Assembly: GCF_013407765.1 (NCBI RefSeq)
Contig: NZ_JACBZD010000002.1
Coordinates: 444,001-508,000, forward strand
Origin: Allostreptomyces psammosilenae
GTDB taxonomy: Bacteria; Actinomycetota; Actinomycetes; Streptomycetales; Streptomycetaceae
Reading direction: 5' to 3'
DNA: 64,000 bases
The first letter of the stretch is position 1, and each line of letters begins with the position of its first letter. The notes beneath the pieces were generated by a model. It was given only the letters and a program-made list of their open reading frames with translations, searched no databases and was not told where the DNA came from. Positions 1 through 64,000 of this stretch are shown here, piece after piece. The position numbers were made by a program, and so were the translations under genes.

Positions 1-153
1 GTCCATGGACTCCTTGAACCCGCTCGGCGCGACGGTGATCCGTGGTGGGCGGGAGGAGAAGGCCGGGCGGGGTGCGGCCATCGCGGGGGCGCCGGAGAGG
101 GCGGGCGGGGCGGGCGGGATGGGCCGGACGGGGAGGATGCGGGGGGCGTTCAT
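1..153 (-). CDS. Glycerate kinase, N-terminal fragment cut by the window edge
   Basis: The start codon ATG at 153 follows an AGGAG ribosome binding site 6-7 bases upstream. The reading frame stays open to base 1, giving about 51 residues. After a proline/alanine-rich leader the translation runs into RITVAPSGFKESMD, which matches the conserved N-terminus of glycerate kinases (pattern I-APD-SFKESLSA). The family phosphorylates glycerate to 2- or 3-phosphoglycerate with ATP in the cytoplasm. The gene lies 100 bases downstream of the SLC13 permease on the same strand, so it is probably the last visible member of the sensor kinase-regulator-permease run, and the permease may bring in glycerate or a related acid (inference). 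The rest of the gene is outside the window. Confidence 0.75.
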   Translation of the reverse strand, partial: MNAPRILPVRPIPPAPPALSGAPAMAAPRPAFSSRPPRITVAPSGFKESMD

Positions 154-253
154 GAGGGCTCCTGGTGAACGGGGTGGGGTGGAGGGCTGGGGGGCCGGTG
201 GCGCGGTGCGGGCCGGTGGCGCGGTGCGGGGCGGTCAGCGGGGCTGGGGGCGG

Positions 254-1945
254 TCAGCGGGGTGGTACGCCGAGCAGCGGCCAGACGCCCACGGCGAAGG
301 CCAGCACGATGCCGGCGGTGACCGGCGCGAGCACCGCGGAGAGGCGGAGGAGGTCGCCCCGGGTGTAGGTGGGGGCGCCGTCCACGTCGGAGAAGAGCGC
401 GACGGCCTTGGCGGAGGAGGGCAGGGTGTGGCAGAAGCCGGCCGCGGCGGTGGAGGCCAGCGCGGCGGCCACCGGGTTCACCCCCGCCGTCGCGGCGGCG
501 GCCACGACCAGCGGCACCAGCACCGACGACCGGGCCGAGCGGGACTGGACGAGCAGGTGGGCGAGGGTGGAGACGGCCACCACTCCGGCCAGGAAGACCA
601 CGGGCGGGGCGTCCGCCGCGGGCCGGGGGAGCTGGGAGGTCAGCCACTCGGCCGCGCCGGAGGCGGTGAGGGCCGTGCCCATCGCCATGGTGACCGCCAT
701 GAACAGCAGCAGCGACCAGGGCACGCCGCGCAGGGCGTCCTTCAGCCGGACCGTGCCGACCCGGGGAGCGGTGATCACCACCGCGCCAACCAGGGCGACG
801 AGCGCCGGGGAGAGGCCGTGCAGCGGTTCGCTGCACCACAGCAGCACCACGGTGGCCAGCAGCGCGGCGGTCCGGGCCTGGGCGGGGGAGAGCGGGCCGG
901 TGAGCGGGGAGCCGGGATCCGACCCGCTGCCCTTGCCGGTCCCCTCGGCGCCGGTGGCCGCCCCCTGCCGGGCGGCGGTGAAGGCCTGGGCGGACAGGGC
1001 GACCGGGGCTCGGCGGTCCGCGCGCCGGGTGGTCAGCAGCAGCACCAGCTCGGCCGCCACGTGCGAGCTGACCAGTGCCAGCGGCAGGCCGAGCAGCAGC
1101 CACCGCACGAAGCCGATGCCCGCGCCGGTCGCCTCCTCCAGCACCCGCGCGGTGATCAGATGGGCGCCCGCACCGATCAGGGTGGCGACCGCGGACAGCA
1201 GGATCACCGTCGGGAAGAGCAGGGCGAGGGCGCGCACCAGCCGGGGGCGGTCGCGCAGGGCGGTGGCCATCGCGGCGAAGACCGGCAGCGCCATGGCGGC
1301 GCGCCCGGAAGTGGAGGGTATCGCCAGGGCGCTGACCACCAGCGCCGCCGTGGTCAGGTGCACCAGGCGGCGGGGCGTTCCGGCGTCGGAGACCAGGAAC
1401 ACGGTGGCCCGGAGCGCCAGCCCGGAGCGGGTGACCCCGGCCGCCAGCACGAAGGCGCAGATCAACAGCCAGATCGTCTCACCGCCCAGCCCGGCGAAGA
1501 GCTGGTCGCCGCTCAGCACGCCGGTGGTGGCGAGCGCCAGGCCGGCGCCGAGGGCGATGTAGGTGTCGTCGACCCGGGTGAGCGTCCAGGCGGCGGTTGC
1601 GGCGGCGAAGACCAGCAGGGTCGTCCGCCCCTCCGGGGAGAGCGCGCCGCCGGCGGTGGCCCGCCACAGCCACAGCAGCAGCGCCCCGACGGCGAGGACG
1701 CCGACGACGGTGGCCAGCCGGCGGAGACCGGGGCGGGGGCCCCGGCCCCGCCGCGGGGGCTTGGTCTCGGGCTCGGTGCCGGTGGGGGCGGCGGTGGCGG
1801 GGCCGGTCGCCGCCTCGGCGGCGTGGGGCGTGTGCCCGAGATTCGGCCGAGGGGCCGGCCGCGGGGCCGGCTGAGGGGTGGGCTGGGGGGCCGACTGGGG
1901 GGTGGGCGAGGGGCGAGAGGCCGGGCGGGTGGCGGTGGTGTTCAT
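254..1945 (-). CDS. SLC13 (DASS)-type anion permease
   Basis: Predicted 563-residue inner-membrane transporter. Residues 1-75 are a Pro/Ala-rich cytoplasmic leader. After that come about a dozen hydrophobic segments arranged as in divalent-anion:Na+ symporters and SLC13-like permeases, including a conserved-looking segment near GGETIWLLICAFVLAAGV and a serine/threonine-rich stretch SARSSVLVPLVVAAA in the second half. The family moves dicarboxylates, citrate, sulfate or related anions; the substrate cannot be read from sequence. I chose ATG 1945 over the upstream start at 1963 because GAGG lies about 10 bases before it. It follows the response regulator gene by 78 bases and precedes glycerate kinase, so its expression is probably set by the adjacent two-component system. 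Confidence 0.8.
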   Translation of the reverse strand: MNTTATRPASRPSPTPQSAPQPTPQPAPRPAPRPNLGHTPHAAEAATGPATAAPTGTEPETKPPRRGRGPRPGLRRLATVVGVLAVGALLLWLWRATAGGALSPEGRTTLLVFAAATAAWTLTRVDDTYIALGAGLALATTGVLSGDQLFAGLGGETIWLLICAFVLAAGVTRSGLALRATVFLVSDAGTPRRLVHLTTAALVVSALAIPSTSGRAAMALPVFAAMATALRDRPRLVRALALLFPTVILLSAVATLIGAGAHLITARVLEEATGAGIGFVRWLLLGLPLALVSSHVAAELVLLLTTRRADRRAPVALSAQAFTAARQGAATGAEGTGKGSGSDPGSPLTGPLSPAQARTAALLATVVLLWCSEPLHGLSPALVALVGAVVITAPRVGTVRLKDALRGVPWSLLLFMAVTMAMGTALTASGAAEWLTSQLPRPAADAPPVVFLAGVVAVSTLAHLLVQSRSARSSVLVPLVVAAAATAGVNPVAAALASTAAAGFCHTLPSSAKAVALFSDVDGAPTYTRGDLLRLSAVLAPVTAGIVLAFAVGVWPLLGVPPR

Positions 1946-2023
1946 GGTGAACAGCCTCGCCACGGGGGTTGAGGTGGCGGTGAACGCTCGATGAGCGTCC
2001 GTTCATCTGCCGGGGCGTGCCCC

Positions 2024-2686
2024 TCAGGGCATGCGGTAGCCCATGCCGCGCACGGTCTCCACGCGGTGCGCGCCCAGCTTGCGCCGGAGCGCCCGCACGT
2101 AGACGTCCACGATGTTGGAGCCGGGGTCGAAGTCGTAGCCCCAGACGTGGGAGAGGATCTGTTCCCGGGACAGCACCTGCCCGGGGTGGCGCAGGAACAT
2201 CTCCAGCAGCACGAACTCGCGGGCCGTCAGGTCCACCGTGCGGCCCTGCACCTGGGCGCGCCGGGTGCGCAGGTCCAGGGCGAGGTCGGCGGAGCGCAGC
2301 ACGGTGACCTCCGGGGCGCGGGCGGCGGAGCGCAGCCGCAGCCGCACCCGGGCGAGCAGCTCCTCGAAGCGGAACGGCTTGGTCATCCAGTCGTCGGCGC
2401 CGCCTTCCAGGCCGGCGACGGTGTCCCGGACCGAGTCCCGCGCGGTCAGCACGATGACGGGCGTGGTGACGTGGGCCTCCCGCATGGTGCGCAGGATGGT
2501 GAAGCCGTCCTTGCCGGGCAGGCCGATGTCCAGGACGACGAGGTCGAAGGAGCCGGTCATCGTCCAGTCCAGGGCGGTGGTGCCGTCCGGGGCGACGGAG
2601 GTGGTGAAGCCGTTGGCGCGCAGGCCCTTCTCGACGAAGCGGGCGATGCGCTCCTCGTCCTCCGCGATGAGGATGCGGCCGGTCAT
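2024..2686 (-). CDS. OmpR-family response regulator
   Basis: 220-residue DNA-binding regulator. The receiver domain covers residues 1-120 with the acidic pocket at E9/D10, phospho-acceptor Asp53, the conserved Thr of VLTA at 81 and Lys103. A winged-helix Trans_reg_C domain follows (LTAREFVLLEMFLRHPGQ, then SREQILSHVWGYDF, ending VETVRGMGYRMP). Its ATG overlaps the stop of the upstream kinase gene as ATGA, so the two are translationally coupled. Phosphorylation by that kinase should control promoter binding, most likely at the small-secreted-protein/kinase operon and the permease downstream. Confidence 0.93.
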   Translation of the reverse strand: MTGRILIAEDEERIARFVEKGLRANGFTTSVAPDGTTALDWTMTGSFDLVVLDIGLPGKDGFTILRTMREAHVTTPVIVLTARDSVRDTVAGLEGGADDWMTKPFRFEELLARVRLRLRSAARAPEVTVLRSADLALDLRTRRAQVQGRTVDLTAREFVLLEMFLRHPGQVLSREQILSHVWGYDFDPGSNIVDVYVRALRRKLGAHRVETVRGMGYRMP

Positions 2687-4953
2687 CTGTGCGGTCCCTC
2701 GTTCTGGTGGGGGCTCTGGTCGGGGCTCTGATCGGGCGGGTGGGGGTGTGCGGCCGGGGCGAAGGGGTCGCCCAGCGGATCGGCGAACGGATCGACCGAG
2801 CCGACGGCGTAGCCGGGGGCGGGCGGGCCGCCCGCCGGGGGGCGCCCGTGGTCGGTGCCGTCGGCGGGCCAGGGCAGGGCGTCCCGGAACGGGTCGACGG
2901 CGGGATTCCAGGCGGTCGTCCCGGCCGGCTGATCGGTGCCGTGCCGGGTCCACACACCGGCGGGCCCCTCCTCGAACCGCTCCGGCCAGTGCGGCAGCAG
3001 CAGCTCGAAGGTGGCCCCGCCACCGGGGGTGTCGGTCACCCGGACGGTGCCGCCGTGCCCGAGGGCGATCGCCCGGACGATGGCCAGGCCGAGCCCGGCG
3101 CCGGGCCGGTGGCGGGAGGCCAGCGAGGTCACGGTGGTGGTCTCGCCCTGACCGGTGCTGCGGGCGAACCGCCCGAAGATCCGCTCGCGGTCCCGGGGAG
3201 GGACGCCGGGGCCGGTGTCGATGACCCGCAGGACGAGGTGGTGGGTGGCCGCCGCGCCGTCGCCGCTCACGGCCACGACGGCCCGGGGCCGGTCGGCGTC
3301 GTCGGTGGGGACGGGGGCGGAGGCGGCCGGGCAGGGGGAGGCGCCGGGCCCCGGCCCGGGCAGTGGGGCGGGGACGATCTGCGACCCGATCCGGACCTCG
3401 TCCCCCGGCGCGGTGTGCTGGACGGCGTTCTGGGCGAGCTGCACCAGGGCCTGGGTGACCCGCTGCGGGTCCACCCACACCAGGCCCTCCCCTATCGAGT
3501 CCAGCACCCAGCGGCGCTCGCCGAGCGCCCGCGCCTTGGCGTAGACGTCGCTGGTCAGCTCGGCCAGCTCCACGGGGCCGGTGCGCACGAAGTCGCTCCG
3601 CTCGGACTTGGCCAGCAGCAGGAGGTCCTCGACGATGCGGCTCATCCGGTCCAGTTCGTCCATCACCAGGCGGATGGTCTCCTCCCGCTCCCGCGGGTCG
3701 TCGTCGAGCAGTTCGAGGTGGCCGCGGACGATGGTGATCGGGGTGCGCAGCTCGTGGCCGGCGTCGTCGACGAACTGGCGCTGCGCGGCGAAGGCGCCCT
3801 CGAGGCGGTCGAGCATCGCGTTGAAGGTCTCGGCGAGCGCGCCGACGTCGTCCGAGGTGGTGACCGGGATCCGGCGGGTGAGCTCCTGCTCGGTGATCCG
3901 GGCGGCGGCCCGGCGCACCACCCGGATCGGGGCGAGGATGCGGCCGGCCACCACCCAGGCCACCAGCGCCCCGCACAGCAGGGCGAACACCGAGACCGCG
4001 ACCATGGCGCGCATCACCGAGGCGACGCCGGCGCGGTCGGCGGAGGTGTCGTAGGCGATGACGAACCAGCCGTCGGGCGCGGGGGCGGCGGAGTCCGGCC
4101 CGGGCAGCGTGAACGGGGTGCGCGCCCAGTGCACCGGGCCGGTGGGGGTGCTGAGCGTCCCGGAGAGCGCCGGGCCGCTCCCGGCCGTGGTGGAGGCGTC
4201 CGAGCCGTGGGCGACGGCGGCGCGCAGCGCCGGGTCGACGGAGAGCCGCTGCCCGGAGGCGTCGTCGGCCACCTGCCCGGACGGCGTCACCCGCTGGACC
4301 AGCAGCCACTGCGGCGGCAGCCCGTCGCGCGCCGGCAGCAGGCCGAAGAGTTCCTCCTCCGGCGCGGGCTGCTGCCGTTCCAGGTGGGTGCGGAGCAGCC
4401 GGCCGGGATCGGTGAAGGCGACCCCGGTGGCCGGATCGACGCCCTGCGCCGCGAAGGAGTGGAACTCCTCGGCCTCCTGCTCCAGCAGGGCGCTGACGTC
4501 GCGCTCCACGTCGGCCAGCAGCAGGGCGCGCAGGATGACGGCGACGGACACCAGGACGGCCGCCATCACCAGCAGCAGCCACAGCAGGATCTGCACGCGG
4601 GCGGGGGTGCGGCGCAGCCGGGAGGCCAGGTCGCCGAGGAGGCGGCGGAGCGTCGCCGGGACCGCCCGCGCCGGGCGTGCCGCGCCGCCGGGAGGGGCGG
4701 TGGTCGGGGCGGCCGGGGCGGCCGAGGCGGCCAGGTCGGTCGGGGTGGTGGCCTCGGGGGTGCCGGCTCCGGTGACCGCCCGCGTGCTCGCTCCGGTGAC
4801 CGCGTCCGCCCGCGTGGCCGCGGGCATGCCGGCGGACGTGGTGGCGCCCGGCAGCGGCGGAGCGCCGTACGCGCCGGCGCTGCCCGGGGCCGGGGGAGTC
4901 GGGGCGGTGGCGGCGGCCGGTTCCGCCGGGTCGTCAGTCGTCCTGGTCGTCAT
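2683..4953 (-). CDS. Membrane sensor histidine kinase
   Basis: About 756 residues, starting at ATG 4953 (MTTRTTDDPAEP). Residues 1-100 are low-complexity Pro/Ala/Thr sequence. TM1 is at about 121-145, an extracytoplasmic sensor domain at about 146-313, TM2 at about 314-338, then a HAMP linker. The phospho-acceptor His400 sits in DDAGHELRTP, and the HATPase_c domain has N, G1 and G2 boxes (QLAQNAVQHTAPGD, VIDTGPGVPP, GAGLGLAIVRAIALGHGG). The C-terminal ~100 residues are proline-rich and disordered. The gene overlaps the upstream small secreted protein by 20 bases and the regulator by 4. The ligand is unknown; the neighbouring permease and glycerate kinase make an organic acid plausible. Confidence 0.9.
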   Translation of the reverse strand: MTTRTTDDPAEPAAATAPTPPAPGSAGAYGAPPLPGATTSAGMPAATRADAVTGASTRAVTGAGTPEATTPTDLAASAAPAAPTTAPPGGAARPARAVPATLRRLLGDLASRLRRTPARVQILLWLLLVMAAVLVSVAVILRALLLADVERDVSALLEQEAEEFHSFAAQGVDPATGVAFTDPGRLLRTHLERQQPAPEEELFGLLPARDGLPPQWLLVQRVTPSGQVADDASGQRLSVDPALRAAVAHGSDASTTAGSGPALSGTLSTPTGPVHWARTPFTLPGPDSAAPAPDGWFVIAYDTSADRAGVASVMRAMVAVSVFALLCGALVAWVVAGRILAPIRVVRRAAARITEQELTRRIPVTTSDDVGALAETFNAMLDRLEGAFAAQRQFVDDAGHELRTPITIVRGHLELLDDDPREREETIRLVMDELDRMSRIVEDLLLLAKSERSDFVRTGPVELAELTSDVYAKARALGERRWVLDSIGEGLVWVDPQRVTQALVQLAQNAVQHTAPGDEVRIGSQIVPAPLPGPGPGASPCPAASAPVPTDDADRPRAVVAVSGDGAAATHHLVLRVIDTGPGVPPRDRERIFGRFARSTGQGETTTVTSLASRHRPGAGLGLAIVRAIALGHGGTVRVTDTPGGGATFELLLPHWPERFEEGPAGVWTRHGTDQPAGTTAWNPAVDPFRDALPWPADGTDHGRPPAGGPPAPGYAVGSVDPFADPLGDPFAPAAHPHPPDQSPDQSPHQNEGPHR

Positions 4954-5395
4954 CACTGGGGGCCCGGTCGGCGCCGGAGCTGGTCGCAGGGGTGTCGTCG
5001 TGGTCGTCGTCCCCGCCGGCGTCGTCCTGGTCGTCGCCCCCGGGGGCCGGCCTCGACGGGCCCTCGGGTGGCGGGCCGCTCGGCGAGGCGGCCGGGGCGT
5101 GGCCCGTGCCGCCCGATGGGGACGGTGCGGCCGGCGCGGTGGGCGCCGTCGGCGGGGACGCGGACGGGGAGGCGGAGGAGGAGGGCCGCGCGCCGGCGGG
5201 CGGGCCGCCGGAGGCGGAGGGGGAGGGTGGTGCCGCACCGGGCGGGGCGCTGGGCGTGGAGCTCTCGCCGACGACCGTGCCGGCGGGGATGGTGGGGGCG
5301 TCCGGACCGCCGGTGATCAGGTAGCTGGCCGTGGCCACGCCCAGCGGGATGGCCACGACGGCGGCGAGGGCGGCGAGCTTGCGGGGCGTCTTCAT
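4934..5395 (-). CDS. Small secreted Pro/Ser-rich protein with acidic tail
   Basis: 153 residues. The N-terminus MKTPRKLAALAAVVAIPLGVATASYL is a typical Sec signal peptide with a KxxRK n-region, but there is no lipobox cysteine. The mature part has no recognisable fold: a Pro/Ser/Ala/Gly-rich region at 45-115 and a C-terminal tail of repeated Asp (GGDDQDDAGGDDDHDD, ending DDDQDD). The end overlaps the histidine kinase start by 20 bases, so both are co-translated. The Asp-rich tail could bind divalent cations or interact with the kinase sensor domain (inference). No strong ribosome binding site precedes ATG 5395, so expression may be low or leaderless. Confidence 0.7.
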   Translation of the reverse strand: MKTPRKLAALAAVVAIPLGVATASYLITGGPDAPTIPAGTVVGESSTPSAPPGAAPPSPSASGGPPAGARPSSSASPSASPPTAPTAPAAPSPSGGTGHAPAASPSGPPPEGPSRPAPGGDDQDDAGGDDDHDDTPATSSGADRAPSDDDQDD

Positions 5396-5431
5396 GGTGC
5401 GAGGGTCGGCTACCCAACCGGTGGGTCGGAT

Positions 5432-5465
5432 GAGCGCCGGATGAAGAAATCCTCATCCGGCGCTC
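5432..5465 (-). terminator. 13-bp perfect hairpin between pmt and the secreted-protein gene
   Basis: GAGCGCCGGATGA is followed after 8 bases by its exact reverse complement. It lies 27 bases past the pmt stop and 37 bases before the next gene on the same strand. There is no U-run, which is normal for actinomycete terminators. A second short palindrome (ACCCA-N5-TGGGT, 5412-5426) is closer to the secreted-protein start and could be an operator. Confidence 0.55.
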
Positions 5466-5491
5466 CGCCGGCCCGGCGGCCACCCCGCCGG

Positions 5492-7693
5492 TCAGATCCA
5501 GGTGCGCAGCCACATCAGGTCACGCCAGGAATCCATGGGGATGGTCTGGCCGGTGAAGATCGGCCAGAAGGCGACGAAGTTCAGGACGATCGCCGCCAGC
5601 ACCACGCCCGCCCCGAACGTCCCGACCGCGCGCCGCGTCTCGCCGGCATGGTGCGGCCCGAGCATCGCGCCCAGCATCATCGCCACGGCGAGGCACAGGA
5701 AGGGCACGAACACCACGGCGTAGAAGAGGAAGATCGTGCGCTCCTGGTAGTTGAACCAGGGCAGCAGACCGGCGGCCACCCCGACCAGGATCGCGCCGGC
5801 CCGCCAGTCGCGCCGCGCGGCCCAGCGGTAGAGCAGGTACAGCAGCGCCACGCAGGCCGTCCACCACAGCAGCGGGGTGCCCATCCCCAGCACCTCGCGG
5901 GCGCACTCCTGGGAGGTGCAGCCGTCCTCCCCGTAGCCCGGCGACTCGTAGAAGAAGGACACCGGGCGGCCGAGGACCAGCCAGCTCCACGGGTTGGACT
6001 GGTAGTCGTGGTGCGAGGTCAGGTTGGTGTGGAACTCGAACATCTGGGCGTGGTAGTGCCACAGGCTGCGCAGCGCGGCCGGCACCCACGTCATGTCGAC
6101 GTGCGGCAGCGGGACGGACAGGCCACGGAAGCCGGGCAGCGGCAGCTCCTGCGGGGAGGAGCCGGCGCGGTCGGCGGCCCACTGCCGGTAGTAGCCGTCG
6201 TCGGAGGCGAACCAGCCGACCCAGGAGACCAGGTAGACCACGATGGTGACCGGCACCAGCGCGCCGAACGCCGGCAGGGCGTCGCGCCGCAGCATCGTCC
6301 GGTAGGGGCGCTCCGCGCCGGCGAGGCGGCGGGCGCCCGCGTCCCAGAGCACGATCATGATGCCGAAGGCGGCGACGTAGAACAGGCCGCTCCACTTGGT
6401 GGCGGTGGCGAGGCCCAGGCACAGGCCGCCGGCCAGCCGCCAGGGCCGCCATCCCAGCCGGGCCGCGGTGGCCCGCGCGCTGTCCGGGACGTCCCCGACC
6501 AGGTCGGCGAGGCGCCCACGGGAGCGGTCCCGGTCGATCAGCAGGCAGCCGAAGCCGGCCAGCACCCAGAACATCAGCACGCCGTCCAGCAGCGCCGTGC
6601 GGCTCATCACCAGGTGCAGGCCGTCCACGGTCATCAGCAGGGCGGCCAGGCAGCCCAGCATGGTGGAGCGGAACAGCCGGCGGCCGATGCGCGCCAGCAT
6701 CAGCACCGAGAGCGTGCCGAGGACGGCCACCGCGATCCGCCAGCCGAACGGATCCATGCCGAACAGCCACTCGCCCAGGGCGATCGTCCACTTGCCGACC
6801 GGGGGGTGGACGATGAAGGCCGCGTCGTCGCCGAGCGGGACGCTGGGCGGGGTGGCGAGGATCGCGTCGTTGGCGTTGTCCGGCCAGCTGCTCTCGTAGC
6901 CCCGCTGCAGCAGCGACCAGGCGTCCTTGGCGTAGTACGTCTCGTCGAAGATGACCGCGTGCGGCTGGCCGAGGTTCCACAGCCGCAGCACGCCGGCGAG
7001 GGCCGTGACGAGCAGCGGGCCGATCCAGCCGGCGACGCCCGGCCGGGAGAGCCAGGCGATCGCGACGGCCAGCGCACGCGGGGGAGCGCCGGCCTCGGCC
7101 GGCTCCTCATGGTCGGCCGGTTCGGCGCCGGTGGGCTTCGCCAGGGAGATCGGGGAGGCCCCGGCGGGGGCCGGGGCGACGCCGGCCGGCTCGCCCAGCT
7201 CGGCCGGCTTGGCGAGGTCGACCGGCGGGGCGCCGGCGGCGGGGGCGGCGCCGTCGGAGGGATCCGCGCCGTGCGGCTCCCCGGCCGGCGGGGCGGCGGG
7301 GCGGCGGGGGGTGAACGCCTCCAGGGCCAGCCGCCCCAGCGTCGTCCAGCGGGGCTGCCGCTCCGGCGCCGGGGGCACCAGTCGGTCACGGAGCGTGGCG
7401 CCGGCCGGTGCCGCGTGGGCGTCCCACGCCCGCGCGCCGCCCGACGGTGCCGGCACGGCCGGTGCCGGCCCGCCCGACGGCGCCGAGGCCGTCGACGAGG
7501 GCGCCGGCGCGGCCCCGCCGCCGGACCCGGCCACGGAGCCGGCCCCGGCGGGTGCGGCTGACGGGTGCGCTCCGCCGTGCGCGCGGCCGTCTCGTGGGCC
7601 GGTCGGCGGCGGACCGCAGGGGGAACCCGACGCGGCGGCACGATTCTCCTGCGTGTCCGCGGACGCGGATCCGGTCGAGGTGTCGCTGGTCAC
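5492..7693 (-). CDS. pmt: Protein O-mannosyltransferase (Pmt, GT39 family)
   Basis: 733-residue polytopic membrane glycosyltransferase that moves mannose from polyprenyl-phosphate-mannose to Ser/Thr of proteins exported by Sec. Residues 1-205 are a Pro/Ala/Gly-rich extension, unusually long for the family, in which about 520-600 residues is common. The first transmembrane helix is near 222-240. The catalytic Asp-Glu pair is D250/E251 in VIFDETYYAKDAWSLL, in the first extracytoplasmic loop. Later conserved segments include HPPVGKW, SRTALLDGVLMFWVL and a C-terminal PMT 4-TM region with NYQERTIFLFY. The start is GTG 7693 without a clear ribosome binding site, so the true start may be internal. 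In S. coelicolor, as I recall, pmt lies beside rsmI; here a GNAT/TetR pair separates them. Confidence 0.9.
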   Translation of the reverse strand: MTSDTSTGSASADTQENRAAASGSPCGPPPTGPRDGRAHGGAHPSAAPAGAGSVAGSGGGAAPAPSSTASAPSGGPAPAVPAPSGGARAWDAHAAPAGATLRDRLVPPAPERQPRWTTLGRLALEAFTPRRPAAPPAGEPHGADPSDGAAPAAGAPPVDLAKPAELGEPAGVAPAPAGASPISLAKPTGAEPADHEEPAEAGAPPRALAVAIAWLSRPGVAGWIGPLLVTALAGVLRLWNLGQPHAVIFDETYYAKDAWSLLQRGYESSWPDNANDAILATPPSVPLGDDAAFIVHPPVGKWTIALGEWLFGMDPFGWRIAVAVLGTLSVLMLARIGRRLFRSTMLGCLAALLMTVDGLHLVMSRTALLDGVLMFWVLAGFGCLLIDRDRSRGRLADLVGDVPDSARATAARLGWRPWRLAGGLCLGLATATKWSGLFYVAAFGIMIVLWDAGARRLAGAERPYRTMLRRDALPAFGALVPVTIVVYLVSWVGWFASDDGYYRQWAADRAGSSPQELPLPGFRGLSVPLPHVDMTWVPAALRSLWHYHAQMFEFHTNLTSHHDYQSNPWSWLVLGRPVSFFYESPGYGEDGCTSQECAREVLGMGTPLLWWTACVALLYLLYRWAARRDWRAGAILVGVAAGLLPWFNYQERTIFLFYAVVFVPFLCLAVAMMLGAMLGPHHAGETRRAVGTFGAGVVLAAIVLNFVAFWPIFTGQTIPMDSWRDLMWLRTWI

Positions 7694-7766
7694 CGGGCCA
7701 TCGTATGGGCGTACTTGTCGCCGGGAAGTGCTTCGGCCCCGTTCGCGTGCCGACCGCCGCCCGTCG

Positions 7767-8279
7767 TCAGGTCAGGCGGAGGTCGAAGCGCTGCTCCGTC
7801 AGCCGCGCGCCCCACTTGTCCACCGGCCGGGACTCGGTGAGCCGGAAGCCGGCCTGGTCGTACAGGTGGCGGGAGGCCGGCAGGCCGGCCGTGGTCCACA
7901 GGAAGACGCCGCGGAAGCCGCGAGCGCGGGCGTAGTCCAGCGCCTCGGTGAGCAGCCGGCGGCCGAGCCCGGCGCCGCGGACGCTGGGGTCGACGAGGAA
8001 CCAGCGGAGCTGACCGGTCCGGTCGTCGGCGCGGGTCAGGCCGATCGCGCCGACGACCGCGCCGTCCGCCTCGGCGATCCACAGCCGTCCGGCGGCGTCG
8101 CCCTCGGTCACCCGGGCCAGCGCGAAGTCGGCCAGACCGGAGGCGACGTACGCCTCCACGGTCTGGTCCCAGTTCTGCTCCCGGGCGTACAGCACGCCGT
8201 GCAGCCGGGTCACCGCGCCGAGGTCGCCGGGCTGGTCGCCGGGCCGGACGCGGACGGTCGGGAGCGTGGATGTCGTCAT
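7767..8279 (-). CDS. GNAT-family N-acetyltransferase
   Basis: 170 residues from ATG 8279, preceded by GGAGG at 8 bases. It has the GNAT core: the beta-4 strand LRWFLVDPSVRG, then the acetyl-CoA pyrophosphate loop R-G-A-G-L-G-R-R-L (Q/RxxGxG/A motif), and the C-terminal SRHLYDQAGFRLTESR. The substrate is not predictable; similar stand-alone enzymes acetylate small amines or drugs. It is transcribed away from the adjacent tetR gene, with a perfect palindrome between them, so it is probably the gene that regulator controls. Confidence 0.88.
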   Translation of the reverse strand: MTTSTLPTVRVRPGDQPGDLGAVTRLHGVLYAREQNWDQTVEAYVASGLADFALARVTEGDAAGRLWIAEADGAVVGAIGLTRADDRTGQLRWFLVDPSVRGAGLGRRLLTEALDYARARGFRGVFLWTTAGLPASRHLYDQAGFRLTESRPVDKWGARLTEQRFDLRLT

Positions 8280-8379
8280 GTCGGTCACCTCCGGGGCGAT
8301 GCCTGTCGCTTCGCCGCGTCGTTCCGTCTCGACCACTCGCTCCGCCGGGCCCGGTCACCGTGCGCGACGGCGAGCCCAG

Positions 8380-8403
8380 CCACTGAAACGAGTGTTTCAG
8401 TGG
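8380..8403. promoter_or_regulatory. 24-bp operator palindrome between GNAT and TetR genes
   Basis: A perfect inverted repeat, CCACTGAAAC-GAGT-GTTTCAGTGG. It lies 101 bases from the GNAT start and 11 bases before the TetR start, overlapping that gene's GGAGG. Size, symmetry and position fit a TetR dimer site giving autorepression and control of the GNAT gene. Confidence 0.75.
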
Positions 8404-8414
8404 AGGATAGTCGC

Positions 8415-9008
8415 ATGCCCCACGACACGGAATCCGTTTCCCCGCCGATGTCCGAGCGGCGCGCCGAACTGCTCCGCGCCACGCTCGCCTACGTGGCCGA
8501 ACACAGCCTCTCCGACCTCTCGCTGCGCCCGCTGGCGGCGGCGATCGGGTCCAGCCCGCGCGTGCTGCTGTACCTGTTCGGTTCCAAGGAGGGGCTGATC
8601 CGCGAACTGCTCGCGGCCAACCGCGCCGAGCAGCTCGACCTGGTGCGGCGGGCCGTCGAGGGCGCCCACACCCCGCGCGGGGCGCTGGAGCGGCTGTGGG
8701 AGTGGCTGGTCGACCCCGTCCACCGCAACGTGATGCGGCTGTTCTTCGAGGGCTACGTCCGCGCCTTCGACGACTCCGGGGCCCCCGGCCCCTGGCACGG
8801 CGTCGCCCGGGCCTCGCTGGAGGAGTGGCTGCCGCTGATGGAGCGGGTGCTGGAGCCCTGCCGCGCCCAGGGGCGCGAGGTGCCGGCGACGCTGGTGCTG
8901 GCCACCCTGCGCGGCCTGCTGCTGGACCTGCTGGCCGACGACGACGTCGAGCGGGTCGACGCCGCCTGGCGCGCCTTCCTCGACCGCTGCCTGCCCCAGG
9001 AGGGCTGA
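8415..9008 (+). CDS. TetR-family transcriptional regulator
   Basis: 197 residues from ATG 8415, with GGAGG 9 bases upstream. The N-terminal helix-turn-helix is at about 15-60 (RRAELLRATLAYVAEHSLSDLSLRPLAAAIGSSPRVLLYLFGSKEGLIRELLAANR), although the usual KxxLYxYF motif is replaced by PRVLLYLFGSK. The C-terminal ligand domain is all-helical, as usual. It is divergent from the GNAT gene with a perfect palindrome in the shared control region. Confidence 0.9.
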   Translation: MPHDTESVSPPMSERRAELLRATLAYVAEHSLSDLSLRPLAAAIGSSPRVLLYLFGSKEGLIRELLAANRAEQLDLVRRAVEGAHTPRGALERLWEWLVDPVHRNVMRLFFEGYVRAFDDSGAPGPWHGVARASLEEWLPLMERVLEPCRAQGREVPATLVLATLRGLLLDLLADDDVERVDAAWRAFLDRCLPQEG

Positions 9009-9094
9009 GGCGGCCTGCCCGGGGCGTGGGCCCGGGACGCGGGGGCGCGGGGCGCGTGGCACGCGTGGCGGCGGCGCACTGGGAGGATGAGGGG

Positions 9095-9961
9095 GTGAAC
9101 GGCGTACTCGTACTCGCAGGCACCCCCATCGGCGACGTCTCCGACGCGCCGCCCCGGCTCGCCCAGGAGCTGGCCGCGGCGGACGTGGTGGCCGCCGAGG
9201 ACACCCGGCGGCTGCGCCGGCTGACCACGGCGCTGGGCGTGACCCCGCCGGGCCGGGTCGTCTCCTACTTCGAGGGCAACGAGACGGCCCGCACCCCCGA
9301 ACTGCTGGAGCACCTGCTGGCGGGCGAGCGGGTGCTGCTGGTCACCGACGCCGGGATGCCCTCGGTCTCCGACCCGGGATACCGGTTGGTGGCGGCGGCC
9401 GTGGAGCGGGGGGTGCGGGTGACGGCGGTGCCCGGACCGTCCGCCGTGCTCACCGCGCTCGCGCTGTCCGGGCTCCCGGTGGACCGCTTCTGCTTCGAGG
9501 GCTTCCTGCCGCGCAAGGCCGGTGAACGAGCCGCCCGGCTGCGTGAGGTGGCCGCCGAGCCGCGCACGCTCGTCTACTTCGAGGCCCCGCACCGCCTGGC
9601 CGCCTCGCTCGCCGACATGGCCGCCGCCTTCGGGGCGGACCGGCCGGCGGCCGTCTGCCGGGAGCTGACCAAGACCTACGAGGAGGTCCGGCGCGGTCCG
9701 CTCGCAGAGCTGGCCGACTGGGCGGCCGAGGGCGTGCGCGGGGAGATCACCGTGGTGGTCGCCGGCGCCCCGGCGGCGGAGGCCGGCCCCGTCGACCCGG
9801 CCGAGCTGGCCCGCCGGGTGGCGGAGCGGGAGGCCGGCGGACAGCCCCGCAAGGAGGCGATCGCCGAGGTGGCGGCGGAGGTGGGACGTCCCAAGCGGGA
9901 GGTCTTCGACGCGGTGGTGGCGGCGAAGAACGCGGACGCCGGGAACGGCGGCGGCCGCTGA
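9095..9961 (+). CDS. rsmI: 16S rRNA (cytidine-1402-2'-O)-methyltransferase RsmI
   Basis: 288 residues, GTG start at 9095 with GGAGG 8-9 bases upstream. It belongs to the tetrapyrrole-methylase (SAM) fold. Family landmarks: LAGTPIGDVSDAP at the N-terminus, the AEDTRRLRRL segment, YFEGNE, LVTDAGMPSVSDPGYRLV, VPGPSAVLTALALSGLP, FEGFLPRK, and YFEAPHRLAASLADM. RsmI 2'-O-methylates C1402 of 16S rRNA in the decoding centre. The length is typical. The gene begins the core plus-strand block that continues to ispE. Confidence 0.95.
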   Translation: MNGVLVLAGTPIGDVSDAPPRLAQELAAADVVAAEDTRRLRRLTTALGVTPPGRVVSYFEGNETARTPELLEHLLAGERVLLVTDAGMPSVSDPGYRLVAAAVERGVRVTAVPGPSAVLTALALSGLPVDRFCFEGFLPRKAGERAARLREVAAEPRTLVYFEAPHRLAASLADMAAAFGADRPAAVCRELTKTYEEVRRGPLAELADWAAEGVRGEITVVVAGAPAAEAGPVDPAELARRVAEREAGGQPRKEAIAEVAAEVGRPKREVFDAVVAAKNADAGNGGGR

Positions 9962-10210
9962 TCGCTGTCGCCGATCCGGGCGAAGCGGTCAGATAATGGG
10001 TAAAAGGTTCTTCACGAGCGTAAAGCGGCGGGTGGCGCGCCGGGCGGGACGCATCGCGATCCCTCCAAAACCGGGCCAAGAGTTGGCAAGAGCGGCATGC
10101 CGACCGTGCAGACAGGAGCACCGTAGGAGCGAGAAGCATCACCGAGCCGACCGATCCCGATCGAGCGGACCGGCCCGCGCGGGACCCACGGAAGGACGAG
10201 GAGACCGCGA
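9962..10210 (+). promoter_or_regulatory. Leader region before the zinc-ribbon gene
   Basis: 249 bases without a gene, locally richer in A/T than the surroundings around 9985-10010 and 10070-10100. A promoter for the zinc-ribbon gene probably lies here, but I cannot assign -35/-10 boxes with confidence. An AGGACGAGGAG ribosome binding region ends just before ATG 10211. Confidence 0.35.
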
Positions 10211-10687
10211 ATGAGTGAGATCGCCACACCGAAGCCCGGCAGTGCCACCGCCACGCCCGGCGTGGGCACCGGCACCGCCCTCGGCTCCGCCGCCGGAGCC
10301 CTGCGCGCGCGGCGACCCGCGCGCGAGGCGTACGCCTTCGTCTGCATGCACTGCGGCCGGGGCTGGGAGCACTCCTACGAGATCCGCCACTACGCCGGCC
10401 GGGACGGCCGCGAGCACGTCAGCTACCTCACCGAGAGCGGTGAGGTGGTGCCCTCCCCGCTGCTGCACCCCCGCTGCCCCAGCTGCACCAGCACGGTCGT
10501 CCGGATCATGAGCTCCGGCAAGGTCTCCGCCGTGCAGCACTGGGCGAGCTCCCACCACATCCCCCGGCGCGGCGACCTCACGGCCAACGACGTGGAGTGG
10601 CCGAGGCGCCGGCGCGACCCGCACCGCCCGTCATGGCTGCGCCGCGTCCTGGACCACCTGCGGCCGAGCCACCGCCCCGCGCACTGA
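10211..10687 (+). CDS. Zinc-ribbon-like protein of unknown function
   Basis: 158 residues from ATG 10211 with a good ribosome binding site. The first 35 residues are Gly/Ala/Thr-rich. The body carries two cysteine pairs, CMHCG (about 46-49) and CPSCT (about 94-97), spaced as in a treble-clef or ribbon zinc site, and a basic C-terminus (WPRRRRDPHRPSWLRRVLDHLRPSHRP). The aromatic region HSYEIRHYAGRDGREHVSYL lies between the cysteine pairs. I do not recognise a function. The basic tail and zinc ribbon would suit nucleic-acid or protein binding. Confidence 0.8.
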   Translation: MSEIATPKPGSATATPGVGTGTALGSAAGALRARRPAREAYAFVCMHCGRGWEHSYEIRHYAGRDGREHVSYLTESGEVVPSPLLHPRCPSCTSTVVRIMSSGKVSAVQHWASSHHIPRRGDLTANDVEWPRRRRDPHRPSWLRRVLDHLRPSHRPAH

Positions 10688-10796
10688 CGGCCCGCGCACC
10701 GGCGGCCTGGCGCACCGACCGCCCCGCGCGCTGACGCCACGGCCCAGCGCCGCCGCGAAGGACCGATTCCGACCACCACCACCACCGCCGACCGAT

Positions 10797-10831
10797 CCGG
10801 CCGGGGCCCCGGGCCGTGGGGCCCCGGCCGG
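10797..10831 (+). terminator. 14-bp perfect GC hairpin in the 393-bp gap before tatD
   Basis: CCGGCCGGGGCCCC and its exact reverse complement are separated by 7 bases. It lies about 110 bases past the zinc-ribbon stop, so it is a likely factor-assisted terminator. The rest of the gap 10688-11080 is GC-rich low-complexity sequence with no other feature I can support; the tatD promoter presumably lies in its second half. Confidence 0.6.
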
Positions 10832-11080
10832 CCGCCGTTGCCGCCGTTCCCGCCGGGTCCGGTGGGCCCGGCGCGGGCGGCGCCGCACCGCGCCGACCCG
10901 GAGGCGACCGGCCGCCTCCGCCGCACCGGCGCCGCCGTGGCAGGGTGGAGTCCTCTACCACCGGGCGCACGCCCCCCGCCCGCCATGGGCGGCGCGGACC
11001 GCGGCCCGGCCCTGCCCGGCGACGGCCGGCAGGTGAACGACACCGGGTAGGGACAGGCAGGGAAGGGAGAGCGGCGCAGC

Positions 11081-11980
11081 ATGGCCACGGCACGCAAGGG
11101 GCGCGGCGGCGAGCGGGAGCGGGACGCGAGCGCGCCCCCGGACCCGGAACCGCTGCGCGTCCCGGTCGCGGACAGCCACACCCACCTCGACATGCAGGGC
11201 GGCGACCCCGACGAACTGGTCGCCCGGGCCGCCGCCGTCGGCGTCACCACCCTCATCCAGGTCGGCTGCGACCTGGAGGGATCCCGGTGGGCGGCCGACT
11301 TCGCGGCCACCCGGGAGACCGTCCACGCCACCGTCGCCCTGCACCCCAACGAGGCCCCCCGGCTGGTGCACGGCGACCCAGACGACTGGAGCGGCCTGCG
11401 TCGCCCGCCCGGCGGCGACCGCGCCCTGGACGAGGCGCTCGCCGAGATCGACCGGCTGGCCGCCCTCCCGCAGGTCGTCGGCGTCGGCGAGACCGGACTG
11501 GACTACTTCCGCACCGGGCCGGAGGGCGTCGAGGCGCAGCAGCTCTCCTTCCGCCGCCACATCGACATCGCCAAGCGGCACGGCAAGGCGCTGATGATCC
11601 ACGACCGGGAGGCCCACGCCGACGTGCTGCGCATCCTCCAGGAGGAGGGCGCGCCGGAGACCGTGGTGTTCCACTGCTACTCCGGGGACACCGAGATGGC
11701 GAAGGTCTGCGCCGAGCACGGCTACTACATGTCGTTCGCCGGCAACGTCACCTTCGGGTCCGCCCAGCCGCTGCGCGACGCCCTGGCCGTGGCCCCGGCC
11801 GAACTGCTGCTGGTCGAGACGGACGCGCCGTTCCTCACCCCCAAGCCGTACCGGGGCCGGCCGAACGCCTCCTACCTCATCCCCTGGACGCTGCGCGCGA
11901 TGGCCGAGGTCAAGGGGATGGACGAGGACGACCTCGCCGCGGCGGTCGCCGCCAACACGGCCCGGGCCTTCCGGCTGTAG
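11081..11980 (+). CDS. tatD: TatD-family metal-dependent hydrolase
   Basis: 299 residues. The TIM-barrel metal sites are visible: H33xH35 in DSHTHLDM, GVGETGLDYF with the glutamate ligand, MIHDREAH, FHCYSGD, and the terminal aspartate motif ETDAPFLTPKPYRG. The family acts as 3'-5' exonuclease or DNase on damaged or single-stranded DNA. The first 25 residues are a charged extension. ATG 11081 follows a GGGAGA element 10-12 bases upstream. In actinomycetes tatD commonly precedes ksgA; here metG lies between them. Confidence 0.93.
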   Translation: MATARKGRGGERERDASAPPDPEPLRVPVADSHTHLDMQGGDPDELVARAAAVGVTTLIQVGCDLEGSRWAADFAATRETVHATVALHPNEAPRLVHGDPDDWSGLRRPPGGDRALDEALAEIDRLAALPQVVGVGETGLDYFRTGPEGVEAQQLSFRRHIDIAKRHGKALMIHDREAHADVLRILQEEGAPETVVFHCYSGDTEMAKVCAEHGYYMSFAGNVTFGSAQPLRDALAVAPAELLLVETDAPFLTPKPYRGRPNASYLIPWTLRAMAEVKGMDEDDLAAAVAANTARAFRL

Positions 11981-12367
11981 CCGCGGGCCGGCGCGGGGTC
12001 GTCGCGGCGCCGTCGCGGGTCGTCGCGGCGTTGCCGCGGGGCCGTGGCGGGGTCGTCGCGGCGCCGGGGGAAAGCCGGCGCGGACCCGCACCCCGCGCGC
12101 ACTACCATGGGGCGGGGCGGTATCCGCCGCCCCGCCCGTGCAACGCCCCGCACGCCCGCCCCGGGCGACGAGACGTCGAGCACCGCGAAACCAGACGATC
12201 GCGATCGCGGCCGGCCGCCGCCGGTCGCGGACGCCGCCGTCCGCGGTGACCGGCCCCGCGGCGTCCGTACCCCGGTGACCGGTCCATCCCCGGTCGCCGG
12301 TGGGGGACACCGCACGCTCCGGCGGGCGCCGCACGGCGTGTGGACGTTCCCGACGGAGAAGGCGAGT
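11981..12367 (+). other. tatD-metG intergenic region with short repeats and a hairpin
   Basis: 387 bases. Bases about 11994-12068 hold three imperfect copies of a GGTCGTCGCGGCG-type unit. An 11-bp perfect stem, GGGCGGGGCGG/CCGCCCCGCCC with a 6-base loop, lies at 12110-12137 and may terminate tatD or act in the metG leader. No T-box or other recognisable riboswitch core was seen. The metG promoter is not assignable by eye. Confidence 0.5.
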
Positions 12368-14077
<1,710 letters not shown>

Positions 14078-14139
14078 CGGCCCGGGGCGAGGCGACGGCG
14101 GTGATGGCGGTGGCAGGAGACGACCGAAGGGACGAGGGC

Positions 14140-15027
14140 GTGGACGGCGAGGAGACCCCGGCCGCCCGCGCCGTCCCGGACGACGCGCTGCTCGGGCCCG
14201 CCGACGTCCGCGAGCTGGCGACGGCCCTCGGGGTCCGGCCGACCAAGCAACTCGGCCAGAACTTCGTGATCGACGCCAACACCGTGCGCCGGATCGTCCG
14301 CACCGCGCGGGTGCGGCCAGACGACACGGTGGTGGAGGTCGGCCCCGGCCTCGGCTCGCTCACCCTCGCCCTGCTCGGCGCCGCCGAACGGGTCGTGGCC
14401 GTGGAGATCGACCCGGTGCTGGCCGGCGCCCTGCCGCAGACCGTGCGTGCCCGGATGCCGGAGCGCGCCGACCGCTTCTCGCTGGTGCACTCCGACGCCA
14501 TGGCCGTCACCGAACTGCCCGGCCCGGCCCCCACCGCGCTGGTGGCCAACCTGCCGTACAACGTGGCGGTGCCGGTGCTGCTGCACATGCTGGCCACCTT
14601 CCCCAGCATCGAGCGCACGCTGGTGATGGTGCAGTCCGAGGTCGCCGACCGGCTGGCCGCGCGCCCCGGCTCCCGGGTCTACGGAGTGCCGTCGGTCAAG
14701 GCCGCCTGGTACGCGGACGTGGCCCGGGCCGGCGCGATCGGCCGGAACGTCTTCTGGCCCGCCCCGAACGTCGACTCCGGCCTGGTCTCGCTGGTCCGCC
14801 GGGAACCGCCGGCCACCCGCGCCCGGCGGGAGGAGGTGTTCGCCGTCGTCGACGCCGCCTTCGCGCAGCGCCGCAAGACGCTGCGGGCCGCGCTGGCCGG
14901 TTGGGCCGGCTCGGCGGCGCTCGCCGAGGAGGCGCTGCGGGCCGCCGGCATCGACCCGCGGCAGCGCGGCGAACAGCTCACCGTCGAGCAGTTCGCGGCA
15001 CTGGCCGAACAGCGCCCGCGGCCGTGA
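14140..15027 (+). CDS. rsmA: 16S rRNA dimethyladenosine transferase RsmA (KsgA)
   Basis: 295 residues from GTG 14140 with AAGGGA about 8 bases upstream. In-frame alternatives are GTG 14074 (overlapping the metG stop) and ATG 14104. It dimethylates A1518 and A1519 of 16S rRNA, a late small-subunit assembly step. Landmarks: [21 protein letters not shown] motif [20 protein letters not shown], and the catalytic NLPYNVAVP (motif IV, N-L/I-P-Y). The C-terminal helical domain has [12 protein letters not shown]. Sits in the conserved rsmA-ispE order. Confidence 0.95.
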
Positions 15028-15123
15028 GGGTCGGGGGAGGCGCCGCCGAGCGGCGCCTGCCCCCTTCCCCGTGTCCGCTTCCCCTCCGTTCTCTTCCGCC
15101 TCTCCCGTCCTGGAGCCCGACGC

Positions 15124-16119
15124 ATGTCCGCCGACCGCGCCACCGCCCCGGCCCCCGGCACCGCCTCGGTCACCGTCCGCGCCCCGGCCAAGGTGAACGT
15201 GCAGCTGGCCGTGGGCGGCCGGCGGGCCGACGGCTTCCACGCGCTGGCCACCGTCTTCCACGCCGTGTCGCTGTACGACGAGGTCACCGCCAGCACGCTG
15301 CCCGCCTCCGCGAGCGGTGAGCAGGGGACGGTGCGGATCACCGTCTCGGGCGCCGACGCCGCCCAGGTGCCGACCGACGGCGACAACCTCGCCGCCCGCG
15401 CCGCCACGCTGCTCGCCCGGCGGGCGGGCGTGCCGGGGGCCGTGCACCTGCACATCGCCAAGGACATCCCGGTGGCCGGCGGCATGGCCGGCGGCAGCGC
15501 CGACGCCGCCGCCGCGCTGCTGGCCTGCGACCGGCTCTGGGGCCTGGACACGCCGCGCGCCACCCTGCTGGAACTCGCCGCCGAGCTGGGCAGCGACGTG
15601 CCGTTCAGCCTGGTCGGCGGCACCGCGCTGGGCACCGGCCGGGGTGAGCGGCTGACACCGGTGGAGGTGGGCGGGACGCTGCACTGGGTGTTCGCGGTGG
15701 CCGACGGCGGCCTGTCCACCCCGGCCGTCTACGCCGAGTGCGACCGGCTGCGCCGCACCGACGGCGGAGGGGACGGCGAGGCCGACGTGCCCGCCCCCGA
15801 GGCCGCCCCCGAACTGCTCGCCGCGCTGCGCGCCGGGGACGCGAAGGCCGTCGGCGCCGCCCTGGCCAACGACCTCCAGCCGGCCGCGCTCTCGCTGCGC
15901 CCGGCGCTGGCCGCCACGCTGCGCGCCGGCCGGGAGGCCGGCGCCCTGGGCGCGCTGGTCTCCGGATCCGGCCCCACCTGCGCCTTCCTGGCCGAGGACG
16001 CCGAGGCGGCCGGCCGGCTGGCGACCGCGCTGGAGGCCTCCGGCACCTGCCGCGCCGCCCGCACGGCCACCGGCGAGGTGCCCGGCGCGGTGCTGCTGGC
16101 CGCGGCTGACTCGCCCTGA
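15124..16119 (+). CDS. ispE: 4-diphosphocytidyl-2-C-methyl-D-erythritol kinase
   Basis: 331 residues from ATG 15124 with GGAG about 10 bases upstream. A GHMP kinase that phosphorylates CDP-ME in the MEP isoprenoid pathway. Landmarks: APAKVNVQLAVGGRRADGFHALATVFHAVSLYD at the N-terminus, the GHMP phosphate loop PVAGGMAGGSADAAAALLA in the middle, GSDVPFSLVGGTALGTGRGE with the catalytic aspartate, and GALVSGSGPTCAFL near the C-terminus. It follows rsmA by 96 bases, the common order in Streptomyces. Confidence 0.96.
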   Translation: MSADRATAPAPGTASVTVRAPAKVNVQLAVGGRRADGFHALATVFHAVSLYDEVTASTLPASASGEQGTVRITVSGADAAQVPTDGDNLAARAATLLARRAGVPGAVHLHIAKDIPVAGGMAGGSADAAAALLACDRLWGLDTPRATLLELAAELGSDVPFSLVGGTALGTGRGERLTPVEVGGTLHWVFAVADGGLSTPAVYAECDRLRRTDGGGDGEADVPAPEAAPELLAALRAGDAKAVGAALANDLQPAALSLRPALAATLRAGREAGALGALVSGSGPTCAFLAEDAEAAGRLATALEASGTCRAARTATGEVPGAVLLAAADSP

Positions 16120-16508
16120 CAGGCCTGACCAGCCGTGACAGGCTGACCAGCTTTGATAGTGCTACCCGGTAGGGGTAATCCGCCGGGTACCCCCAATTTC
16201 AAGATTGGCATGGGGGTGAGTGGGTGTGGCAGTCCCCTTTACGGGCTGTGGACAACTCCGGGGTGCGGGCTGCGGATGACCCGGGGGCGCGGGCTGTGGA
16301 CGTCCGGCTGGACGCGCGGGTGGGCAGGCACGCGGGCAGGCAGGCGCGGCAACAGGGATGCGGTTGCTCATCTGCGCTGCGGAGGCTTGGTGACTGGTTC
16401 GGTCGGGGGGCTGAGTCGGCTGTGGGGCGGGCCGGCGGTTGGTTCAGTCGGGAGTGTGGCGCCGGGGAGTCGTGGAAGCGGTGGCGGGGGAAGCCGCCTT
16501 TGAAATAC
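16120..16508 (+). other. ispE-SIP intergenic region
   Basis: About 390 bases with less GC than neighbours and no coding pattern. It starts with two imperfect tandem copies of an 18-base TGACAGG-CTGACCAGC unit (16117-16152). A 6-bp stem GGGGTA/TACCCC (16172-16193) overlaps a competing ACCCGG/CCGGGT pairing and could be an ispE terminator. A TGTGGACAA (16247-16255) is the reverse complement of the actinomycete DnaA-box consensus TTGTCCACA. Confidence 0.4.
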
Positions 16509-16527
16509 TAAGGTTAGGCTTGCCTTG
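16509..16527 (+). promoter_or_regulatory. Putative iron box (DmdR/IdeR/DtxR operator)
   Basis: TAAGGTTAGGCTTGCCTTG agrees with the actinobacterial iron-box consensus TTAGGTTAGGCTAACCTAA at 14 of 19 positions, including the whole AGGTTAGGCT core. It lies about 105 bases before the siderophore-interacting protein, in the only A/T-richer stretch near that gene. It predicts iron-dependent repression. Confidence 0.65.
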
Positions 16528-16631
16528 GTGTAGCTGCCGCTCGTCCCCGGCTCCGTGCCTCCCTCGCGGCGGCACGGCCGGCCCGGGCGCCGCACACCCG
16601 GAACACAGCCCCGCCAGCACGAGGAGACGGC

Positions 16632-17483
16632 GTGACCACCCAGTCGAGCCAGCCCGAACGCCCCGGTAGCCGTCAGTCCAGCGACCGCGTCACCCGCACG
16701 ACGTACCCGCTGCGCTTCCGGCGCCTCCGGGTCGCCCGGGTGACCCCGCTCACCCCCGCCATGGTGCGCGTCACCTTCACCGGCGACGACCTCCACGACT
16801 TCCAGACCCTCGGCTTCGACGACCACCTGAAGGTGATCGTCCCGCCGCCCGGCTCCGACAAGCCCGCCCTGCCCGAGATCGTGGACGGCCGCCCCTCCTT
16901 CCCCGGCGGCGCCCGCCCGGAGATGCGCGACTACACCCCACGTCGCTTCGATCCGGCCACCCGCGAGCTGGACATCGACTTCGTCCTGCACGGCGACGGC
17001 CCCGTCGCCACCTGGGCCGCCCAGGCCGCCCCGGGCCAGACCATCGTCACCGGTGGCCCGCGCGGCTCGAAGCTGGTCGCCGACGACTTCGACTGGTACC
17101 TCCTGGTCGGCGACGAGACGTGCCTGCCGGCGATCTCCCGGCGCCTGGAGGAACTGCCCGCCGGCGCCAGGGCCGTGGCCGTGGTGGAGGTGGCGGACGC
17201 GGCCGAGGAGCAGCGCGTCGAGACGGCGGCGGACGTCCGACTGCTCTGGCTGCACCGCGACGGCCGGCCCGCCGGCACCACCACGCTGCTGCCCGACGCC
17301 GTCCGCGCCCTGGACTTCCCGGCGGGCGAGTTCCACGCCTTCGTCGGGGGCGAGGCGGGCACGGTCCGACAGGTCCGCCGGCACCTGGTGGAGGAGCGCG
17401 GCCTGCCCAAGGAGCACCTGAACGCCAGCGGCTACTGGAAGCTCGGCGTCCGCGGCCACGACCACCACGAGCCGGTGGACTGA
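16632..17483 (+). CDS. Siderophore-interacting protein (FAD ferric-siderophore reductase)
   Basis: 283 residues, GTG 16632 with GAGGAGA 5-10 bases upstream. The FAD-binding domain starts around residue 25, with RDYTPRRFD as the R-x-Y-S/T flavin motif. The C-terminal SIP domain includes LLVGDETCLPAISRRLEELP and ends with VRRHLVEERGLPKEHLNASGYWKLG, where lysine and tryptophan positions are typical of ViuB/YqjH-like reductases. It reduces ferric-siderophores in the cytoplasm to free iron. A putative iron box precedes it. No siderophore biosynthetic gene is adjacent. Confidence 0.93.
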   Translation: MTTQSSQPERPGSRQSSDRVTRTTYPLRFRRLRVARVTPLTPAMVRVTFTGDDLHDFQTLGFDDHLKVIVPPPGSDKPALPEIVDGRPSFPGGARPEMRDYTPRRFDPATRELDIDFVLHGDGPVATWAAQAAPGQTIVTGGPRGSKLVADDFDWYLLVGDETCLPAISRRLEELPAGARAVAVVEVADAAEEQRVETAADVRLLWLHRDGRPAGTTTLLPDAVRALDFPAGEFHAFVGGEAGTVRQVRRHLVEERGLPKEHLNASGYWKLGVRGHDHHEPVD

Positions 17484-17547
17484 CCGGGCGCGCGGCTCCC
17501 GCGCGGCTGCTCGGCCTCGCGCGGACCCGTGCTACTCAGCCCCGATT

Positions 17548-17561
17548 GAGTATCCGTACTC
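17548..17561. promoter_or_regulatory. Short palindrome upstream of the acyltransferase
   Basis: GAGTA-TCCG-TACTC lies 36 bases before ATG 17598 in an A/T-richer pocket. It could be an operator or part of the promoter; no regulator gene adjoins it directly. Confidence 0.35.
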
Positions 17562-17597
17562 TTCAGCGACCCGGGCCGGCCCGAGCAGCATCGGGTC

Positions 17598-19145
17598 ATG
17601 AGTGAGGCAATATCCGCCCGCGCGCTGGCCGACGCCACTCCGGCCGGGCGCGACCGGGTCGTGGACCTGTTGCGGGTGGCGTCGCTGGCCGTGGTGATGC
17701 TCGGCCACTGGATGATGGGCGCCGTCTCGGCCGACCCGGACGGCCGGGTGGAGATCGGCAACATGCTCGCCGTCTACCCCAGCCTCCAGCCGCTGACCTG
17801 GCTCTTCCAGGTCGTCCCGGTCTTCTTCTTCGTCGGGGGCTTCTCGCACGCGCTCGCCTACCGCTCGGCCCGCCGCCGAGCCGGCGGCGCCGGACGCGGC
17901 GCCTACCCGGCGTTCCTGCGCGCCCGGCTCCAGCGTCTGCTGCGGCCGACGGCCCTCTTCGTCGGCGTCTGGCTGGGACTGGGACTCCTGCTCGCCCTCA
18001 CCGGGCTGGACGGCCAGGGGGAACTGGGCCGCGCCGCCGCCCGGCTGGCCGCCCAGCCGCTCTGGTTCATCGGGATCTACCTCGCCATGGTGGCGCTCAC
18101 CCCGCCCATGCTGCGGCTGCACGAACGCTACGGGGCGGCCGTGCCGGCGGCGCTGGCCGGCGCGGCGCTCACCGTGGACGTGCTGCGGTTCGCCGTGGGC
18201 GTGCCCTACCTGGAACTGCTCAACTTCGCCTTCGTCTGGCTGGCCGTGCACCAGTTGGGCTTCCTGCGCGCGGACGGACGGCTGGGCGGGCGCGGGTGGC
18301 GGGTGCCGGCTCTCCTCGCCGGGGGCGGGTTGCTGGCCGCCGTGGCCCTGGTCACCATCGGGCCGTATCCGCTCTCCATGGTGGGCATGCCGGGCGAACG
18401 GGTCTCCAACATGGCGCCGCCCACGGCAGCCCTGCTGGCCCACGCCGTGTGGCTGGTGGGCGCGGCGGAACTGCTGCGCCGGCCGCTGGCGGCCTGGGTG
18501 GCCCGGCCGGGCGTGTGGCGCGCGGTGGTGGCGGCCAACGGCGTCGCCATGACGGCCTTCCTGTGGCACCTGACGGCCCTGCTGGCCGCCTCCGGCGTGG
18601 CGCTCGCCGTCGGTCTGCGGTTCCCGGATCCCGGGACGGCGGCCTGGTGGCTCCAGCAGCCGCCGCGGCTGGTGGCGGCGGCCCTGCTGACCGCGGCCCT
18701 GGTGGCCGTCCTGCGCCGCGCCGAGCGACCGCCGGCGGCGTCGGCGCCCGCGACTGCTGCGACTGCTGGGCCTGCCGGGTCTGCCGGGCCTGCTGGGCCT
18801 GCCGGGCCTGCTGGGCCTGCCGGGTCTGCCGGTCCTGCCGGGTCTGGGGCAGCCGGGGCGCCTGGGGTTGTCGGGGCGGCTGGGGCGGTGCCGTCCGGAC
18901 GGCCGCGCGGTGTCCGCCGGCGCGGCTGGGTCGCCACGTTGGGCATCGTGCTGGCCCTGCTGGGCGTCCTCGGGGTCTCGCTGGTCGGGTTCGGCGGGCT
19001 GACCGAGGGGCACACGGCCGTGCTGATCGCCGTTCCGGTCACCGCCCCGGTCGCCGTGGCCCTCACCCTGGCGGGCTGGCTCCTGGTCGAGGCCGCCGGT
19101 GCCCGGGCCGTCCGGGTGGCGACCCGGCCCCGGCTGGGCGGCTGA
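17598..19145 (+). CDS. Acyltransferase-3-type integral membrane protein
   Basis: 515 residues. The first 370 carry about ten hydrophobic helices. The N-terminal pattern RVVDLLRVASLAVVMLGHWMM has the conserved D-x-LR and H of acyltransferase-3 (OafA/YrhL-like) enzymes, and FVGGFSHALAYRS matches the F-x-x-SGF region, with FVGG in place of F-ISG. Residues about 390-430 are a collagen-like Gly-Pro-Ala/Ser run made by a DNA microrepeat, followed by two more helices. The family O-acylates polysaccharides, lipids or antibiotics, but the acceptor cannot be predicted. The ribosome binding site is weak. The end is 39 bases from the convergent TetR gene. Confidence 0.8.
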   Translation: MSEAISARALADATPAGRDRVVDLLRVASLAVVMLGHWMMGAVSADPDGRVEIGNMLAVYPSLQPLTWLFQVVPVFFFVGGFSHALAYRSARRRAGGAGRGAYPAFLRARLQRLLRPTALFVGVWLGLGLLLALTGLDGQGELGRAAARLAAQPLWFIGIYLAMVALTPPMLRLHERYGAAVPAALAGAALTVDVLRFAVGVPYLELLNFAFVWLAVHQLGFLRADGRLGGRGWRVPALLAGGGLLAAVALVTIGPYPLSMVGMPGERVSNMAPPTAALLAHAVWLVGAAELLRRPLAAWVARPGVWRAVVAANGVAMTAFLWHLTALLAASGVALAVGLRFPDPGTAAWWLQQPPRLVAAALLTAALVAVLRRAERPPAASAPATAATAGPAGSAGPAGPAGPAGPAGSAGPAGSGAAGAPGVVGAAGAVPSGRPRGVRRRGWVATLGIVLALLGVLGVSLVGFGGLTEGHTAVLIAVPVTAPVAVALTLAGWLLVEAAGARAVRVATRPRLGG

Positions 19146-19184
19146 GCGGGTCGTTCGGGGATTGCGGGCGGCGTCGGCGGTGGC

Positions 19185-19832
19185 CTAGTGCGTGGCCGCC
19201 GCCGACGCCGCGTCGTCCTTCGCGGTGTCGGCGTTGTCGGCGGTGTCGGCGCTCTTCGCGTTGTGCGCGCCGCTCGTCGCCGCGAGGAGTGCGCGGGCGG
19301 CCTCGGCGGCCTGGCGGGCGGGCTCGACGCTGTCCTCCACGGCGGCCGTCACGATCGCGCCCTCCACCAGGAGCAGCAGTTGGGCGCCGACGGGTTCGGG
19401 CGCCGGGTGGCCGGTGCCGCGGACCAGTGAGACCAGGTAGTCGCGCAGACGCTGCTTGTGGCGGCGGGTGGTGCGGGCCACGCCCGGGTGGACGTCGCCC
19501 ATCTCGCCGGTGGCGTTGAGGAAGGCGCAGCCGCGGAAGTCCGGTTCCGCGAACCAGCCCTCCAGCCAGTCGAAGACCGCGTCCAGGCGGGCCTGCGGGT
19601 CGGTGCCGCTGGCGTCGACGTGCGCGTGCAGGGACTGCGTCCAGCGCTCGTCGCGGCGTCGCAGATACGCCTCGATCAGGTCGTCCTTGGAGGGGAAGCA
19701 CTGGTAGAGGCGCTTGAGGGACACCCCGGAGGCGGCGCGGATCCGGTCCATGCCGACGGCGCGCAGCCCGTGCCGGTAGAAGAGGTGTTCCGCCGCGTCC
19801 AGTGCCCGACGGGTGGCCTCGGTGTCGTCCAC
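19185..19832 (-). CDS. TetR/AcrR-family regulator
   Basis: 215 residues from GTG 19832, preceded by AGAGG at 7-8 bases; an upstream ATG at 19916 lacks such a site. The helix-turn-helix is at about 8-55 (ALDAAEHLFYRHGLRAVGMDRIRAASGVSLKRLYQCFPSKDDLIEAYLRRRDERW), a TetR_C-like domain follows, and the C-terminus is Ala/Asp/Thr-rich and disordered. It is divergent from the DUF1348 gene with two copies of a GAGAA-N6-TTCTC operator in the intergenic region, so it is likely a repressor of that gene and itself. Confidence 0.9.
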   Translation of the reverse strand: MDDTEATRRALDAAEHLFYRHGLRAVGMDRIRAASGVSLKRLYQCFPSKDDLIEAYLRRRDERWTQSLHAHVDASGTDPQARLDAVFDWLEGWFAEPDFRGCAFLNATGEMGDVHPGVARTTRRHKQRLRDYLVSLVRGTGHPAPEPVGAQLLLLVEGAIVTAAVEDSVEPARQAAEAARALLAATSGAHNAKSADTADNADTAKDDAASAAATH

Positions 19833-19931
19833 GGAACCGCCTCTTTCGCTCTCGCGCCGTCCTCCCGCGGTGCCGCCACCGCCGTTGCGGGTGGGCGGGC
19901 CGCGCGATGCGGACACCCTAGCCCTTGACCG

Positions 19932-19983
19932 GAGAACGAGCGTTCTCTAGGGTCGGCGTCAGCACGGGAGAATGATCGTTCTC
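19932..19983. promoter_or_regulatory. Two TetR-type operators
   Basis: GAGAACGAGCGTTCTC (19932-19947) and GAGAATGATCGTTCTC (19968-19983) are two palindromes of the same type, centres 36 bases apart. They lie between the divergent tetR gene and the DUF1348 gene, where repression of both would occur. Confidence 0.8.
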
Positions 19984-20034
19984 CAGTGTGCCGGACGTGC
20001 CGGCCGCGCCCACGCAAGCCGAAGGAGCCCCACG

Positions 20035-20496
20035 ATGACCACGGACCGCCCGCCGCTGCCCCCGTTCACCGACGCCACGGCGCGCGCCAAGGTGCAGGCC
20101 GCCGAGGACGCCTGGAACACCCGCGATCCGGAGCGGGTCGCCCTCGCCTACACGGCGGACTCGGTGTGGCGCAACCGCGACGTGTTCCTCACCGGCCGGG
20201 CCGAGATCGTCGACTTCCTGCGGGCCAAGTGGGAGCGCGAGCTCGACTACGCGCTGCGCAAGGAGCTGTGGGCGTACGGCGACGACCGGATCGCGGTCCG
20301 CTTCCAGTACGAGTGGCGCGACGCGTCGGGCGCGTGGTGGCGCTCCTACGGCAACGAGCTGTGGGAGTTCGACGCGCACGGGCTGATGCGGCGGCGGGAG
20401 GCCAGCATCAACGACGTCGCGATCACGGAGTCCGAACGGCGCATCCACGGCCCCCGCCCCGCACACGAGCGGAACGTTCCGCTGCCGCTGCGCTGA
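20035..20496 (+). CDS. DUF1348 / SnoaL-like (NTF2-fold) protein
   Basis: 153 residues from ATG 20035 with AAGGAG at 8 bases. Family pattern: [34 protein letters not shown], then [21 protein letters not shown] and [45 protein letters not shown]2-fold cone proteins of this family are often induced with detoxifying functions but have no established reaction. The divergent TetR gene and paired operators suggest it responds to a small molecule. Confidence 0.9.
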
Positions 20497-20615
20497 CCGG
20501 CGGCCCGCTCCGGGCCCGGTCGGCGCCCGGCCCGCCCTGCCCGGCCCGCCCGGCCCTGCTTGGCCCGCCCGGCCCTGCTTGACCCGCTCGGCCCCGCTCG
20601 GCCCGACCAGCCCTC

Positions 20616-21359
20616 TCAGCCCACGGGGCGGAGCACGAAGACGCCCCAGCCCAGGTAGCGCCGCTGGTAGGCGAGGTGGGAGCGGCGGGCGCGATCCAGG
20701 ACCCCGCGCATCGCCGGGGCGTCCGGGTCGTCGGGGTGCTCCCGCAGCCAGTCGCTCATCGTCCACCACTGCGTGGCCATGTAGCGGTCCCAGCTGTCCG
20801 GGTCGGCCAGCACCATCTCCAGCAGTTCCACGCCGGCCGCCTCGAAACGGTCCAGGGTGCCCTCCAGGGTGGCGCAGTCGTCCCGGGCGAGTCCCAGCGC
20901 CTCAGGTGCGGCCGGAGGGGGCTCCTCGGTCCAGTACGGCTCACCGACCAGCAGCAGCCCGCCCTCGCGGAGCGCCGGGCGCATCAGCTCGATGGTGCCG
21001 GTGAGCCCGCCGCCGATCCAGGTGGCGCCGACGCAGGAGACGACGTCGTAGCCGCCCGGCTCCGGCCGGTAGGCCCCGGCGTCGCCCTGCTCGAACCGCA
21101 CCCGGTCGGTCACCCGCAGCTCCGCCGCCCGCTCCCGGGCGGCGGCCAGGAACACCTCGCTGAGGTCGACGCCCACGCCCGTCGTCCCGTACCGGGCCGC
21201 CCAGGTGCACAGCATCTCGCCCTTGCCGCAGGCCAGGTCGAGATGGCGGGAGCCGGCGGCGGGCGAGACGATCTCGCCCAGCAGATCGAGCTTGGCCTGG
21301 TCGAAGGGGTTCAGGATGCGGTTACGGGCCTCGGAGATCTCGTGGAACCTCAGTGACAC
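20616..21359 (-). CDS. Class I SAM-dependent methyltransferase
   Basis: 247 residues from GTG 21359 with GAAAGG about 9 bases upstream. The SAM motif I is HLDLACGKGEMLC (about 39-51), motif II VGVDLSEVFLAAARERA, and the post-I segment GYDVVSCVGATWIGGG. The C-terminus has an aromatic stretch, QWWTMSDWLREHPDDPDA. The substrate is unknown and neighbours give no pathway clue. It converges with the DUF1348 gene across 119 bases of C-rich low-complexity sequence. Confidence 0.85.
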   Translation of the reverse strand: MSLRFHEISEARNRILNPFDQAKLDLLGEIVSPAAGSRHLDLACGKGEMLCTWAARYGTTGVGVDLSEVFLAAARERAAELRVTDRVRFEQGDAGAYRPEPGGYDVVSCVGATWIGGGLTGTIELMRPALREGGLLLVGEPYWTEEPPPAAPEALGLARDDCATLEGTLDRFEAAGVELLEMVLADPDSWDRYMATQWWTMSDWLREHPDDPDAPAMRGVLDRARRSHLAYQRRYLGWGVFVLRPVG

Positions 21360-21603
21360 GGTGCGGTGCCTTTCGTGGGCGGGTCTCGGTGGGCGTGGGC
21401 GGTCCGCCGGCCGCGGCATCCTCGCGTGGACGCTCCCGCGCCACAACCGAATTTGGCCGCCGGCGCCCGCTTCGTCCGGCCGTCGACCCGTCGCCGCCCT
21501 CGCTCCGCGCCCTCCGTCCCTCGCTCCGTCCTCGCCCCGCCGCGGTCATCCCCTCGCGCCGACTACCCTCGGACATCGACCCAACCGCGTGAGCTGGAGT
21601 GAG

Positions 21604-23508
21604 ATGGCCGCCAATCTTGTCAACCTTGAAGCCGTCGGGAAGTCCTACGTCACCCGCACCCTGCTGGACGGCGTGTCCCTCGGCGTGTCGGAGGGCGACC
21701 GGATCGGCGTCGTCGGCCGCAACGGCGACGGCAAGTCCACCCTGGTGAAGATCCTGGCCAAGGCCGAGCCGGCGGACTCCGGCCGGGTCACCCACTCCGG
21801 CGGGCTGCGGCTCGGCATGCTCGCCCAGGGCGACGCCCTCGACCCGGCCGCCACCATCCGCGCCGAGGTCCTCGGCGACCTCGCCGACCACGAGTGGGCC
21901 GGCGACGCCAAGGTCCGCGACGTGCTCACCGGCCTGTTCGGCGGCCTGGACCTGCCCGGCTTCCCGCAGGGCCTGGACACCGTGATCGGCCCGCTCTCCG
22001 GTGGCGAGCGCCGCCGGATCGCCCTGGCCAAGCTGCTCATCGCCGAGCAGGACCTGATCGTCCTGGACGAGCCCACCAACCACCTCGACGTCGAGGGCAT
22101 CACCTGGCTCGCCCGCCACCTCAAGGGCCGTCGCAGCGCGCTTGTCGTGGTCACCCACGACCGGTGGTTCCTGGACGAGGTCTGCACCCGCATGTGGGAC
22201 GTGCAGCGCGGTCGCGTCCACGAGTACGAGGGCGGCTACTCCGCCTACGTCCTCGCCCGCGCCGAGCGCGAACGCATCGCCGCCACCGAGGAGAGCAAGC
22301 GGCAGAACCTGATCCGCAAGGAGCTGGCGTGGCTGCGCCGAGGCGCGCCGGCCCGCACCTCCAAGCCGCGGTTCCGCATCGACGCCGCCAACCAGCTGAT
22401 CGCCGACGAGCCGCCGCCGCGCGACTCCTCGGAGCTGATGCGCTTCGCCGGAGCCCGGCTCGGCAAGACCGTCTTCGACCTCGAGGACGTGCGCGTGGAG
22501 GCGGGGAGCAAGGTCCTGCTCGACCACCTGACCTGGCAACTCGGCCCCGGCGACCGGATCGGCCTGGTCGGGGTGAACGGCGCCGGCAAGACCTCGTTGC
22601 TGCGCGCCATGGTGGCGGCGGCGGAGCGGGAGGAGCAGCCGGCGGGCGGTCGCGTCGTGGTGGGCAAGACGGTGCGACTGGCCTACCTGTCGCAGGAGGT
22701 CGCCGAGCTGGACCCGACCTGGCGGGTGCTGGAGTCGGTGGAACGCGTGCGCCAGCGGGTGGACCTCGGCAAGGGCCGGGAGATGACCGCGAGCCAGCTG
22801 TGCGAGCGCTTCGGTTTCACCGGCGAGAAGCAGTGGACGCCCGTCGGCGACCTGTCGGGTGGCGAGCGGCGGCGGCTGCAGCTGCTGCGGCTGCTGATGA
22901 ACGAGCCGAACGTGCTGTTCCTGGACGAGCCCACCAACGACCTCGACATCGAGACCCTGACCCAGCTGGAGGACCTGCTGGACGGCTGGCCGGGCTCGAT
23001 GGTGGTGATCTCCCACGACCGCTACTTCATCGAGCGCACCACCGACCGGGTGCTGGCGCTGCTCGGCGACCGGACGCTGCGGATGCTGCCCGGTGGCATC
23101 GACGAGTACCTGGAGCGCCGGAGCCGCGCGGTGGCCGGAACCGGCCGTCCGGCGGCGGGCGGGGGAGCCGGGGCGGCGAGCGCCGCTGGGGCCGCTGGTG
23201 GTTCTGGGGCCGCAGGGGCCTCCGGGGCTGGTGGGGGCTCTGGTGCTTCTGGGGTCTCCGGGGACGGGGGCGTGGCCGCGCCGCCGCGCCGGAGCGCGGG
23301 GGAGATCCGGGCCGCGCAGAAGGAGCTGCAGCGCATCGAGCGCCGGCTGGACCGGATCAGCGAGGAGGAGGCGCGGCTGCACGGCGACCTGGCCACGTAC
23401 GCCACCGACTTCGAGAAGGTCGCCAAGCTGGACGCCGAGCTGCGGACCCTCGGGGACGAGCGGTCGGAGCTGGAGTCGCGCTGGCTGGAGCTGGCCGAGG
23501 ACGTCTGA
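21604..23508 (+). CDS. ABC-F family ATPase (Uup-like)
   Basis: 634 residues from ATG 21604 with GGAG 6-9 bases upstream. It has two ABC domains without membrane segments: Walker A GRNGDGKST and GVNGAGKTS, signature LSGGERRR twice, Walker B LIVLDEPTNHLDVEG and VLFLDEPTNDLDIET, separated by the charged inter-domain linker. A Gly/Ala/Ser-rich spacer at about 520-560 precedes a C-terminal coiled coil (ELQRIERRLDRISEEEARL...LDAELRTLGDERSELESRW), the Uup/EttA-like tail. ABC-F proteins act on the ribosome or nucleic acid; some confer antibiotic protection. No drug link is visible here. Confidence 0.93.
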   Translation: MAANLVNLEAVGKSYVTRTLLDGVSLGVSEGDRIGVVGRNGDGKSTLVKILAKAEPADSGRVTHSGGLRLGMLAQGDALDPAATIRAEVLGDLADHEWAGDAKVRDVLTGLFGGLDLPGFPQGLDTVIGPLSGGERRRIALAKLLIAEQDLIVLDEPTNHLDVEGITWLARHLKGRRSALVVVTHDRWFLDEVCTRMWDVQRGRVHEYEGGYSAYVLARAERERIAATEESKRQNLIRKELAWLRRGAPARTSKPRFRIDAANQLIADEPPPRDSSELMRFAGARLGKTVFDLEDVRVEAGSKVLLDHLTWQLGPGDRIGLVGVNGAGKTSLLRAMVAAAEREEQPAGGRVVVGKTVRLAYLSQEVAELDPTWRVLESVERVRQRVDLGKGREMTASQLCERFGFTGEKQWTPVGDLSGGERRRLQLLRLLMNEPNVLFLDEPTNDLDIETLTQLEDLLDGWPGSMVVISHDRYFIERTTDRVLALLGDRTLRMLPGGIDEYLERRSRAVAGTGRPAAGGGAGAASAAGAAGGSGAAGASGAGGGSGASGVSGDGGVAAPPRRSAGEIRAAQKELQRIERRLDRISEEEARLHGDLATYATDFEKVAKLDAELRTLGDERSELESRWLELAEDV

Positions 23509-23603
23509 GAACGGGCCGCTCTGCCTGCGGGGCTGCCGGGTTCGGGCCTGTCGGCGGGTTCGGGCCTGTCGGCGGGAGGCCGGGCTGCTGGGTGGTGGGC
23601 CGC

Positions 23604-23703
23604 CTCGGGGTTTCGGCTCCCGGGCTGTCTCGGGGTTTCGGCTCCCGGGCTGCCTCGGGGTTTCGGCTCCCGGGCTGTCTCGGGGCTTGCCGCCGGGCCT
23701 GCT
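23604..23703 (+). repeat. 25-bp tandem repeat, three full copies plus a degenerate fourth
   Basis: Units start at 23604, 23629 and 23654 and begin CTCGGGGTTTCGGCTCC. The fourth (23679) has diverged. Two copies of an 18-base GGGTTCGGGCCTGTCGGC unit lie just before them. All are in the noncoding 762-bp gap after the ABC-F gene. Confidence 0.9.
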
Positions 23704-23877
23704 GCGCGGGTGCTGGCCGGCTTGCCTCGGGGGTTCGGCCGCGGGGTGCCTTGGGACAGGCCGGCGCCGGGCTTGCCGCGCTGCTGGTGGCGGGGCTGCC
23801 ATGGGGTTGTCTCCGGGCACGTCGCGGGGCTGGTGGCGGGGCTGCCTTGGGTTGTCTCCCGGCTCGTCGCGGGGCTG

Positions 23878-23925
23878 CTGGCGGGCTGGGCCGGCGGTTG
23901 GCCCACCGCCGGCCCAGCCCGCCAG
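23878..23925 (+). terminator. 21-bp perfect inverted repeat
   Basis: Arms 23878-23898 and 23905-23925 are exact reverse complements around a 6-base loop. This is one of the longest stems in the window. It could terminate transcription leaving the ABC-F gene. It directly abuts the first DnaA-box-like repeat. Confidence 0.7.
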
Positions 23926-24200
23926 CTGTCCACAGGCGGCCGAAGCCTCCTTGCGCTGGCTCCTCTCCGTCCGCTACCTCTGGGAGAAAAGGGGCGGTGG
24001 GTTTTCCACAGGCGGGTGGACCCCTCTTGTGCCAGCCCTTCTGCCTCCGCTACCCCTGGGTGAAAAAGGGGTGGCGGGGTTATCCACAGGCGGGCGGAAC
24101 CCCCTTGCGCCGTCCTCCTGACCTCCGATACCCCTGGGGCAAAAGGGGCGGCGAGGTTTTCCACAGGTTCCGCGACCCCCCTTGCGGTGGCGACCTGGGG
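23926..24200 (+). repeat. About 77-bp repeats, each starting with a DnaA-box-like TCCACAGG
   Basis: Three units plus a partial fourth start at 23926, 24002, 24080 and 24157. They begin CTGTCCACA, TTTTCCACA, TTATCCACA and TTTTCCACA, the third being the classic DnaA box. Each is followed by GG, a CCCTTG-type element and, in the first three units, a TACCCCTGGG-N-AAAAGGGG stem-loop. The repeats end just before the PspC gene. No open frame across them has normal codon use. Confidence 0.85.
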
Positions 24201-24270
24201 CGGGGTAGGGGAAGCGTCAGGGTGATTCCAGGGCCCTTCCCCATGGGATCGGAAGACCATACGGACAACC

Positions 24271-26220
24271 ATGGGAAACATGAGCTACGACGTCCCTGGA
24301 GGCCGCGGCCCGCGGATGGACGCCCCGGGTGACGGCACGGGCGCCCCGGCGCCCGGCGTCGCCTCGGCGCCCGGCGAACCAGGCGGACGGCAGGGGCCAG
24401 GAGGCCCCGGCGGCCCGCACGGCTCCCAGGGCCACCACAGCCCCCCGGGCCCGCACGACCCGCACGGCCCCGGCGGCCCCCAGGCCGCCCCCCGGGGCGG
24501 CGCGGGCGCGCCCGGCCCGGCCGGGGGCGGACGGCCGCCGTTGCGGCGGTACACCCGTGACCAACTGTTGGGCGGCGTCTGCGCGGGCCTCGGCCGCCAC
24601 CTCGGCATCGATCCCGTGGTCTTCCGCGTCGTGGTCACCGTGCTGGCCATCTTCGGCGGCATCGGCCTGCTCGCCTACGGCCTGTGCTGGCTGTTCGTCG
24701 CCCCCGAGGACGGCGGGCCGACGGAGGCGCGCCGGCTGGCCTCCGGCCAGCTGGACCGGGACTCCGGCCTGGCCCTGGCCGCCACCGCCCTGGGGGCCGC
24801 CGCCGTCTCCGTGCAGTCCGGCAGCGGCGGACACGTGCCGCTGGTGCTGGCGCTGGTCGCCGGCTCCCTCGGCTACGCCCTGTGGCGCAATCCCAAGCTG
24901 CGGCAAGGTCTGATGGGCTGGGTCCCGCCGGAGCCGAAGGCCCCGCCGTCGAAGGTGGACGCGCCGGAGTCGTGGTGGAAGAAAGGGCTGAGCGCCCACA
25001 CGGGCGCGGAGGAGCCCCCCGCCGGCCAGGCCCCCGGACAGCCCGGACAGCCCGGACAACCCGAACAACCCGGCCAGGCCGGGCAACCGGAACGCCTCGG
25101 ACAGGCCGCCCCGTGGTCGGACGGAGCTCCGTCGGCCACGGGGCAGCACGCCGTCGCGTCCGGGGCGACGGCCGTCGGCGCCACCGCCGCTCCCCGGCTC
25201 GGCGCGACGGCCGCCGCGGGCCCGGAGCCGGGCACGGGCACGGGCACCGCGACCGGTCGGCCCCTGGGCGTGTACGACCCCGACTACACCGGCCCGGTCG
25301 ACCCGGCCGAGCTGGGCCGGGGCGGCGCACCGGTCGGCACCGCTGGTCGCCCGACCGCTAGCGCGACCTCGACTACGACCCCGCCACCGCCGACCACCGG
25401 GCCGGCGCCGGACGGCACCTGGGACCTGGCGCGGCTGCGCCCGGGACCGGGCCAGCCGGGCCAGCCGACCGGAAAGCCGGGCCAGCCGCCGGGTTCCGGT
25501 CCCTGGGGCGGCGCCGACCCCTGGGGCGGCGGGGCCGGCCCCGGTCGCGGGGGCGTGCCCCCGTACCAGCGGGAGCGGTCCCTGCTGGGGGTGGCCACGC
25601 TCTGCCTGGCGGTCGCCGTGGGCGGCGTCGGCTACGCCGTCGCGCAGGCCGCGGCGGCCACCGACACCGCGATCACGGTCGGCCTCGCCGCCGCGCTGGT
25701 GGTGCTCGGCGTCGGGCTCGTGGTGGGCAGCCGGTACGGCAGCGCCCGCGGGCTCTCCGGGCCGGCCGTGCTGCTCACCGGCGCGCTGCTGCTCGCCGAA
25801 CCGGTGGGCGTCGTCGCCGACCACGGGGTCGGCAGCCGCGAGTGGGCGCCGCCGAACGCGGCCGCGGTCGACCCGCAGTACCGGCACGGCATCGGCACGC
25901 TGGACGTCGATCTCAGCGAGGTGCGGCCGCGGGACGGCGCACTGCGGGTGGACGCCCGCCTGGACGTGGGCGTGCTGACGGTGACCGTCCCGGAGAACGT
26001 GCGGGTCGTGGTGGACAGCAGCTACCGGCTGGGCGGTTCCTCGATCGGGGGACGGTCCACGGACAGCGGCGACGGGGAGGCCTTCGTCGCGGGCACGGTG
26101 GTGGAGAGCCACCGGACGGAACTGCTGCCCGAGGACCCGTCCGCGGCCGCGGGCGGGACCATCGAACTCGACCTGAGCGTCGGGATGGGAATGATCGAGG
26201 TGCACCGTGCGCCGGCATGA
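24271..26220 (+). CDS. PspC-domain membrane protein with LiaF-like C-terminus
   Basis: 649 residues. Residues 1-90 are Pro/Gly/His-rich. The PspC domain is at about 92-150 (RYTRDQLLGGVCAGLGRHLGIDPVVFRVVVTVLAIFGGIGLLAYGLCWLFV) with one transmembrane helix. Two more hydrophobic helices follow, then a long Pro/Gly/Gln linker (about 250-430), further helices around 435-520, and a soluble tail (IGTLDVDLSEVRPRDGALRVDARLDVGVLTVTVPENVRVVV...) like the beta-helical LiaF/toastrack domain. It likely senses envelope damage and controls the downstream kinase. It overlaps the next gene by 14 bases. The ATG lacks a strong ribosome binding site. Confidence 0.85.
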   Translation: MGNMSYDVPGGRGPRMDAPGDGTGAPAPGVASAPGEPGGRQGPGGPGGPHGSQGHHSPPGPHDPHGPGGPQAAPRGGAGAPGPAGGGRPPLRRYTRDQLLGGVCAGLGRHLGIDPVVFRVVVTVLAIFGGIGLLAYGLCWLFVAPEDGGPTEARRLASGQLDRDSGLALAATALGAAAVSVQSGSGGHVPLVLALVAGSLGYALWRNPKLRQGLMGWVPPEPKAPPSKVDAPESWWKKGLSAHTGAEEPPAGQAPGQPGQPGQPEQPGQAGQPERLGQAAPWSDGAPSATGQHAVASGATAVGATAAPRLGATAAAGPEPGTGTGTATGRPLGVYDPDYTGPVDPAELGRGGAPVGTAGRPTASATSTTTPPPPTTGPAPDGTWDLARLRPGPGQPGQPTGKPGQPPGSGPWGGADPWGGGAGPGRGGVPPYQRERSLLGVATLCLAVAVGGVGYAVAQAAAATDTAITVGLAAALVVLGVGLVVGSRYGSARGLSGPAVLLTGALLLAEPVGVVADHGVGSREWAPPNAAAVDPQYRHGIGTLDVDLSEVRPRDGALRVDARLDVGVLTVTVPENVRVVVDSSYRLGGSSIGGRSTDSGDGEAFVAGTVVESHRTELLPEDPSAAAGGTIELDLSVGMGMIEVHRAPA

Positions 26221-26437
26221 CATCGAGCCCTTCGCCCTGCTGAGCGGCGTGTTCTTCGTGCTGTTCGGAGTCGCCTACCTGCTGGGGCTGGCCAGCGGCG
26301 TGGACATGGAGTGGCGGTTCTGGCTGCCGGTGGGCGTGGTGTGGCTGGCCCTCGCCGGCTGTGTGGGCGCCGTCACCGGCATGGTGCGGGCCGCGCGGCG
26401 CAGACCGGGCCGCGGGGGGAAGCGGGGGACGGCGTGA
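26207..26437 (+). CDS. Small two-helix membrane protein
   Basis: 76 residues, GTG 26207 with GAGGTG upstream inside the end of the PspC gene. Two transmembrane helices (FALLSGVFFVLFGVAYLLGLA and FWLPVGVVWLALAGCVGAVTGMV) and a basic tail. It is coupled to the PspC gene by a 14-base overlap and to the kinase by a GTGA overlap, so it is part of the same signalling unit, perhaps as an accessory to the sensor. I do not recognise a family. Confidence 0.8.
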   Translation: MRRHDIEPFALLSGVFFVLFGVAYLLGLASGVDMEWRFWLPVGVVWLALAGCVGAVTGMVRAARRRPGRGGKRGTA

Positions 26438-27810
26438 CACAGGACGGCAAGCCAGGCGGCGCCGGCGCCTTCGGGGGCGTGGGCGCCGCCGGCATGGGTG
26501 CCACCGGCAAGGGCAGCACCGGCACGGCCCCCGGCACCGGCACGGGCACGGCCTCCGGCACGGGCGCGGCCTCCGGGCCGCCGGCGGACGGCGCGGCCTC
26601 CGGCACGCCGCGGGACGGCGAGCCGCGCCGGCTCTACCGCAGCTCGCACGGGCGGATCGTGGGCGGCGTGGCCCAGGGACTCGCCGCCCATCTCGGCCTG
26701 CCGGTGGTGTGGGTGCGGGTGACCTTCGCCATCCTCGGCATGTTCAACGGCATGGGCCTGCTGCTCTACGCGGCCTTCTGGGCGTTCGTGCCGCTCGGCA
26801 TGGACGACGAGACGGTCGGCCGGGACGCCGCCGACCGGGAGGGTCCGCCCCGCCGGCACCTGCTGCTCGGCGGGATGCTGCTGCTGGTCGTGCTCACGGT
26901 GGTGACCCGGTTCGCGTTCGGCCCGTCCTACCTGCTGCCGCTGGTGATCGCCGCGGTGGGCGTGATCATCGTGTGGCGGCAGGCGGACGACGTCCGCCGC
27001 GACCGCTGGATGCACATCGGCGCCACGCACGCCGGGGTCCGGGCCATCCGCTCGGTGCTCGGGGCCGGGCTGCTGCTCGCCGGCGTGATCGCGTTCCTGG
27101 TCATGCAGGGCAGCGGACGCTACCTGGTGCAGGTGCTGGAGGCGTCGCTCGCCATCGTCGTCGGCCTGCTGCTGCTCGCCGGCCCCTACCTGGCCCGGTT
27201 CGCGCAGGAACTCGGCGCGGAGCGCCGGGCCCGCATCCGCGCCCAGGAGCGCGCCGAGGTCGCGGCGCACGTGCACGACTCGGTGCTGCACACCCTCACC
27301 CTGATCCAGCGCCACGCCGACGACCCGCGCGAGGTGCTGCGGCTGGCCCGCTCCCAGGAGCGCGAGCTGCGCGCCTGGCTGTACCGTCCGGACGGCGACA
27401 CCACCGCCGAGGAGGGCCCGAGCACGCTGGCGGAGGCCGTCCGCGCGGTCGCCGGCGAGGTGGAGGACGCCCACGGCGTGCAGATCGAGGTGGTGTGCGT
27501 CGGCGACTGCCCGCTGGACGAGCGGCTGGGCGCCCAGCTCCAGGCGGCGCGCGAGGCGATGGTGAACGCGGCCAAGTACGGTGGCAGCGAACCCGTCCAG
27601 GTGTACGCCGAGGTGGAGGAGCGCGAGGTGCTGATCTTCGTGCGCGACCGCGGCCCCGGCTTCGACCCGGACACGGTGCCGGAGGACCGGCTCGGCGTGC
27701 GCGAGTCGATCATCGGGCGGATGCGCCGCAACGGAGGCACCGCGCGGGTGCGCAGCACCCCGGGTGAGGGAACCGAGATCGAGCTGGAGATGGAGAGGGC
27801 GGTCGCCTGA
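26434..27810 (+). CDS. PspC-fused sensor histidine kinase (NarX/LiaS type)
   Basis: 458 residues from GTG 26434. Residues 1-65 are Gly/Thr/Ala repeats. A PspC domain is at about 67-122 (YRSSHGRIVGGVAQGLAAHLGLPVVWVRVTFAILGMFNGMGLLLYAAFWAFVPLG). Three further helices lie at about 143-158, 165-181 and 205-225, with another at about 233-252. The HisKA_3 motif is AAHVHDSVLHTLTLI, with His281 as likely phospho-acceptor. The HATPase_c domain has REAMVNAAKYGG and VRDRGPGFDPD. The layout fits envelope-stress kinases of the Streptomyces PspC group. It overlaps the regulator gene by one base. Confidence 0.92.
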   Translation: MTQDGKPGGAGAFGGVGAAGMGATGKGSTGTAPGTGTGTASGTGAASGPPADGAASGTPRDGEPRRLYRSSHGRIVGGVAQGLAAHLGLPVVWVRVTFAILGMFNGMGLLLYAAFWAFVPLGMDDETVGRDAADREGPPRRHLLLGGMLLLVVLTVVTRFAFGPSYLLPLVIAAVGVIIVWRQADDVRRDRWMHIGATHAGVRAIRSVLGAGLLLAGVIAFLVMQGSGRYLVQVLEASLAIVVGLLLLAGPYLARFAQELGAERRARIRAQERAEVAAHVHDSVLHTLTLIQRHADDPREVLRLARSQERELRAWLYRPDGDTTAEEGPSTLAEAVRAVAGEVEDAHGVQIEVVCVGDCPLDERLGAQLQAAREAMVNAAKYGGSEPVQVYAEVEEREVLIFVRDRGPGFDPDTVPEDRLGVRESIIGRMRRNGGTARVRSTPGEGTEIELEMERAVA

Positions 27811-28640
27811 TGGACCACAACACCTCTGGGCGGCCGGCCCAGTCGCCCCGGCCGGGAGCGGCCGGCGAGCCCGCCGGGGACGCCGGCGCCCGCCGGCGGG
27901 TCCGGGTGGTGCTGGTCGACGACCACCGGATGTTCCGCACCGGGGTGCGTGCCGAGATCGGGGAGACCGCGCGCACCGGGGTGGACGTGGTCGGCGAGGC
28001 CGCGGACGTGGAGCAGGCGGTGGCCGTGGTGACCGGCACCCGGCCGGACGTGGTGCTGCTCGACGTGCACCTGCCGGGCGGCGGCGGGGTGGAGGTGCTG
28101 CGCCGCTGCGCCCCGCTGATGGGCGGCCCCTCCGCGGGCCCCGCGGGCCACGGCCTGCCGGGCGGCCCGGGAGCGGCCGGTGCCGGCGGTGCCGGCGGTG
28201 GTGAGGGAGCGGTCGAGGAGACGCCGGTGCGGTTCCTGGCGCTGTCGGTCTCCGACGCGGCGGAGGACGTCATCGGCGTGATCCGGGGCGGCGCGCGCGG
28301 CTACGTCACCAAGACCATCACCGGGCCGGCGCTGATCGACGCGATCTTCCGGGTGGCGGACGGCGACGCCGTCTTCTCGCCCCGGCTGGCCGGCTTCGTG
28401 CTGGACGCCTTCGCGGCGAGCGACACCCCGCCGGTCGACGAGGACCTCGACCGCCTCACCCAGCGGGAGCGCGAGGTGCTGCGGCTGATCGCCCGCGGCT
28501 ACGCCTACAAGGAGGTGGCCAAGCAGTTGTTCATCTCGGTGAAGACGGTGGAGAGCCACGTCTCGGCGGTGCTGCGCAAGCTCCAGCTCAGCAACCGCCA
28601 CGAGCTCACCCGCTGGGCCACCGCCCGCCGCCTGGTCTGA
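27810..28640 (+). CDS. NarL/LuxR-family response regulator with a glycine-rich insertion
   Basis: 276 residues. The receiver has D37/D38, phospho-acceptor Asp85 (VLLDVHLPG), Ser146 and Lys168. Between the alpha-3 region and beta-4 there is an about 35-residue Gly/Ala/Pro insertion (102-138), which is not part of the normal receiver fold and should loop out. The LuxR helix-turn-helix is at about 213-270 (LTQREREVLRLIARGYAYKEVAKQLFISVKTVESHVSAVLRKL). Partner of the PspC-kinase, translationally coupled to it. Confidence 0.93.
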   Translation: MDHNTSGRPAQSPRPGAAGEPAGDAGARRRVRVVLVDDHRMFRTGVRAEIGETARTGVDVVGEAADVEQAVAVVTGTRPDVVLLDVHLPGGGGVEVLRRCAPLMGGPSAGPAGHGLPGGPGAAGAGGAGGGEGAVEETPVRFLALSVSDAAEDVIGVIRGGARGYVTKTITGPALIDAIFRVADGDAVFSPRLAGFVLDAFAASDTPPVDEDLDRLTQREREVLRLIARGYAYKEVAKQLFISVKTVESHVSAVLRKLQLSNRHELTRWATARRLV

Positions 28641-28831
28641 GCGCCCCCTGGTCCGAGCGCCGCCCGGTCCGGCCGCTGCCGCGGTCGAGTGCGGCCGGCG
28701 GCGGGCCGGCCGGGGGCTGGGGTGGTCGGGGCTGGGGTGGGGGCGGCCACGGGCGGCCGGGGCGGCGGTCCTAGGATCGGGTCGCCGAAGCGGCACCCGT
28801 GCATCCCTTCCCAGAGCGGAGCCCGTAACCC

Positions 28832-29185
28832 ATGGACGTCGCGGTCGATATCTTCCTGATCCTGCACTTCATCGGCATCGCCAGCCTGCTCGGCGGCTTC
28901 CTCACCCAGATGCGGGCGATGCGCACCGGCGAGGTGCGGGTCGTTCCGGCGATGGTGCACGGCGCGCTCACCATGCTGGTCACCGGCCTCGTCATGGTGG
29001 GTCTGCGGCAGGCGGACGGCGCCGAGGTCGACAACTTCAAGATCGGCGTGAAGACCGCCGTGCTGCTGGCCATCCTGGTCCTGGTCTGGCTCAACCGGGA
29101 CAAGGAGCGGGTCTCGCCCGGCGTCCTCGGCGCCATCGGCGGCCTGACCGTGGTGAACATCTGCGTCGCGGTCCTGTGGAACTGA
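28832..29185 (+). CDS. Small integral membrane protein
   Basis: 117 residues with about four hydrophobic helices (VDIFLILHFIGIASLLGGFL, MVHGALTMLVTGLVMVGL, VKTAVLLAILVLVWL, GVLGAIGGLTVVNICVAVLW). No known functional motif; similar small proteins are usually annotated only as membrane proteins. It lies alone between the response regulator and pcrA, 101 bases before the latter. The ribosome binding site is weak. Confidence 0.8.
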   Translation: MDVAVDIFLILHFIGIASLLGGFLTQMRAMRTGEVRVVPAMVHGALTMLVTGLVMVGLRQADGAEVDNFKIGVKTAVLLAILVLVWLNRDKERVSPGVLGAIGGLTVVNICVAVLWN

Positions 29186-29286
29186 CGGTCCCGGCACCGG
29201 AACCGACCGGCCACCGGGGCGGGCCACCGGGGCGGGCCGCCGAACCCGGCCGGGAGGTCGGCCGGACGGCCTAGACTCGGTAGGCG

Positions 29287-31962
29287 ATGAGCACCCTCTT
29301 CGACGACCTCGCCTTCCCCGAGCCGCCCCGGGACGAGCCGGCCTACGACGGCCCGCACGGCGGCCCCCACGACGACCCCGAGGCCTCCGGCGCCCCGCCC
29401 GAGGGGCCGGAGGCGGGGTGGGGGCCGGAGCCCGCCGAGGCGCTGGACGAGGTGATCCCGGACGACCTGTTCGGCGACGAGTGGACCCTGCCGGCGCACC
29501 ACGACGCCGTCGAGCGCGACGCGTACCACCGCAACGGGGCGCCGCGCACCGTCACCGACCCCGAGCAACTGCTCGACGGCCTGAACACCCAGCAGCGCGC
29601 GGCCGTGCTGCACTCCGGCTCCCCGCTGCTCATCGTGGCCGGCGCCGGCTCCGGCAAGACCCGGGTGCTCACCCACCGGATCGCCCACCTGCTGGCCGCG
29701 CGCGGCGTGCGCCCCGGCGAGATCCTGGCGATCACCTTCACCAACAAGGCCGCCGGCGAGATGCGCGAGCGCGTCGAGGAGCTCGTCGGCCCGCGCGCCA
29801 ACGCGATGTGGGTGTCGACCTTCCACTCCGCCTGCGTGCGGATCCTGCGCCGCGAGGCCAAGCACCTCGGCTTCTCCTCCAGCTTCTCCATCTACGACGC
29901 CGCCGACTCGCAGCGGCTGATGGCGCTGGTCTGCCGCGACCTGGACCTCGACCCCAAGCGCTACCCGCCCAAGGCGTTCACCGCGAAGATCTCCAACCTC
30001 AAGAACGAGCTCATCGACGAGGAGACCTTCGCCGCCACCGCCTCGGACGGCTTCGAGAAGCAGCTCGCCGAGGCCTACGCGCTCTACCAGCGGCGGCTGC
30101 GCGAGGCCAACGCGCTGGACTTCGACGACATCATCATGACCACGGTCAACCTGCTCCAGGCGTTCCCGGACGTGGCGGAGCACTACCGGCGCCGCTTCCG
30201 GCACGTGCTGGTGGACGAGTACCAGGACACCAACCACGCCCAGTACCTGCTGGTGCGCGAGCTGGTCGGGGGCGCCGTGGGGCAGGCCGCCGCCGACGGG
30301 GCCGGGACGGCCCCGGGCGCCGTGCCGCCCGCCGAACTGTGCGTGGTGGGCGACGCCGACCAGTCGATCTACGCCTTCCGCGGCGCCACCATCCGCAACA
30401 TCCTCCAGTTCGAGGAGGACTACCCCAACGCCACCACCATCCTGCTGGAGCAGAACTACCGCTCCACGCAGACCATCCTCACCGCCGCCAACGCGGTCAT
30501 CGAGCGCAACGCCAACCGCCGCCCGAAGAACCTGTGGACGGACGCCGGGGCCGGCAAGCGGATCACCGGCTACGTGGCCGACGGCGAGCACGACGAGGCG
30601 CAGTTCGTCGCCGACGAGGTGGACCGGCTCACCGACGCCGGCGAGGCGCGCCCCGGTGACATCGCGGTGTTCTACCGCACCAACGCCCAGTCCCGGGTCT
30701 TCGAGGAGGTGTTCATCCGGGTCGGCCTGCCCTACAAGGTGGTCGGCGGGGTGCGCTTCTACGAGCGCAAGGAGGTCCGGGACGTCCTGGCCTACCTGCG
30801 GGTGCTGGCCAACCCGGAGGACACCGTGCCGCTGCGCCGGATCCTCAACGTGCCCAAGCGCGGCATCGGCGACCGGGCCGAGGCGATGGTGGACGCCCTG
30901 GCGCTGCGCGAGCGGATCTCCTTCGCGCAGGCGCTGCGCCGGGTGGACGAGGCGTACGGCATGGCGGCGCGCTCGGTGAACGCGGTCAAGCGGTTCAACG
31001 AGCTGCTGGAGGAGCTGCGCACCGTCGCCGAGTCGGGCGCCGGGCCGGCGACCGTCCTGGAGGCCGTGCTGAACCGGACCGGCTACCTCGCCGAGCTGGA
31101 GGCGTCCACCGACCCGCAGGACGAGACCCGGGTGGAGAACCTCCAGGAGCTGGCCGCGGTCGCCCTGGAGTTCGAGCAGGCCGCGGCGGCCGAGGGACGG
31201 GGCGCGGGGACGCTCGCGGAGTTCCTGGAGCAGGTGGCGCTGGTCGCCGACTCCGACCAGGTCCCGGACGCGCCCGACGAGGAGGGCGCCGACCAGGGCG
31301 TGATCACCCTGATGACGCTGCACACCGCCAAGGGGCTGGAGTTCCCGGTGGTGTTCCTCACCGGCATGGAGGACGGCGTCTTCCCGCACCAGCGGGCGCT
31401 CGGCCAGACCAAGGAGCTGGAGGAGGAGCGCCGGCTCGCCTACGTGGGCGTGACCCGGGCCCGGGAGCGGCTGTACCTGACCCGCGCGGCGATGCGCAGC
31501 GTGTGGGGGCAGCCCTCCTACAACCCGCCGTCCCGCTTCCTTGAGGAGATCCCGGCCGAGCTGGTCGACTGGAAGCGCACCGGCGCGGCGGCCGCGCCGC
31601 CGCCGATCACGGTGGGCGCCTCCTCCGGCGGGTTCGGCGGCTCCGGGTTCGGCGGTGGCGGTTTCGGCTCCGGCGGTTCCGGGGGTTCCGGCGGTGGCGG
31701 GCGGCGGTCCGGCCGGACGGGCGGCGGGCGCTCCGGCGGCGGCCGGGCGGGCACCTCCAGCGGGTTCGCCACCGGGCGGGCCACCGAGCGGGAGCCGGTG
31801 TCGCTGGCGGTCGGCGACCGGGTCAGCCACGACTCGTTCGGGCTGGGCACCGTGGTCAGCACCCGCGGCTCGGGCAGCAACGCCGAGGCCACCATCGACT
31901 TCGGCGGCGACCAGGGCACCAAGCGGCTGCTGCTGCGCTACGCCCCGGTGGAGAAGCTGTAG
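29287..31962 (+). CDS. pcrA: ATP-dependent DNA helicase PcrA (UvrD family)
   Basis: 891 residues. Residues 1-95 are an acidic disordered extension. The SF1A helicase core starts at about 98 (LNTQQRAAVLHSG, Q-motif). Walker A AGAGSGKT is at 118-125, motif Ia TFTNKAAGEMRERV, motif II VDEYQDTN, motif III VGDADQSIYAFRGA, motif IV QNYRSTQ, motif V TLHTAKGLEF, motif VI YVGVTRARERL. A Gly/Ser/Arg-rich linker follows, then a C-terminal Tudor-like domain (VGDRVSHDSFGLGTVVS...) typical of PcrA and used for RNA polymerase contact. It unwinds DNA 3'-5' in repair and replication. The length is a little above that of firmicute PcrA because of the N-terminal tail. Confidence 0.96.
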   Translation: MSTLFDDLAFPEPPRDEPAYDGPHGGPHDDPEASGAPPEGPEAGWGPEPAEALDEVIPDDLFGDEWTLPAHHDAVERDAYHRNGAPRTVTDPEQLLDGLNTQQRAAVLHSGSPLLIVAGAGSGKTRVLTHRIAHLLAARGVRPGEILAITFTNKAAGEMRERVEELVGPRANAMWVSTFHSACVRILRREAKHLGFSSSFSIYDAADSQRLMALVCRDLDLDPKRYPPKAFTAKISNLKNELIDEETFAATASDGFEKQLAEAYALYQRRLREANALDFDDIIMTTVNLLQAFPDVAEHYRRRFRHVLVDEYQDTNHAQYLLVRELVGGAVGQAAADGAGTAPGAVPPAELCVVGDADQSIYAFRGATIRNILQFEEDYPNATTILLEQNYRSTQTILTAANAVIERNANRRPKNLWTDAGAGKRITGYVADGEHDEAQFVADEVDRLTDAGEARPGDIAVFYRTNAQSRVFEEVFIRVGLPYKVVGGVRFYERKEVRDVLAYLRVLANPEDTVPLRRILNVPKRGIGDRAEAMVDALALRERISFAQALRRVDEAYGMAARSVNAVKRFNELLEELRTVAESGAGPATVLEAVLNRTGYLAELEASTDPQDETRVENLQELAAVALEFEQAAAAEGRGAGTLAEFLEQVALVADSDQVPDAPDEEGADQGVITLMTLHTAKGLEFPVVFLTGMEDGVFPHQRALGQTKELEEERRLAYVGVTRARERLYLTRAAMRSVWGQPSYNPPSRFLEEIPAELVDWKRTGAAAAPPPITVGASSGGFGGSGFGGGGFGSGGSGGSGGGGRRSGRTGGGRSGGGRAGTSSGFATGRATEREPVSLAVGDRVSHDSFGLGTVVSTRGSGSNAEATIDFGGDQGTKRLLLRYAPVEKL

Positions 31963-31965
31963 CGG

Positions 31966-32011
31966 CCCCTGCCCGCCCCCGGCCCTGACCGGGGGCGGGG
32001 GCGGGCAGGGG
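31966..32011. terminator. Bidirectional terminator between convergent genes
   Basis: A 17-base arm beginning CCCCTGCCCG pairs with a complementary arm ending GGGCAGGGG around CCCTGA, with a 6-base bulge in the right arm. It begins 4 bases past the pcrA stop and is 29 bases from the stop of the opposing lipoprotein gene. Confidence 0.75.
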
Positions 32012-32039
32012 GCGGCGGGGCCCCGGCCGGCGGAGCCGG

Positions 32040-32666
32040 CTACCAGGTGGCGCCCCCGACGCCCCAGCCGTCCCCGGGCGACGTGGGGTCGGCGAGTCCG
32101 GCGGCCGGGCAGCCGTCTCCGGACCGTTCGACGGTTGCGCCGTCGGGGCGCACCACGATCACCCGTGGCGGCCCCTGCTCCCAGGCACGCTGCCGGTGGG
32201 CGGCGGCGGCCGTGCAGACCAGTTGGTCGACGGCGGTGTCGCTCAGCTCGGTGGGGGACGGCAAGAACTCGACGGTGACCGTGGCGCCCTCGGTCTGGAT
32301 CGCCGGCGCCGCCAGGAGGGGCGGCAGCTCCGTGGTCAGCCCCTGCCCGCTCTCCTCCCCGTCCGGCCCCTCCAGCAGCGAGCGCACGGCCGTGTCGATC
32401 CCGCTGGTGGCCGGGGCGTCCCGCGCCATGGCCAGCAGGGCGCCGTCCAGGACGAAGTAGAGGGTGAGCACCCGGGACGCGGCGGACGGCTGCGGGCCTT
32501 CGGTGGGGGCGTCGGTCGCGGCCGGGGGCAGCACGCCGGTCGCGGGCAGCCCCGCGCCCACCACGCCGGTGGCGGGAATGCCGCAGCCGGACAGCAGGAG
32601 GAGCGGGGGCGCGAGCAGCGCCGCCGCGGCGGTCACCGGCGACGCGCGCCGCGGCCCCCGGGTCAC
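32040..32666 (-). CDS. Lipoprotein with GerM-like domain
   Basis: 208 residues from GTG 32666 with GGGAGGG upstream. The signal peptide ends in lipobox LSGC, Cys28. The mature part, SRVLTLYFVLDGALLAMARDAPATSGIDTAVRSLLEGPDGEESGQGLTTELPPL..., matches the GerMN-type fold (LxxYFV, then LLxGP, then LTTxLP) seen in LpqB-like proteins that accompany kinase genes. It overlaps the kinase stop by 4 bases (GTGA). By analogy with LpqB and CseA it may modulate the kinase on the outer face of the membrane. Confidence 0.82.
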   Translation of the reverse strand: MTRGPRRASPVTAAAALLAPPLLLLSGCGIPATGVVGAGLPATGVLPPAATDAPTEGPQPSAASRVLTLYFVLDGALLAMARDAPATSGIDTAVRSLLEGPDGEESGQGLTTELPPLLAAPAIQTEGATVTVEFLPSPTELSDTAVDQLVCTAAAAHRQRAWEQGPPRVIVVRPDGATVERSGDGCPAAGLADPTSPGDGWGVGGATW

Positions 32667-34234
32667 GGCCGCCCTCCCTCGGCCGTTCCCCCGGCTGCTT
32701 CCCCGGCCGCTCCCGCGGTGGCGTGCGGCGGCTCGTGGTCCGGCAGCGGGAGGACGACGGTGAAGACGGCGCCGCCGTCCGGCCCGTTGGCGGCGTGCAC
32801 GGTGCCGCCGTGCAGGCGGACGTTCTCCGCCGTGATGGCGAGCCCGAGGCCGCTGCCCTCGGAGCGGGTCCGGGCGGCGTCGGACTTGTAGAAGCGCTCG
32901 AAGACGTGTGGCAGCGCGCTGTCGGGGATGCCCGGTCCGCCGTCGCGCACCTCGATGACCGCCTGCCGGACGGCTCCCCCGCCCGGGCCGGTGCCCCCGC
33001 CCGGGGCGGCGCCGGCGGGGTGCCCCCGGTACAGCCGCACGCGGACCGGCGCCGCACCGTGGTGCAGGGCGTTGGCGACCAGGTTCGCGACGACGACGTC
33101 GAGGCGGCGCGGGTCGACCCGGCCGCGCAGCTCGTCGCGGGCGGGCAGGTCCAGCTCCACGGTGTCCAGCCAGCCGCGGGAGGCGAGGGTGCGGCGCACC
33201 GACTCGGCGAGGTCGATCTCGTCCAGGTGCAGGTCGGCCGCGCCCGCGTCGAACCGCGAGATCTCCATCAGGTCGTTCACCAGGCGGGTCAACTTGGTGG
33301 TCTCCTCGCTGATCAGGCGCACCGCCGTGGCGGTGTCCTCCTCCAGGCCGGCGGCGTCCTCGTCGAGCACGTCGGTGACCGCCGCCATGGCGGCCAGCGG
33401 GGTGCGCAGCTCGTGCGAGACGTCGGCGGCGAAGCGGCGGGCCCGTGCCTCCATGCGCCGCAGGTCGGCCATGGAGGCCTCCAGGGCCGCCGCGGTCTCG
33501 TTGAGGCTGTGCGAGAGCTCGGCGAGTTCGTCGGAGCCGCGGACGGTGAGCCGGGTGTCCAGGCGGCCCTGCGCGATGCTGCGGGTGGCCCGGCGCAGCG
33601 CCCGCACCGGCCGCAGCACGCCCCGCGAGGCCAGCAGGCCGAGCAGCACGGCCACCCCGAGGGCGGCCAGGGTGGCCCGTTCCACCGCGCTGACCAGGGC
33701 GTCGACGTAGCCCTGCTCCACGTCCTGCGGCACGACGAGGTAGACCTCGATCCCGGAGCGGCGCGGGGCCGCGCCCCTCGGACCCATGAAGGTGACCGGC
33801 GTGCCGACGACGAGTGTGGAGCGGCCGTCGCGGGAGACGCGCTGGAAGACGGTCTCCGTGCGGGAGCGCACGGCCTCGCGGAGGGCGGGGGTGACCTCCT
33901 CGAACGGGTCCGCGGGCCGTGAGGTGGCGCGCAGGTCCCGGTAGGTGGCGAGCAGGCGCCAGTCGCGCGCGTGCTCGGTCCGCAGGAGCTCGCTCACGAA
34001 CGCGTCGAGGTCGGCCTGGTCCGGTGGAAAGGGGTAGGCGGCGGCGACGGTGCCGATCCGATCGCGGAAGTGGGTGATCACGGCGTCCTGGCTCTGCTGC
34101 AGGATTCCGGTGCGCGCCTCCCGGAGGGTCAGCGCGCCGGTGGTGACCGTGGCCACGGACGCGACCAGGATGAAGCCGACCACCAGTCGGACGCGCAGGC
34201 CGCGCAGGGCGCGCGGGAGCCGTGGCCGCCTCAC
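32663..34234 (-). CDS. Sensor histidine kinase (AfsQ2-like)
   Basis: 523 residues, GTG 34234 overlapping the regulator stop. TM1 at about 15-37, an extracytoplasmic domain of about 150 residues, TM2 at about 184-203, then HAMP. His274 is in DVSHELRTPLAAM. The HATPase_c boxes are VANLVANALHHG, VRDGGPGIPD and GSGLGLAITAENVRLHGG. The order regulator-kinase-lipoprotein resembles the S. coelicolor afsQ1-afsQ2 locus and also mtrA-mtrB-lpqB, but regulator sequence favours the AfsQ type. Confidence 0.9.
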   Translation of the reverse strand: MRRPRLPRALRGLRVRLVVGFILVASVATVTTGALTLREARTGILQQSQDAVITHFRDRIGTVAAAYPFPPDQADLDAFVSELLRTEHARDWRLLATYRDLRATSRPADPFEEVTPALREAVRSRTETVFQRVSRDGRSTLVVGTPVTFMGPRGAAPRRSGIEVYLVVPQDVEQGYVDALVSAVERATLAALGVAVLLGLLASRGVLRPVRALRRATRSIAQGRLDTRLTVRGSDELAELSHSLNETAAALEASMADLRRMEARARRFAADVSHELRTPLAAMAAVTDVLDEDAAGLEEDTATAVRLISEETTKLTRLVNDLMEISRFDAGAADLHLDEIDLAESVRRTLASRGWLDTVELDLPARDELRGRVDPRRLDVVVANLVANALHHGAAPVRVRLYRGHPAGAAPGGGTGPGGGAVRQAVIEVRDGGPGIPDSALPHVFERFYKSDAARTRSEGSGLGLAITAENVRLHGGTVHAANGPDGGAVFTVVLPLPDHEPPHATAGAAGEAAGGTAEGGRP

Positions 34235-34920
34235 CGGGCCGCGAAGCGGTAGCCGAAGCCGCGCACCGTCTGGATGTACCGGGGCTGTCCCGCCGGCTCG
34301 CCCATCTTGATCCGCAGCCGTTTGACGCAGGCGTCGACCAGCCGCGGGTCGCCGTGGTAGCGGTGCTCCCAGACGGCTTCCAGGAGCTGCTGACGGCTGA
34401 ACACCTGGCCGGGGGAGGCGGAGAGGGTGAGCAACAGCCGCAGTTCGGAGGGGGCGAGCGGCACCGGCTCACCCCGGTGGCTGACGGTCAGCCCCACCCG
34501 GTCGATGACCAGCTCGCCGTGGGTCTCGGCGCGGGGCGCGTCGTGACCGGCCGGCTGGCCGTCCACGCGCCGCAGCACCGCGCGGATGCGCGCGTCCAGG
34601 ACGCGTGCCTGGAGCGGCTTGACGACGTAGTCGTCCGCCCCGGCCTCCAGCCCGACGATGACGTCCGCGTCGTCGCCGCGGGCGGTCGCCATGATGATCG
34701 GGAGCTGGTCGTGGGCGCGTATCCGGCGGCACACCTCCAGCCCGGACACGCCCGGCAGCATCAGGTCGAGCACCACGACGTCCGGCCGGAAGGACCGCAG
34801 CTCCTCCAGTCCCTGTTCGCCCGTCCCGGCGGCGGCGACCTGGTGGCCCTGGCGCCGCAGCGCGAGCCGCAGGCCCTCCCGGACCGCGTGGTCGTCTTCG
34901 ATGATCAGGACGCGTGGCAT
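34231..34920 (-). CDS. OmpR-family response regulator (AfsQ1-like)
   Basis: 229 residues from ATG 34920. Receiver: D9/D10 pocket, phospho-acceptor Asp52, Thr79, Lys101. The DNA-binding domain has APSELRLLLTLSASPGQVFSRQQLLEAVWEHRYHGDPRLVDACVKRLRIKM and ends YIQTVRGFGYRF. Segments EAGADDYVVKPLQARVLDARIRAVLRR and RLVDACVKRLR are as in AfsQ1, which controls antibiotic production and nitrogen responses in Streptomyces. No sigQ-like gene lies beside it, so it may be a paralogue. No Shine-Dalgarno site precedes the ATG. Confidence 0.9.
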   Translation of the reverse strand: MPRVLIIEDDHAVREGLRLALRRQGHQVAAAGTGEQGLEELRSFRPDVVVLDLMLPGVSGLEVCRRIRAHDQLPIIMATARGDDADVIVGLEAGADDYVVKPLQARVLDARIRAVLRRVDGQPAGHDAPRAETHGELVIDRVGLTVSHRGEPVPLAPSELRLLLTLSASPGQVFSRQQLLEAVWEHRYHGDPRLVDACVKRLRIKMGEPAGQPRYIQTVRGFGYRFAAR

Positions 34921-35033
34921 GGATTCAGTATCCACAGGGCGGCGGACCGGTCGTCCGGCCGCCGGAGGACCGTTACCGTTTGATCCCATTGCCATCTCCG
35001 GGTGGTCACACGGCCGGGCCACCCTGGGTGGCC

Positions 35034-35972
35034 ATGAACGCGCACCGATCGACTACTCCACCGCCTGTGGCCGGCCACCGCCGTCGCCGTCGGCGGAGGC
35101 GGGCCCGTCGCGGGCGAGCCGGGACGCGCTCCCTGTGGACGGCGCTGGCGGCGGCGGCCGTGCTGCTGCTCGCCGGCGGTCTTGCCTGGCAGCGCCAGTC
35201 GCCTCCGCCGAGCGGCCCGGCCGGTTCCGCCGCGGCGCCCCCGGCGGGCTCCTCCTCAGCGTCGTCCTCGCCGTCCGCCGCCGCGCCCTCGGCCTCCGAC
35301 TCGCCGTCCCCCACCGGGGCAGCGGCGGAGCCCTCCGGCGAGCCGGCAGGGCCGGAGCACTCCCCGGGGCCGTCGGCGGAGGGCTACCCGGACGTCGAAT
35401 CGATTCCGCTGTCCGGGCCCGGGACGTTCACCGTCGCCGGCGGCGAGGGCGCCCACGTCGGCGGAACCGGCGTCATGCTCACCTACCGGGTGGAGGTCGA
35501 GGACGGCATCGCGATATCGGCGGCGGACGTCGCCGAGGAGGTGGAGAGCGTCCTCGGCAATCCCCGGGGGTGGATCGGCGACGGCCAGACGGGGTTCCGG
35601 CGGGTCTCCGACGACACCGCCGACTTCCGGGTGCGGCTCGCCACACCGGGAACGGTGGACCAGATCTGCGGCGAGTACGGCCTGGACACCGGCGGTGAGG
35701 TCAACTGCCGCGTCGGCCAGGACGTCATGGTCAACCTCAAGCGGTGGCTGCTGGCCACGGAGTACTACGCGGACGACGTGACCTCCTACCGCGCGCTGAT
35801 CATCAACCACGAGGTCGGCCACTTCCTGGGCCACGGCCACGAGGGCTGCCCCGGCGAGGGCGAGCCGGCGCCGGCCATGATGCAGCAGATCAAGGGGCTG
35901 CACGGCTGTGTGACCAACGTCTGGCCGTACGACGAGAACGGCCAGCCGATCACCGGGCCCAGCGTCCCCTGA
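35034..35972 (+). CDS. DUF3152 protein, probable membrane-anchored zinc metalloprotease
   Basis: 312 residues from ATG 35034. A run of arginines (21-36) precedes one transmembrane helix at about 42-58 (WTALAAAAVLLLAGGLAW), then an Ser/Pro/Ala-rich extracellular stalk to about 120. The DUF3152 domain follows, with the zinc signature HEVGHFLGHGH (H-E-x-x-H-x-x-G-x-x-H) in LIINHEVGHFLGHGHEGCPG and cysteines that probably form disulfides (QICGEYG, VNCRVG, HEGCPG, HGCVTN). A protease role is inferred from that motif; the family is uncharacterised. It is divergent from the AfsQ1-like regulator, which may control it. Confidence 0.88.
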   Translation: MNAHRSTTPPPVAGHRRRRRRRRARRGRAGTRSLWTALAAAAVLLLAGGLAWQRQSPPPSGPAGSAAAPPAGSSSASSSPSAAAPSASDSPSPTGAAAEPSGEPAGPEHSPGPSAEGYPDVESIPLSGPGTFTVAGGEGAHVGGTGVMLTYRVEVEDGIAISAADVAEEVESVLGNPRGWIGDGQTGFRRVSDDTADFRVRLATPGTVDQICGEYGLDTGGEVNCRVGQDVMVNLKRWLLATEYYADDVTSYRALIINHEVGHFLGHGHEGCPGEGEPAPAMMQQIKGLHGCVTNVWPYDENGQPITGPSVP

Positions 35973-36047
35973 GGCACCGCGCGGACCGGGCGGCATCGGC
36001 CAGCGGCGCCCGGCGCGGCGGAGACGGCGGCGGAAGGCGCGTTCGGG

Positions 36048-37340
36048 TCAGGGGGCGGAGTGGGCGCGTCCGGCGCCGGCGCCGGCGTGCACCGGCTCGG
36101 GCTCGGTGGCCTCCTGCGGCCCGGGCGCGGCCCCGGTGGCGCCCAGCGGCTTCGCCGGCACCGGCTTCGCGGCAGGGGCGCCGCCGTCGGCGATGCTGGG
36201 GCGCGGCCGCATCATCTGCCGGCGCAGCGCCCGCCCGACCGGCCGTTCCACCAGCCGGTGCACCAGCCAGGAGAGCAGCATCAGGGCGGGCACCAGCCCG
36301 GCGACGATCGCCCAGGACGGGACGCGGTCGCTGAGGACGTGGATCACCGTCCAGCCGATGTTCTCGTGCAGCAGGTACAGCGGGTAGGTGATGGCGCCGG
36401 CCGTGGTGAGCCAGCCCCACCGCACGAAGTCCAGCTTGCCCAGGGCGACGAGCAGCACGAGCAGGAAGAAGGCGGTCACGAAGCCGAGCGCGACCTCCCA
36501 GGAGAGCTGGTGGCTGAGCGACTCCTGGGCCTGGTTGATCAGCGCCCAGGTGCGGTGCTGGGCGACCAGCCAGCAGAAGATCAGCAGCCCCCACAGCATG
36601 GGGTTGGGCCGGAAGCGGTGCATGAGGTACATCACCACGCCGGCGATGAAGAACGGCGCGTACCGGGGCTGGGCGAGCAGGTCGAGCAGCGGCAGCTCGG
36701 CCTGGTCGGAGAGCACCGAGGCGACCGCCCAGATGCCGCAGAAGAGCAGCACCCGCTGGTAGGTGGTGCCCATCGCGACGACGATCCCGAAGATCAGGTA
36801 GAAGCGCAGCTCCGCCCAGAGCGACCAGTAGACCCCGTCGATGTGCCCGACGTTGAAGGCTTCCTGGAACATCGTGAGGTTGCTGAGGACCAGGGTCAGC
36901 TCCGGCGGGTCGTACACCACCGGGGCGATGTTCATCACCGCGGTGGTGACGAGTATCGCGAGCCAGTAGGCGGGGAAGAGCCGGGTGACCCGGGAGACCA
37001 GGAACTCCTTGGGGGAGCGGCCCCAGCAGGACATGCAGATGACGAAGCCGCTGATCAGGAAGAACAGCTCGACGCCGAGGAAGCCGTAGGAGGCCGCGGC
37101 CGAGACGGGGGCCGGGAAGTGGTCGGCGGGGTCGCCGCCCCAGCCGGTGACGTCGCTGTTCGCGCCGTAGGCCATGTAGTGGTACGCCACCACCATCAGG
37201 GCGGCCACCAGGCGCAGCCCGTCGAGGGCGTACAGCCGGGGCGCGCCGCGGCCGGCGGAGCGTCCGCCGCCGGGGGCGGGGAGGCCGGCCTGCGGCGGGG
37301 TCGCGGTGTGTTCCTGGGCCGTGGGCGCGGTCGGCGGCAT
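36048..37340 (-). CDS. Acyltransferase-3 family membrane protein
   Basis: 430 residues from ATG 37340 with GGAGG 11 bases upstream; a TTG 30 bases further up is less likely. Family landmarks: LDGLRLVAALMVVAYHYMAYG with the catalytic-type histidine, GFLGVELFFLISGFVICMS, SRVTRLFPAYWLAI and SLWAELRFYLIFGIVV, followed by ten or so helices. The C-terminal 60 residues are Pro/Ala-rich. These enzymes O-acylate cell-surface glycans or secondary metabolites. It stands alone with a long A/T-rich promoter region. Confidence 0.88.
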   Translation of the reverse strand: MPPTAPTAQEHTATPPQAGLPAPGGGRSAGRGAPRLYALDGLRLVAALMVVAYHYMAYGANSDVTGWGGDPADHFPAPVSAAASYGFLGVELFFLISGFVICMSCWGRSPKEFLVSRVTRLFPAYWLAILVTTAVMNIAPVVYDPPELTLVLSNLTMFQEAFNVGHIDGVYWSLWAELRFYLIFGIVVAMGTTYQRVLLFCGIWAVASVLSDQAELPLLDLLAQPRYAPFFIAGVVMYLMHRFRPNPMLWGLLIFCWLVAQHRTWALINQAQESLSHQLSWEVALGFVTAFFLLVLLVALGKLDFVRWGWLTTAGAITYPLYLLHENIGWTVIHVLSDRVPSWAIVAGLVPALMLLSWLVHRLVERPVGRALRRQMMRPRPSIADGGAPAAKPVPAKPLGATGAAPGPQEATEPEPVHAGAGAGRAHSAP

Positions 37341-37750
37341 CGGTCCGGCAGCCTCCAGACGGACGGGCAACGTCGATTGGACGGCGTCCTGGTCGGTGTC
37401 TTACGTGCTCGGTCCGACTGGAAGGAAGGGGGTCGCCCGGAGAGACACAGTCACATCCCAGCCGTTATTAGCACGTTACCTGTCATACCCACGTATTCCG
37501 CAACCCCGCGCCATCAGTTTAGGGCGGAATGTCCGGTTTTGTGTGGATGTGAAGAGCATTCAATAAGGAGAGCCTCGGTCATCTGACCGAAGGCCCCGGT
37601 TACCGTACATGCAATTGTTGGAAGCATGCCAACAGGCATGCCAGAGGCATGCCTACGGGCCCGGGGTGCCGGACAGCCGAGCCTACCGCCCGGTACCGCC
37701 GCCCGTCACCGGCCCCACCGGCCGTCACCGGGCGCGGCGTCCGCCGTCGA
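37341..37750 (-). promoter_or_regulatory. A/T-rich control region with three spaced GCATGC palindromes
   Basis: 410 noncoding bases upstream of the acyltransferase and downstream of the M23 gene. Bases 37450-37640 are clearly lower in GC than the rest of the window. GCATGC occurs at 37624, 37636 and 37647, about one DNA turn apart within imperfect AGGCATGCCA direct repeats, as in a cooperative binding site. The distance to the start codon (about 285 bases) is long for a simple operator. The last 100 bases before the M23 stop are GC-rich, with no clear hairpin. Confidence 0.5.
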
Positions 37751-39925
37751 TCAGGTCGGCTCCAGGCCGTGGTTGCGCAGCCAGGTGAGCGGGTCGATCG
37801 GGGAGCCGCCGCCCGGGCGCACCTCGAAGTGCAGGTGGGGGCCGGTGCTGTTGCCGCTGTTGCCCGAGTAGGCGATGGTGTCGCCGGCCTGGACCGAGCC
37901 CGAGCGGTACAGCGCCTGGCTCAGGTGGCAGTACCAGGTCTGGGTGCCGTCCGGCGCCGTGAGGATCAGCATGTTGCCGTACGAGCCGTGGTACTGGAAC
38001 GTGATCGTCCCGTCCGTGGCCGCCTGGACCGGTGTGCCGTAGCCCACCGGGAAGTCGATGCCGGTGTGCAGGTTGCTCCAGTAGTTCCCGCCCTGGCCGA
38101 AGTAGGCCGACAGGCCGCGCTGGTCGACCGGCAGCCAGAACTTCGGCCGCGCCGCCTCCGCCGCCGCGGCCGCCTCCTGTCGCTGGCGCTCCAGCTCCGC
38201 CTCGCGCTCCTCCAGGGCGATCCGCGTCTGGGTGCGGGTGGCCCGGTCGGCCAGGTCGTCCGCGCTCGCGGTGACGGCGGCCAGCTGGGTGTCCAGCTCG
38301 GTGGGCGGGACCTGCACGGCGTCGGCCCCGGAGGCGATCGGCGAGGACTCCTCCGGCTCGGCCTCCTCGCCGGTGCCGCTGAGCGCGATCACCGCCACCG
38401 TCGCGGCGGCCAGCACGGCCGCGGAGGGCGCGGCGATGGTCAGCATCGGCGACCTCAGCGCCGGGGCCTTGGTGCGCCGCTGTTCCTTGCGGCGGCGGTT
38501 GCGGGCCGCCGCGCGCCCCTCGGCGACGACGGCCTCCGCCGCGTAGCCGGGGGCGTCACCGTCCTCGATCTCCCGCAGGGTCTGCCGGTCGGCGCCGGCC
38601 TCCAGGGCGTCGAAGTCGTCGGCCTCGTCGAGGTCCGGGTGGTCCCCCAGGCCGTCGCGGGCGTCCGGGTCGTCCGCGACGCCCCGACCGCCGCCGTGGC
38701 CGCCGTCCTCCGCGTCGGCGGCCGAGCCGGTGTCGGGGTGGTCGGCGAACGCGGGGGTGTCGTCCCAGTCGTCCTGGCCGGGGACGTAGTCGTCGAAGCC
38801 CTGGCCGACGTCGACGAAGCCGTCCGGATAGGCGAAGGCCGCGTGGTCGTAGCCGCCCGCGGCGGGGGCCTCGCCGGGCATCGGGGGCGGCCATCCGGCC
38901 GCGCCGCCCGGCGTGGCGTCGTGGCCGAGGGCGTCCTCGTGGCCGTGGCCGTGGTCGAGGTCGAAGTCGTGGCCGTGGGTGTCGGCGGGGCCGTGGTGGT
39001 CCGTCCCGCCGAGGTGGTCGGTGTGCTGCTCCGGGTGGTGGTCGCTGTGGTCCGGGTAGCCGCCGGCGGCCTCGCCGCCGTGCCACTCGCCGGTCGCCCA
39101 CTCGCCGCTGGACCAGGCCGCGGCCCCGGACTCCGCGTCAGGGGCGCCGCCGGACGCCTGGGAACCCCCGTAGCCGTCGCCGTACTCGTCGGAGCGGTAG
39201 TCGTCGGAGCCGTAGTCCTCGGAGCGGTAGCCGTCGGTCTCGTAGGTCCCGGTCCGGTAGGCGTCCGTGCCGAGGTCGGTGTGCTCCGGTTCGGCCGGGG
39301 CGGTGGCCTCCGCCCACGGATCCGACTGGGCCGCCCAGGGGTCCGGCTGGTCGGAGGGACCGCCGGCGGAGGGGACGGCCTGCCAGCTCCCGGTGGTCCA
39401 CTGGGCCGGCGAGGTCTCCTCGTCGAGGCCGGCGGTGGCGGTGCCGCCGGCCGTGTCGTAGCCGGTCGCCGGGTACCCGCCGGTGTCGTAGCCGGTCGCG
39501 GGGTAGCCGCCAGTGTCGTACCCGCCGACGGCTCCGGGCGTGTCGTGTCCGGGCGTGTCGTAGCCGGTGGCGTCGTAGCCCGACGTGTCGTAGGAGGACG
39601 TCCCGTACCCGGTGGCGTCGTAGCCCGAGGTGTCGTAGCCGGGGTAGCCGTCCTGGGAGGCCCCGGTGAAGGAGGCGTCGGGGTAGGACAGGCCGTCGTA
39701 GGCGTAGCCGTGCGGCGGGGTCTGCACCGCGGTGGCCTGCGGGTACGCCTCGCCCTGGACCGCGTAGCCGGTGTCGTAGCCGCCGTAGGAGCCGCCCTCG
39801 CCGTAACCGCCGGTCGCGTAGGGACCGGCCGGGGCGCCGGGATCGCCGTAGGGCTCGATGCCGTCGGAGCCGTCGCCGCCAGGTGCCGCCGGATCCGGCT
39901 GCCACGTCGGTTGACGGTCGTTCAC
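37751..39925 (-). CDS. M23 (LytM-type) peptidase with Tyr/Gly/Asp repeat domain
   Basis: 724 residues from GTG 39925 with AGAGGG upstream. Residues 1-480 are low-complexity: repeated GYDTSGYDATGYDT-type units (about 85-160), then acidic/His-rich sequence. One transmembrane helix is at about 495-516, a coiled coil at about 540-593, and the LytM domain at about 595-724. Zinc ligands are H620 and D624 (HTGID) and H699 (HLHFE), with H667 as catalytic histidine. It should cleave peptide crosslinks in peptidoglycan outside the membrane. The N-terminal part would then be cytoplasmic, which is odd for such a long tail. Confidence 0.9.
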   Translation of the reverse strand: MNDRQPTWQPDPAAPGGDGSDGIEPYGDPGAPAGPYATGGYGEGGSYGGYDTGYAVQGEAYPQATAVQTPPHGYAYDGLSYPDASFTGASQDGYPGYDTSGYDATGYGTSSYDTSGYDATGYDTPGHDTPGAVGGYDTGGYPATGYDTGGYPATGYDTAGGTATAGLDEETSPAQWTTGSWQAVPSAGGPSDQPDPWAAQSDPWAEATAPAEPEHTDLGTDAYRTGTYETDGYRSEDYGSDDYRSDEYGDGYGGSQASGGAPDAESGAAAWSSGEWATGEWHGGEAAGGYPDHSDHHPEQHTDHLGGTDHHGPADTHGHDFDLDHGHGHEDALGHDATPGGAAGWPPPMPGEAPAAGGYDHAAFAYPDGFVDVGQGFDDYVPGQDDWDDTPAFADHPDTGSAADAEDGGHGGGRGVADDPDARDGLGDHPDLDEADDFDALEAGADRQTLREIEDGDAPGYAAEAVVAEGRAAARNRRRKEQRRTKAPALRSPMLTIAAPSAAVLAAATVAVIALSGTGEEAEPEESSPIASGADAVQVPPTELDTQLAAVTASADDLADRATRTQTRIALEEREAELERQRQEAAAAAEAARPKFWLPVDQRGLSAYFGQGGNYWSNLHTGIDFPVGYGTPVQAATDGTITFQYHGSYGNMLILTAPDGTQTWYCHLSQALYRSGSVQAGDTIAYSGNSGNSTGPHLHFEVRPGGGSPIDPLTWLRNHGLEPT

Positions 39926-40503
39926 CACCGGCCCTCTTTCGCCTGGACAGCTCGCGTTCGATCGGCCGGGCCGTGGGGCTCCGGTCGGCTGAGGAGTCCG
40001 ACGATACGTCGGATCCCGTCGCCGGGGCCCGAGTTCGCCGTACTCACCACGCCCCGCCCCCGCCCCCTCCAGGTGCGCCGGGGTGGGGAGAGGCGACACG
40101 CGCCGTGGGGCCGGCGGCGCGCCCGGCGTGGCCGAACCGTCATCCCTCCGATACCGGAAGGAGTCCGCTTCGGCCGGGCGCGTGCCGTCCTCACGGACGT
40201 CGATTCCCGGCCGCGACTGTATCCGGTGGGTGGCGCAGCGACAATCCGTGCCCCCTTTGATGCGATATGTACGGCGAGTTGGTCGCGTGGAGTGACACTC
40301 CGTGAGAGATTGCTGTCGGCGTGTCGTCGAATCCGGTCCGGAGTGTTTTGTGGCGGACCCGTGACGGAACCGGCGAGAGGCGATAACTTTCCGACGACGG
40401 CACGGGCAAGCAAGGACAACGGCATGGGCGGCAGGTCGCGTCTCCCGCGGTGATCCCGCGGTCGCGGCCTCGACCACGGCCGGGAACCGAAGCGGGAGGC
40501 AGG
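39926..40503. promoter_or_regulatory. Shared upstream region of the M23 and IcmB-like genes
   Basis: 578 bases between divergent genes, with A/T-richer pockets near 40240-40280 and 40380-40420 where promoters are likely. I looked for the conserved blocks of the c-di-AMP riboswitch (often upstream of Streptomyces cell-wall hydrolases) on the minus strand and did not find them, and saw no cobalamin riboswitch core on the plus strand. Nothing else can be supported. Confidence 0.4.
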
Positions 40504-40932
40504 ATGTCAGCGTCCGGTCCGATTCGCGTGGTGGTCGCCAAGCCGGGCCTGGACGGCCACGACCGTGGCGCCAAGGTGGTGGCCCGCGCGCTGCGCGACG
40601 CGGGCGTGGAGGTGGTTTATACCGGTCTGCACCAGACCCCGGAGCAGATCGTGGCCACCGCGATCCAGGAGGACGCCGACGCCATCGGGCTGTCGGTGCT
40701 GTCCGGCGCCCACATGACGCTCTTCCGCCGGGTGCTGGACCTGCTGCGGGAGCAGGACGCCACCGACATCAAGGTCTTCGGCGGCGGCATCATCCCCGAG
40801 GCGGACATCCCCGAGCTGTCCGCGATGGGCGTGGCCGCCGTCTTCACCCCGGGCGCCCCCACCCAGGCGATCGTCGAGTGGGTCCGCGCCAACGTCGGCG
40901 ACACCACCCCCGGCGAAGTCGGCACCGCCTGA
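40504..40932 (+). CDS. icmB: Cobalamin-binding small subunit of an acyl-CoA mutase (IcmB-like)
   Basis: 142 residues from ATG 40504 with GGAGG close upstream. Complete B12-binding domain of the methylmalonyl-CoA mutase family: [25 protein letters not shown] carries the D-x-H-x-x-G cobalt-ligand histidine, LSVLSGAHM the S-x-L motif, and [12 protein letters not shown] the GG motif. It closely resembles the small subunit of isobutyryl-CoA mutase, which interconverts isobutyryl-CoA and n-butyryl-CoA and feeds polyketide precursors. The large subunit is not in the window; in Streptomyces the two are unlinked. In S. coelicolor, as I recall, icmB lies a few genes from pcrA, as here. Confidence 0.88.
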
Positions 40933-40968
40933 GGCCCGCTGCCCCGGCCGTCCTGGCACCGGCCGCCC

Positions 40969-40999
40969 CGGTCAGGCCGGGCCGAGGGCGGCCTGACCG
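40969..40999. terminator. Hairpin between convergent icmB and RHH genes
   Basis: CGGTCAGGCC and its reverse complement GGCCTGACCG with an 11-base loop, 36 bases after the icmB stop and 6 bases before the stop of the opposing gene; it can serve both. Confidence 0.65.
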
Positions 41000-41005
41000 A
41001 GAGGG

Positions 41006-41248
41006 TCACGGTTTCTCCCGCGCGCCGGAACCCTCCTCGGCGATCTCCATCCGGCGGGCGGGGGCCGGATCGCCGCTGTCGAACCGTGGTGCGTCCAGCG
41101 GTTCGCCCCACACTCGCCGGGACCGGGCCGCCCGGTGGATCGCCTCACGCATGATCCCGGACGCGCTGACGCCGGATCGTTCGGCGGCGGCCTTGATGAT
41201 CGCGAGATCCTCGGGGGCGACGTGGACGGTGATGCGTTTGAGGGGCAT
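41006..41248 (-). CDS. Ribbon-helix-helix (CopG/Arc-type) protein
   Basis: 80 residues from ATG 41248; an upstream in-frame ATG at 41296 is possible. The N-terminus PLKRITVHVAPEDLAIIKAAAERSGVSASGIMREAIHRAA is a typical ribbon (KRITVHV) plus two helices, with S/G-V-S-A-S in the turn. The tail is charged. It may be a stand-alone DNA-binding protein or an antitoxin; no toxin gene is adjacent. Two direct TGTCGAA copies at 41259 and 41282, 23 bases apart, lie just before the start and could be its own operator. Confidence 0.78.
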   Translation of the reverse strand: MPLKRITVHVAPEDLAIIKAAAERSGVSASGIMREAIHRAARSRRVWGEPLDAPRFDSGDPAPARRMEIAEEGSGAREKP

Positions 41249-41312
41249 GCCGACATCATGTCGAAGGCATACGTTCGGATGTGTCGAACGTCTCATCGGG
41301 TCCGCCGTCCGC

Positions 41313-42989
41313 TCACTCCACGGGGGCCAGCTCCTCGGCGAGCAGGCGGCGCTGGTGGAGGGTGCGGGCCATCTCGTTGAGCGTCTCCCACCAGGCGCTG
41401 CCCGGCTCGCACTCCTTGACCAGGGCGTCGAGCCGGTCGGCGGCGGTGGGCGAGAGCCGCTGTTCGCACAGGCCGGTCAGCCCCGTGTGGGTCCACGGCG
41501 CGCCGCCTCCGGCGGCGGCCTGGCGGAGCTTGTCCAGCACGGCCTCCTCCACCCGCGCCCCCCAGCGGGGCAGCGCCCGCCGCAGGGAGCCGTCGCGCGC
41601 GGCGAGCTCGTCGGCCTCCTCGGCCGGGAGGAGGGCCAGCAGGGCGCCGGTGGACTCCTCCAGAGAGGTGCCGGCCGGCACCGCGACCCGGTCGGAGTCG
41701 CTCTCCTCCGTGCCGGCCCCGCGGCGCTTCCGGGCGGGCGCGCCGCGCAGCAGGGCGCGGGCCCAGGCGGTGTCGCCCTCGCGGACCGCCGCGCGGGCCC
41801 AGCCGCGCCGGATCTCGGTGGCCCACTCGGCGGAGACGGGGGTGGCGATGACGCCGGCCGGGTCGGTGCCCAGCAGGTCGGTCCACACGCGCAGCGGCGT
41901 GGCGGCCAGGATGTCGGTGAGCCAGGCGGCGCGCGGGCCGTTGCGGGGGCTGCGGCCCGGGGCGTGGCCGGTGCCGGCGTAGTCCGCCAGGCCGTCGCGG
42001 CGCATGGCGTCGTCGACGTCCTTCGGCGGGACCACCCGGAGCCTGCGGTCGGGGCCCTCGCCGCGCACGGTGCAGCAGGCCAGCGCCCGCTCGGTCATCC
42101 GCTGGGAGAGCGCGGAGCCGGGCAGCGCGGCCAGCAGCCGGGCGGCGGTGGTCCGCACGGAGGTGCTGCGGTCGTCCAAGGCGGCTTCGAGCAGCGGTTC
42201 GTCCGCGGGGCCGAGCCCGTCGGCGAGTGACTCGAGGAAGAGGGTGCGGTCCTCGGCGCGTTCGCCGCTCCAGGTGGTGGCGAGCAGGTCGCGGGCGGCG
42301 GCCGGGTCCTCGGCGCGCAGGGCGCGCAGCATCCGGAGGCGTTCCCCGAACGGGGCGTCGGGGCCGGTGCCGTCGCCGAGCGGGACGGCGTCGGGCTCGC
42401 GCAGGACGTAGGCCCAGTGGCGGTGCTGGACGGCCAGCCAGGACGCCAGCGGCCCGGCGAGGGCGAGCACGGCCGGCCGCAGCGCGGTACGCGCCCGGGC
42501 CCGGTCGAGCAGGGCGGGGACCGTCTCCGGGGGCACCCGGTAGCCGTGCCGGGCGGCCTCCTCCAGCCACTCGGCGAGCAGGTTGCCGTTGCGGGACTCG
42601 GCGCTGCCGGCCGGGGCGGCGGCGATGAGGGTGGTGAGCCGGTTGCGGGCGGCCTCGGGCACCAGCGGTCGCTCGTCGGCCGCCAGGGCCGGCGGGGCGG
42701 CGACGTCCGGTTCGGGGGCGGGCAGCGGCGCGTGCCGGGCGCGGCGGTGCACCGTGTGCAGCGCGGCGACGGCGAGCAGCGCGGAGGCCGGGTCGTCGAC
42801 CGGGCCGCCGGCGGCGTGGGTGAGGGCGGCGTGGGAGGCGGCGGCGTCCAGGGTGCTCCGGGCGGTGCCGTCGGGGGCGGCGTCGGCTTCGGCGTAGGGC
42901 GGGGTGGGCAGGCCTCGGCGTTCGGTGCCCAGGAGGGCGGTGGTGACGAGGTCGTCCCAGGTGGGCGCGGGTGGCGGGGTGGCCGTCAC
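41313..42989 (-). CDS. DUF5691 family protein
   Basis: 558 residues from GTG 42989 with AAGGA about 12 bases upstream. The N-terminus TWDDLVTTALLGTERRGLPTPPY is characteristic of DUF5691. The body is rich in Ala/Leu/Arg helical repeats resembling HEAT-like solenoids (EAALDDRSTSVRTTAARLLAALPGSALSQRMTERALACC). The function is unknown. In many actinomycetes this gene lies with a SWIM zinc-finger gene, a MoxR-type AAA ATPase, a DUF5682 protein and a VWA protein. Only the SWIM partner is present here, 137 bases upstream. Confidence 0.82.
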   Translation of the reverse strand: MTATPPPAPTWDDLVTTALLGTERRGLPTPPYAEADAAPDGTARSTLDAAASHAALTHAAGGPVDDPASALLAVAALHTVHRRARHAPLPAPEPDVAAPPALAADERPLVPEAARNRLTTLIAAAPAGSAESRNGNLLAEWLEEAARHGYRVPPETVPALLDRARARTALRPAVLALAGPLASWLAVQHRHWAYVLREPDAVPLGDGTGPDAPFGERLRMLRALRAEDPAAARDLLATTWSGERAEDRTLFLESLADGLGPADEPLLEAALDDRSTSVRTTAARLLAALPGSALSQRMTERALACCTVRGEGPDRRLRVVPPKDVDDAMRRDGLADYAGTGHAPGRSPRNGPRAAWLTDILAATPLRVWTDLLGTDPAGVIATPVSAEWATEIRRGWARAAVREGDTAWARALLRGAPARKRRGAGTEESDSDRVAVPAGTSLEESTGALLALLPAEEADELAARDGSLRRALPRWGARVEEAVLDKLRQAAAGGGAPWTHTGLTGLCEQRLSPTAADRLDALVKECEPGSAWWETLNEMARTLHQRRLLAEELAPVE

Positions 42990-43126
42990 GGGATGGGAGT
43001 CCTTTCGGTGCCGGGGCGGGCCGGGGCGGCGGGGTTCGGGGTGACCGGTGGCGCGGTGACCGGTGGCGGAGTGGCCGGCGGCGGGGGACGGAGGCGGGCT
43101 GGGCGGGCGGGCTGGGCCGGGTGGCG

Positions 43127-44581
43127 TCAGAGCAGCACGGCGCGGCCGTCGTGCGGCGCCCAGACGGTCACCGGGACGAAGCCCGAGGGCCGGTACTCGC
43201 CGAAGACGGTGGCCGGGCGGCCGGCGCTGGTGGCGGTGAGCCGCCACATCGCCCCCTCCGGCGCCTCCGCGACGTCCACCCGCAGGGCCTGTCCGGCCTG
43301 GTCGGCGAGGTACCAGCCGGTGCCGCTCCACACCGGGGTGACCGCGGCCAGCACCACCGGCCAGGCGTCGGTCCACGGGTCGGCGGCCAGCGCCGCGACG
43401 TAGGCGGCGTGGGCCTCGCGGCAGTCGCCGCCGGGCGGTGGGCCGGCGGGGCGGGCGGTGGCCTGGTCGGGCCCGAGCGTGGCCCGCAGGGCGGCCGCCG
43501 CCTGCGGGAAGACGGCGGTGGCGGCGACGCTGGTGCCGGTCGGTGGCACCGGGTCGAGCGCGCGTCCCGGTCCGGCGTAGGAGAGCAGCATGGCGGTCCG
43601 GCCGGTGGCGGCGCCGCGCAGCCAGGCCCGGCGCGAGCGCAGCGTGGAGGCTTCGGCGTCCCGGTGGCCGAGCACCAGCCAGTCGTCGTGGATCCGCTCC
43701 TCCGTCGCGGCGGCCGTCCCGGATTCGGCGGCCGTGGATGTGGCGTCGCCGGATCCGGTGGCCGGGGCGGCGTCCGCGCCGGTGCCGCCGGGGCCGTCGG
43801 GGCGGGCGCCGACCCGGCCGCGCACGGTGGCGCGCAGCGGCTCGGGAAGGGACTCGCGGCGCTCCCAGGCCCCGGTCAGCAGGTGCAGCAGGGCGAGTTC
43901 CTCCAGCACCGGCCCGGCCCAGCCGGCGCCGGCCGTGCCGCGCACGGCGGAACCGACCGGCAACGCCGCGAGTTCCCTGGCCCGCGCGGCCAGCCCGGGC
44001 GCCTGGGCGTCCACCATCCGGGCGGCGACCTCGTGCCATTCGGCCAGGCCGTGCCGGTTGGACTCCAGCGGGGCGAGGCCGGCGCGTATCCGGTCGCCGA
44101 CGCGCTGGCGCAGTTCGGCCACGCCGGCGTCGATCCGGCGCTCGCGCTGCTGGGCGCGGCGGCGGGCGGCGGCCGGGTCGGCCGGTCCGGCCTCGGCCCG
44201 TTCCTTGCGCTGCTCGCTGCGCTCCCGGGCGGCGCGGCGCTTCTCGGCCCACTCGGCGACCCACTGCGGACGGTCCGCCTCGCCGGCCACCGGAACCGCG
44301 GCGGCCCCCTCCGCCCAGCGCAGCAGCAGGGCGAGGGAGTGCTTGCAGGGGAACTTGCGGCTCGGGCAGGTGCAGGTGAAGGCGGTGCCCGGCAGGTCGG
44401 CGACGGTGCGGTACGGGACCTTGCCGCTGCCCTTGCACTCCCCCCAGACGAACGTGCCGTCAGTGCCCGTCCCGGACCACGGCCCGGGTGCCGAGAGCTT
44501 GCTCCCGGCCTTGCGTGATGCGGCGTCAGGCGCGAGGGCGAGCACCTGTTCCGCGTTCCAGCGGTCCTCCATGCCCTTCAC
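43127..44581 (-). CDS. SWIM zinc-finger protein
   Basis: 484 residues from GTG 44581 (or ATG 44572, three codons later). The SWIM motif is CTCPSRKFPCKH (C-x-C-x6-C-x-H) at about 69-80, preceded by ECKGSGKVPYRTVADLPGTAF. An Arg/Glu-rich coiled region follows at about 105-165. The remainder has Gly/Ala-rich segments without known motif. SWIM domains bind DNA or protein. It forms a likely operon with the DUF5691 gene and is divergent from the ATP-grasp gene, with which it shares a 125-base control region. Confidence 0.88.
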   Translation of the reverse strand: MKGMEDRWNAEQVLALAPDAASRKAGSKLSAPGPWSGTGTDGTFVWGECKGSGKVPYRTVADLPGTAFTCTCPSRKFPCKHSLALLLRWAEGAAAVPVAGEADRPQWVAEWAEKRRAARERSEQRKERAEAGPADPAAARRRAQQRERRIDAGVAELRQRVGDRIRAGLAPLESNRHGLAEWHEVAARMVDAQAPGLAARARELAALPVGSAVRGTAGAGWAGPVLEELALLHLLTGAWERRESLPEPLRATVRGRVGARPDGPGGTGADAAPATGSGDATSTAAESGTAAATEERIHDDWLVLGHRDAEASTLRSRRAWLRGAATGRTAMLLSYAGPGRALDPVPPTGTSVAATAVFPQAAAALRATLGPDQATARPAGPPPGGDCREAHAAYVAALAADPWTDAWPVVLAAVTPVWSGTGWYLADQAGQALRVDVAEAPEGAMWRLTATSAGRPATVFGEYRPSGFVPVTVWAPHDGRAVLL

Positions 44582-44645
44582 GCTACGAGCCGGCTCCGAC
44601 AGCGCGGCCGCGCCCGCGCGGGAGTTCCACGAACGTCCTGTCGAA

Positions 44646-44666
44646 TGACAATGAAAATCAGTATGA
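44646..44666 (+). promoter_or_regulatory. Zur-like motif in the A/T-rich region upstream of the ATP-grasp cluster
   Basis: Two overlapping 15-mers, TGACAATGAAAATCA (44646-44660) and TGAAAATCAGTATGA (44652-44666), each match 8 of 10 fixed positions of the actinobacterial Zur pattern TGnnAATnATTnnCA. The left half-sites are perfect and the right ones weak. The stretch is strikingly A/T-rich for this genome and lies 40-60 bases before the ATP-grasp start, a normal place for a metal-responsive repressor. Confidence 0.4.
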
Positions 44667-44706
44667 CTAAGGTGTCGCCCAACCTCGTGATCCGAAAGGA
44701 CGCACC

Positions 44707-46080
44707 GTGGGACATCTGCTGATGGTCGAAAGCTGGGTGGGGTCCATGAGCACCCTGCTGCCCGCAGCCATCGCCCAAGGAGGGCACCGCTTCACCTTCC
44801 TGACCCGCAACCTGCACCACTACCTGCGTTCCGCCCCGGGCACCGGCCCGCACCCGCTGCTGGGCGCCGACAACGTGGTCACCGCCGAGACCAACGACCC
44901 GGACACCCTGCTGCCCTACGTCGAGCGGCTGAACGACGTGCTCCGCTTCGACGGCGTGCTCACCTCCTGCGACTACTACCTGCCGGTGGCCGCCGCGGCG
45001 GCGGAACGGCTCGGCCTGCCCGGTCCGGCCTCCGCGGCCGTGCACACCGCCTGCCGCAAGGACCTGACCCGGCTGGCGCTGGCCAAGGCCGGCGTGCCCG
45101 GACCGCGCTTCGCCCTCTGCCCGGATCCCGCCGAGGCGCCCGCCCGCGCCGCCGAACTCGGCTACCCGCTGGTGGTCAAGCCGGTGGACCTGTGCGCCGG
45201 CATGCTGGTGCGCCGGGTGGCCGACGAGCGGCAGCTGGCCGAGGCGATCAGCGCGCTGGACGCCTTCCCGGTCAACGCGCGCGGCCAGCGGCGCAGCCCG
45301 CTGGTGCTGCTGGAGGAGCTCCTCGAGGGGCCCGAGGTGAGCGTCGAGACGGTCGCCTTCGACGGCGCCACGCACGTCGTCGGCGTCACCGACAAGACCC
45401 TCGCCGGCGACGACCGGTTCATCGAGGCCGGGCACATGTTCCCGGCCGCCCTGGACCCGGCCGACGCGCGGGCCGCCGCGGAGACCGCGCTGGCCGCGCT
45501 GGCCGCCGTCGGCCTGGACCACGGCGTGGCGCACACCGAGATCCGGCTCACCGCGGCCGGCCCCCGTGTGGTGGAGATCAACCCGAGGCCGGCCGGCAAC
45601 CGGATCACCGAGCTGGTCCGGCACGTCACCGGCATCGACCTGGCCGCCGCCTTCGCCGAGACCGCGCTGGGTCGCGCCCCCGACCTGACGCCCCGGGACA
45701 CCGGCACGCGCAGCGCCGCCATCGCCTTCCTGGTGCCCCGGCGGGGCGGCACCCTCGCCGAGGTGGCCGGGGCCGACGAACTCGACGCCCCGGAGCCGGC
45801 CCGGCTGCTGGAGGTCCACGTGGCCGCGCCCGGACGCAGCGTGCGCGCCGCCACCAGCAACAACGACTACCTCGGGCACGTGATGGTGGCGGACACCGCC
45901 GGGGCCGGCGCGGGCGAGCACGCGGCCCGGCTGCTGGCCGGGCTCACGCCCCGGTGGGCGGATGCCGATCCCGATGGGGGGACCGGCCCCGACGGACCGG
46001 CCGGTACCGCCGGTGGGGCCGGGACCGGCCTCGCGGCGACCGGGGCCGCCGGGCACGACGTCGTCGCTGCGGCGCGGTGA
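44707..46080 (+). CDS. ATP-grasp carboxylate-amine ligase
   Basis: 457 residues from GTG 44707 with AAAGGA at 5-7 bases. ATP-grasp landmarks: CRKDLTRLALAKAGVPGPRF with K118, VVKPVDLCAGMLVRRV with K158, LEELLEGPEVSVETV, and the metal-binding VVEINPRPAGNRITELV (E290, N292). The N-terminal Rossmann-like part (MGHLLMVESWVGS) and overall size match peptide or amino-acid ligases of the BacD/PurK-like group, which join two amino acids through an acyl-phosphate. The C-terminal 40 residues are Gly/Ala-rich. First gene of the putative metallophore unit; the product is unknown. Confidence 0.88.
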   Translation: MGHLLMVESWVGSMSTLLPAAIAQGGHRFTFLTRNLHHYLRSAPGTGPHPLLGADNVVTAETNDPDTLLPYVERLNDVLRFDGVLTSCDYYLPVAAAAAERLGLPGPASAAVHTACRKDLTRLALAKAGVPGPRFALCPDPAEAPARAAELGYPLVVKPVDLCAGMLVRRVADERQLAEAISALDAFPVNARGQRRSPLVLLEELLEGPEVSVETVAFDGATHVVGVTDKTLAGDDRFIEAGHMFPAALDPADARAAAETALAALAAVGLDHGVAHTEIRLTAAGPRVVEINPRPAGNRITELVRHVTGIDLAAAFAETALGRAPDLTPRDTGTRSAAIAFLVPRRGGTLAEVAGADELDAPEPARLLEVHVAAPGRSVRAATSNNDYLGHVMVADTAGAGAGEHAARLLAGLTPRWADADPDGGTGPDGPAGTAGGAGTGLAATGAAGHDVVAAAR

Positions 46081-46093
46081 GCGAGGGACACGG

Positions 46094-47026
46094 ATGAACG
46101 AGCGGGAAGACGACGGCCCGGAGGGGTGTCCGGCGATGGCCGCGACCGCCCCGCGACCGGGCGTGCTCGACGAACTGGCCGACCGGGCCCTCGCCGGGGA
46201 CTTCGGCGCCGATCCGGCGGACGACACCATCACCTCCGCCTTCGTCACCACCCAGGCGGTCCGGCACGCCGGCCGCTCCGGCGGCTACCGCAACCGGGTC
46301 CTCAGCCTGCGGCTGGAGGCCGCCGTCGGGTCGTGCGCGGTGGAGCCGGGGCCGCCGCCGGAAGCGAGCCCGTCCGCGGGGGGCGCCGGCGAACCGGGGG
46401 CCGCCGGCGAGGCGGCGGGTGACGAGGAGGTCGCGGCCGGGTGCGTCGGCGTGTCCGTGGCCGAACTGCTGAAGCACCCCACCGCCGCGGTCCGGACCGC
46501 CGCGCTGGACGCCTTCCTGATGCACCACCTGCCGCACGGGCCCGCGCAGGGCGCCCGGTCCGTCCGCGTCCCGGCCGGCAGCACCCTGGCGAAGTCCACC
46601 GCCCGGGCCCGCGCCGTCGCCGAACTGCTGCCCGTGCCGCCCGGCGCCACCGTGCTGGTCGTCGGCGTGGTCAACTCGCTGCTGCACGCCCTGCGCGCCC
46701 GCGGCCTGCGCTACCTGCCCTGCGACCTCAAGGGCGGCACCACCGAGTGGGGCGAAGCCGTGCTCACCGACGCCGACGCCCACCTCGACCGCTGCGACGC
46801 CCTGCTGGTCACCGGCATGACGCTGGGCAACGGCAGCGCCGACCGGCTGCTGGCGCACGCCCGCGCCACCGGCAAGCCGCTGGTCGCCTTCGCGCAGACC
46901 GGCAGCGCCGTCTGGCCGCGGCTGATCGGCTCCGGCGTCACCGCGGTCTCCGCCGAGCCGTACCCGTTCTTCTGGCTCGACGGCGGCCCCAGCACCCTCC
47001 ACCTGTACCGCGGAGGCGACCGATGA
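46094..47026 (+). CDS. DUF4213/DUF364-like putative heavy-metal-chelation protein
   Basis: 310 residues from ATG 46094 with GAGGGA upstream. The first 115 residues include AFVTTQAVRHAGRSGGYRNRVLSLRL and then a Gly/Glu/Ala-rich insert. The C-terminal Rossmann-like half (180-305) has TVLVVGVVNSLLHAL, CDALLVTGMTLGNGSADRLLAHA and KPLVAFAQTGSAVWPRLIGSGVTAVSAEPYPFFW, the layout of PF04016-type domains, for which metal chelation is proposed but not proven. It does not look like a classic SAM enzyme. Its stop overlaps the start of the PLP gene (ATGA), so the proteins should be made together. Confidence 0.75.
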   Translation: MNEREDDGPEGCPAMAATAPRPGVLDELADRALAGDFGADPADDTITSAFVTTQAVRHAGRSGGYRNRVLSLRLEAAVGSCAVEPGPPPEASPSAGGAGEPGAAGEAAGDEEVAAGCVGVSVAELLKHPTAAVRTAALDAFLMHHLPHGPAQGARSVRVPAGSTLAKSTARARAVAELLPVPPGATVLVVGVVNSLLHALRARGLRYLPCDLKGGTTEWGEAVLTDADAHLDRCDALLVTGMTLGNGSADRLLAHARATGKPLVAFAQTGSAVWPRLIGSGVTAVSAEPYPFFWLDGGPSTLHLYRGGDR

Positions 47027-48213
47027 CCGCCACCCGCACCGACCCCGCCACCGCCGCGCCGGCCCCGCCGGCCGCCGCGCCCCCCACCCCGCGCGCCGCC
47101 CCCACCGGGCCCGGTCCCGCCGGCGCAGGCCCCTCCGGCATCGGCCCCACCCTGCCGGCCCCGCCGGGCGCCCCCGCCCTGCTCTCCCTGGTCGGCCACA
47201 CCCCGCTGGCCCGGGTCACCGCCCCGCTGCCCCACCCGCACCCGGGCTTCTGGGCGAAGCTGGAACACCTCTCGGCCGGCGGCATGAAGGCCCGGGCGGC
47301 CGTCTCCATGCTGCTCGGCGCCCGCGCCCGGGGCCTGCTGCGCCCCGGCGCGCCGGTCGTGGAGTCCACCAGCGGAACCCTCGGGCTGGGGCTCGCCTTC
47401 GCCGGCCAGGCGCTCGGCCACCCGGTGGTGCTGGTCACCGACAGCGAGCTGGAACCCGCCATGCGCGCCCTGCTCCAAGCCCACGGCGCCCACCTGGAGG
47501 TCGTGGAACGCCCCGCCGAACAGGGCGGCTGGCAGGCCGCCCGGCTGGCCCGGCTGCGCGAACTGCTCGACCGGCTGCCCGGCGCCTACTGGCCGGACCA
47601 GTACGGCAACCCCGACAACCCGGCCGGCTACGCCTCGCTCGCCGCCGAGCTGATCGAGCAGCTCGACCACCTCGACGTGCTGGTGTGCAGCGTCGGTACC
47701 GGCGGGCACAGCGCCGGCATCATCGGCCCGCTGCGCCGCCGCTGGCCCGAGCTGCGGGTGATCGGCGTCGACGCGGTCGGCTCGACGATCTTCGGCCAGC
47801 CCGCCCGGCCGCGCCTGATGCGCGGCCTCGGCAGCAGCATCCACCCGGGCAACGTGGCCCACGGGGCGTTCGACGAGGTGCACTGGGTCGGCCCCACCGA
47901 GGCCGCCGACGCCTGCCGGCGCCTGGCCGGCCACGCCTTCGTCACCGGCGGCTGGTCCACCGGGGCCGTCGCCCTGGTCTCCGCCTGGGTCTCGCGCACC
48001 CGGCCCGGGGCCGAGGTGGTCACCGTCTTCCCGGACGGCCCGCACCGCTACCTCAGCACGATCTTCGACGACGCCTACCGCAGCGCCCACGGCCTCACCG
48101 GAACGCCCGCCGACCGGCCGTACCAGATCCCGCACCCCCAGGCCGCCGAGGTCACCGGCTGGGCCCGCTGCGCCCTGCGCCCCGAACGGAGAACCGCATG
48201 CCCGCCCACCTGA
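47023..48213 (+). CDS. Cysteine-synthase-family PLP enzyme
   Basis: 396 residues from ATG 47023 with GGAGG 7 bases upstream. Residues 1-50 are Pro/Ala-rich. Fold type II PLP landmarks: SLVGHTPLARV, WAKLEHLSAGGMKARAAVSMLLGA with the PLP lysine K89, STSGTLGLGLAFAGQALG for substrate binding, DQYGNPDNPAGY, VGTGGHSAGIIGPLRRR as the phosphate loop, and a C-terminal TVFPDGPHRYLSTIF. The family makes cysteine, 2,3-diaminopropionate (SbnA) or similar beta-replaced amino acids. It probably supplies an unusual amino acid to the ATP-grasp enzyme. It overlaps the epimerase gene by 16 bases. Confidence 0.88.
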   Translation: MTATRTDPATAAPAPPAAAPPTPRAAPTGPGPAGAGPSGIGPTLPAPPGAPALLSLVGHTPLARVTAPLPHPHPGFWAKLEHLSAGGMKARAAVSMLLGARARGLLRPGAPVVESTSGTLGLGLAFAGQALGHPVVLVTDSELEPAMRALLQAHGAHLEVVERPAEQGGWQAARLARLRELLDRLPGAYWPDQYGNPDNPAGYASLAAELIEQLDHLDVLVCSVGTGGHSAGIIGPLRRRWPELRVIGVDAVGSTIFGQPARPRLMRGLGSSIHPGNVAHGAFDEVHWVGPTEAADACRRLAGHAFVTGGWSTGAVALVSAWVSRTRPGAEVVTVFPDGPHRYLSTIFDDAYRSAHGLTGTPADRPYQIPHPQAAEVTGWARCALRPERRTACPPT

Positions 48214-49433
48214 CCACGCGGTCGCTGGTGACCGTGCTGGAACTCGCCGAGCCGCTGCGCATCTCGCGCGGCAGCATGGACCGCCGCGACGCGGTGTGGA
48301 TCGCGGTCTCCTCCGGCGACGCCGACCCGGGCGACGCCCGGTCCACCGGCTACGGGGAGACCGTCACCAGCCGCTTCCTGCGGCTGGACGCCCCGACCGC
48401 CCGCCGCATGGTGGCCACCCTCGGAGAGGCGCTGGCCGACCGGAACGACCCCGCCGCCGCGCTGGACGACGTCGACGCCCTCGCCGCGCTGCTCGACCGC
48501 CGGCACGACGGGGAGCACCCGGCGGCCCGGGCGGGCGTGCTGGCCGGCGTGGAGGCCGCGCTGCTCGACCTCGCCGGCAAACGGGCCGGGCGCCCCGCGC
48601 ACGAGCTGCTGGGGCTGACGGTGCCACGTCAGGGCGCGCCGTCCGGCGGCCGGCCCTCGGCCGCCACCGCCCGCACCATCGGCATCGTCGCCCCGGAGCG
48701 GGCCGCCGCCCAGGCCACCGAGCTGGCCGCCCGCGGCTTCGCCCTGCTGAAGATCAAGGCCGGCGCGCCCGACCCCGCCGACGACCTGGCCCGGATCGCG
48801 GCCGTGCGCGCCGCCGCGCCGGCCGCGCGGCTGCTGGTGGACGCCAACGGCGCCTGGAGCCCGGCGCGCGGACGCGAGCTGCTGCCGCGCCTGGCCGACC
48901 TCGGCGTCGACGCCGTCGAGCAGCCCCTGCCCGCCGGCACGCCCGAGGAGCTGGCCCGGCTCGCCGCGAGCTCCCCGCTGCCACTGATCGCCGACGAGGA
49001 CGTGGTCACCGTCGACGACGCGCTGCGTCTCGCCGGCCTGGTGCACGGGGTGAACGTCAAGCTCGCCAAGTGCGGCGGGGTGCTGGCCGCGCTGCGGATC
49101 GCCGAGGGGCTGCGCGGCACCGGCACCGAGCTGATGCTCGGCTGCCTGGTCGCCAGCTCGCTCGGCCTGGCCCCCGCCGTCCAGCTGGGCCACCTCGGCC
49201 GCTGGGCGGACCTGGACGGCCACCTGCTGCTCGCCGACGACCCCTGGGAGGGCATCGGCGGCGAGGACGGCACCGTGCGGGCCCCGGCGCGGCCCGGGCT
49301 CGGGGTCCGCCCGCGAGCCGCCGCGAGCGCCGTCCTCGCGGCCCCGGACGCCGCGGGCGCCGCGCCGGTCCCGGGCGTCGCGCCGGTCCCGGGCACCGCG
49401 TCCGCCACCGGCCCGCGGGGAGCCGTCCGGTGA
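48198..49433 (+). CDS. Enolase-superfamily dipeptide epimerase-like protein
   Basis: 411 residues from ATG 48198 with GGAG upstream. Muconate-lactonizing subgroup signature: catalytic lysines in LLKIKAG (K185, K187), metal ligands D215 (VDANGAW), E241 (VEQPLP) and D266 (ADEDV), and the second catalytic lysine in NVKLAKCGG (K288). The capping-domain pattern GMLGC at 315-322 (MLGCLVASSLGL) is like that of L-Ala-D/L-Glu and related dipeptide epimerases. It would invert a stereocentre in the ATP-grasp product or take part in recycling of a peptide. The last 60 residues are Pro/Ala/Gly-rich. Confidence 0.87.
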   Translation: MPAHLTTRSLVTVLELAEPLRISRGSMDRRDAVWIAVSSGDADPGDARSTGYGETVTSRFLRLDAPTARRMVATLGEALADRNDPAAALDDVDALAALLDRRHDGEHPAARAGVLAGVEAALLDLAGKRAGRPAHELLGLTVPRQGAPSGGRPSAATARTIGIVAPERAAAQATELAARGFALLKIKAGAPDPADDLARIAAVRAAAPAARLLVDANGAWSPARGRELLPRLADLGVDAVEQPLPAGTPEELARLAASSPLPLIADEDVVTVDDALRLAGLVHGVNVKLAKCGGVLAALRIAEGLRGTGTELMLGCLVASSLGLAPAVQLGHLGRWADLDGHLLLADDPWEGIGGEDGTVRAPARPGLGVRPRAAASAVLAAPDAAGAAPVPGVAPVPGTASATGPRGAVR

Positions 49434-50830
49434 GGACCTACCGCGCCGTGCGCTCCTTCCCCGCCGCCGTGCAGCTGCTGCTGGTCAACCAGGCCGGCGT
49501 GAACACCGGCTTCTACCTGCTCGTCCCCTACCTCGCCAGCCACCTCGGCGAGAACCTCGGCCTGTCCGCCGCCGTCGTCGGGCTGGTCCTCGGCGTGCGC
49601 ACGCTCAGCCAGCAGGGCCTGTTCATCATCGGCGGCACGGCCTCCGACCGGCTCGGCGCCCGCGGCGTGATCATCGCCGGCTGCGGCCTGCGCACCGTCG
49701 GCTTCGCCCTGTTCGCCTTCGGCGACGACCTGCCCGTGCTGCTCGCCGCCTCCGTGCTCAGCGGCCTGGCCGGCGCCCTGTTCAACCCCGCCGTGCGCGC
49801 CTACATCGCCACCGAGTCCAGCGACCGCAAGGCCGAGGCGTTCGCCCTGTTCAACGTCTTCGCCACCACCGGCGCGCTGGTCGGGCCGCTGCTCGGCAGC
49901 CTGCTGCTGCTCGTCGACTTCCGCGCCGCCGCGCTGGCCGCCGCCGGCCTGTTCGCCGTCCTGACGGTCGCCCAGGCGCTGCTGCTGCCCGCCCGGCGGG
50001 TCGCGCCGAGCGGCGGCAGCGTGCTCGGGGACTGGCGCGAGGTGCTCGGCAACCGGCGCTTCCTCGCCTTCGCCCTCGCCATGATGGGCGTGATCACCCT
50101 GGAGAACCAGCTGTACCTGCTGCTGGCGGACGGCGCCCGGCGGGCCAGCGGCTGGGACGGCGCGGTGTCGCTGCTCTTCCTCGCCGGCACCTGCGTCAAC
50201 CTGCTGCTCCAGGTGCGGATCACCCGGCGGCTGCACGCCACCGGCCGCCGCGCCCGGTGGATCGCGCTCGGCCTGGCCGTGATGGGGCTGGCCTTCGTCC
50301 CGCCCATCGCGGTGGCCGCGGCCGACCCGCCCGAGTCGGTACCGGCCGCCCTGCTGCGCCTCGCGCCGCTGCTCGCCGCCGCCGTGCTGCTCCAGCTCGG
50401 GGTGATGATCGGCCAGCCGTTCGTCCTGGAGCTGATCCCGGCCTTCGGGCGCACCGGCCTCACCGGCACCTACTACGGGGTCTTCTACGTGCTCTCCGGG
50501 GTGGCCGCGGCCGGCGGCAACGCCCTGATCGGCTGGGCCATGGACGCCGGCGCCGACCGCGGCGCGGCCTGGCTGCCGTGGGTCAGCTGCGTGGCGATCG
50601 GCCTGGCCGGGGCCGCCGCCGTGGCCCGGCTCGGCGCCCGCGGCGCCCTGCCGGAGCCGGCCGCCGCCACCCCGCCCGAGGCCGGCACCGCCCCCGCCGC
50701 CGCACGCCCGAACGACGCCCGCCCCGAGGACGCCCGCCCCGAGGGCACCGGCGGCGACGCCGCCCGCCGCGCCGGCCGCGACGACCGGGCGGCCTCCTCC
50801 CCACGCGCCCGGAAGGAACCCGCGCAGTGA
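49430..50830 (+). CDS. MFS exporter
   Basis: 466 residues from GTG 49430, overlapping the epimerase stop as GTGA. About twelve transmembrane helices up to residue 400. The motif-A loop between helices 2 and 3 is GGTASDRLGARGVIIAGCGLR, followed by SGLAGALFNPAVRAYIA of the drug-efflux (DHA-type) group. The C-terminus is a 70-residue Pro/Ala/Asp-rich tail. In this setting it probably exports the product of the upstream enzymes. It overlaps the methyltransferase gene by 4 bases. Confidence 0.9.
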   Translation: MRTYRAVRSFPAAVQLLLVNQAGVNTGFYLLVPYLASHLGENLGLSAAVVGLVLGVRTLSQQGLFIIGGTASDRLGARGVIIAGCGLRTVGFALFAFGDDLPVLLAASVLSGLAGALFNPAVRAYIATESSDRKAEAFALFNVFATTGALVGPLLGSLLLLVDFRAAALAAAGLFAVLTVAQALLLPARRVAPSGGSVLGDWREVLGNRRFLAFALAMMGVITLENQLYLLLADGARRASGWDGAVSLLFLAGTCVNLLLQVRITRRLHATGRRARWIALGLAVMGLAFVPPIAVAAADPPESVPAALLRLAPLLAAAVLLQLGVMIGQPFVLELIPAFGRTGLTGTYYGVFYVLSGVAAAGGNALIGWAMDAGADRGAAWLPWVSCVAIGLAGAAAVARLGARGALPEPAAATPPEAGTAPAAARPNDARPEDARPEGTGGDAARRAGRDDRAASSPRARKEPAQ

Positions 50831-51759
50831 CCCGCCGAGCCCAGCCGCCCGCCGCGCCCGCACCGGCGGTGCCCGCCCCGGCCACCCCGGGGACACCCGC
50901 CCCGGCGGCGCCCGCCCCGGCGGGGGCCAACCACCTCACCGACCACCCCGAGCTGTACGAGGCGCGCTTCCCGGACCCGGACCACCTCGCCGCCCGGTTC
51001 GCCGACGAACTGCTGCGCCGTCACGGCGCGCCCGGGCGGCGGCTGCTCGACGCCGGCTGCGGCACCGGCCGGGACGCCGCGCACCTGGCGGCGCTCGGCT
51101 GGCACGTCACCGGCATCGACACCTCCCACGCCATGCTCGACCACGCCCGCGCGCACCACCCCGGCCCCACCTACCTGCACGCGGACCTGCGCTCCTTCCA
51201 CCTCCCCGGCACCCCCGCCCGCCCCGATCCGGGCGGCGCCGATCCGGGCGGCACCGATCCGGGCGGCGCCGTCCTCGACGCCGTCATCTGCATGGACAGC
51301 GCCATGCTCTACTGCCACGACAACGCCGAGCTCGCCGGCTTCCTGGACAGCTGCCGGCGCCACCTGGCCCCCGGCGGGCTGCTGCTGGCCGAGATGCGCA
51401 ACGGCGCCTTCTTCCTCGGCAACACCGAACTGCTCGACGGGCCCCGCCGGCACTCCTTCCGCTGGCAGGGGGTCACCCACACCTCCGTCACCGAACTGCG
51501 GATCGACCACCGCGCCCAACTGCTCCGCCGCACCCGGGTGTGGACCGCCGACGACGGCTCCCCGCCGCTGGAGCAGCACTCCGCCTGGCGGCTGCTCTTC
51601 CCGCGCGAGCTCGAACACTTCCTGGACGTCGCCGGGTTCGACACCCTCGCGCTCTTCGACGGCCCCGGACCGCGCACCGAGCCACCCTGGCGCCCCGGCG
51701 CGGCACCCGCCGACACCCTGCACGGCGACCGGCTGCACCTGCTGGCCCGCCGTCGCTGA
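50827..51759 (+). CDS. Class I SAM-dependent methyltransferase
   Basis: 310 residues from GTG 50827. Pro/Ala-rich leader to about 35, then HLTDHPELYEARFPDPDHLA and SAM motif I LLDAGCGTGRDAAHL (73-87), with VTGIDTSHAMLDHAR as motif II. An in-frame 15-base DNA repeat at 51226-51270 encodes three DPGGA/T units between strands 3 and 4, followed by LDAVICMDSAMLYCHDN. The C-terminus is a beta-rich domain (HSFRWQGVTHTSVTELRIDHRAQLLRRTRVW). It probably N- or O-methylates a small molecule in the pathway. Last gene before the transporter. Confidence 0.85.
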   Translation: MTRRAQPPAAPAPAVPAPATPGTPAPAAPAPAGANHLTDHPELYEARFPDPDHLAARFADELLRRHGAPGRRLLDAGCGTGRDAAHLAALGWHVTGIDTSHAMLDHARAHHPGPTYLHADLRSFHLPGTPARPDPGGADPGGTDPGGAVLDAVICMDSAMLYCHDNAELAGFLDSCRRHLAPGGLLLAEMRNGAFFLGNTELLDGPRRHSFRWQGVTHTSVTELRIDHRAQLLRRTRVWTADDGSPPLEQHSAWRLLFPRELEHFLDVAGFDTLALFDGPGPRTEPPWRPGAAPADTLHGDRLHLLARRR

Positions 51760-51817
51760 TTCGCCCCGGGCCGATTCGGCCCGCCACCGGACGGGCAGCC
51801 TCTACCCCTCCTTCGGT

Positions 51818-51860
51818 GTGGGGGTCGCCGGCTCCGCCAGCGGAGCCGGGCGGCCCCCAC
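51818..51860 (+). terminator. About 20-bp hairpin between methyltransferase and binding-protein gene
   Basis: GTGGGGGTCGCCGGCTCCGC pairs with the facing 21-base arm with one mismatch and one bulge across a very short loop. It separates the biosynthetic genes from the importer genes and may end or attenuate the first transcript. The rest of the 51760-52034 gap has no A/T-rich box. Confidence 0.65.
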
Positions 51861-52034
51861 CCGGCCGTCAGGCCGGGGGAGAGGGGACCCGGCGCGCGCC
51901 CGGCCACGCCGCGCGCCGTCGCGCCCTACGGAGCCACGCGACCCCGCCCGTCCCCGTCCACCCCCTGTCCCGTTCCCGGGCCCATCCGCGCGCCGGCCAC
52001 CGCGTGCCGCCGCCACGACCCATCGGAGGACCAG

Positions 52035-53624
52035 ATGACCACACCGCACACGCCCCGCGCCCGGCACACCCGCCGCGCCTTCCTCGGCGCCGCCGGCGGC
52101 GCCGCCGCCCTGACCACCCTCGCCGCCGCCGGCTGCTCCGCCGGCTCCACCTCCGGCACCCCGGAACCCGGCACGGACGCGGCCGGCTCGCCCAGACGCG
52201 GCGGCCGGCTGCGCGCCACCTTCGCCGGCGGCGGCGCCAGCGAGACCCTCGACCCGCACCGGACCAACCTGTTCGTGGAGGCCGCCCGGGCCAAGGCCCT
52301 GTTCGACAAGCTCGCCGACTTCGGCAGCGACATGTCCCCGCAGCCCCGGCTCGCCGAGTCCTGGGAGCCCAGCACGGACGCCACCCGCTGGACCGTGCGG
52401 CTGAGGGAGGCCGTCTTCACCGACGGCACCCCGCTCACCGCCGCCGACGTCCTCCACAGCTACCGCCGGATAACCGACCCGGAGGGCGCCTTCCGCGCCC
52501 GGGCCAGCCTGGAGTCCATCGACCTCGACGCCAGCCGCGCCGTCGACGACCGCACCGTGGAGTTCGTCCTCAAGCACCCCTACGCGGAGTTCCCTAACGC
52601 CCTGGCCGCCTTCGGCGCCTACATCGTCAAGGACGGCGCCGAGGACTTCACCGAACCGGTCGGCACCGGCCCGTTCCGCTTCGTCTCCTTCACCCCCGGC
52701 AGCTCGATGGTCGCCGCCCGCCACGACGCCTACTGGGACGGCGCCCCCTACCTCGACGAGATCGAGTTCCTGGTCGCCAACGAGGAGACCGCCCGGATCA
52801 ACGCCCTGCTCGGCGGCCAGGTCGAGTACGCCCACGAGCTCACCCCCACGACCGCCCGCACCCACGAGGGCGGCGGGCAGGTCACCGTGGTGCGGCTGCC
52901 GCGCAGCGCCATGCAGGCGTTCGTGATGAAGACCGACCGCGCCCCCTTCGACGACCCCCGCGTCCGCGAGGCGTTCTTCCTCATCGCCGACCGCCAGCAG
53001 CTGGTGGACAGCGCCCTCGCCGGCGCCGGGGAGATCGGCAACGACCTGTTCGGCAAGGGCTACCAGTACTACGCCGACTCCATCCCGCAGCGCACCCGCG
53101 ACCTCGACCGCGCCCGCGCCCTGCTGCGCGAGGCCGGGGCGGAGAACCTGACGGTGCGGCTGGACACCTCCGAGGTGGCCGCCGGGTTCGTCGAGGCCGC
53201 CACCGTCTTCGCCGAGCAGGCCGCCGAGGCCGGCGTCACCGTCGAGGTGGTCATGGGCAACAAGGACACCTACTGGTCCGACATCCTCGACTCCGGCCAG
53301 CTGTGCTGCTACCGCTCCGGCTCCATGCCCATCGAGTCGCACATCTCGCAGCGGCTGCTCACCGACTCCACCACCAACGCCAGCAAGTGGCAGCGGGAGG
53401 ACTTCGACGCCCTCTACGAGCAGGCCCAGGCCACCCTGGACGAGGCCGCCCGCACCGACCTGTACGCGCGGATGCAGCGCACCCTGCACGCCGAGGGTGG
53501 CTTCCTGGTGTGGGGCTTCGCCGACTGGATCATCGCCACCGCCAACAACGTCGGCGGCGTGGACCGCGAGGCGCCGGCCAACTCCCTGGGCTGGGCGCGC
53601 TTCGACAAGGTCTGGCTCGCGTGA
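52035..53624 (+). CDS. Tat-exported lipoprotein, family-5 solute-binding protein
   Basis: 529 residues from ATG 52035 with GGAGGA at 5-10 bases. The N-terminus has a twin-arginine motif TRRAFLG (12-18), a hydrophobic core, and a lipobox AAAGC with lipid-anchored Cys34. The mature chain has the family-5 fold: GGRLRATFAGGGASETLDPHRT, LAESWEPSTDATRWTVRLREAVFTDGTPLTAADVLHSYRRI, GTGPFRFVSFTPGSS, and DPRVREAFFLIADRQQLVD. The family binds oligopeptides, nickel or metal-chelate complexes. Tat export is unusual among such proteins. It probably captures the exported product with bound metal. Confidence 0.92.
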   Translation: MTTPHTPRARHTRRAFLGAAGGAAALTTLAAAGCSAGSTSGTPEPGTDAAGSPRRGGRLRATFAGGGASETLDPHRTNLFVEAARAKALFDKLADFGSDMSPQPRLAESWEPSTDATRWTVRLREAVFTDGTPLTAADVLHSYRRITDPEGAFRARASLESIDLDASRAVDDRTVEFVLKHPYAEFPNALAAFGAYIVKDGAEDFTEPVGTGPFRFVSFTPGSSMVAARHDAYWDGAPYLDEIEFLVANEETARINALLGGQVEYAHELTPTTARTHEGGGQVTVVRLPRSAMQAFVMKTDRAPFDDPRVREAFFLIADRQQLVDSALAGAGEIGNDLFGKGYQYYADSIPQRTRDLDRARALLREAGAENLTVRLDTSEVAAGFVEAATVFAEQAAEAGVTVEVVMGNKDTYWSDILDSGQLCCYRSGSMPIESHISQRLLTDSTTNASKWQREDFDALYEQAQATLDEAARTDLYARMQRTLHAEGGFLVWGFADWIIATANNVGGVDREAPANSLGWARFDKVWLA

Positions 53625-54574
53625 CGGGCCTCGCCCACTTCGCCGTCCGGCGACTGGCCCTCGGGCTCCTGCAGACCGCCGCCGTGGTGGTGCTGGTCTT
53701 CGTGCTCACCGAGGCGCTGCCCGGCGACGCCGCCGTGGCGCTGGCCGGCGACCAGCCCGACCCCGCCCGGGTGGAGGCGATCCGCCAGGCCATGCGGCTG
53801 GACGAGCCGGCGGCGCAGCGGTTCGCCGACTGGGTGCTCGGGCTGCTCCGCGGCGACCTGGGCACCTCGCTGGTCAGCGGCCGGCCGGTCAGCTCCTACC
53901 TGGCCGGCGGGCTCGGCCCCACGCTGCTGCTCGCCGGGATCACCCTGGCGCTGCTGGTGCCGCTCTCCCTGGTGCTCGGCGTGGCCGCCGCCGGGCGGGA
54001 GGGCGGGCCGCTGGACCGGGCGATCAGCACGGTCACCGTCGGCCTGTACGCCGTGCCCGAGTTCGCCCTCGGCATCCTGCTGATCACGGTGGTCGCGCTC
54101 CGCGGCGGCCTGCTGCCGCCGACCGCCGTCGGCGCCGGCGGTGACCTGCTCGCCCAGCCGGCGGTGCTGGTGCTGCCGGTGGCGGTGCTGCTGGCCCGGC
54201 CGGTCTGCTCGCTCAGCCGGCTGGTGCGCGCCGGCATGGTGGAGGCGCTGGCCTCCGACTACGTGCGGCACGCCCGCCGGCAGGGCCTCGGCGAGGCGCG
54301 GGTGCGGTACGCCCACGCGCTGCCGAACGCGCTCGCCCCGGCCGTGCAGCAACTGGCCCGCACCACCGACTGGCTGCTGTGCGGGGTGATCGTGGTGGAG
54401 GCGCTGTTCGTGATCCCCGGGCTGGGCACGCTGCTGGTCGAGGCGGTCGCGGCGCGCGACGTGCCGGTGGTGCAGGGGCTGGCCGTGGTGTTCGGCCTGG
54501 TCACGGTGGTGGTCAACCTGGCCGCCGACCTGGTCGTGCACCGGCTGGCGCCGCGCGGGGAGGTGGTCGCGTGA
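53621..54574 (+). CDS. ABC importer permease 1 (DppB/NikB type)
   Basis: 317 residues from GTG 53621, GTGA overlap with the binding-protein stop. Six transmembrane helices: the first at about 8-28, then the DppB-like segment LGLLRGDLGTSLVSGRPVSSYLAGGLGPTLLLAG. The EAA loop is ASDYVRHARRQGLGEARVRYAHALPNALAP near residue 215. It ends with the ATPase-contact region and IPGLGTLLVEAVAARD. Forms the membrane channel with permease 2. Confidence 0.93.
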   Translation: MTGLAHFAVRRLALGLLQTAAVVVLVFVLTEALPGDAAVALAGDQPDPARVEAIRQAMRLDEPAAQRFADWVLGLLRGDLGTSLVSGRPVSSYLAGGLGPTLLLAGITLALLVPLSLVLGVAAAGREGGPLDRAISTVTVGLYAVPEFALGILLITVVALRGGLLPPTAVGAGGDLLAQPAVLVLPVAVLLARPVCSLSRLVRAGMVEALASDYVRHARRQGLGEARVRYAHALPNALAPAVQQLARTTDWLLCGVIVVEALFVIPGLGTLLVEAVAARDVPVVQGLAVVFGLVTVVVNLAADLVVHRLAPRGEVVA

Positions 54575-55590
54575 GTGCCGCCCGCCCTCCGGGCGCACGG
54601 CCGGAGGCGTCACCGGGCGCCCAGCCGGAAGCGCTGCCGGGCACCTCGGCGGACGCTCCGCCGCCTGCCGCCGCACCGCCCCGCTCGGGAGCCTCGGCCG
54701 CGCGGGTTCCGGGCGCCGGCTGGCGGCCCTTCCTGCCGGCGGTCGCGCTGCTCGCCGTGCCGCTGCTGCTGGCCCTGTTCGGCCCGCTGTTCGCCGGCCC
54801 GCCCGGGCCGCGCGGCGTCGCCTTCCAGCCGCCGGGCGACGGCCACTGGCTCGGCACCGACTTCACCGGGCGGGACGTCTGGCGGGAGGTGCTGCTGGGC
54901 GGTCGCACGGTGGTGCTGGTCGCCGCCTGCGCGGTGGGCGTCGCGTACGCCGCCGCGCTGCCCGTGGGCCTGGCCGCGGCGCTCACCGGCCGCCGCCGCG
55001 TGGAGGACGCCCTGCTGCGCCCGCTGGACGTGCTGATGGCCATCCCCTCGCTGCTGGTGCTGCTGCTGGTCTCGGCCCGGCTCACCCCGGGGCCGGCCGC
55101 GCTGGTGTTCCTGGTGGCGCTGGTCAACGTGCCGGACGTGGCCCGGGTGGTGCGCGGCGCGGCGGCGGAGATCGCCGCACGGCCGGTGGTGGAGGCGATG
55201 CGGCTCCAGGGCGAGAGCCGGTGGCGGATCGCCGTGGGCTACGTGGCCCGCTCGATGCTGCGGACCGTGGCCGCCGACGCCGGCACCCGGCTCACCGGCG
55301 CCCTCTACCTGGTCGCCACGGCGAGCTTCCTCGGCGTCGGGGTCGCCCCGGACGCCTCGGACTGGGCCGTCATGGTCGACCGGAACCGCACCGGGATGCT
55401 GATCCAGCCGTGGGGCGTGGTGGTGCCGGCGCTCCTGGTCACGGCGCTGACCGTGGGCGTCAACCTGTTCTTCGACGCGGCGCTGCACCGGCGCGCCGGC
55501 CGGGCGGCGGCCGGCACGCGGGCGACCGGCTCCGCGGCGCGGCGGGGACGACCGGACCGGAAGGGGAGAGGGGAGGCGGGGACACCATGA
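54571..55590 (+). CDS. ABC importer permease 2 (DppC/NikC type)
   Basis: 339 residues from GTG 54571, GTGA overlap with permease 1. A 45-residue Pro/Ala tail precedes the first helix. LGTDFTGRDVWREVLLGGRTVVLVA is the DppC signature, IPSLLVLLLVSARL the mid helix, and AAEIAARPVVEAMRLQGESRWRIAVGYVARSMLRTV the EAA region. The C-terminus is basic. Overlaps the ATPase gene by 4 bases. Confidence 0.93.
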   Translation: MSAARPPGARPEASPGAQPEALPGTSADAPPPAAAPPRSGASAARVPGAGWRPFLPAVALLAVPLLLALFGPLFAGPPGPRGVAFQPPGDGHWLGTDFTGRDVWREVLLGGRTVVLVAACAVGVAYAAALPVGLAAALTGRRRVEDALLRPLDVLMAIPSLLVLLLVSARLTPGPAALVFLVALVNVPDVARVVRGAAAEIAARPVVEAMRLQGESRWRIAVGYVARSMLRTVAADAGTRLTGALYLVATASFLGVGVAPDASDWAVMVDRNRTGMLIQPWGVVVPALLVTALTVGVNLFFDAALHRRAGRAAAGTRATGSAARRGRPDRKGRGEAGTP

Positions 55591-57557
55591 CGACTCCGCG
55601 AGGCGGTACCGGCGTCGGCCCGGAACGGGTCGGCCCCGAACCGGGCCGGTCGGAGCGCGGTGAGGCGGAACCCGCCGGGCCGGAGCCCGGCGGGGCGGAC
55701 CGCGGGCCGGTGCCCGGCGCGTCCGACGCCGGCCGCACCGGGCCGTCCTCCAAGGGCACCGAGGCCACTGAGGCCACTGAGGCCGCCGAGGCCACTGAGG
55801 CCACTGAGGCCACTGAGGACACGGCGGCCACTGAGGACACGGCGGCCCTTGGGCCCGCCCCCGGTGACGACCCGCCGGTGGCCGAGCTGGACGGGCTCCG
55901 CGTCGAGGTGGACGGCAAGGTGCTGGTGGACGGCGTGTCGCTGCGGGTCGCGGCCGGCCGCGCCCTGGCCATCGTCGGCCCGTCCGGCAGCGGGAAGTCC
56001 ACCACCGGGCTCGCCCTGCTCGGCGAGTACCCGGCCGGTGCCGCCGTCGGCGGCCGGGTGAGTGTCCAGGGCCTGCCGGGCTACGTGCCGCAGCACCCGG
56101 GCGCGGTGCTGAACCCGGTGCGCCGGATCGGCGGCACCCTCCGCGACACCGCGCGCCGTCACCTCGGGCCCGGCTCCCGGGCGGAGCTGCGCCGTCGGGT
56201 GCTGGACGCCATGGAACGCGCCTCGCTGCCGGAGCCGGAGGCGCTGCTGCGCCGCTTCCCGCACCAGCTCTCCGGCGGCCAGCAGCAGCGCGTGGTGCTC
56301 GCGCAGGCGCTGCTCGCCCGGCCGCGGCTGATCGTCGCCGACGAGCCGACCACCGGCCAGGACGCGCTGACCCGGCAGGCCGTGGTCGCGGAGTTCGCCG
56401 CCGTGCTGCGGCAGGGCATCGCGCTGGTGCTGCTCAGTCACGACCTGGCGGTGGTGCGGGCGCTGGCCGACGAGGTGGTGGTGCTGCGCGAGGGACGGGT
56501 GGTGGAGGCCGGCCCGACGGAGCGGGTGTTCGGCCGCCCGCAGCACGAGTGGACCCGGCGGCTGCTGGCCGCCGAGCCCCGCCTGGAGCCGCCCAAGGAG
56601 CTCGACGACCCCGGGACCACCGCGCCGCGGGTGCCGGGGCCGCGCCCGGAGGCGCCGGTGGCAGACGGCGCCCCGGCCGTGCCGGGGCGCGGGGACGTCC
56701 CGAAGCTGGCCGCCGCCGGACTCAGCGCCGTGCACCGCTCCACGCGCGGGGCCACCGCCCCACCGGCCGGGGGCGACCCTGCCGGAGACCGGGGTGGGGA
56801 CGGGGGCGGGACCGGGCGGAGGTTCGGCGGGCGCCGCCCGACCACCGCGCTGCATCCGGTGGACCTCGCCCTCGACCCCGGCGAGTGCCTGGCCCTGGTG
56901 GGCCGCTCCGGCAGTGGGAAGACCACGCTCGCCCGCTGCCTGGCCGGCCTGCACCGGCCGCACTCCGGGGCGGTGCTGCTGGACGGCCGGGCGCTGCCCC
57001 CCGTCCGTCGGCGCACCCCCGAGCAGCTCGCCGCCGTGCAGTACGTGTTCCAGGACGCCCGGGCCTCCTTCGACGAGTACCGGACGGTGCTGGCGCAGAT
57101 CTCCCGGACGGCCGTCCGGCTGCGCGGGCGCGGCGCCGGCGAGGCGGCGGCGGAGGCGGCGGAGGCCCTGCGCGGCGTCGGGCTGGATCCGGTGGAGATC
57201 GGGGAACGCCTGCCGCGCGGCCTCTCCGGCGGGGAGCTGCAACGGGCGGCGCTGGCCCGGGCGCTGCTCGCCCGGCCGTCCGTGCTGATCTGCGACGAGA
57301 TCACCTCCGGGCTGGACGGCGTCACCCAGGACGGCATCCTGGCGCTGCTCACCCGGCTGCGCGAGCGGACCGGGACGGCGCTGTTGGTGATCAGTCACGA
57401 CCTCGCCGTGGTGGGCCGGCTGGCGGACCGGATCGCCGTCCTGGAGGCCGGCCGGATCGTCGAGACCGGGCCGGCGGACCGGGTGCTCCACGAGCCCCGA
57501 CACCCGTTCACCCGTGCCCTGCTCGCCGCCGGCGACCTCCCCGGGGCGGCTGACTGA
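55587..57557 (+). CDS. Fused double ABC ATPase (DppD-DppF type)
   Basis: 656 residues from ATG 55587. Residues 1-95 contain a [12 protein letters not shown] repeat from a 9-base microrepeat (DNA about 55758-55850). Two ATPase domains: Walker [10 protein letters not shown] and [10 protein letters not shown]-loops [12 protein letters not shown] and [12 protein letters not shown]; signatures LSGGQQQR and LSGGELQR; Walker [14 protein letters not shown] and [13 protein letters not shown] (the usual DEP is DEI here); H-loops SHDLAVV. The linker is Pro/Gly-rich. Powers import with the two permeases. It converges on the tetR gene with only 6 bases between. Confidence 0.93.
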
Positions 57558-57563
57558 CCCCGG

Positions 57564-58238
57564 TCAATCAGAGGGCGTGGCGGGGGCGACCCCGAGGTCG
57601 GCGTGGCGCACACCCGCCAGGGCGACCTCCACCCCCCGCCACGCCGCGGCCTTCATCTCCCCGGTCGACGCGCCCTGCTCCAGCGCGGCCAGGCCGCTGG
57701 CCTGGGCGGCCCCGATCAGGGTGCCGACGGCGGCGGCGGCGCTCGTCGGATCGACCCGGTCCGGGTAGCTCTTGCACAGCTCGGTGGCCAGCTGCCGCTG
57801 GATGTCCAGGGTCAGCATCAGGGCGCGGGCCTGGAGTTCCGGCACGGTCTTCAGCAGGTGCAGGCGGAGCCGGCTGAGCGCGAGGTCCGCGCCGGTCTCC
57901 TCGTCCGCGACCGCGGTCAGGAGCGTGCGCATCATCCGGGCCAGCAGGTCGACCGGGGCCTCGTCCGCCTCCGGGTTCGCGACCACCTCCAGCAGGAGGT
58001 CGAGGCGCACCCGGTTGTAGGCGAAGACCAGGTCCTCCTTGCCGGGGAAGTAGTTGAACAGGGTCTTGGTGGAGACGTCCGCCGCCGCGGCGATCTCCGC
58101 GACCGTGGTCTGCTCGTAGCCCTTCTCCGCGAACAGGCGCATCGCCGCCTCGAACAGCGCCCGTCGGGTGCGCTGCTTCTTCCTCTCCCGCAGGCCGGCC
58201 GGCCCGGCCGGCTCCGTCTGTCTCAGTCGCTCCGCCAT
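57564..58238 (-). CDS. TetR-family regulator
   Basis: 224 residues from ATG 58238. The helix-turn-helix is at about 22-68 ([52 protein letters not shown]), typical of AcrR/TetR. The C-terminal ligand domain has no special motif. It is divergent from the P450-ferredoxin pair with an A/T-rich 106-base control region, so it is probably their repressor. Any role for the neighbouring importer genes is less likely because they are convergent. Confidence 0.93.
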
Positions 58239-58262
58239 GTGCCAACTTTATATGGCCGGGAT

Positions 58263-58280
58263 TTTTACATCGATTGAAAA
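58263..58280. promoter_or_regulatory. Imperfect palindrome between TetR and P450 genes
   Basis: TTTTACATCGATTGAAAA has seven of nine complementary positions around ATCGAT and is the A/T-richest spot of the divergent control region. It is a likely TetR operator or promoter overlap. Confidence 0.5.
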
Positions 58281-58344
58281 CTTACTCTCGTTGGTGTTTG
58301 ATGGCGGCGTCGGGCACGTCAACGTCGACAGTGAGGAACGACAG

Positions 58345-59565
58345 ATGCCTGAGGCCTCGTCCACCACGACCTGGGAGCCGATCACGCTCCCCACCGCACG
58401 GCGCGGTGGCTGCCCGTTCGACCCCCCGCCGGAGCTGGCACGGCTGCGCGAGGAGCGGCCGCTGCGCCGGCTGTCCTTCCCCGACGGCCACCTCGGATGG
58501 CTGGTCACCAGCCACGCGCTGGCCCGCACGGTGATGGCCGACCCGCGCTTCAGCGCCCGGATGGAGTTACGGCACACGCCCATCCACCGGCCCGTCGCCG
58601 AGCGGCTGACCAGCCGACCGGCGCCCCCCGGGTTCTTCATCGCGATGGACCCGCCGGACCACACCCACTACCGCCGGCTGCTCACCGGCCAGTTCACCGT
58701 GCGGCGGATGAACCAGCTGCACCCGTGGATCGAACGCGTCGTGGAGGAACACCTCGACGCCATGGAGCAGGCCGGACCGCCGGTCGACCTGGTGGAGGCG
58801 TTCGCGCTGCCAATCCCCTCGCTGGTGATCTGCGAACTGCTGGGCGTGCCCTACGCCGACCGCGACGACTTCCAGCGGCACAGCAGCACCATGGTGCGGC
58901 TGGACACCGGCGCCGACGAGGGGATGGCCGCCATGGCCGCCCTGACCGCCTACCTGCGGGAACTCGCCGTCCGCAAGCGCGCCGAACCGACCGACGACAT
59001 GCTCAGCGGCCTGGCCGCCCACCAGGAGCTGAACGAGGACGAGCTGGCCGGCATGGCGCTGCTGCTGCTGGTCGCCGGCCACGAGACCACGGCCAACATG
59101 ATCGGCCTGGGCACCTTCGCGCTGCTCCAGCACCCGGCGCAGGCCGAGGCGCTGCGCTCCGACCCCGCCCTGACCGACGGGGCGGTGGAGGAGCTGATGC
59201 GCTACCTCACGGTCATCCACAACGGCACCGGGCGGGCGGCCCTGGAGGACGTCGAACTCGACGGCGAGCTGATCCGGGAGGGGGAGAACGTCTGGGTGTC
59301 GCTGTCCGCCGCCAACCGGGATCCGGCCCGGTTCAGCGACCCCGACGAACTGGACCTCGGCCGGGCGGCCAGCGGCCACCTGGGCTTCGGCCACGGTGTG
59401 CACCAGTGCCTGGGGCAGCAACTGGCCCGGATCGAGCTGCGCAGCGCCCTGCCGGCACTGTTCCGGCGCTTCCCGACGCTGCGGCTCGCGGTGCCGGCCG
59501 AGGAGGTCCCCACCCGCACTGACATGAACATCTACGGGGTGCACCGGCTCCCGGTGGCCTGGTGA
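58345..59565 (+). CDS. Cytochrome P450
   Basis: 406 residues from ATG 58345 with GAGGA upstream. Family landmarks: [11 protein letters not shown] region, [21 protein letters not shown] (C-helix), oxygen-binding I-helix AGHETTAN (244-251), E283-x-x-R286 in VEELMRYLT, and heme-binding [19 protein letters not shown] with the thiolate ligand Cys355. It looks like a CYP107/CYP105-like Streptomyces enzyme. Substrate unknown. The ferredoxin gene starts 19 bases after its stop, so the pair forms a redox unit. Confidence 0.95.
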
Positions 59566-59584
59566 CGGCGGGAGCCCGGAAGCG

Positions 59585-59779
59585 ATGGAGCTGGAGATCG
59601 ACCGCGAACGGTGCGTCGGCGGCGGGATGTGCGCCCTCACCGCGCCACGGGTGTTCGACCAGAGCGAGGAGGACGGCCTGGTGGTGCTGACCGCGCCGCC
59701 GGAGCCGGAGGACCTCGACGCCGTGCGGGAGGCCGTGCAGCTCTGCCCGGCCTCGGCGCTCACGCTCCGCGAGGAGTGA
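59585..59779 (+). CDS. [3Fe-4S] ferredoxin
   Basis: 64 residues from ATG 59585. Cysteines C10-VGGGM-C16 and C54P are spaced C-x5-C...C-P as in single [3Fe-4S] ferredoxins that serve P450s; the fourth ligand is missing, which is normal for the group. Supplies electrons to the P450 in the preceding gene. No ferredoxin reductase is encoded here. Confidence 0.93.
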   Translation: MELEIDRERCVGGGMCALTAPRVFDQSEEDGLVVLTAPPEPEDLDAVREAVQLCPASALTLREE

Positions 59780-59873
59780 GCGGGCGCCCGCCGGCCCGGC
59801 CGATCGACGGAGCGTCCGTCACCCCGGGCCGGCGGCACGCTCGGTGCCGGTCTGATGAGCCGGGGCAGTCTGC

Positions 59874-61706
59874 TCAGTCGGGCCCGGGCTGATCGGTCGG
59901 GGCGAGCGGCAGCACCACCCGGAAGGTCGCGCCCCGCCCGGGCGCCGTCCGCAGCTCGATCCGGCCGCCGTGCAGCTCCACCAGCGAGCGGGCGATCGAC
60001 AACCCCAGGCCGGCACCGCCGCCGCCGACCCGGGTGCGCGAGTCGTCGCCCCGGTAGAAGCGGTCGAAGACCCGCTCGGCCTGGTCCGCCGGCAGCCCCG
60101 GCCCCTCGTCGGCGATCTCCCACACGGCCTCGCCGCCGACGGTCCCCACGCCGATCCGCACCGCCGTCCCGGCCGGGGTGTGCGCCGCCGCGTTGCCCAC
60201 CAGGTTGGTGACGACCTGGCGCAACCGGGCCTCGTCACCCAGCACCGGGGCCGGCCCGGGCGGCCCCGGCTCGCCGCCCCGCTCCGGCTCGGGCTCCCGT
60301 TCCCGTTCCGACTCCCGTTCCGGCTCCGGCTCCGATTCCGGCTCCGGTTGGGGGCCGGTGAGCCGCACCGGGCGGCTCGGGTCCAGCGCCCGCAGGTCCC
60401 CCCGGGCGTCGGCGGCCAGCGTCCGCAGGTCCATGGGCGCCGGGCGCAGCGGCAGCGTCTGCGCGCCGCCGGTGTGCTCGTCGATCCGGGCCAGCAGCAG
60501 CAGGTCCTCCACCAGCCGGGCCAGCCGCGCCGACTCGTTCTCGATCCGCGCCATCGCCTGGTCGACGTCCGTCCGCTCCGGCAGTCCGCCCATCCGGTAG
60601 AGCTCGCTGAACCCCTTGATCCCGAACAGCGGGGTGCGCAGTTCGTGGCTGACGTCCGAGACGAACCGCCGCATCCGCGCCTCGGAGGCCTCACGGGCGG
60701 AGAACGCCCGCTCGATCTGCCCCAGCATGCCGTTCAGCGACGCCGACAGCCGGCCCACCTCGGTTCCCGGGGCGGCCAGCTCCGGTATCCGGCGGGAGAG
60801 GTCCCCGTCGGCGATCGCCGAGGCGGTCCGCTCCACCTGCCGCAGCGGGCGCAGCCCGGCGGAGACCGCGAACCAGCCGGCCGCGGTGACCACGGCCAGC
60901 GTGACGGCGCCGATGACCAGGCAGTACAGCCGTAGCTGGCGGATCGTCGCGTCCACGTTGTTCAGCGAGGTGGCCACCACCAGGCTGCCCTCGCCGCCGG
61001 CCGCCGCGGGCCCTCGCCCCTCGCCGGTCGCGCCGGTCGCGCCGGTTGTGTCGGTTGTGTCGGTCGTGCCGGTGGTCGGGGTGGTGGCCCCCGGGCCGGT
61101 GCCGCCCGTGCTCCCGGTGCCGCCGGTGGGATCGGTGCCGGTGGCGTCGGTCCGGGTGGTGAAGGGCAGCGCCACCACCCGCCAGGTGGTCGAGCCGTCC
61201 AGCGCCGGGACGTCGAAGGGCCGTCCCTCGAAGCGGGAGACGGCGGCGGCGTCCAGCGTCGGCAGGTCCGGGCCGGAGCCCTGCGGCCCGGTGAGCCGCA
61301 GCACCTGGTCCACCGTGCCGTCCGGGGCGAACCGGGCCACGTAGAGGGTGCTGAGCAGGTCGAGTTCCAGGTCGGCGCCACCCACCAGCTCGGCCCCGCT
61401 GGGCAGGTCGGGTTCGGGCGCGCCGGTGCCCTCGCGTCCCTCGATGATCAGGGACACCAACGGGCGGGACAGCACCTGGCCGAGCGGCAGCAGCTGCTCG
61501 TCCACCCGGCTCACCAGGTTGCGGTGGAGCGCGTCGATGACCAGCGTGTTGCTCAGCGCGAGACCGAGGGCGAGCAGGGCGGCGCTCAGCCAGAGCAGCC
61601 GGGCGCGCAGCGACCAGCGCCCGATCCGGACGCCGGCGCCGAGGCCGACGTGGCGCGGCCGGAGGGCCCGGGCGCTCCGCCCGGTCGTCCCGCCGGAGGG
61701 CGTCAC
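59874..61706 (-). CDS. Sensor histidine kinase with low-complexity linkers
   Basis: 610 residues from GTG 61706 (GTGA overlap with the regulator). TM1 at about 36-58, an extracytoplasmic domain to about 258 that contains a Thr/Gly-rich tract (185-230), TM2 at about 260-282, HAMP, His354 in DVSHELRTPLFGIKG, a Glu/Arg/Pro-rich stretch at about 445-475 interrupting the region before the N box, then HATPase_c with VVTNLVGNAAAHTP, ADEGPGLPAD and GAGLGLSIARSLVELHGG. The long repeat tracts are unlike ordinary kinases. Confidence 0.9.
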   Translation of the reverse strand: MTPSGGTTGRSARALRPRHVGLGAGVRIGRWSLRARLLWLSAALLALGLALSNTLVIDALHRNLVSRVDEQLLPLGQVLSRPLVSLIIEGREGTGAPEPDLPSGAELVGGADLELDLLSTLYVARFAPDGTVDQVLRLTGPQGSGPDLPTLDAAAVSRFEGRPFDVPALDGSTTWRVVALPFTTRTDATGTDPTGGTGSTGGTGPGATTPTTGTTDTTDTTGATGATGEGRGPAAAGGEGSLVVATSLNNVDATIRQLRLYCLVIGAVTLAVVTAAGWFAVSAGLRPLRQVERTASAIADGDLSRRIPELAAPGTEVGRLSASLNGMLGQIERAFSAREASEARMRRFVSDVSHELRTPLFGIKGFSELYRMGGLPERTDVDQAMARIENESARLARLVEDLLLLARIDEHTGGAQTLPLRPAPMDLRTLAADARGDLRALDPSRPVRLTGPQPEPESEPEPERESEREREPEPERGGEPGPPGPAPVLGDEARLRQVVTNLVGNAAAHTPAGTAVRIGVGTVGGEAVWEIADEGPGLPADQAERVFDRFYRGDDSRTRVGGGGAGLGLSIARSLVELHGGRIELRTAPGRGATFRVVLPLAPTDQPGPD

Positions 61707-62479
61707 GAGGGCGGACGGCGAAGGACGTAGCCGACGCCGTGCACGGTGTGGATCAGCTTCGGCCCGCGGGTGTCGACCTTGCGCCGCAGGTAGCTGATGT
61801 AGGTGTCGACGATGCTGGGGTCGCCGCCGAAGTCGTACCGCCAGACGTGGTCCAGGATCTGTGCCTTGGACAGCACGTGGCCGGTGTTCAGCATCAGGTA
61901 GTGCAGCAGCCGGAACTCGGTGGGGGAGAGCCGGACCGGACGGGAGGCGCGGAGGACCAGGTGGCCGGCCGGGTCGAGTTCGAGGTCGCCCACCACCAGC
62001 CGCGGATCCTCCGCCACGCCGCCCGAGCCGGCGCCGCTGCGGCGCAGGACGGTGCGGATGCGGGCGATCAGCTCCTCCAGGTTGAACGGCTTGGTGACGT
62101 AGTCGTCGCCGCCCGCGGTGAGGCCGGCGATCTTGTCCTCGGTGGCGTCCCGGGCCGTCAGGAAGAGCACTGGGATCTCCGCCGGTCGGCCGGCCCGCGA
62201 CGGCGGCGCGGCCGGGGCGCGCAGCCGTCGCAGGACCTCGAACCCGTCCATGTCGGGCAGCATCACGTCGAGCAGCACCAGGTCCGGTGGGGTGGCGGCG
62301 GCGAGCCGCAGGGCCTCCGCCCCGCTGGCCGCCGAGGTGACGGTGAAGCCGGCGAAGCGGAGGGTGGCGGACAGCAGCTCGCGCAGGTTCGGTTCGTCGT
62401 CCACCACCAGCAGGTGTTCCGCCGCCGGCCGGCCGCCGCCCGCCCCGCCGTGCTCCCGAGCAATCTCCCGACTCGTCAT
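61703..62479 (-). CDS. OmpR-family response regulator
   Basis: 258 residues from ATG 62479. Residues 1-20 are an extension. Receiver: D27/D28, phospho-acceptor Asp71, Thr108, Lys130; a short Pro/Ala/Arg insert lies at about 88-101. The winged-helix domain has SPTEFRLLHYLMLNTGHVLSKAQILDHVWRYDFGGDPSIVDTYISYLRRKVD and ends HTVHGVGYVLR, resembling the TrcR/TcrA-type group of actinobacteria. Partner of the downstream kinase. Confidence 0.93.
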   Translation of the reverse strand: MTSREIAREHGGAGGGRPAAEHLLVVDDEPNLRELLSATLRFAGFTVTSAASGAEALRLAAATPPDLVLLDVMLPDMDGFEVLRRLRAPAAPPSRAGRPAEIPVLFLTARDATEDKIAGLTAGGDDYVTKPFNLEELIARIRTVLRRSGAGSGGVAEDPRLVVGDLELDPAGHLVLRASRPVRLSPTEFRLLHYLMLNTGHVLSKAQILDHVWRYDFGGDPSIVDTYISYLRRKVDTRGPKLIHTVHGVGYVLRRPPS

Positions 62480-62518
62480 CCGCCACCCGCCGTCCGTGCC
62501 GATCGCTGTCCCAGGCGG

Positions 62519-64000
<1,482 letters not shown>

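Follow-up and report, generated by a model that had tools for sequence, protein, structure and literature searches.

A dispersed 77-bp repeat with DnaA-box-like motifs and promoter-like geometry in Allostreptomyces psammosilenae

DnaA boxes outside the origin

Several strong DnaA boxes can lie together in noncoding DNA away from oriC, as at the E. coli datA locus, and a cluster of this kind has reportedly been found in Streptomyces. The tandem array considered here resembles these clusters in all of those respects, but datA-type clusters occupy one or a few defined loci, whereas the boxes described below number in the hundreds and are spread over dozens of loci. Moreover, each of them is embedded in a conserved cassette, either a 77-bp tandem unit or a single copy, with fixed promoter-like spacing.

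Promoters regulated by DnaA offer a second comparison. Elsewhere DnaA has an accepted role in transcription as a regulatory factor, and in Streptomyces it autoregulates dnaA (PMC8203912); the promoters under its control, including those of dnaA, nrdAB and gcrA (PMC8203912), share with the present units a DnaA box 5' of a promoter core. The differences are that a box-to--10 spacing of 28 or 38 bp is fixed at dozens of sites in relatives, and that the arrangement has here been amplified into repeats with an altered -10. MIRU, REP/BIME and MITE-type elements are likewise short, dispersed, partly tandem intergenic units in many copies; in contrast to them, no terminal inverted repeats were seen here in the aligned single-copy elements, and the conserved core has the geometry of a protein site plus a promoter.

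The array in the window

The window is a stretch of 64,000 nucleotides from A. psammosilenae (contig NZ_JACBZD010000002.1, positions 444,001 to 508,000). Between the stop codon of an ABC-F gene (23508) and the ATG of a PspC-protein gene (24271) a codon-based gene call finds no coding-like frame, in keeping with the noncoding gap proposed in the earlier note; long spurious ORFs overlap the gap. Four TCCACAGG motifs lie within it at 23929, 24005, 24083 and 24160, spaced by 76, 78 and 77 bp. The boxes read, in order, CTGTCCACA, TTTTCCACA, TTATCCACA and TTTTCCACA, with TTATCCACA the consensus, so that the coordinates confirm what had been noted of the four: a 76-78-base spacing, one consensus box and two copies of TTTTCCACA. 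Tandem Repeats Finder resolves 23929-24186 into 3.1-3.3 copies of a 77-78-bp unit and scores it at 253-255, the top of 99 rows for the window (the next scores 173). A CCCYCTTG element and CCCCT...AGGGG arms are repeated between the boxes, and in all four units the TTGnnn-to-TA spacer is exactly 18 bp and the box-to-TA distance exactly 38 bp. Recurrence of the unit across the genome puts the array well outside what chance would give. The features of the locus are as follows.

21604-23508, + strand: ABC-F-type ATPase gene, 5' of the array (Pfam ABC_tran, ABC_tran_Xtn, ABC_tran_CTD)
23926-24211, + strand: array of four modules, each a box plus a core, repeating every 76-78 bp (sequence, Tandem Repeats Finder; profile matches 23927-24196)
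23926-23934, + strand: DnaA-box-like CTGTCCACA, unit 1 (sequence)
23951-23956, + strand: -35-like TTGCGC, unit 1 (sequence, family pattern)
23975-23980, + strand: -10-like TACCTC, unit 1, 18 bp past TTGCGC and 38 bp past the box GG (sequence, family pattern)
23975-23994, + strand: degenerate dyad (CCTCT ... AGGGG), units 1/2 (sequence)
24002-24010, + strand: DnaA-box-like TTTTCCACA, unit 2 (sequence)
24027-24032, + strand: -35-like TTGTGC, unit 2 (sequence, family pattern)
24051-24056, + strand: -10-like TACCCC, unit 2, 18-bp spacer, 38 bp past the box (sequence, family pattern)
24051-24071, + strand: CCCCT...AGGGG dyad, units 2/3 (sequence, column conservation)
24080-24088, + strand: consensus DnaA box TTATCCACA, unit 3 (sequence)
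24105-24110, + strand: -35-like TTGCGC, unit 3 (sequence, family pattern)
24129-24134, + strand: -10-like TACCCC, unit 3, 18-bp spacer, 38 bp past the box (sequence, family pattern)
24129-24148, + strand: CCCCT...AGGGG dyad, units 3/4 (sequence)
24157-24165, + strand: DnaA-box-like TTTTCCACA, unit 4 (sequence)
24182-24187, + strand: -35-like TTGCGG, unit 4 (sequence)
24206-24211, + strand: -10-like TAGGGG, unit 4, 18-bp spacer, 38 bp past the box, 59 bp 5' of the PspC-protein ATG (sequence)
24271-26220, + strand: PspC-domain membrane protein gene, 3' of the array, start codon uncertain (Pfam PspC)

The flanking element and the arms recur as the earlier note had claimed. The accompanying AAAAGGGG "stem-loop" did not survive as such: it is a short CCCCT/AGGGG dyad, and the whole array folds as RNA no better than its shuffles (z -0.14). 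The arms barely vary and are hence uninformative for base-pair covariation, and a mutual-information scan gave no stem pattern. An RNA element was rejected on the folding result and on Rfam, which returned only chance matches, most of them between microRNA families and the palindrome at 23872-23931.

That palindrome, a near-perfect and loopless 60 bp with 30-nt arms that are 90% complementary, directly abuts unit 1 and is possibly a terminator 3' of the ABC-F gene. The same gap holds two more tandem arrays at 23597-23885, with a 25-bp unit (3.6 copies, 93%) and a 45-bp unit (2.6 copies, 86%), both unrelated to the 77-bp unit. Elsewhere in the window, at 16242-16301, a 24-bp repeat carries CTGTGGACAAC, DnaA-box-like on the minus strand, 3' of a gene ending near 16119. 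Downstream of the array, 24271-28640 encodes a PspC protein, a PspC-histidine kinase and a LuxR-type regulator in tandem; the two PspC genes are divergent in most relatives.

A repeat family across the genome

The idea of a special local DnaA-box cluster fails at the level of the genome. The pattern TTNTCCACAGG occurs at 269 sites in the home genome, against 4 for the reversed pattern, and BLASTN with the window array finds 40 places. Among 149 relatives from 16 other genera of the family (the home genome being the single genome of its own genus in the set) there are 12-80 TTNTCCACAGG sites per genome, and fewer still in most genomes of the class. The family comprises tandem 77-bp arrays (type A) and mostly single copies (types B-D) at dozens of loci, and a profile search finds longer arrays than that of the window, with 6 units, for example, at both 4956 kb and 1821 kb of contig 1 (C1:4956k and C1:1821k). 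Arrays mostly start with the box and stop after CTTGCGC. By a home-made gene caller, the examined sites are intergenic in all but one case, divergent gaps are under-represented and convergent gaps frequent among those with sites, and the orientation of elements relative to neighbouring genes is roughly even; the copies are thus not positioned for driving genes.

Units are more alike within arrays (identity 0.77) than between them (0.66), as expected of slippage or unequal exchange, and the proposal that they arose by duplication is thereby upheld. A segmental duplication shared with the closest array (C1:4956k) was rejected, since hardly any similarity extends beyond the repeats. In the sampled parts of contig 1, which include the chromosome's far ends only in part and are partly motif-selected, site density is 84/Mb at 2.5-3.0 Mb, near oriC, versus 23/Mb at 0-2.5 Mb; the higher density could instead mark an old core region. 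Replication-strand polarity of the KOPS or Chi kind was also rejected, none being detected (Fisher p 0.26).

Full-length units were found in none of 100 family genomes, where the few matches span roughly 20-35 bases surrounding the box. Nor did plasmids, phages or viral contigs yield a full unit, and a phage or plasmid origin was rejected on that ground. A GTDB pattern scan, the home genome's records left out, gave 20 single chance matches scattered among unrelated bacteria with the rest of the unit missing, and the presence of the same unit in other species was likewise rejected. In 24 relatives the PspC locus lacks such a box and the gene order differs, so the array is not an ancestral feature of the PspC gene.

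Conserved elements and an altered -10

Type A units follow the pattern TTATCCACAGG-N9-CCCYCTTGCGC-N15-CTACCCCTGGnGACCAGGGGGG in tandem. Types B-D have the same box, but CCCYCTTGCGC is replaced by GGGGGCTGCGC and TACCCC by GATCCT or a similar sequence. An alignment of 95 full units shows little or no variation in TCCACA, CTTG and GGGG; TA is kept in 97-99%, and the stretches between these blocks are close to random. As a control for circularity, each block was masked out of the search model in turn; TCCACA was still present in 88/90 of the units recovered, CTTG in 49/50 and TA in 31/32 (38/39, 22/23 and 11/11, respectively, in contiguous DNA). Single copies of type B, about 170 bp long, show a AGGGGGTCCCCCC palindrome past the -10-like GATCCT (e.g. 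C2:157999, C2:398198, C1:3009753-3010061); their tail, CTGGCATGnCCCTGGCG, is conserved and may be what is left of a start codon.

Spacing is conserved along with the blocks. Though the period ranges between 73 and 78 bp, the TTGnnn-to-TA distance is 18 bp in 61/69 cases; box-to-TA is 37-38 bp in 85 of the 122 type A sites scanned, and 73/93 non-A copies have NANNNT at the same 37-38 bp. In Streptomyces lividans the -10 of promoters is TANNNT and most spacers are 18-19 nt long (PMC6742748). The window units place the box at a fixed helical position relative to the -10 element, but none has a complete TANNNT: they read TACCTC, TACCCC, TACCCC and TAGGGG. The final T (T6) is missing from all 93 type A units that keep TA, replaced by C in 82, G in 9 and A in 2. 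The other types retain A2 and T6 of the -10 and have the first T nearly always replaced. The copies that spread thus keep site and spacing, and in nearly all of them one of the three conserved bases of TANNNT is changed. With T6 lost, the promoter activity of type A may be nil, and its -35/-10 reading may describe a relic.

The same geometry in related genomes

The box-to--10 distance is not peculiar to the repeats. At 70 TTRTCCACAGG sites in relatives an ANNNT core is over-represented at the repeats' own offset, a level reached by 0 of 2000 shuffles. The pattern TTATCCACAGG-N(23-53)-TANNNT has matches in 130/150 genomes, and the reversed control few. In 72 non-redundant sequences among the matches listed, mostly from one related genus, the gap is 27-29 bp in 21 and 36-39 bp in 38, with 0 at 30-35 bp and 1 at 40-48 bp. 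The peaks at 28 and 38 bp differ by one helical turn, the separation to be expected if an activator has to bind on one face of the helix. An ATG follows shortly past the -10 at several of these sites read by eye, and some resemble parents of type A, e.g. TTATCCACAGGCTGAACACCCCCCTTCCCTCCGGGTCCTCCGCGGGCCTACCTT. A TTATCCACAGG box with TANNNT at 28 or 38 bp is accordingly put forward as a candidate class of DnaA-box promoter, independent of the repeats.

Conservation in relatives, which the earlier note had proposed to check, is found at these single sites, in the distance from box to -10, and not in full units. Its caveat that wide spread through unrelated intergenic sites would make the unit an ordinary repeat family held in part. 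The spread is there, but conservation covers the box, the -35- and -10-like elements and the spacing between them, and the box-to--10 distance is common to single sites in relatives, which argues against an ordinary junk repeat. What is unexpected in the finding is this fixed promoter-like geometry, together with its occurrence in relatives.

DnaA and oriC of the home genome

The home genome has a single intact dnaA, on the other contig (C1:2889 kb), and an oriC at C1:2887.5-2888.1 kb with the boxes TTGTCCACA, TTATCCACA, TTTTCCACA and TTCTCCACA. The TTNTCCACA boxes of oriC share the degeneracy of the repeat boxes, TT(A/G/T)TCCACA, in which the third base varies as A, G or T, and the four boxes of the window array match those of the host origin; the motifs are rightly likened to DnaA boxes. 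The array itself was rejected as an oriC, as it has no dnaA/dnaN neighbourhood and dnaA is on the other contig. Given an intact dnaA, boxes equal to those of oriC, and denser sites near oriC in the sampled parts, DnaA is the natural candidate binder.

Alternative explanations

On balance we lean towards a unit that originated as a DnaA-box promoter cassette, was amplified in this lineage with an altered -10, and would now mainly hold DnaA. Its dispersed, intergenic, lineage-specific and tandemly duplicated copies, in both orientations, would also fit a non-autonomous MITE-, REP- or MIRU-like repeat that carries a DnaA box and a promoter fragment by chance, is spread by some mobility system, and owes its conservation to the copying machinery with no host role. 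We think this rather unlikely, as consistent terminal inverted repeats were not seen in aligned single-copy elements, and conservation is limited to box, CTTG, TA and GGGG, which are the parts common to the promoters of relatives; the rest drifts. Target-site duplications were not evident in the alignments, where one genome in the genus leaves no empty sites for comparison. It is less probable again that the units are sites for another protein recognising TTATCCACAGG and CCCC(T)TGG motifs, with DnaA uninvolved, although the GG that follows the 9-mer (conserved at 94% and 83%) exceeds what DnaA needs, so that another protein could read the boxes, and the CCCCTTG-like blocks, three per unit, could be three half-sites (CCCYCTTG, ACCCCTGG and inverted CCAGGGGG). 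Against it, the degeneracy of TT(A/G/T)TCCACA is that of the home oriC boxes, and types B-D swap the CCCCTTG block for GGGGGCTG while the box stays.

Of a similarly low order is the prospect that the units are active tandem promoters, serving the gene downstream (here the one for the PspC protein) or, in convergent gaps, noncoding RNAs. TTGnnn-18-TA is present in all four units, the last of them 59 bp 5' of the ATG, and type B copies retain A2 and T6 of the -10; type A, however, lacks T6, orientation to downstream genes is about even, and the box is absent from the PspC loci of the 24 relatives. That this locus alone holds a datA-like cluster or one for auxiliary initiation, as four boxes in 240 bp might suggest, is very improbable, since many equal or longer arrays exist elsewhere, such as those of 6 units already mentioned.

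A proposed DnaA-box cassette and its significance

In the favoured reading, that of an amplified DnaA-box promoter cassette, each 77-bp unit would be a copy consisting of a DnaA box (TTNTCCACAGG), a -35-like CTTGCG, a spacer of 18 bp fixed in length and free in sequence, and a -10-like TAnCCC 38 bp past the box, with the CCCCT/AGGGG dyad covering the start region. The parent design would survive in the single sites of relatives, 5' of genes and with a complete TANNNT, where DnaA on a fixed helical face could activate transcription in the class-I manner. Copies of the cassette would, in this lineage, have reached dozens of intergenic loci and been duplicated in tandem by slippage or unequal exchange. 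DnaA would occupy the boxes, and repeats without the last T of the -10 would mostly hold DnaA, shared with oriC and DnaA-box promoters, and fire weakly at most. From the sequence, copy number, conservation and geometry of the units, and from the geometry common to relatives, we infer binding by DnaA, activation, titration and transcription. The likely role is DnaA binding or titration together with weak or disabled promoter activity. The control of initiator availability proposed in the earlier note is possible for the repeats as a family, and the cassettes may tie gene expression, or DnaA supply, to the replication cycle.

A broader view can be offered only tentatively. The Streptomycetaceae might possess a promoter class, so far undescribed, with a DnaA box 28 or 38 bp 5' of the -10 and DnaA as a broad activator; in this lineage it might have become a dispersed high-copy repeat, its -10 altered, whose copies act as DnaA-binding decoys and buffer free DnaA throughout the genome. 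A literature search that covered few subscription journals found no report of such a DnaA-box regulon or repeat. If this view is true, two questions become testable: whether DnaA regulates transcription broadly in actinomycetes, and by what means a bacterium manages a load of DnaA sites several-fold above that of its relatives. The box-to--10 spacing rule would, moreover, predict specific DnaA-dependent promoters in many sequenced Streptomycetaceae, open to a direct check in model Streptomyces.
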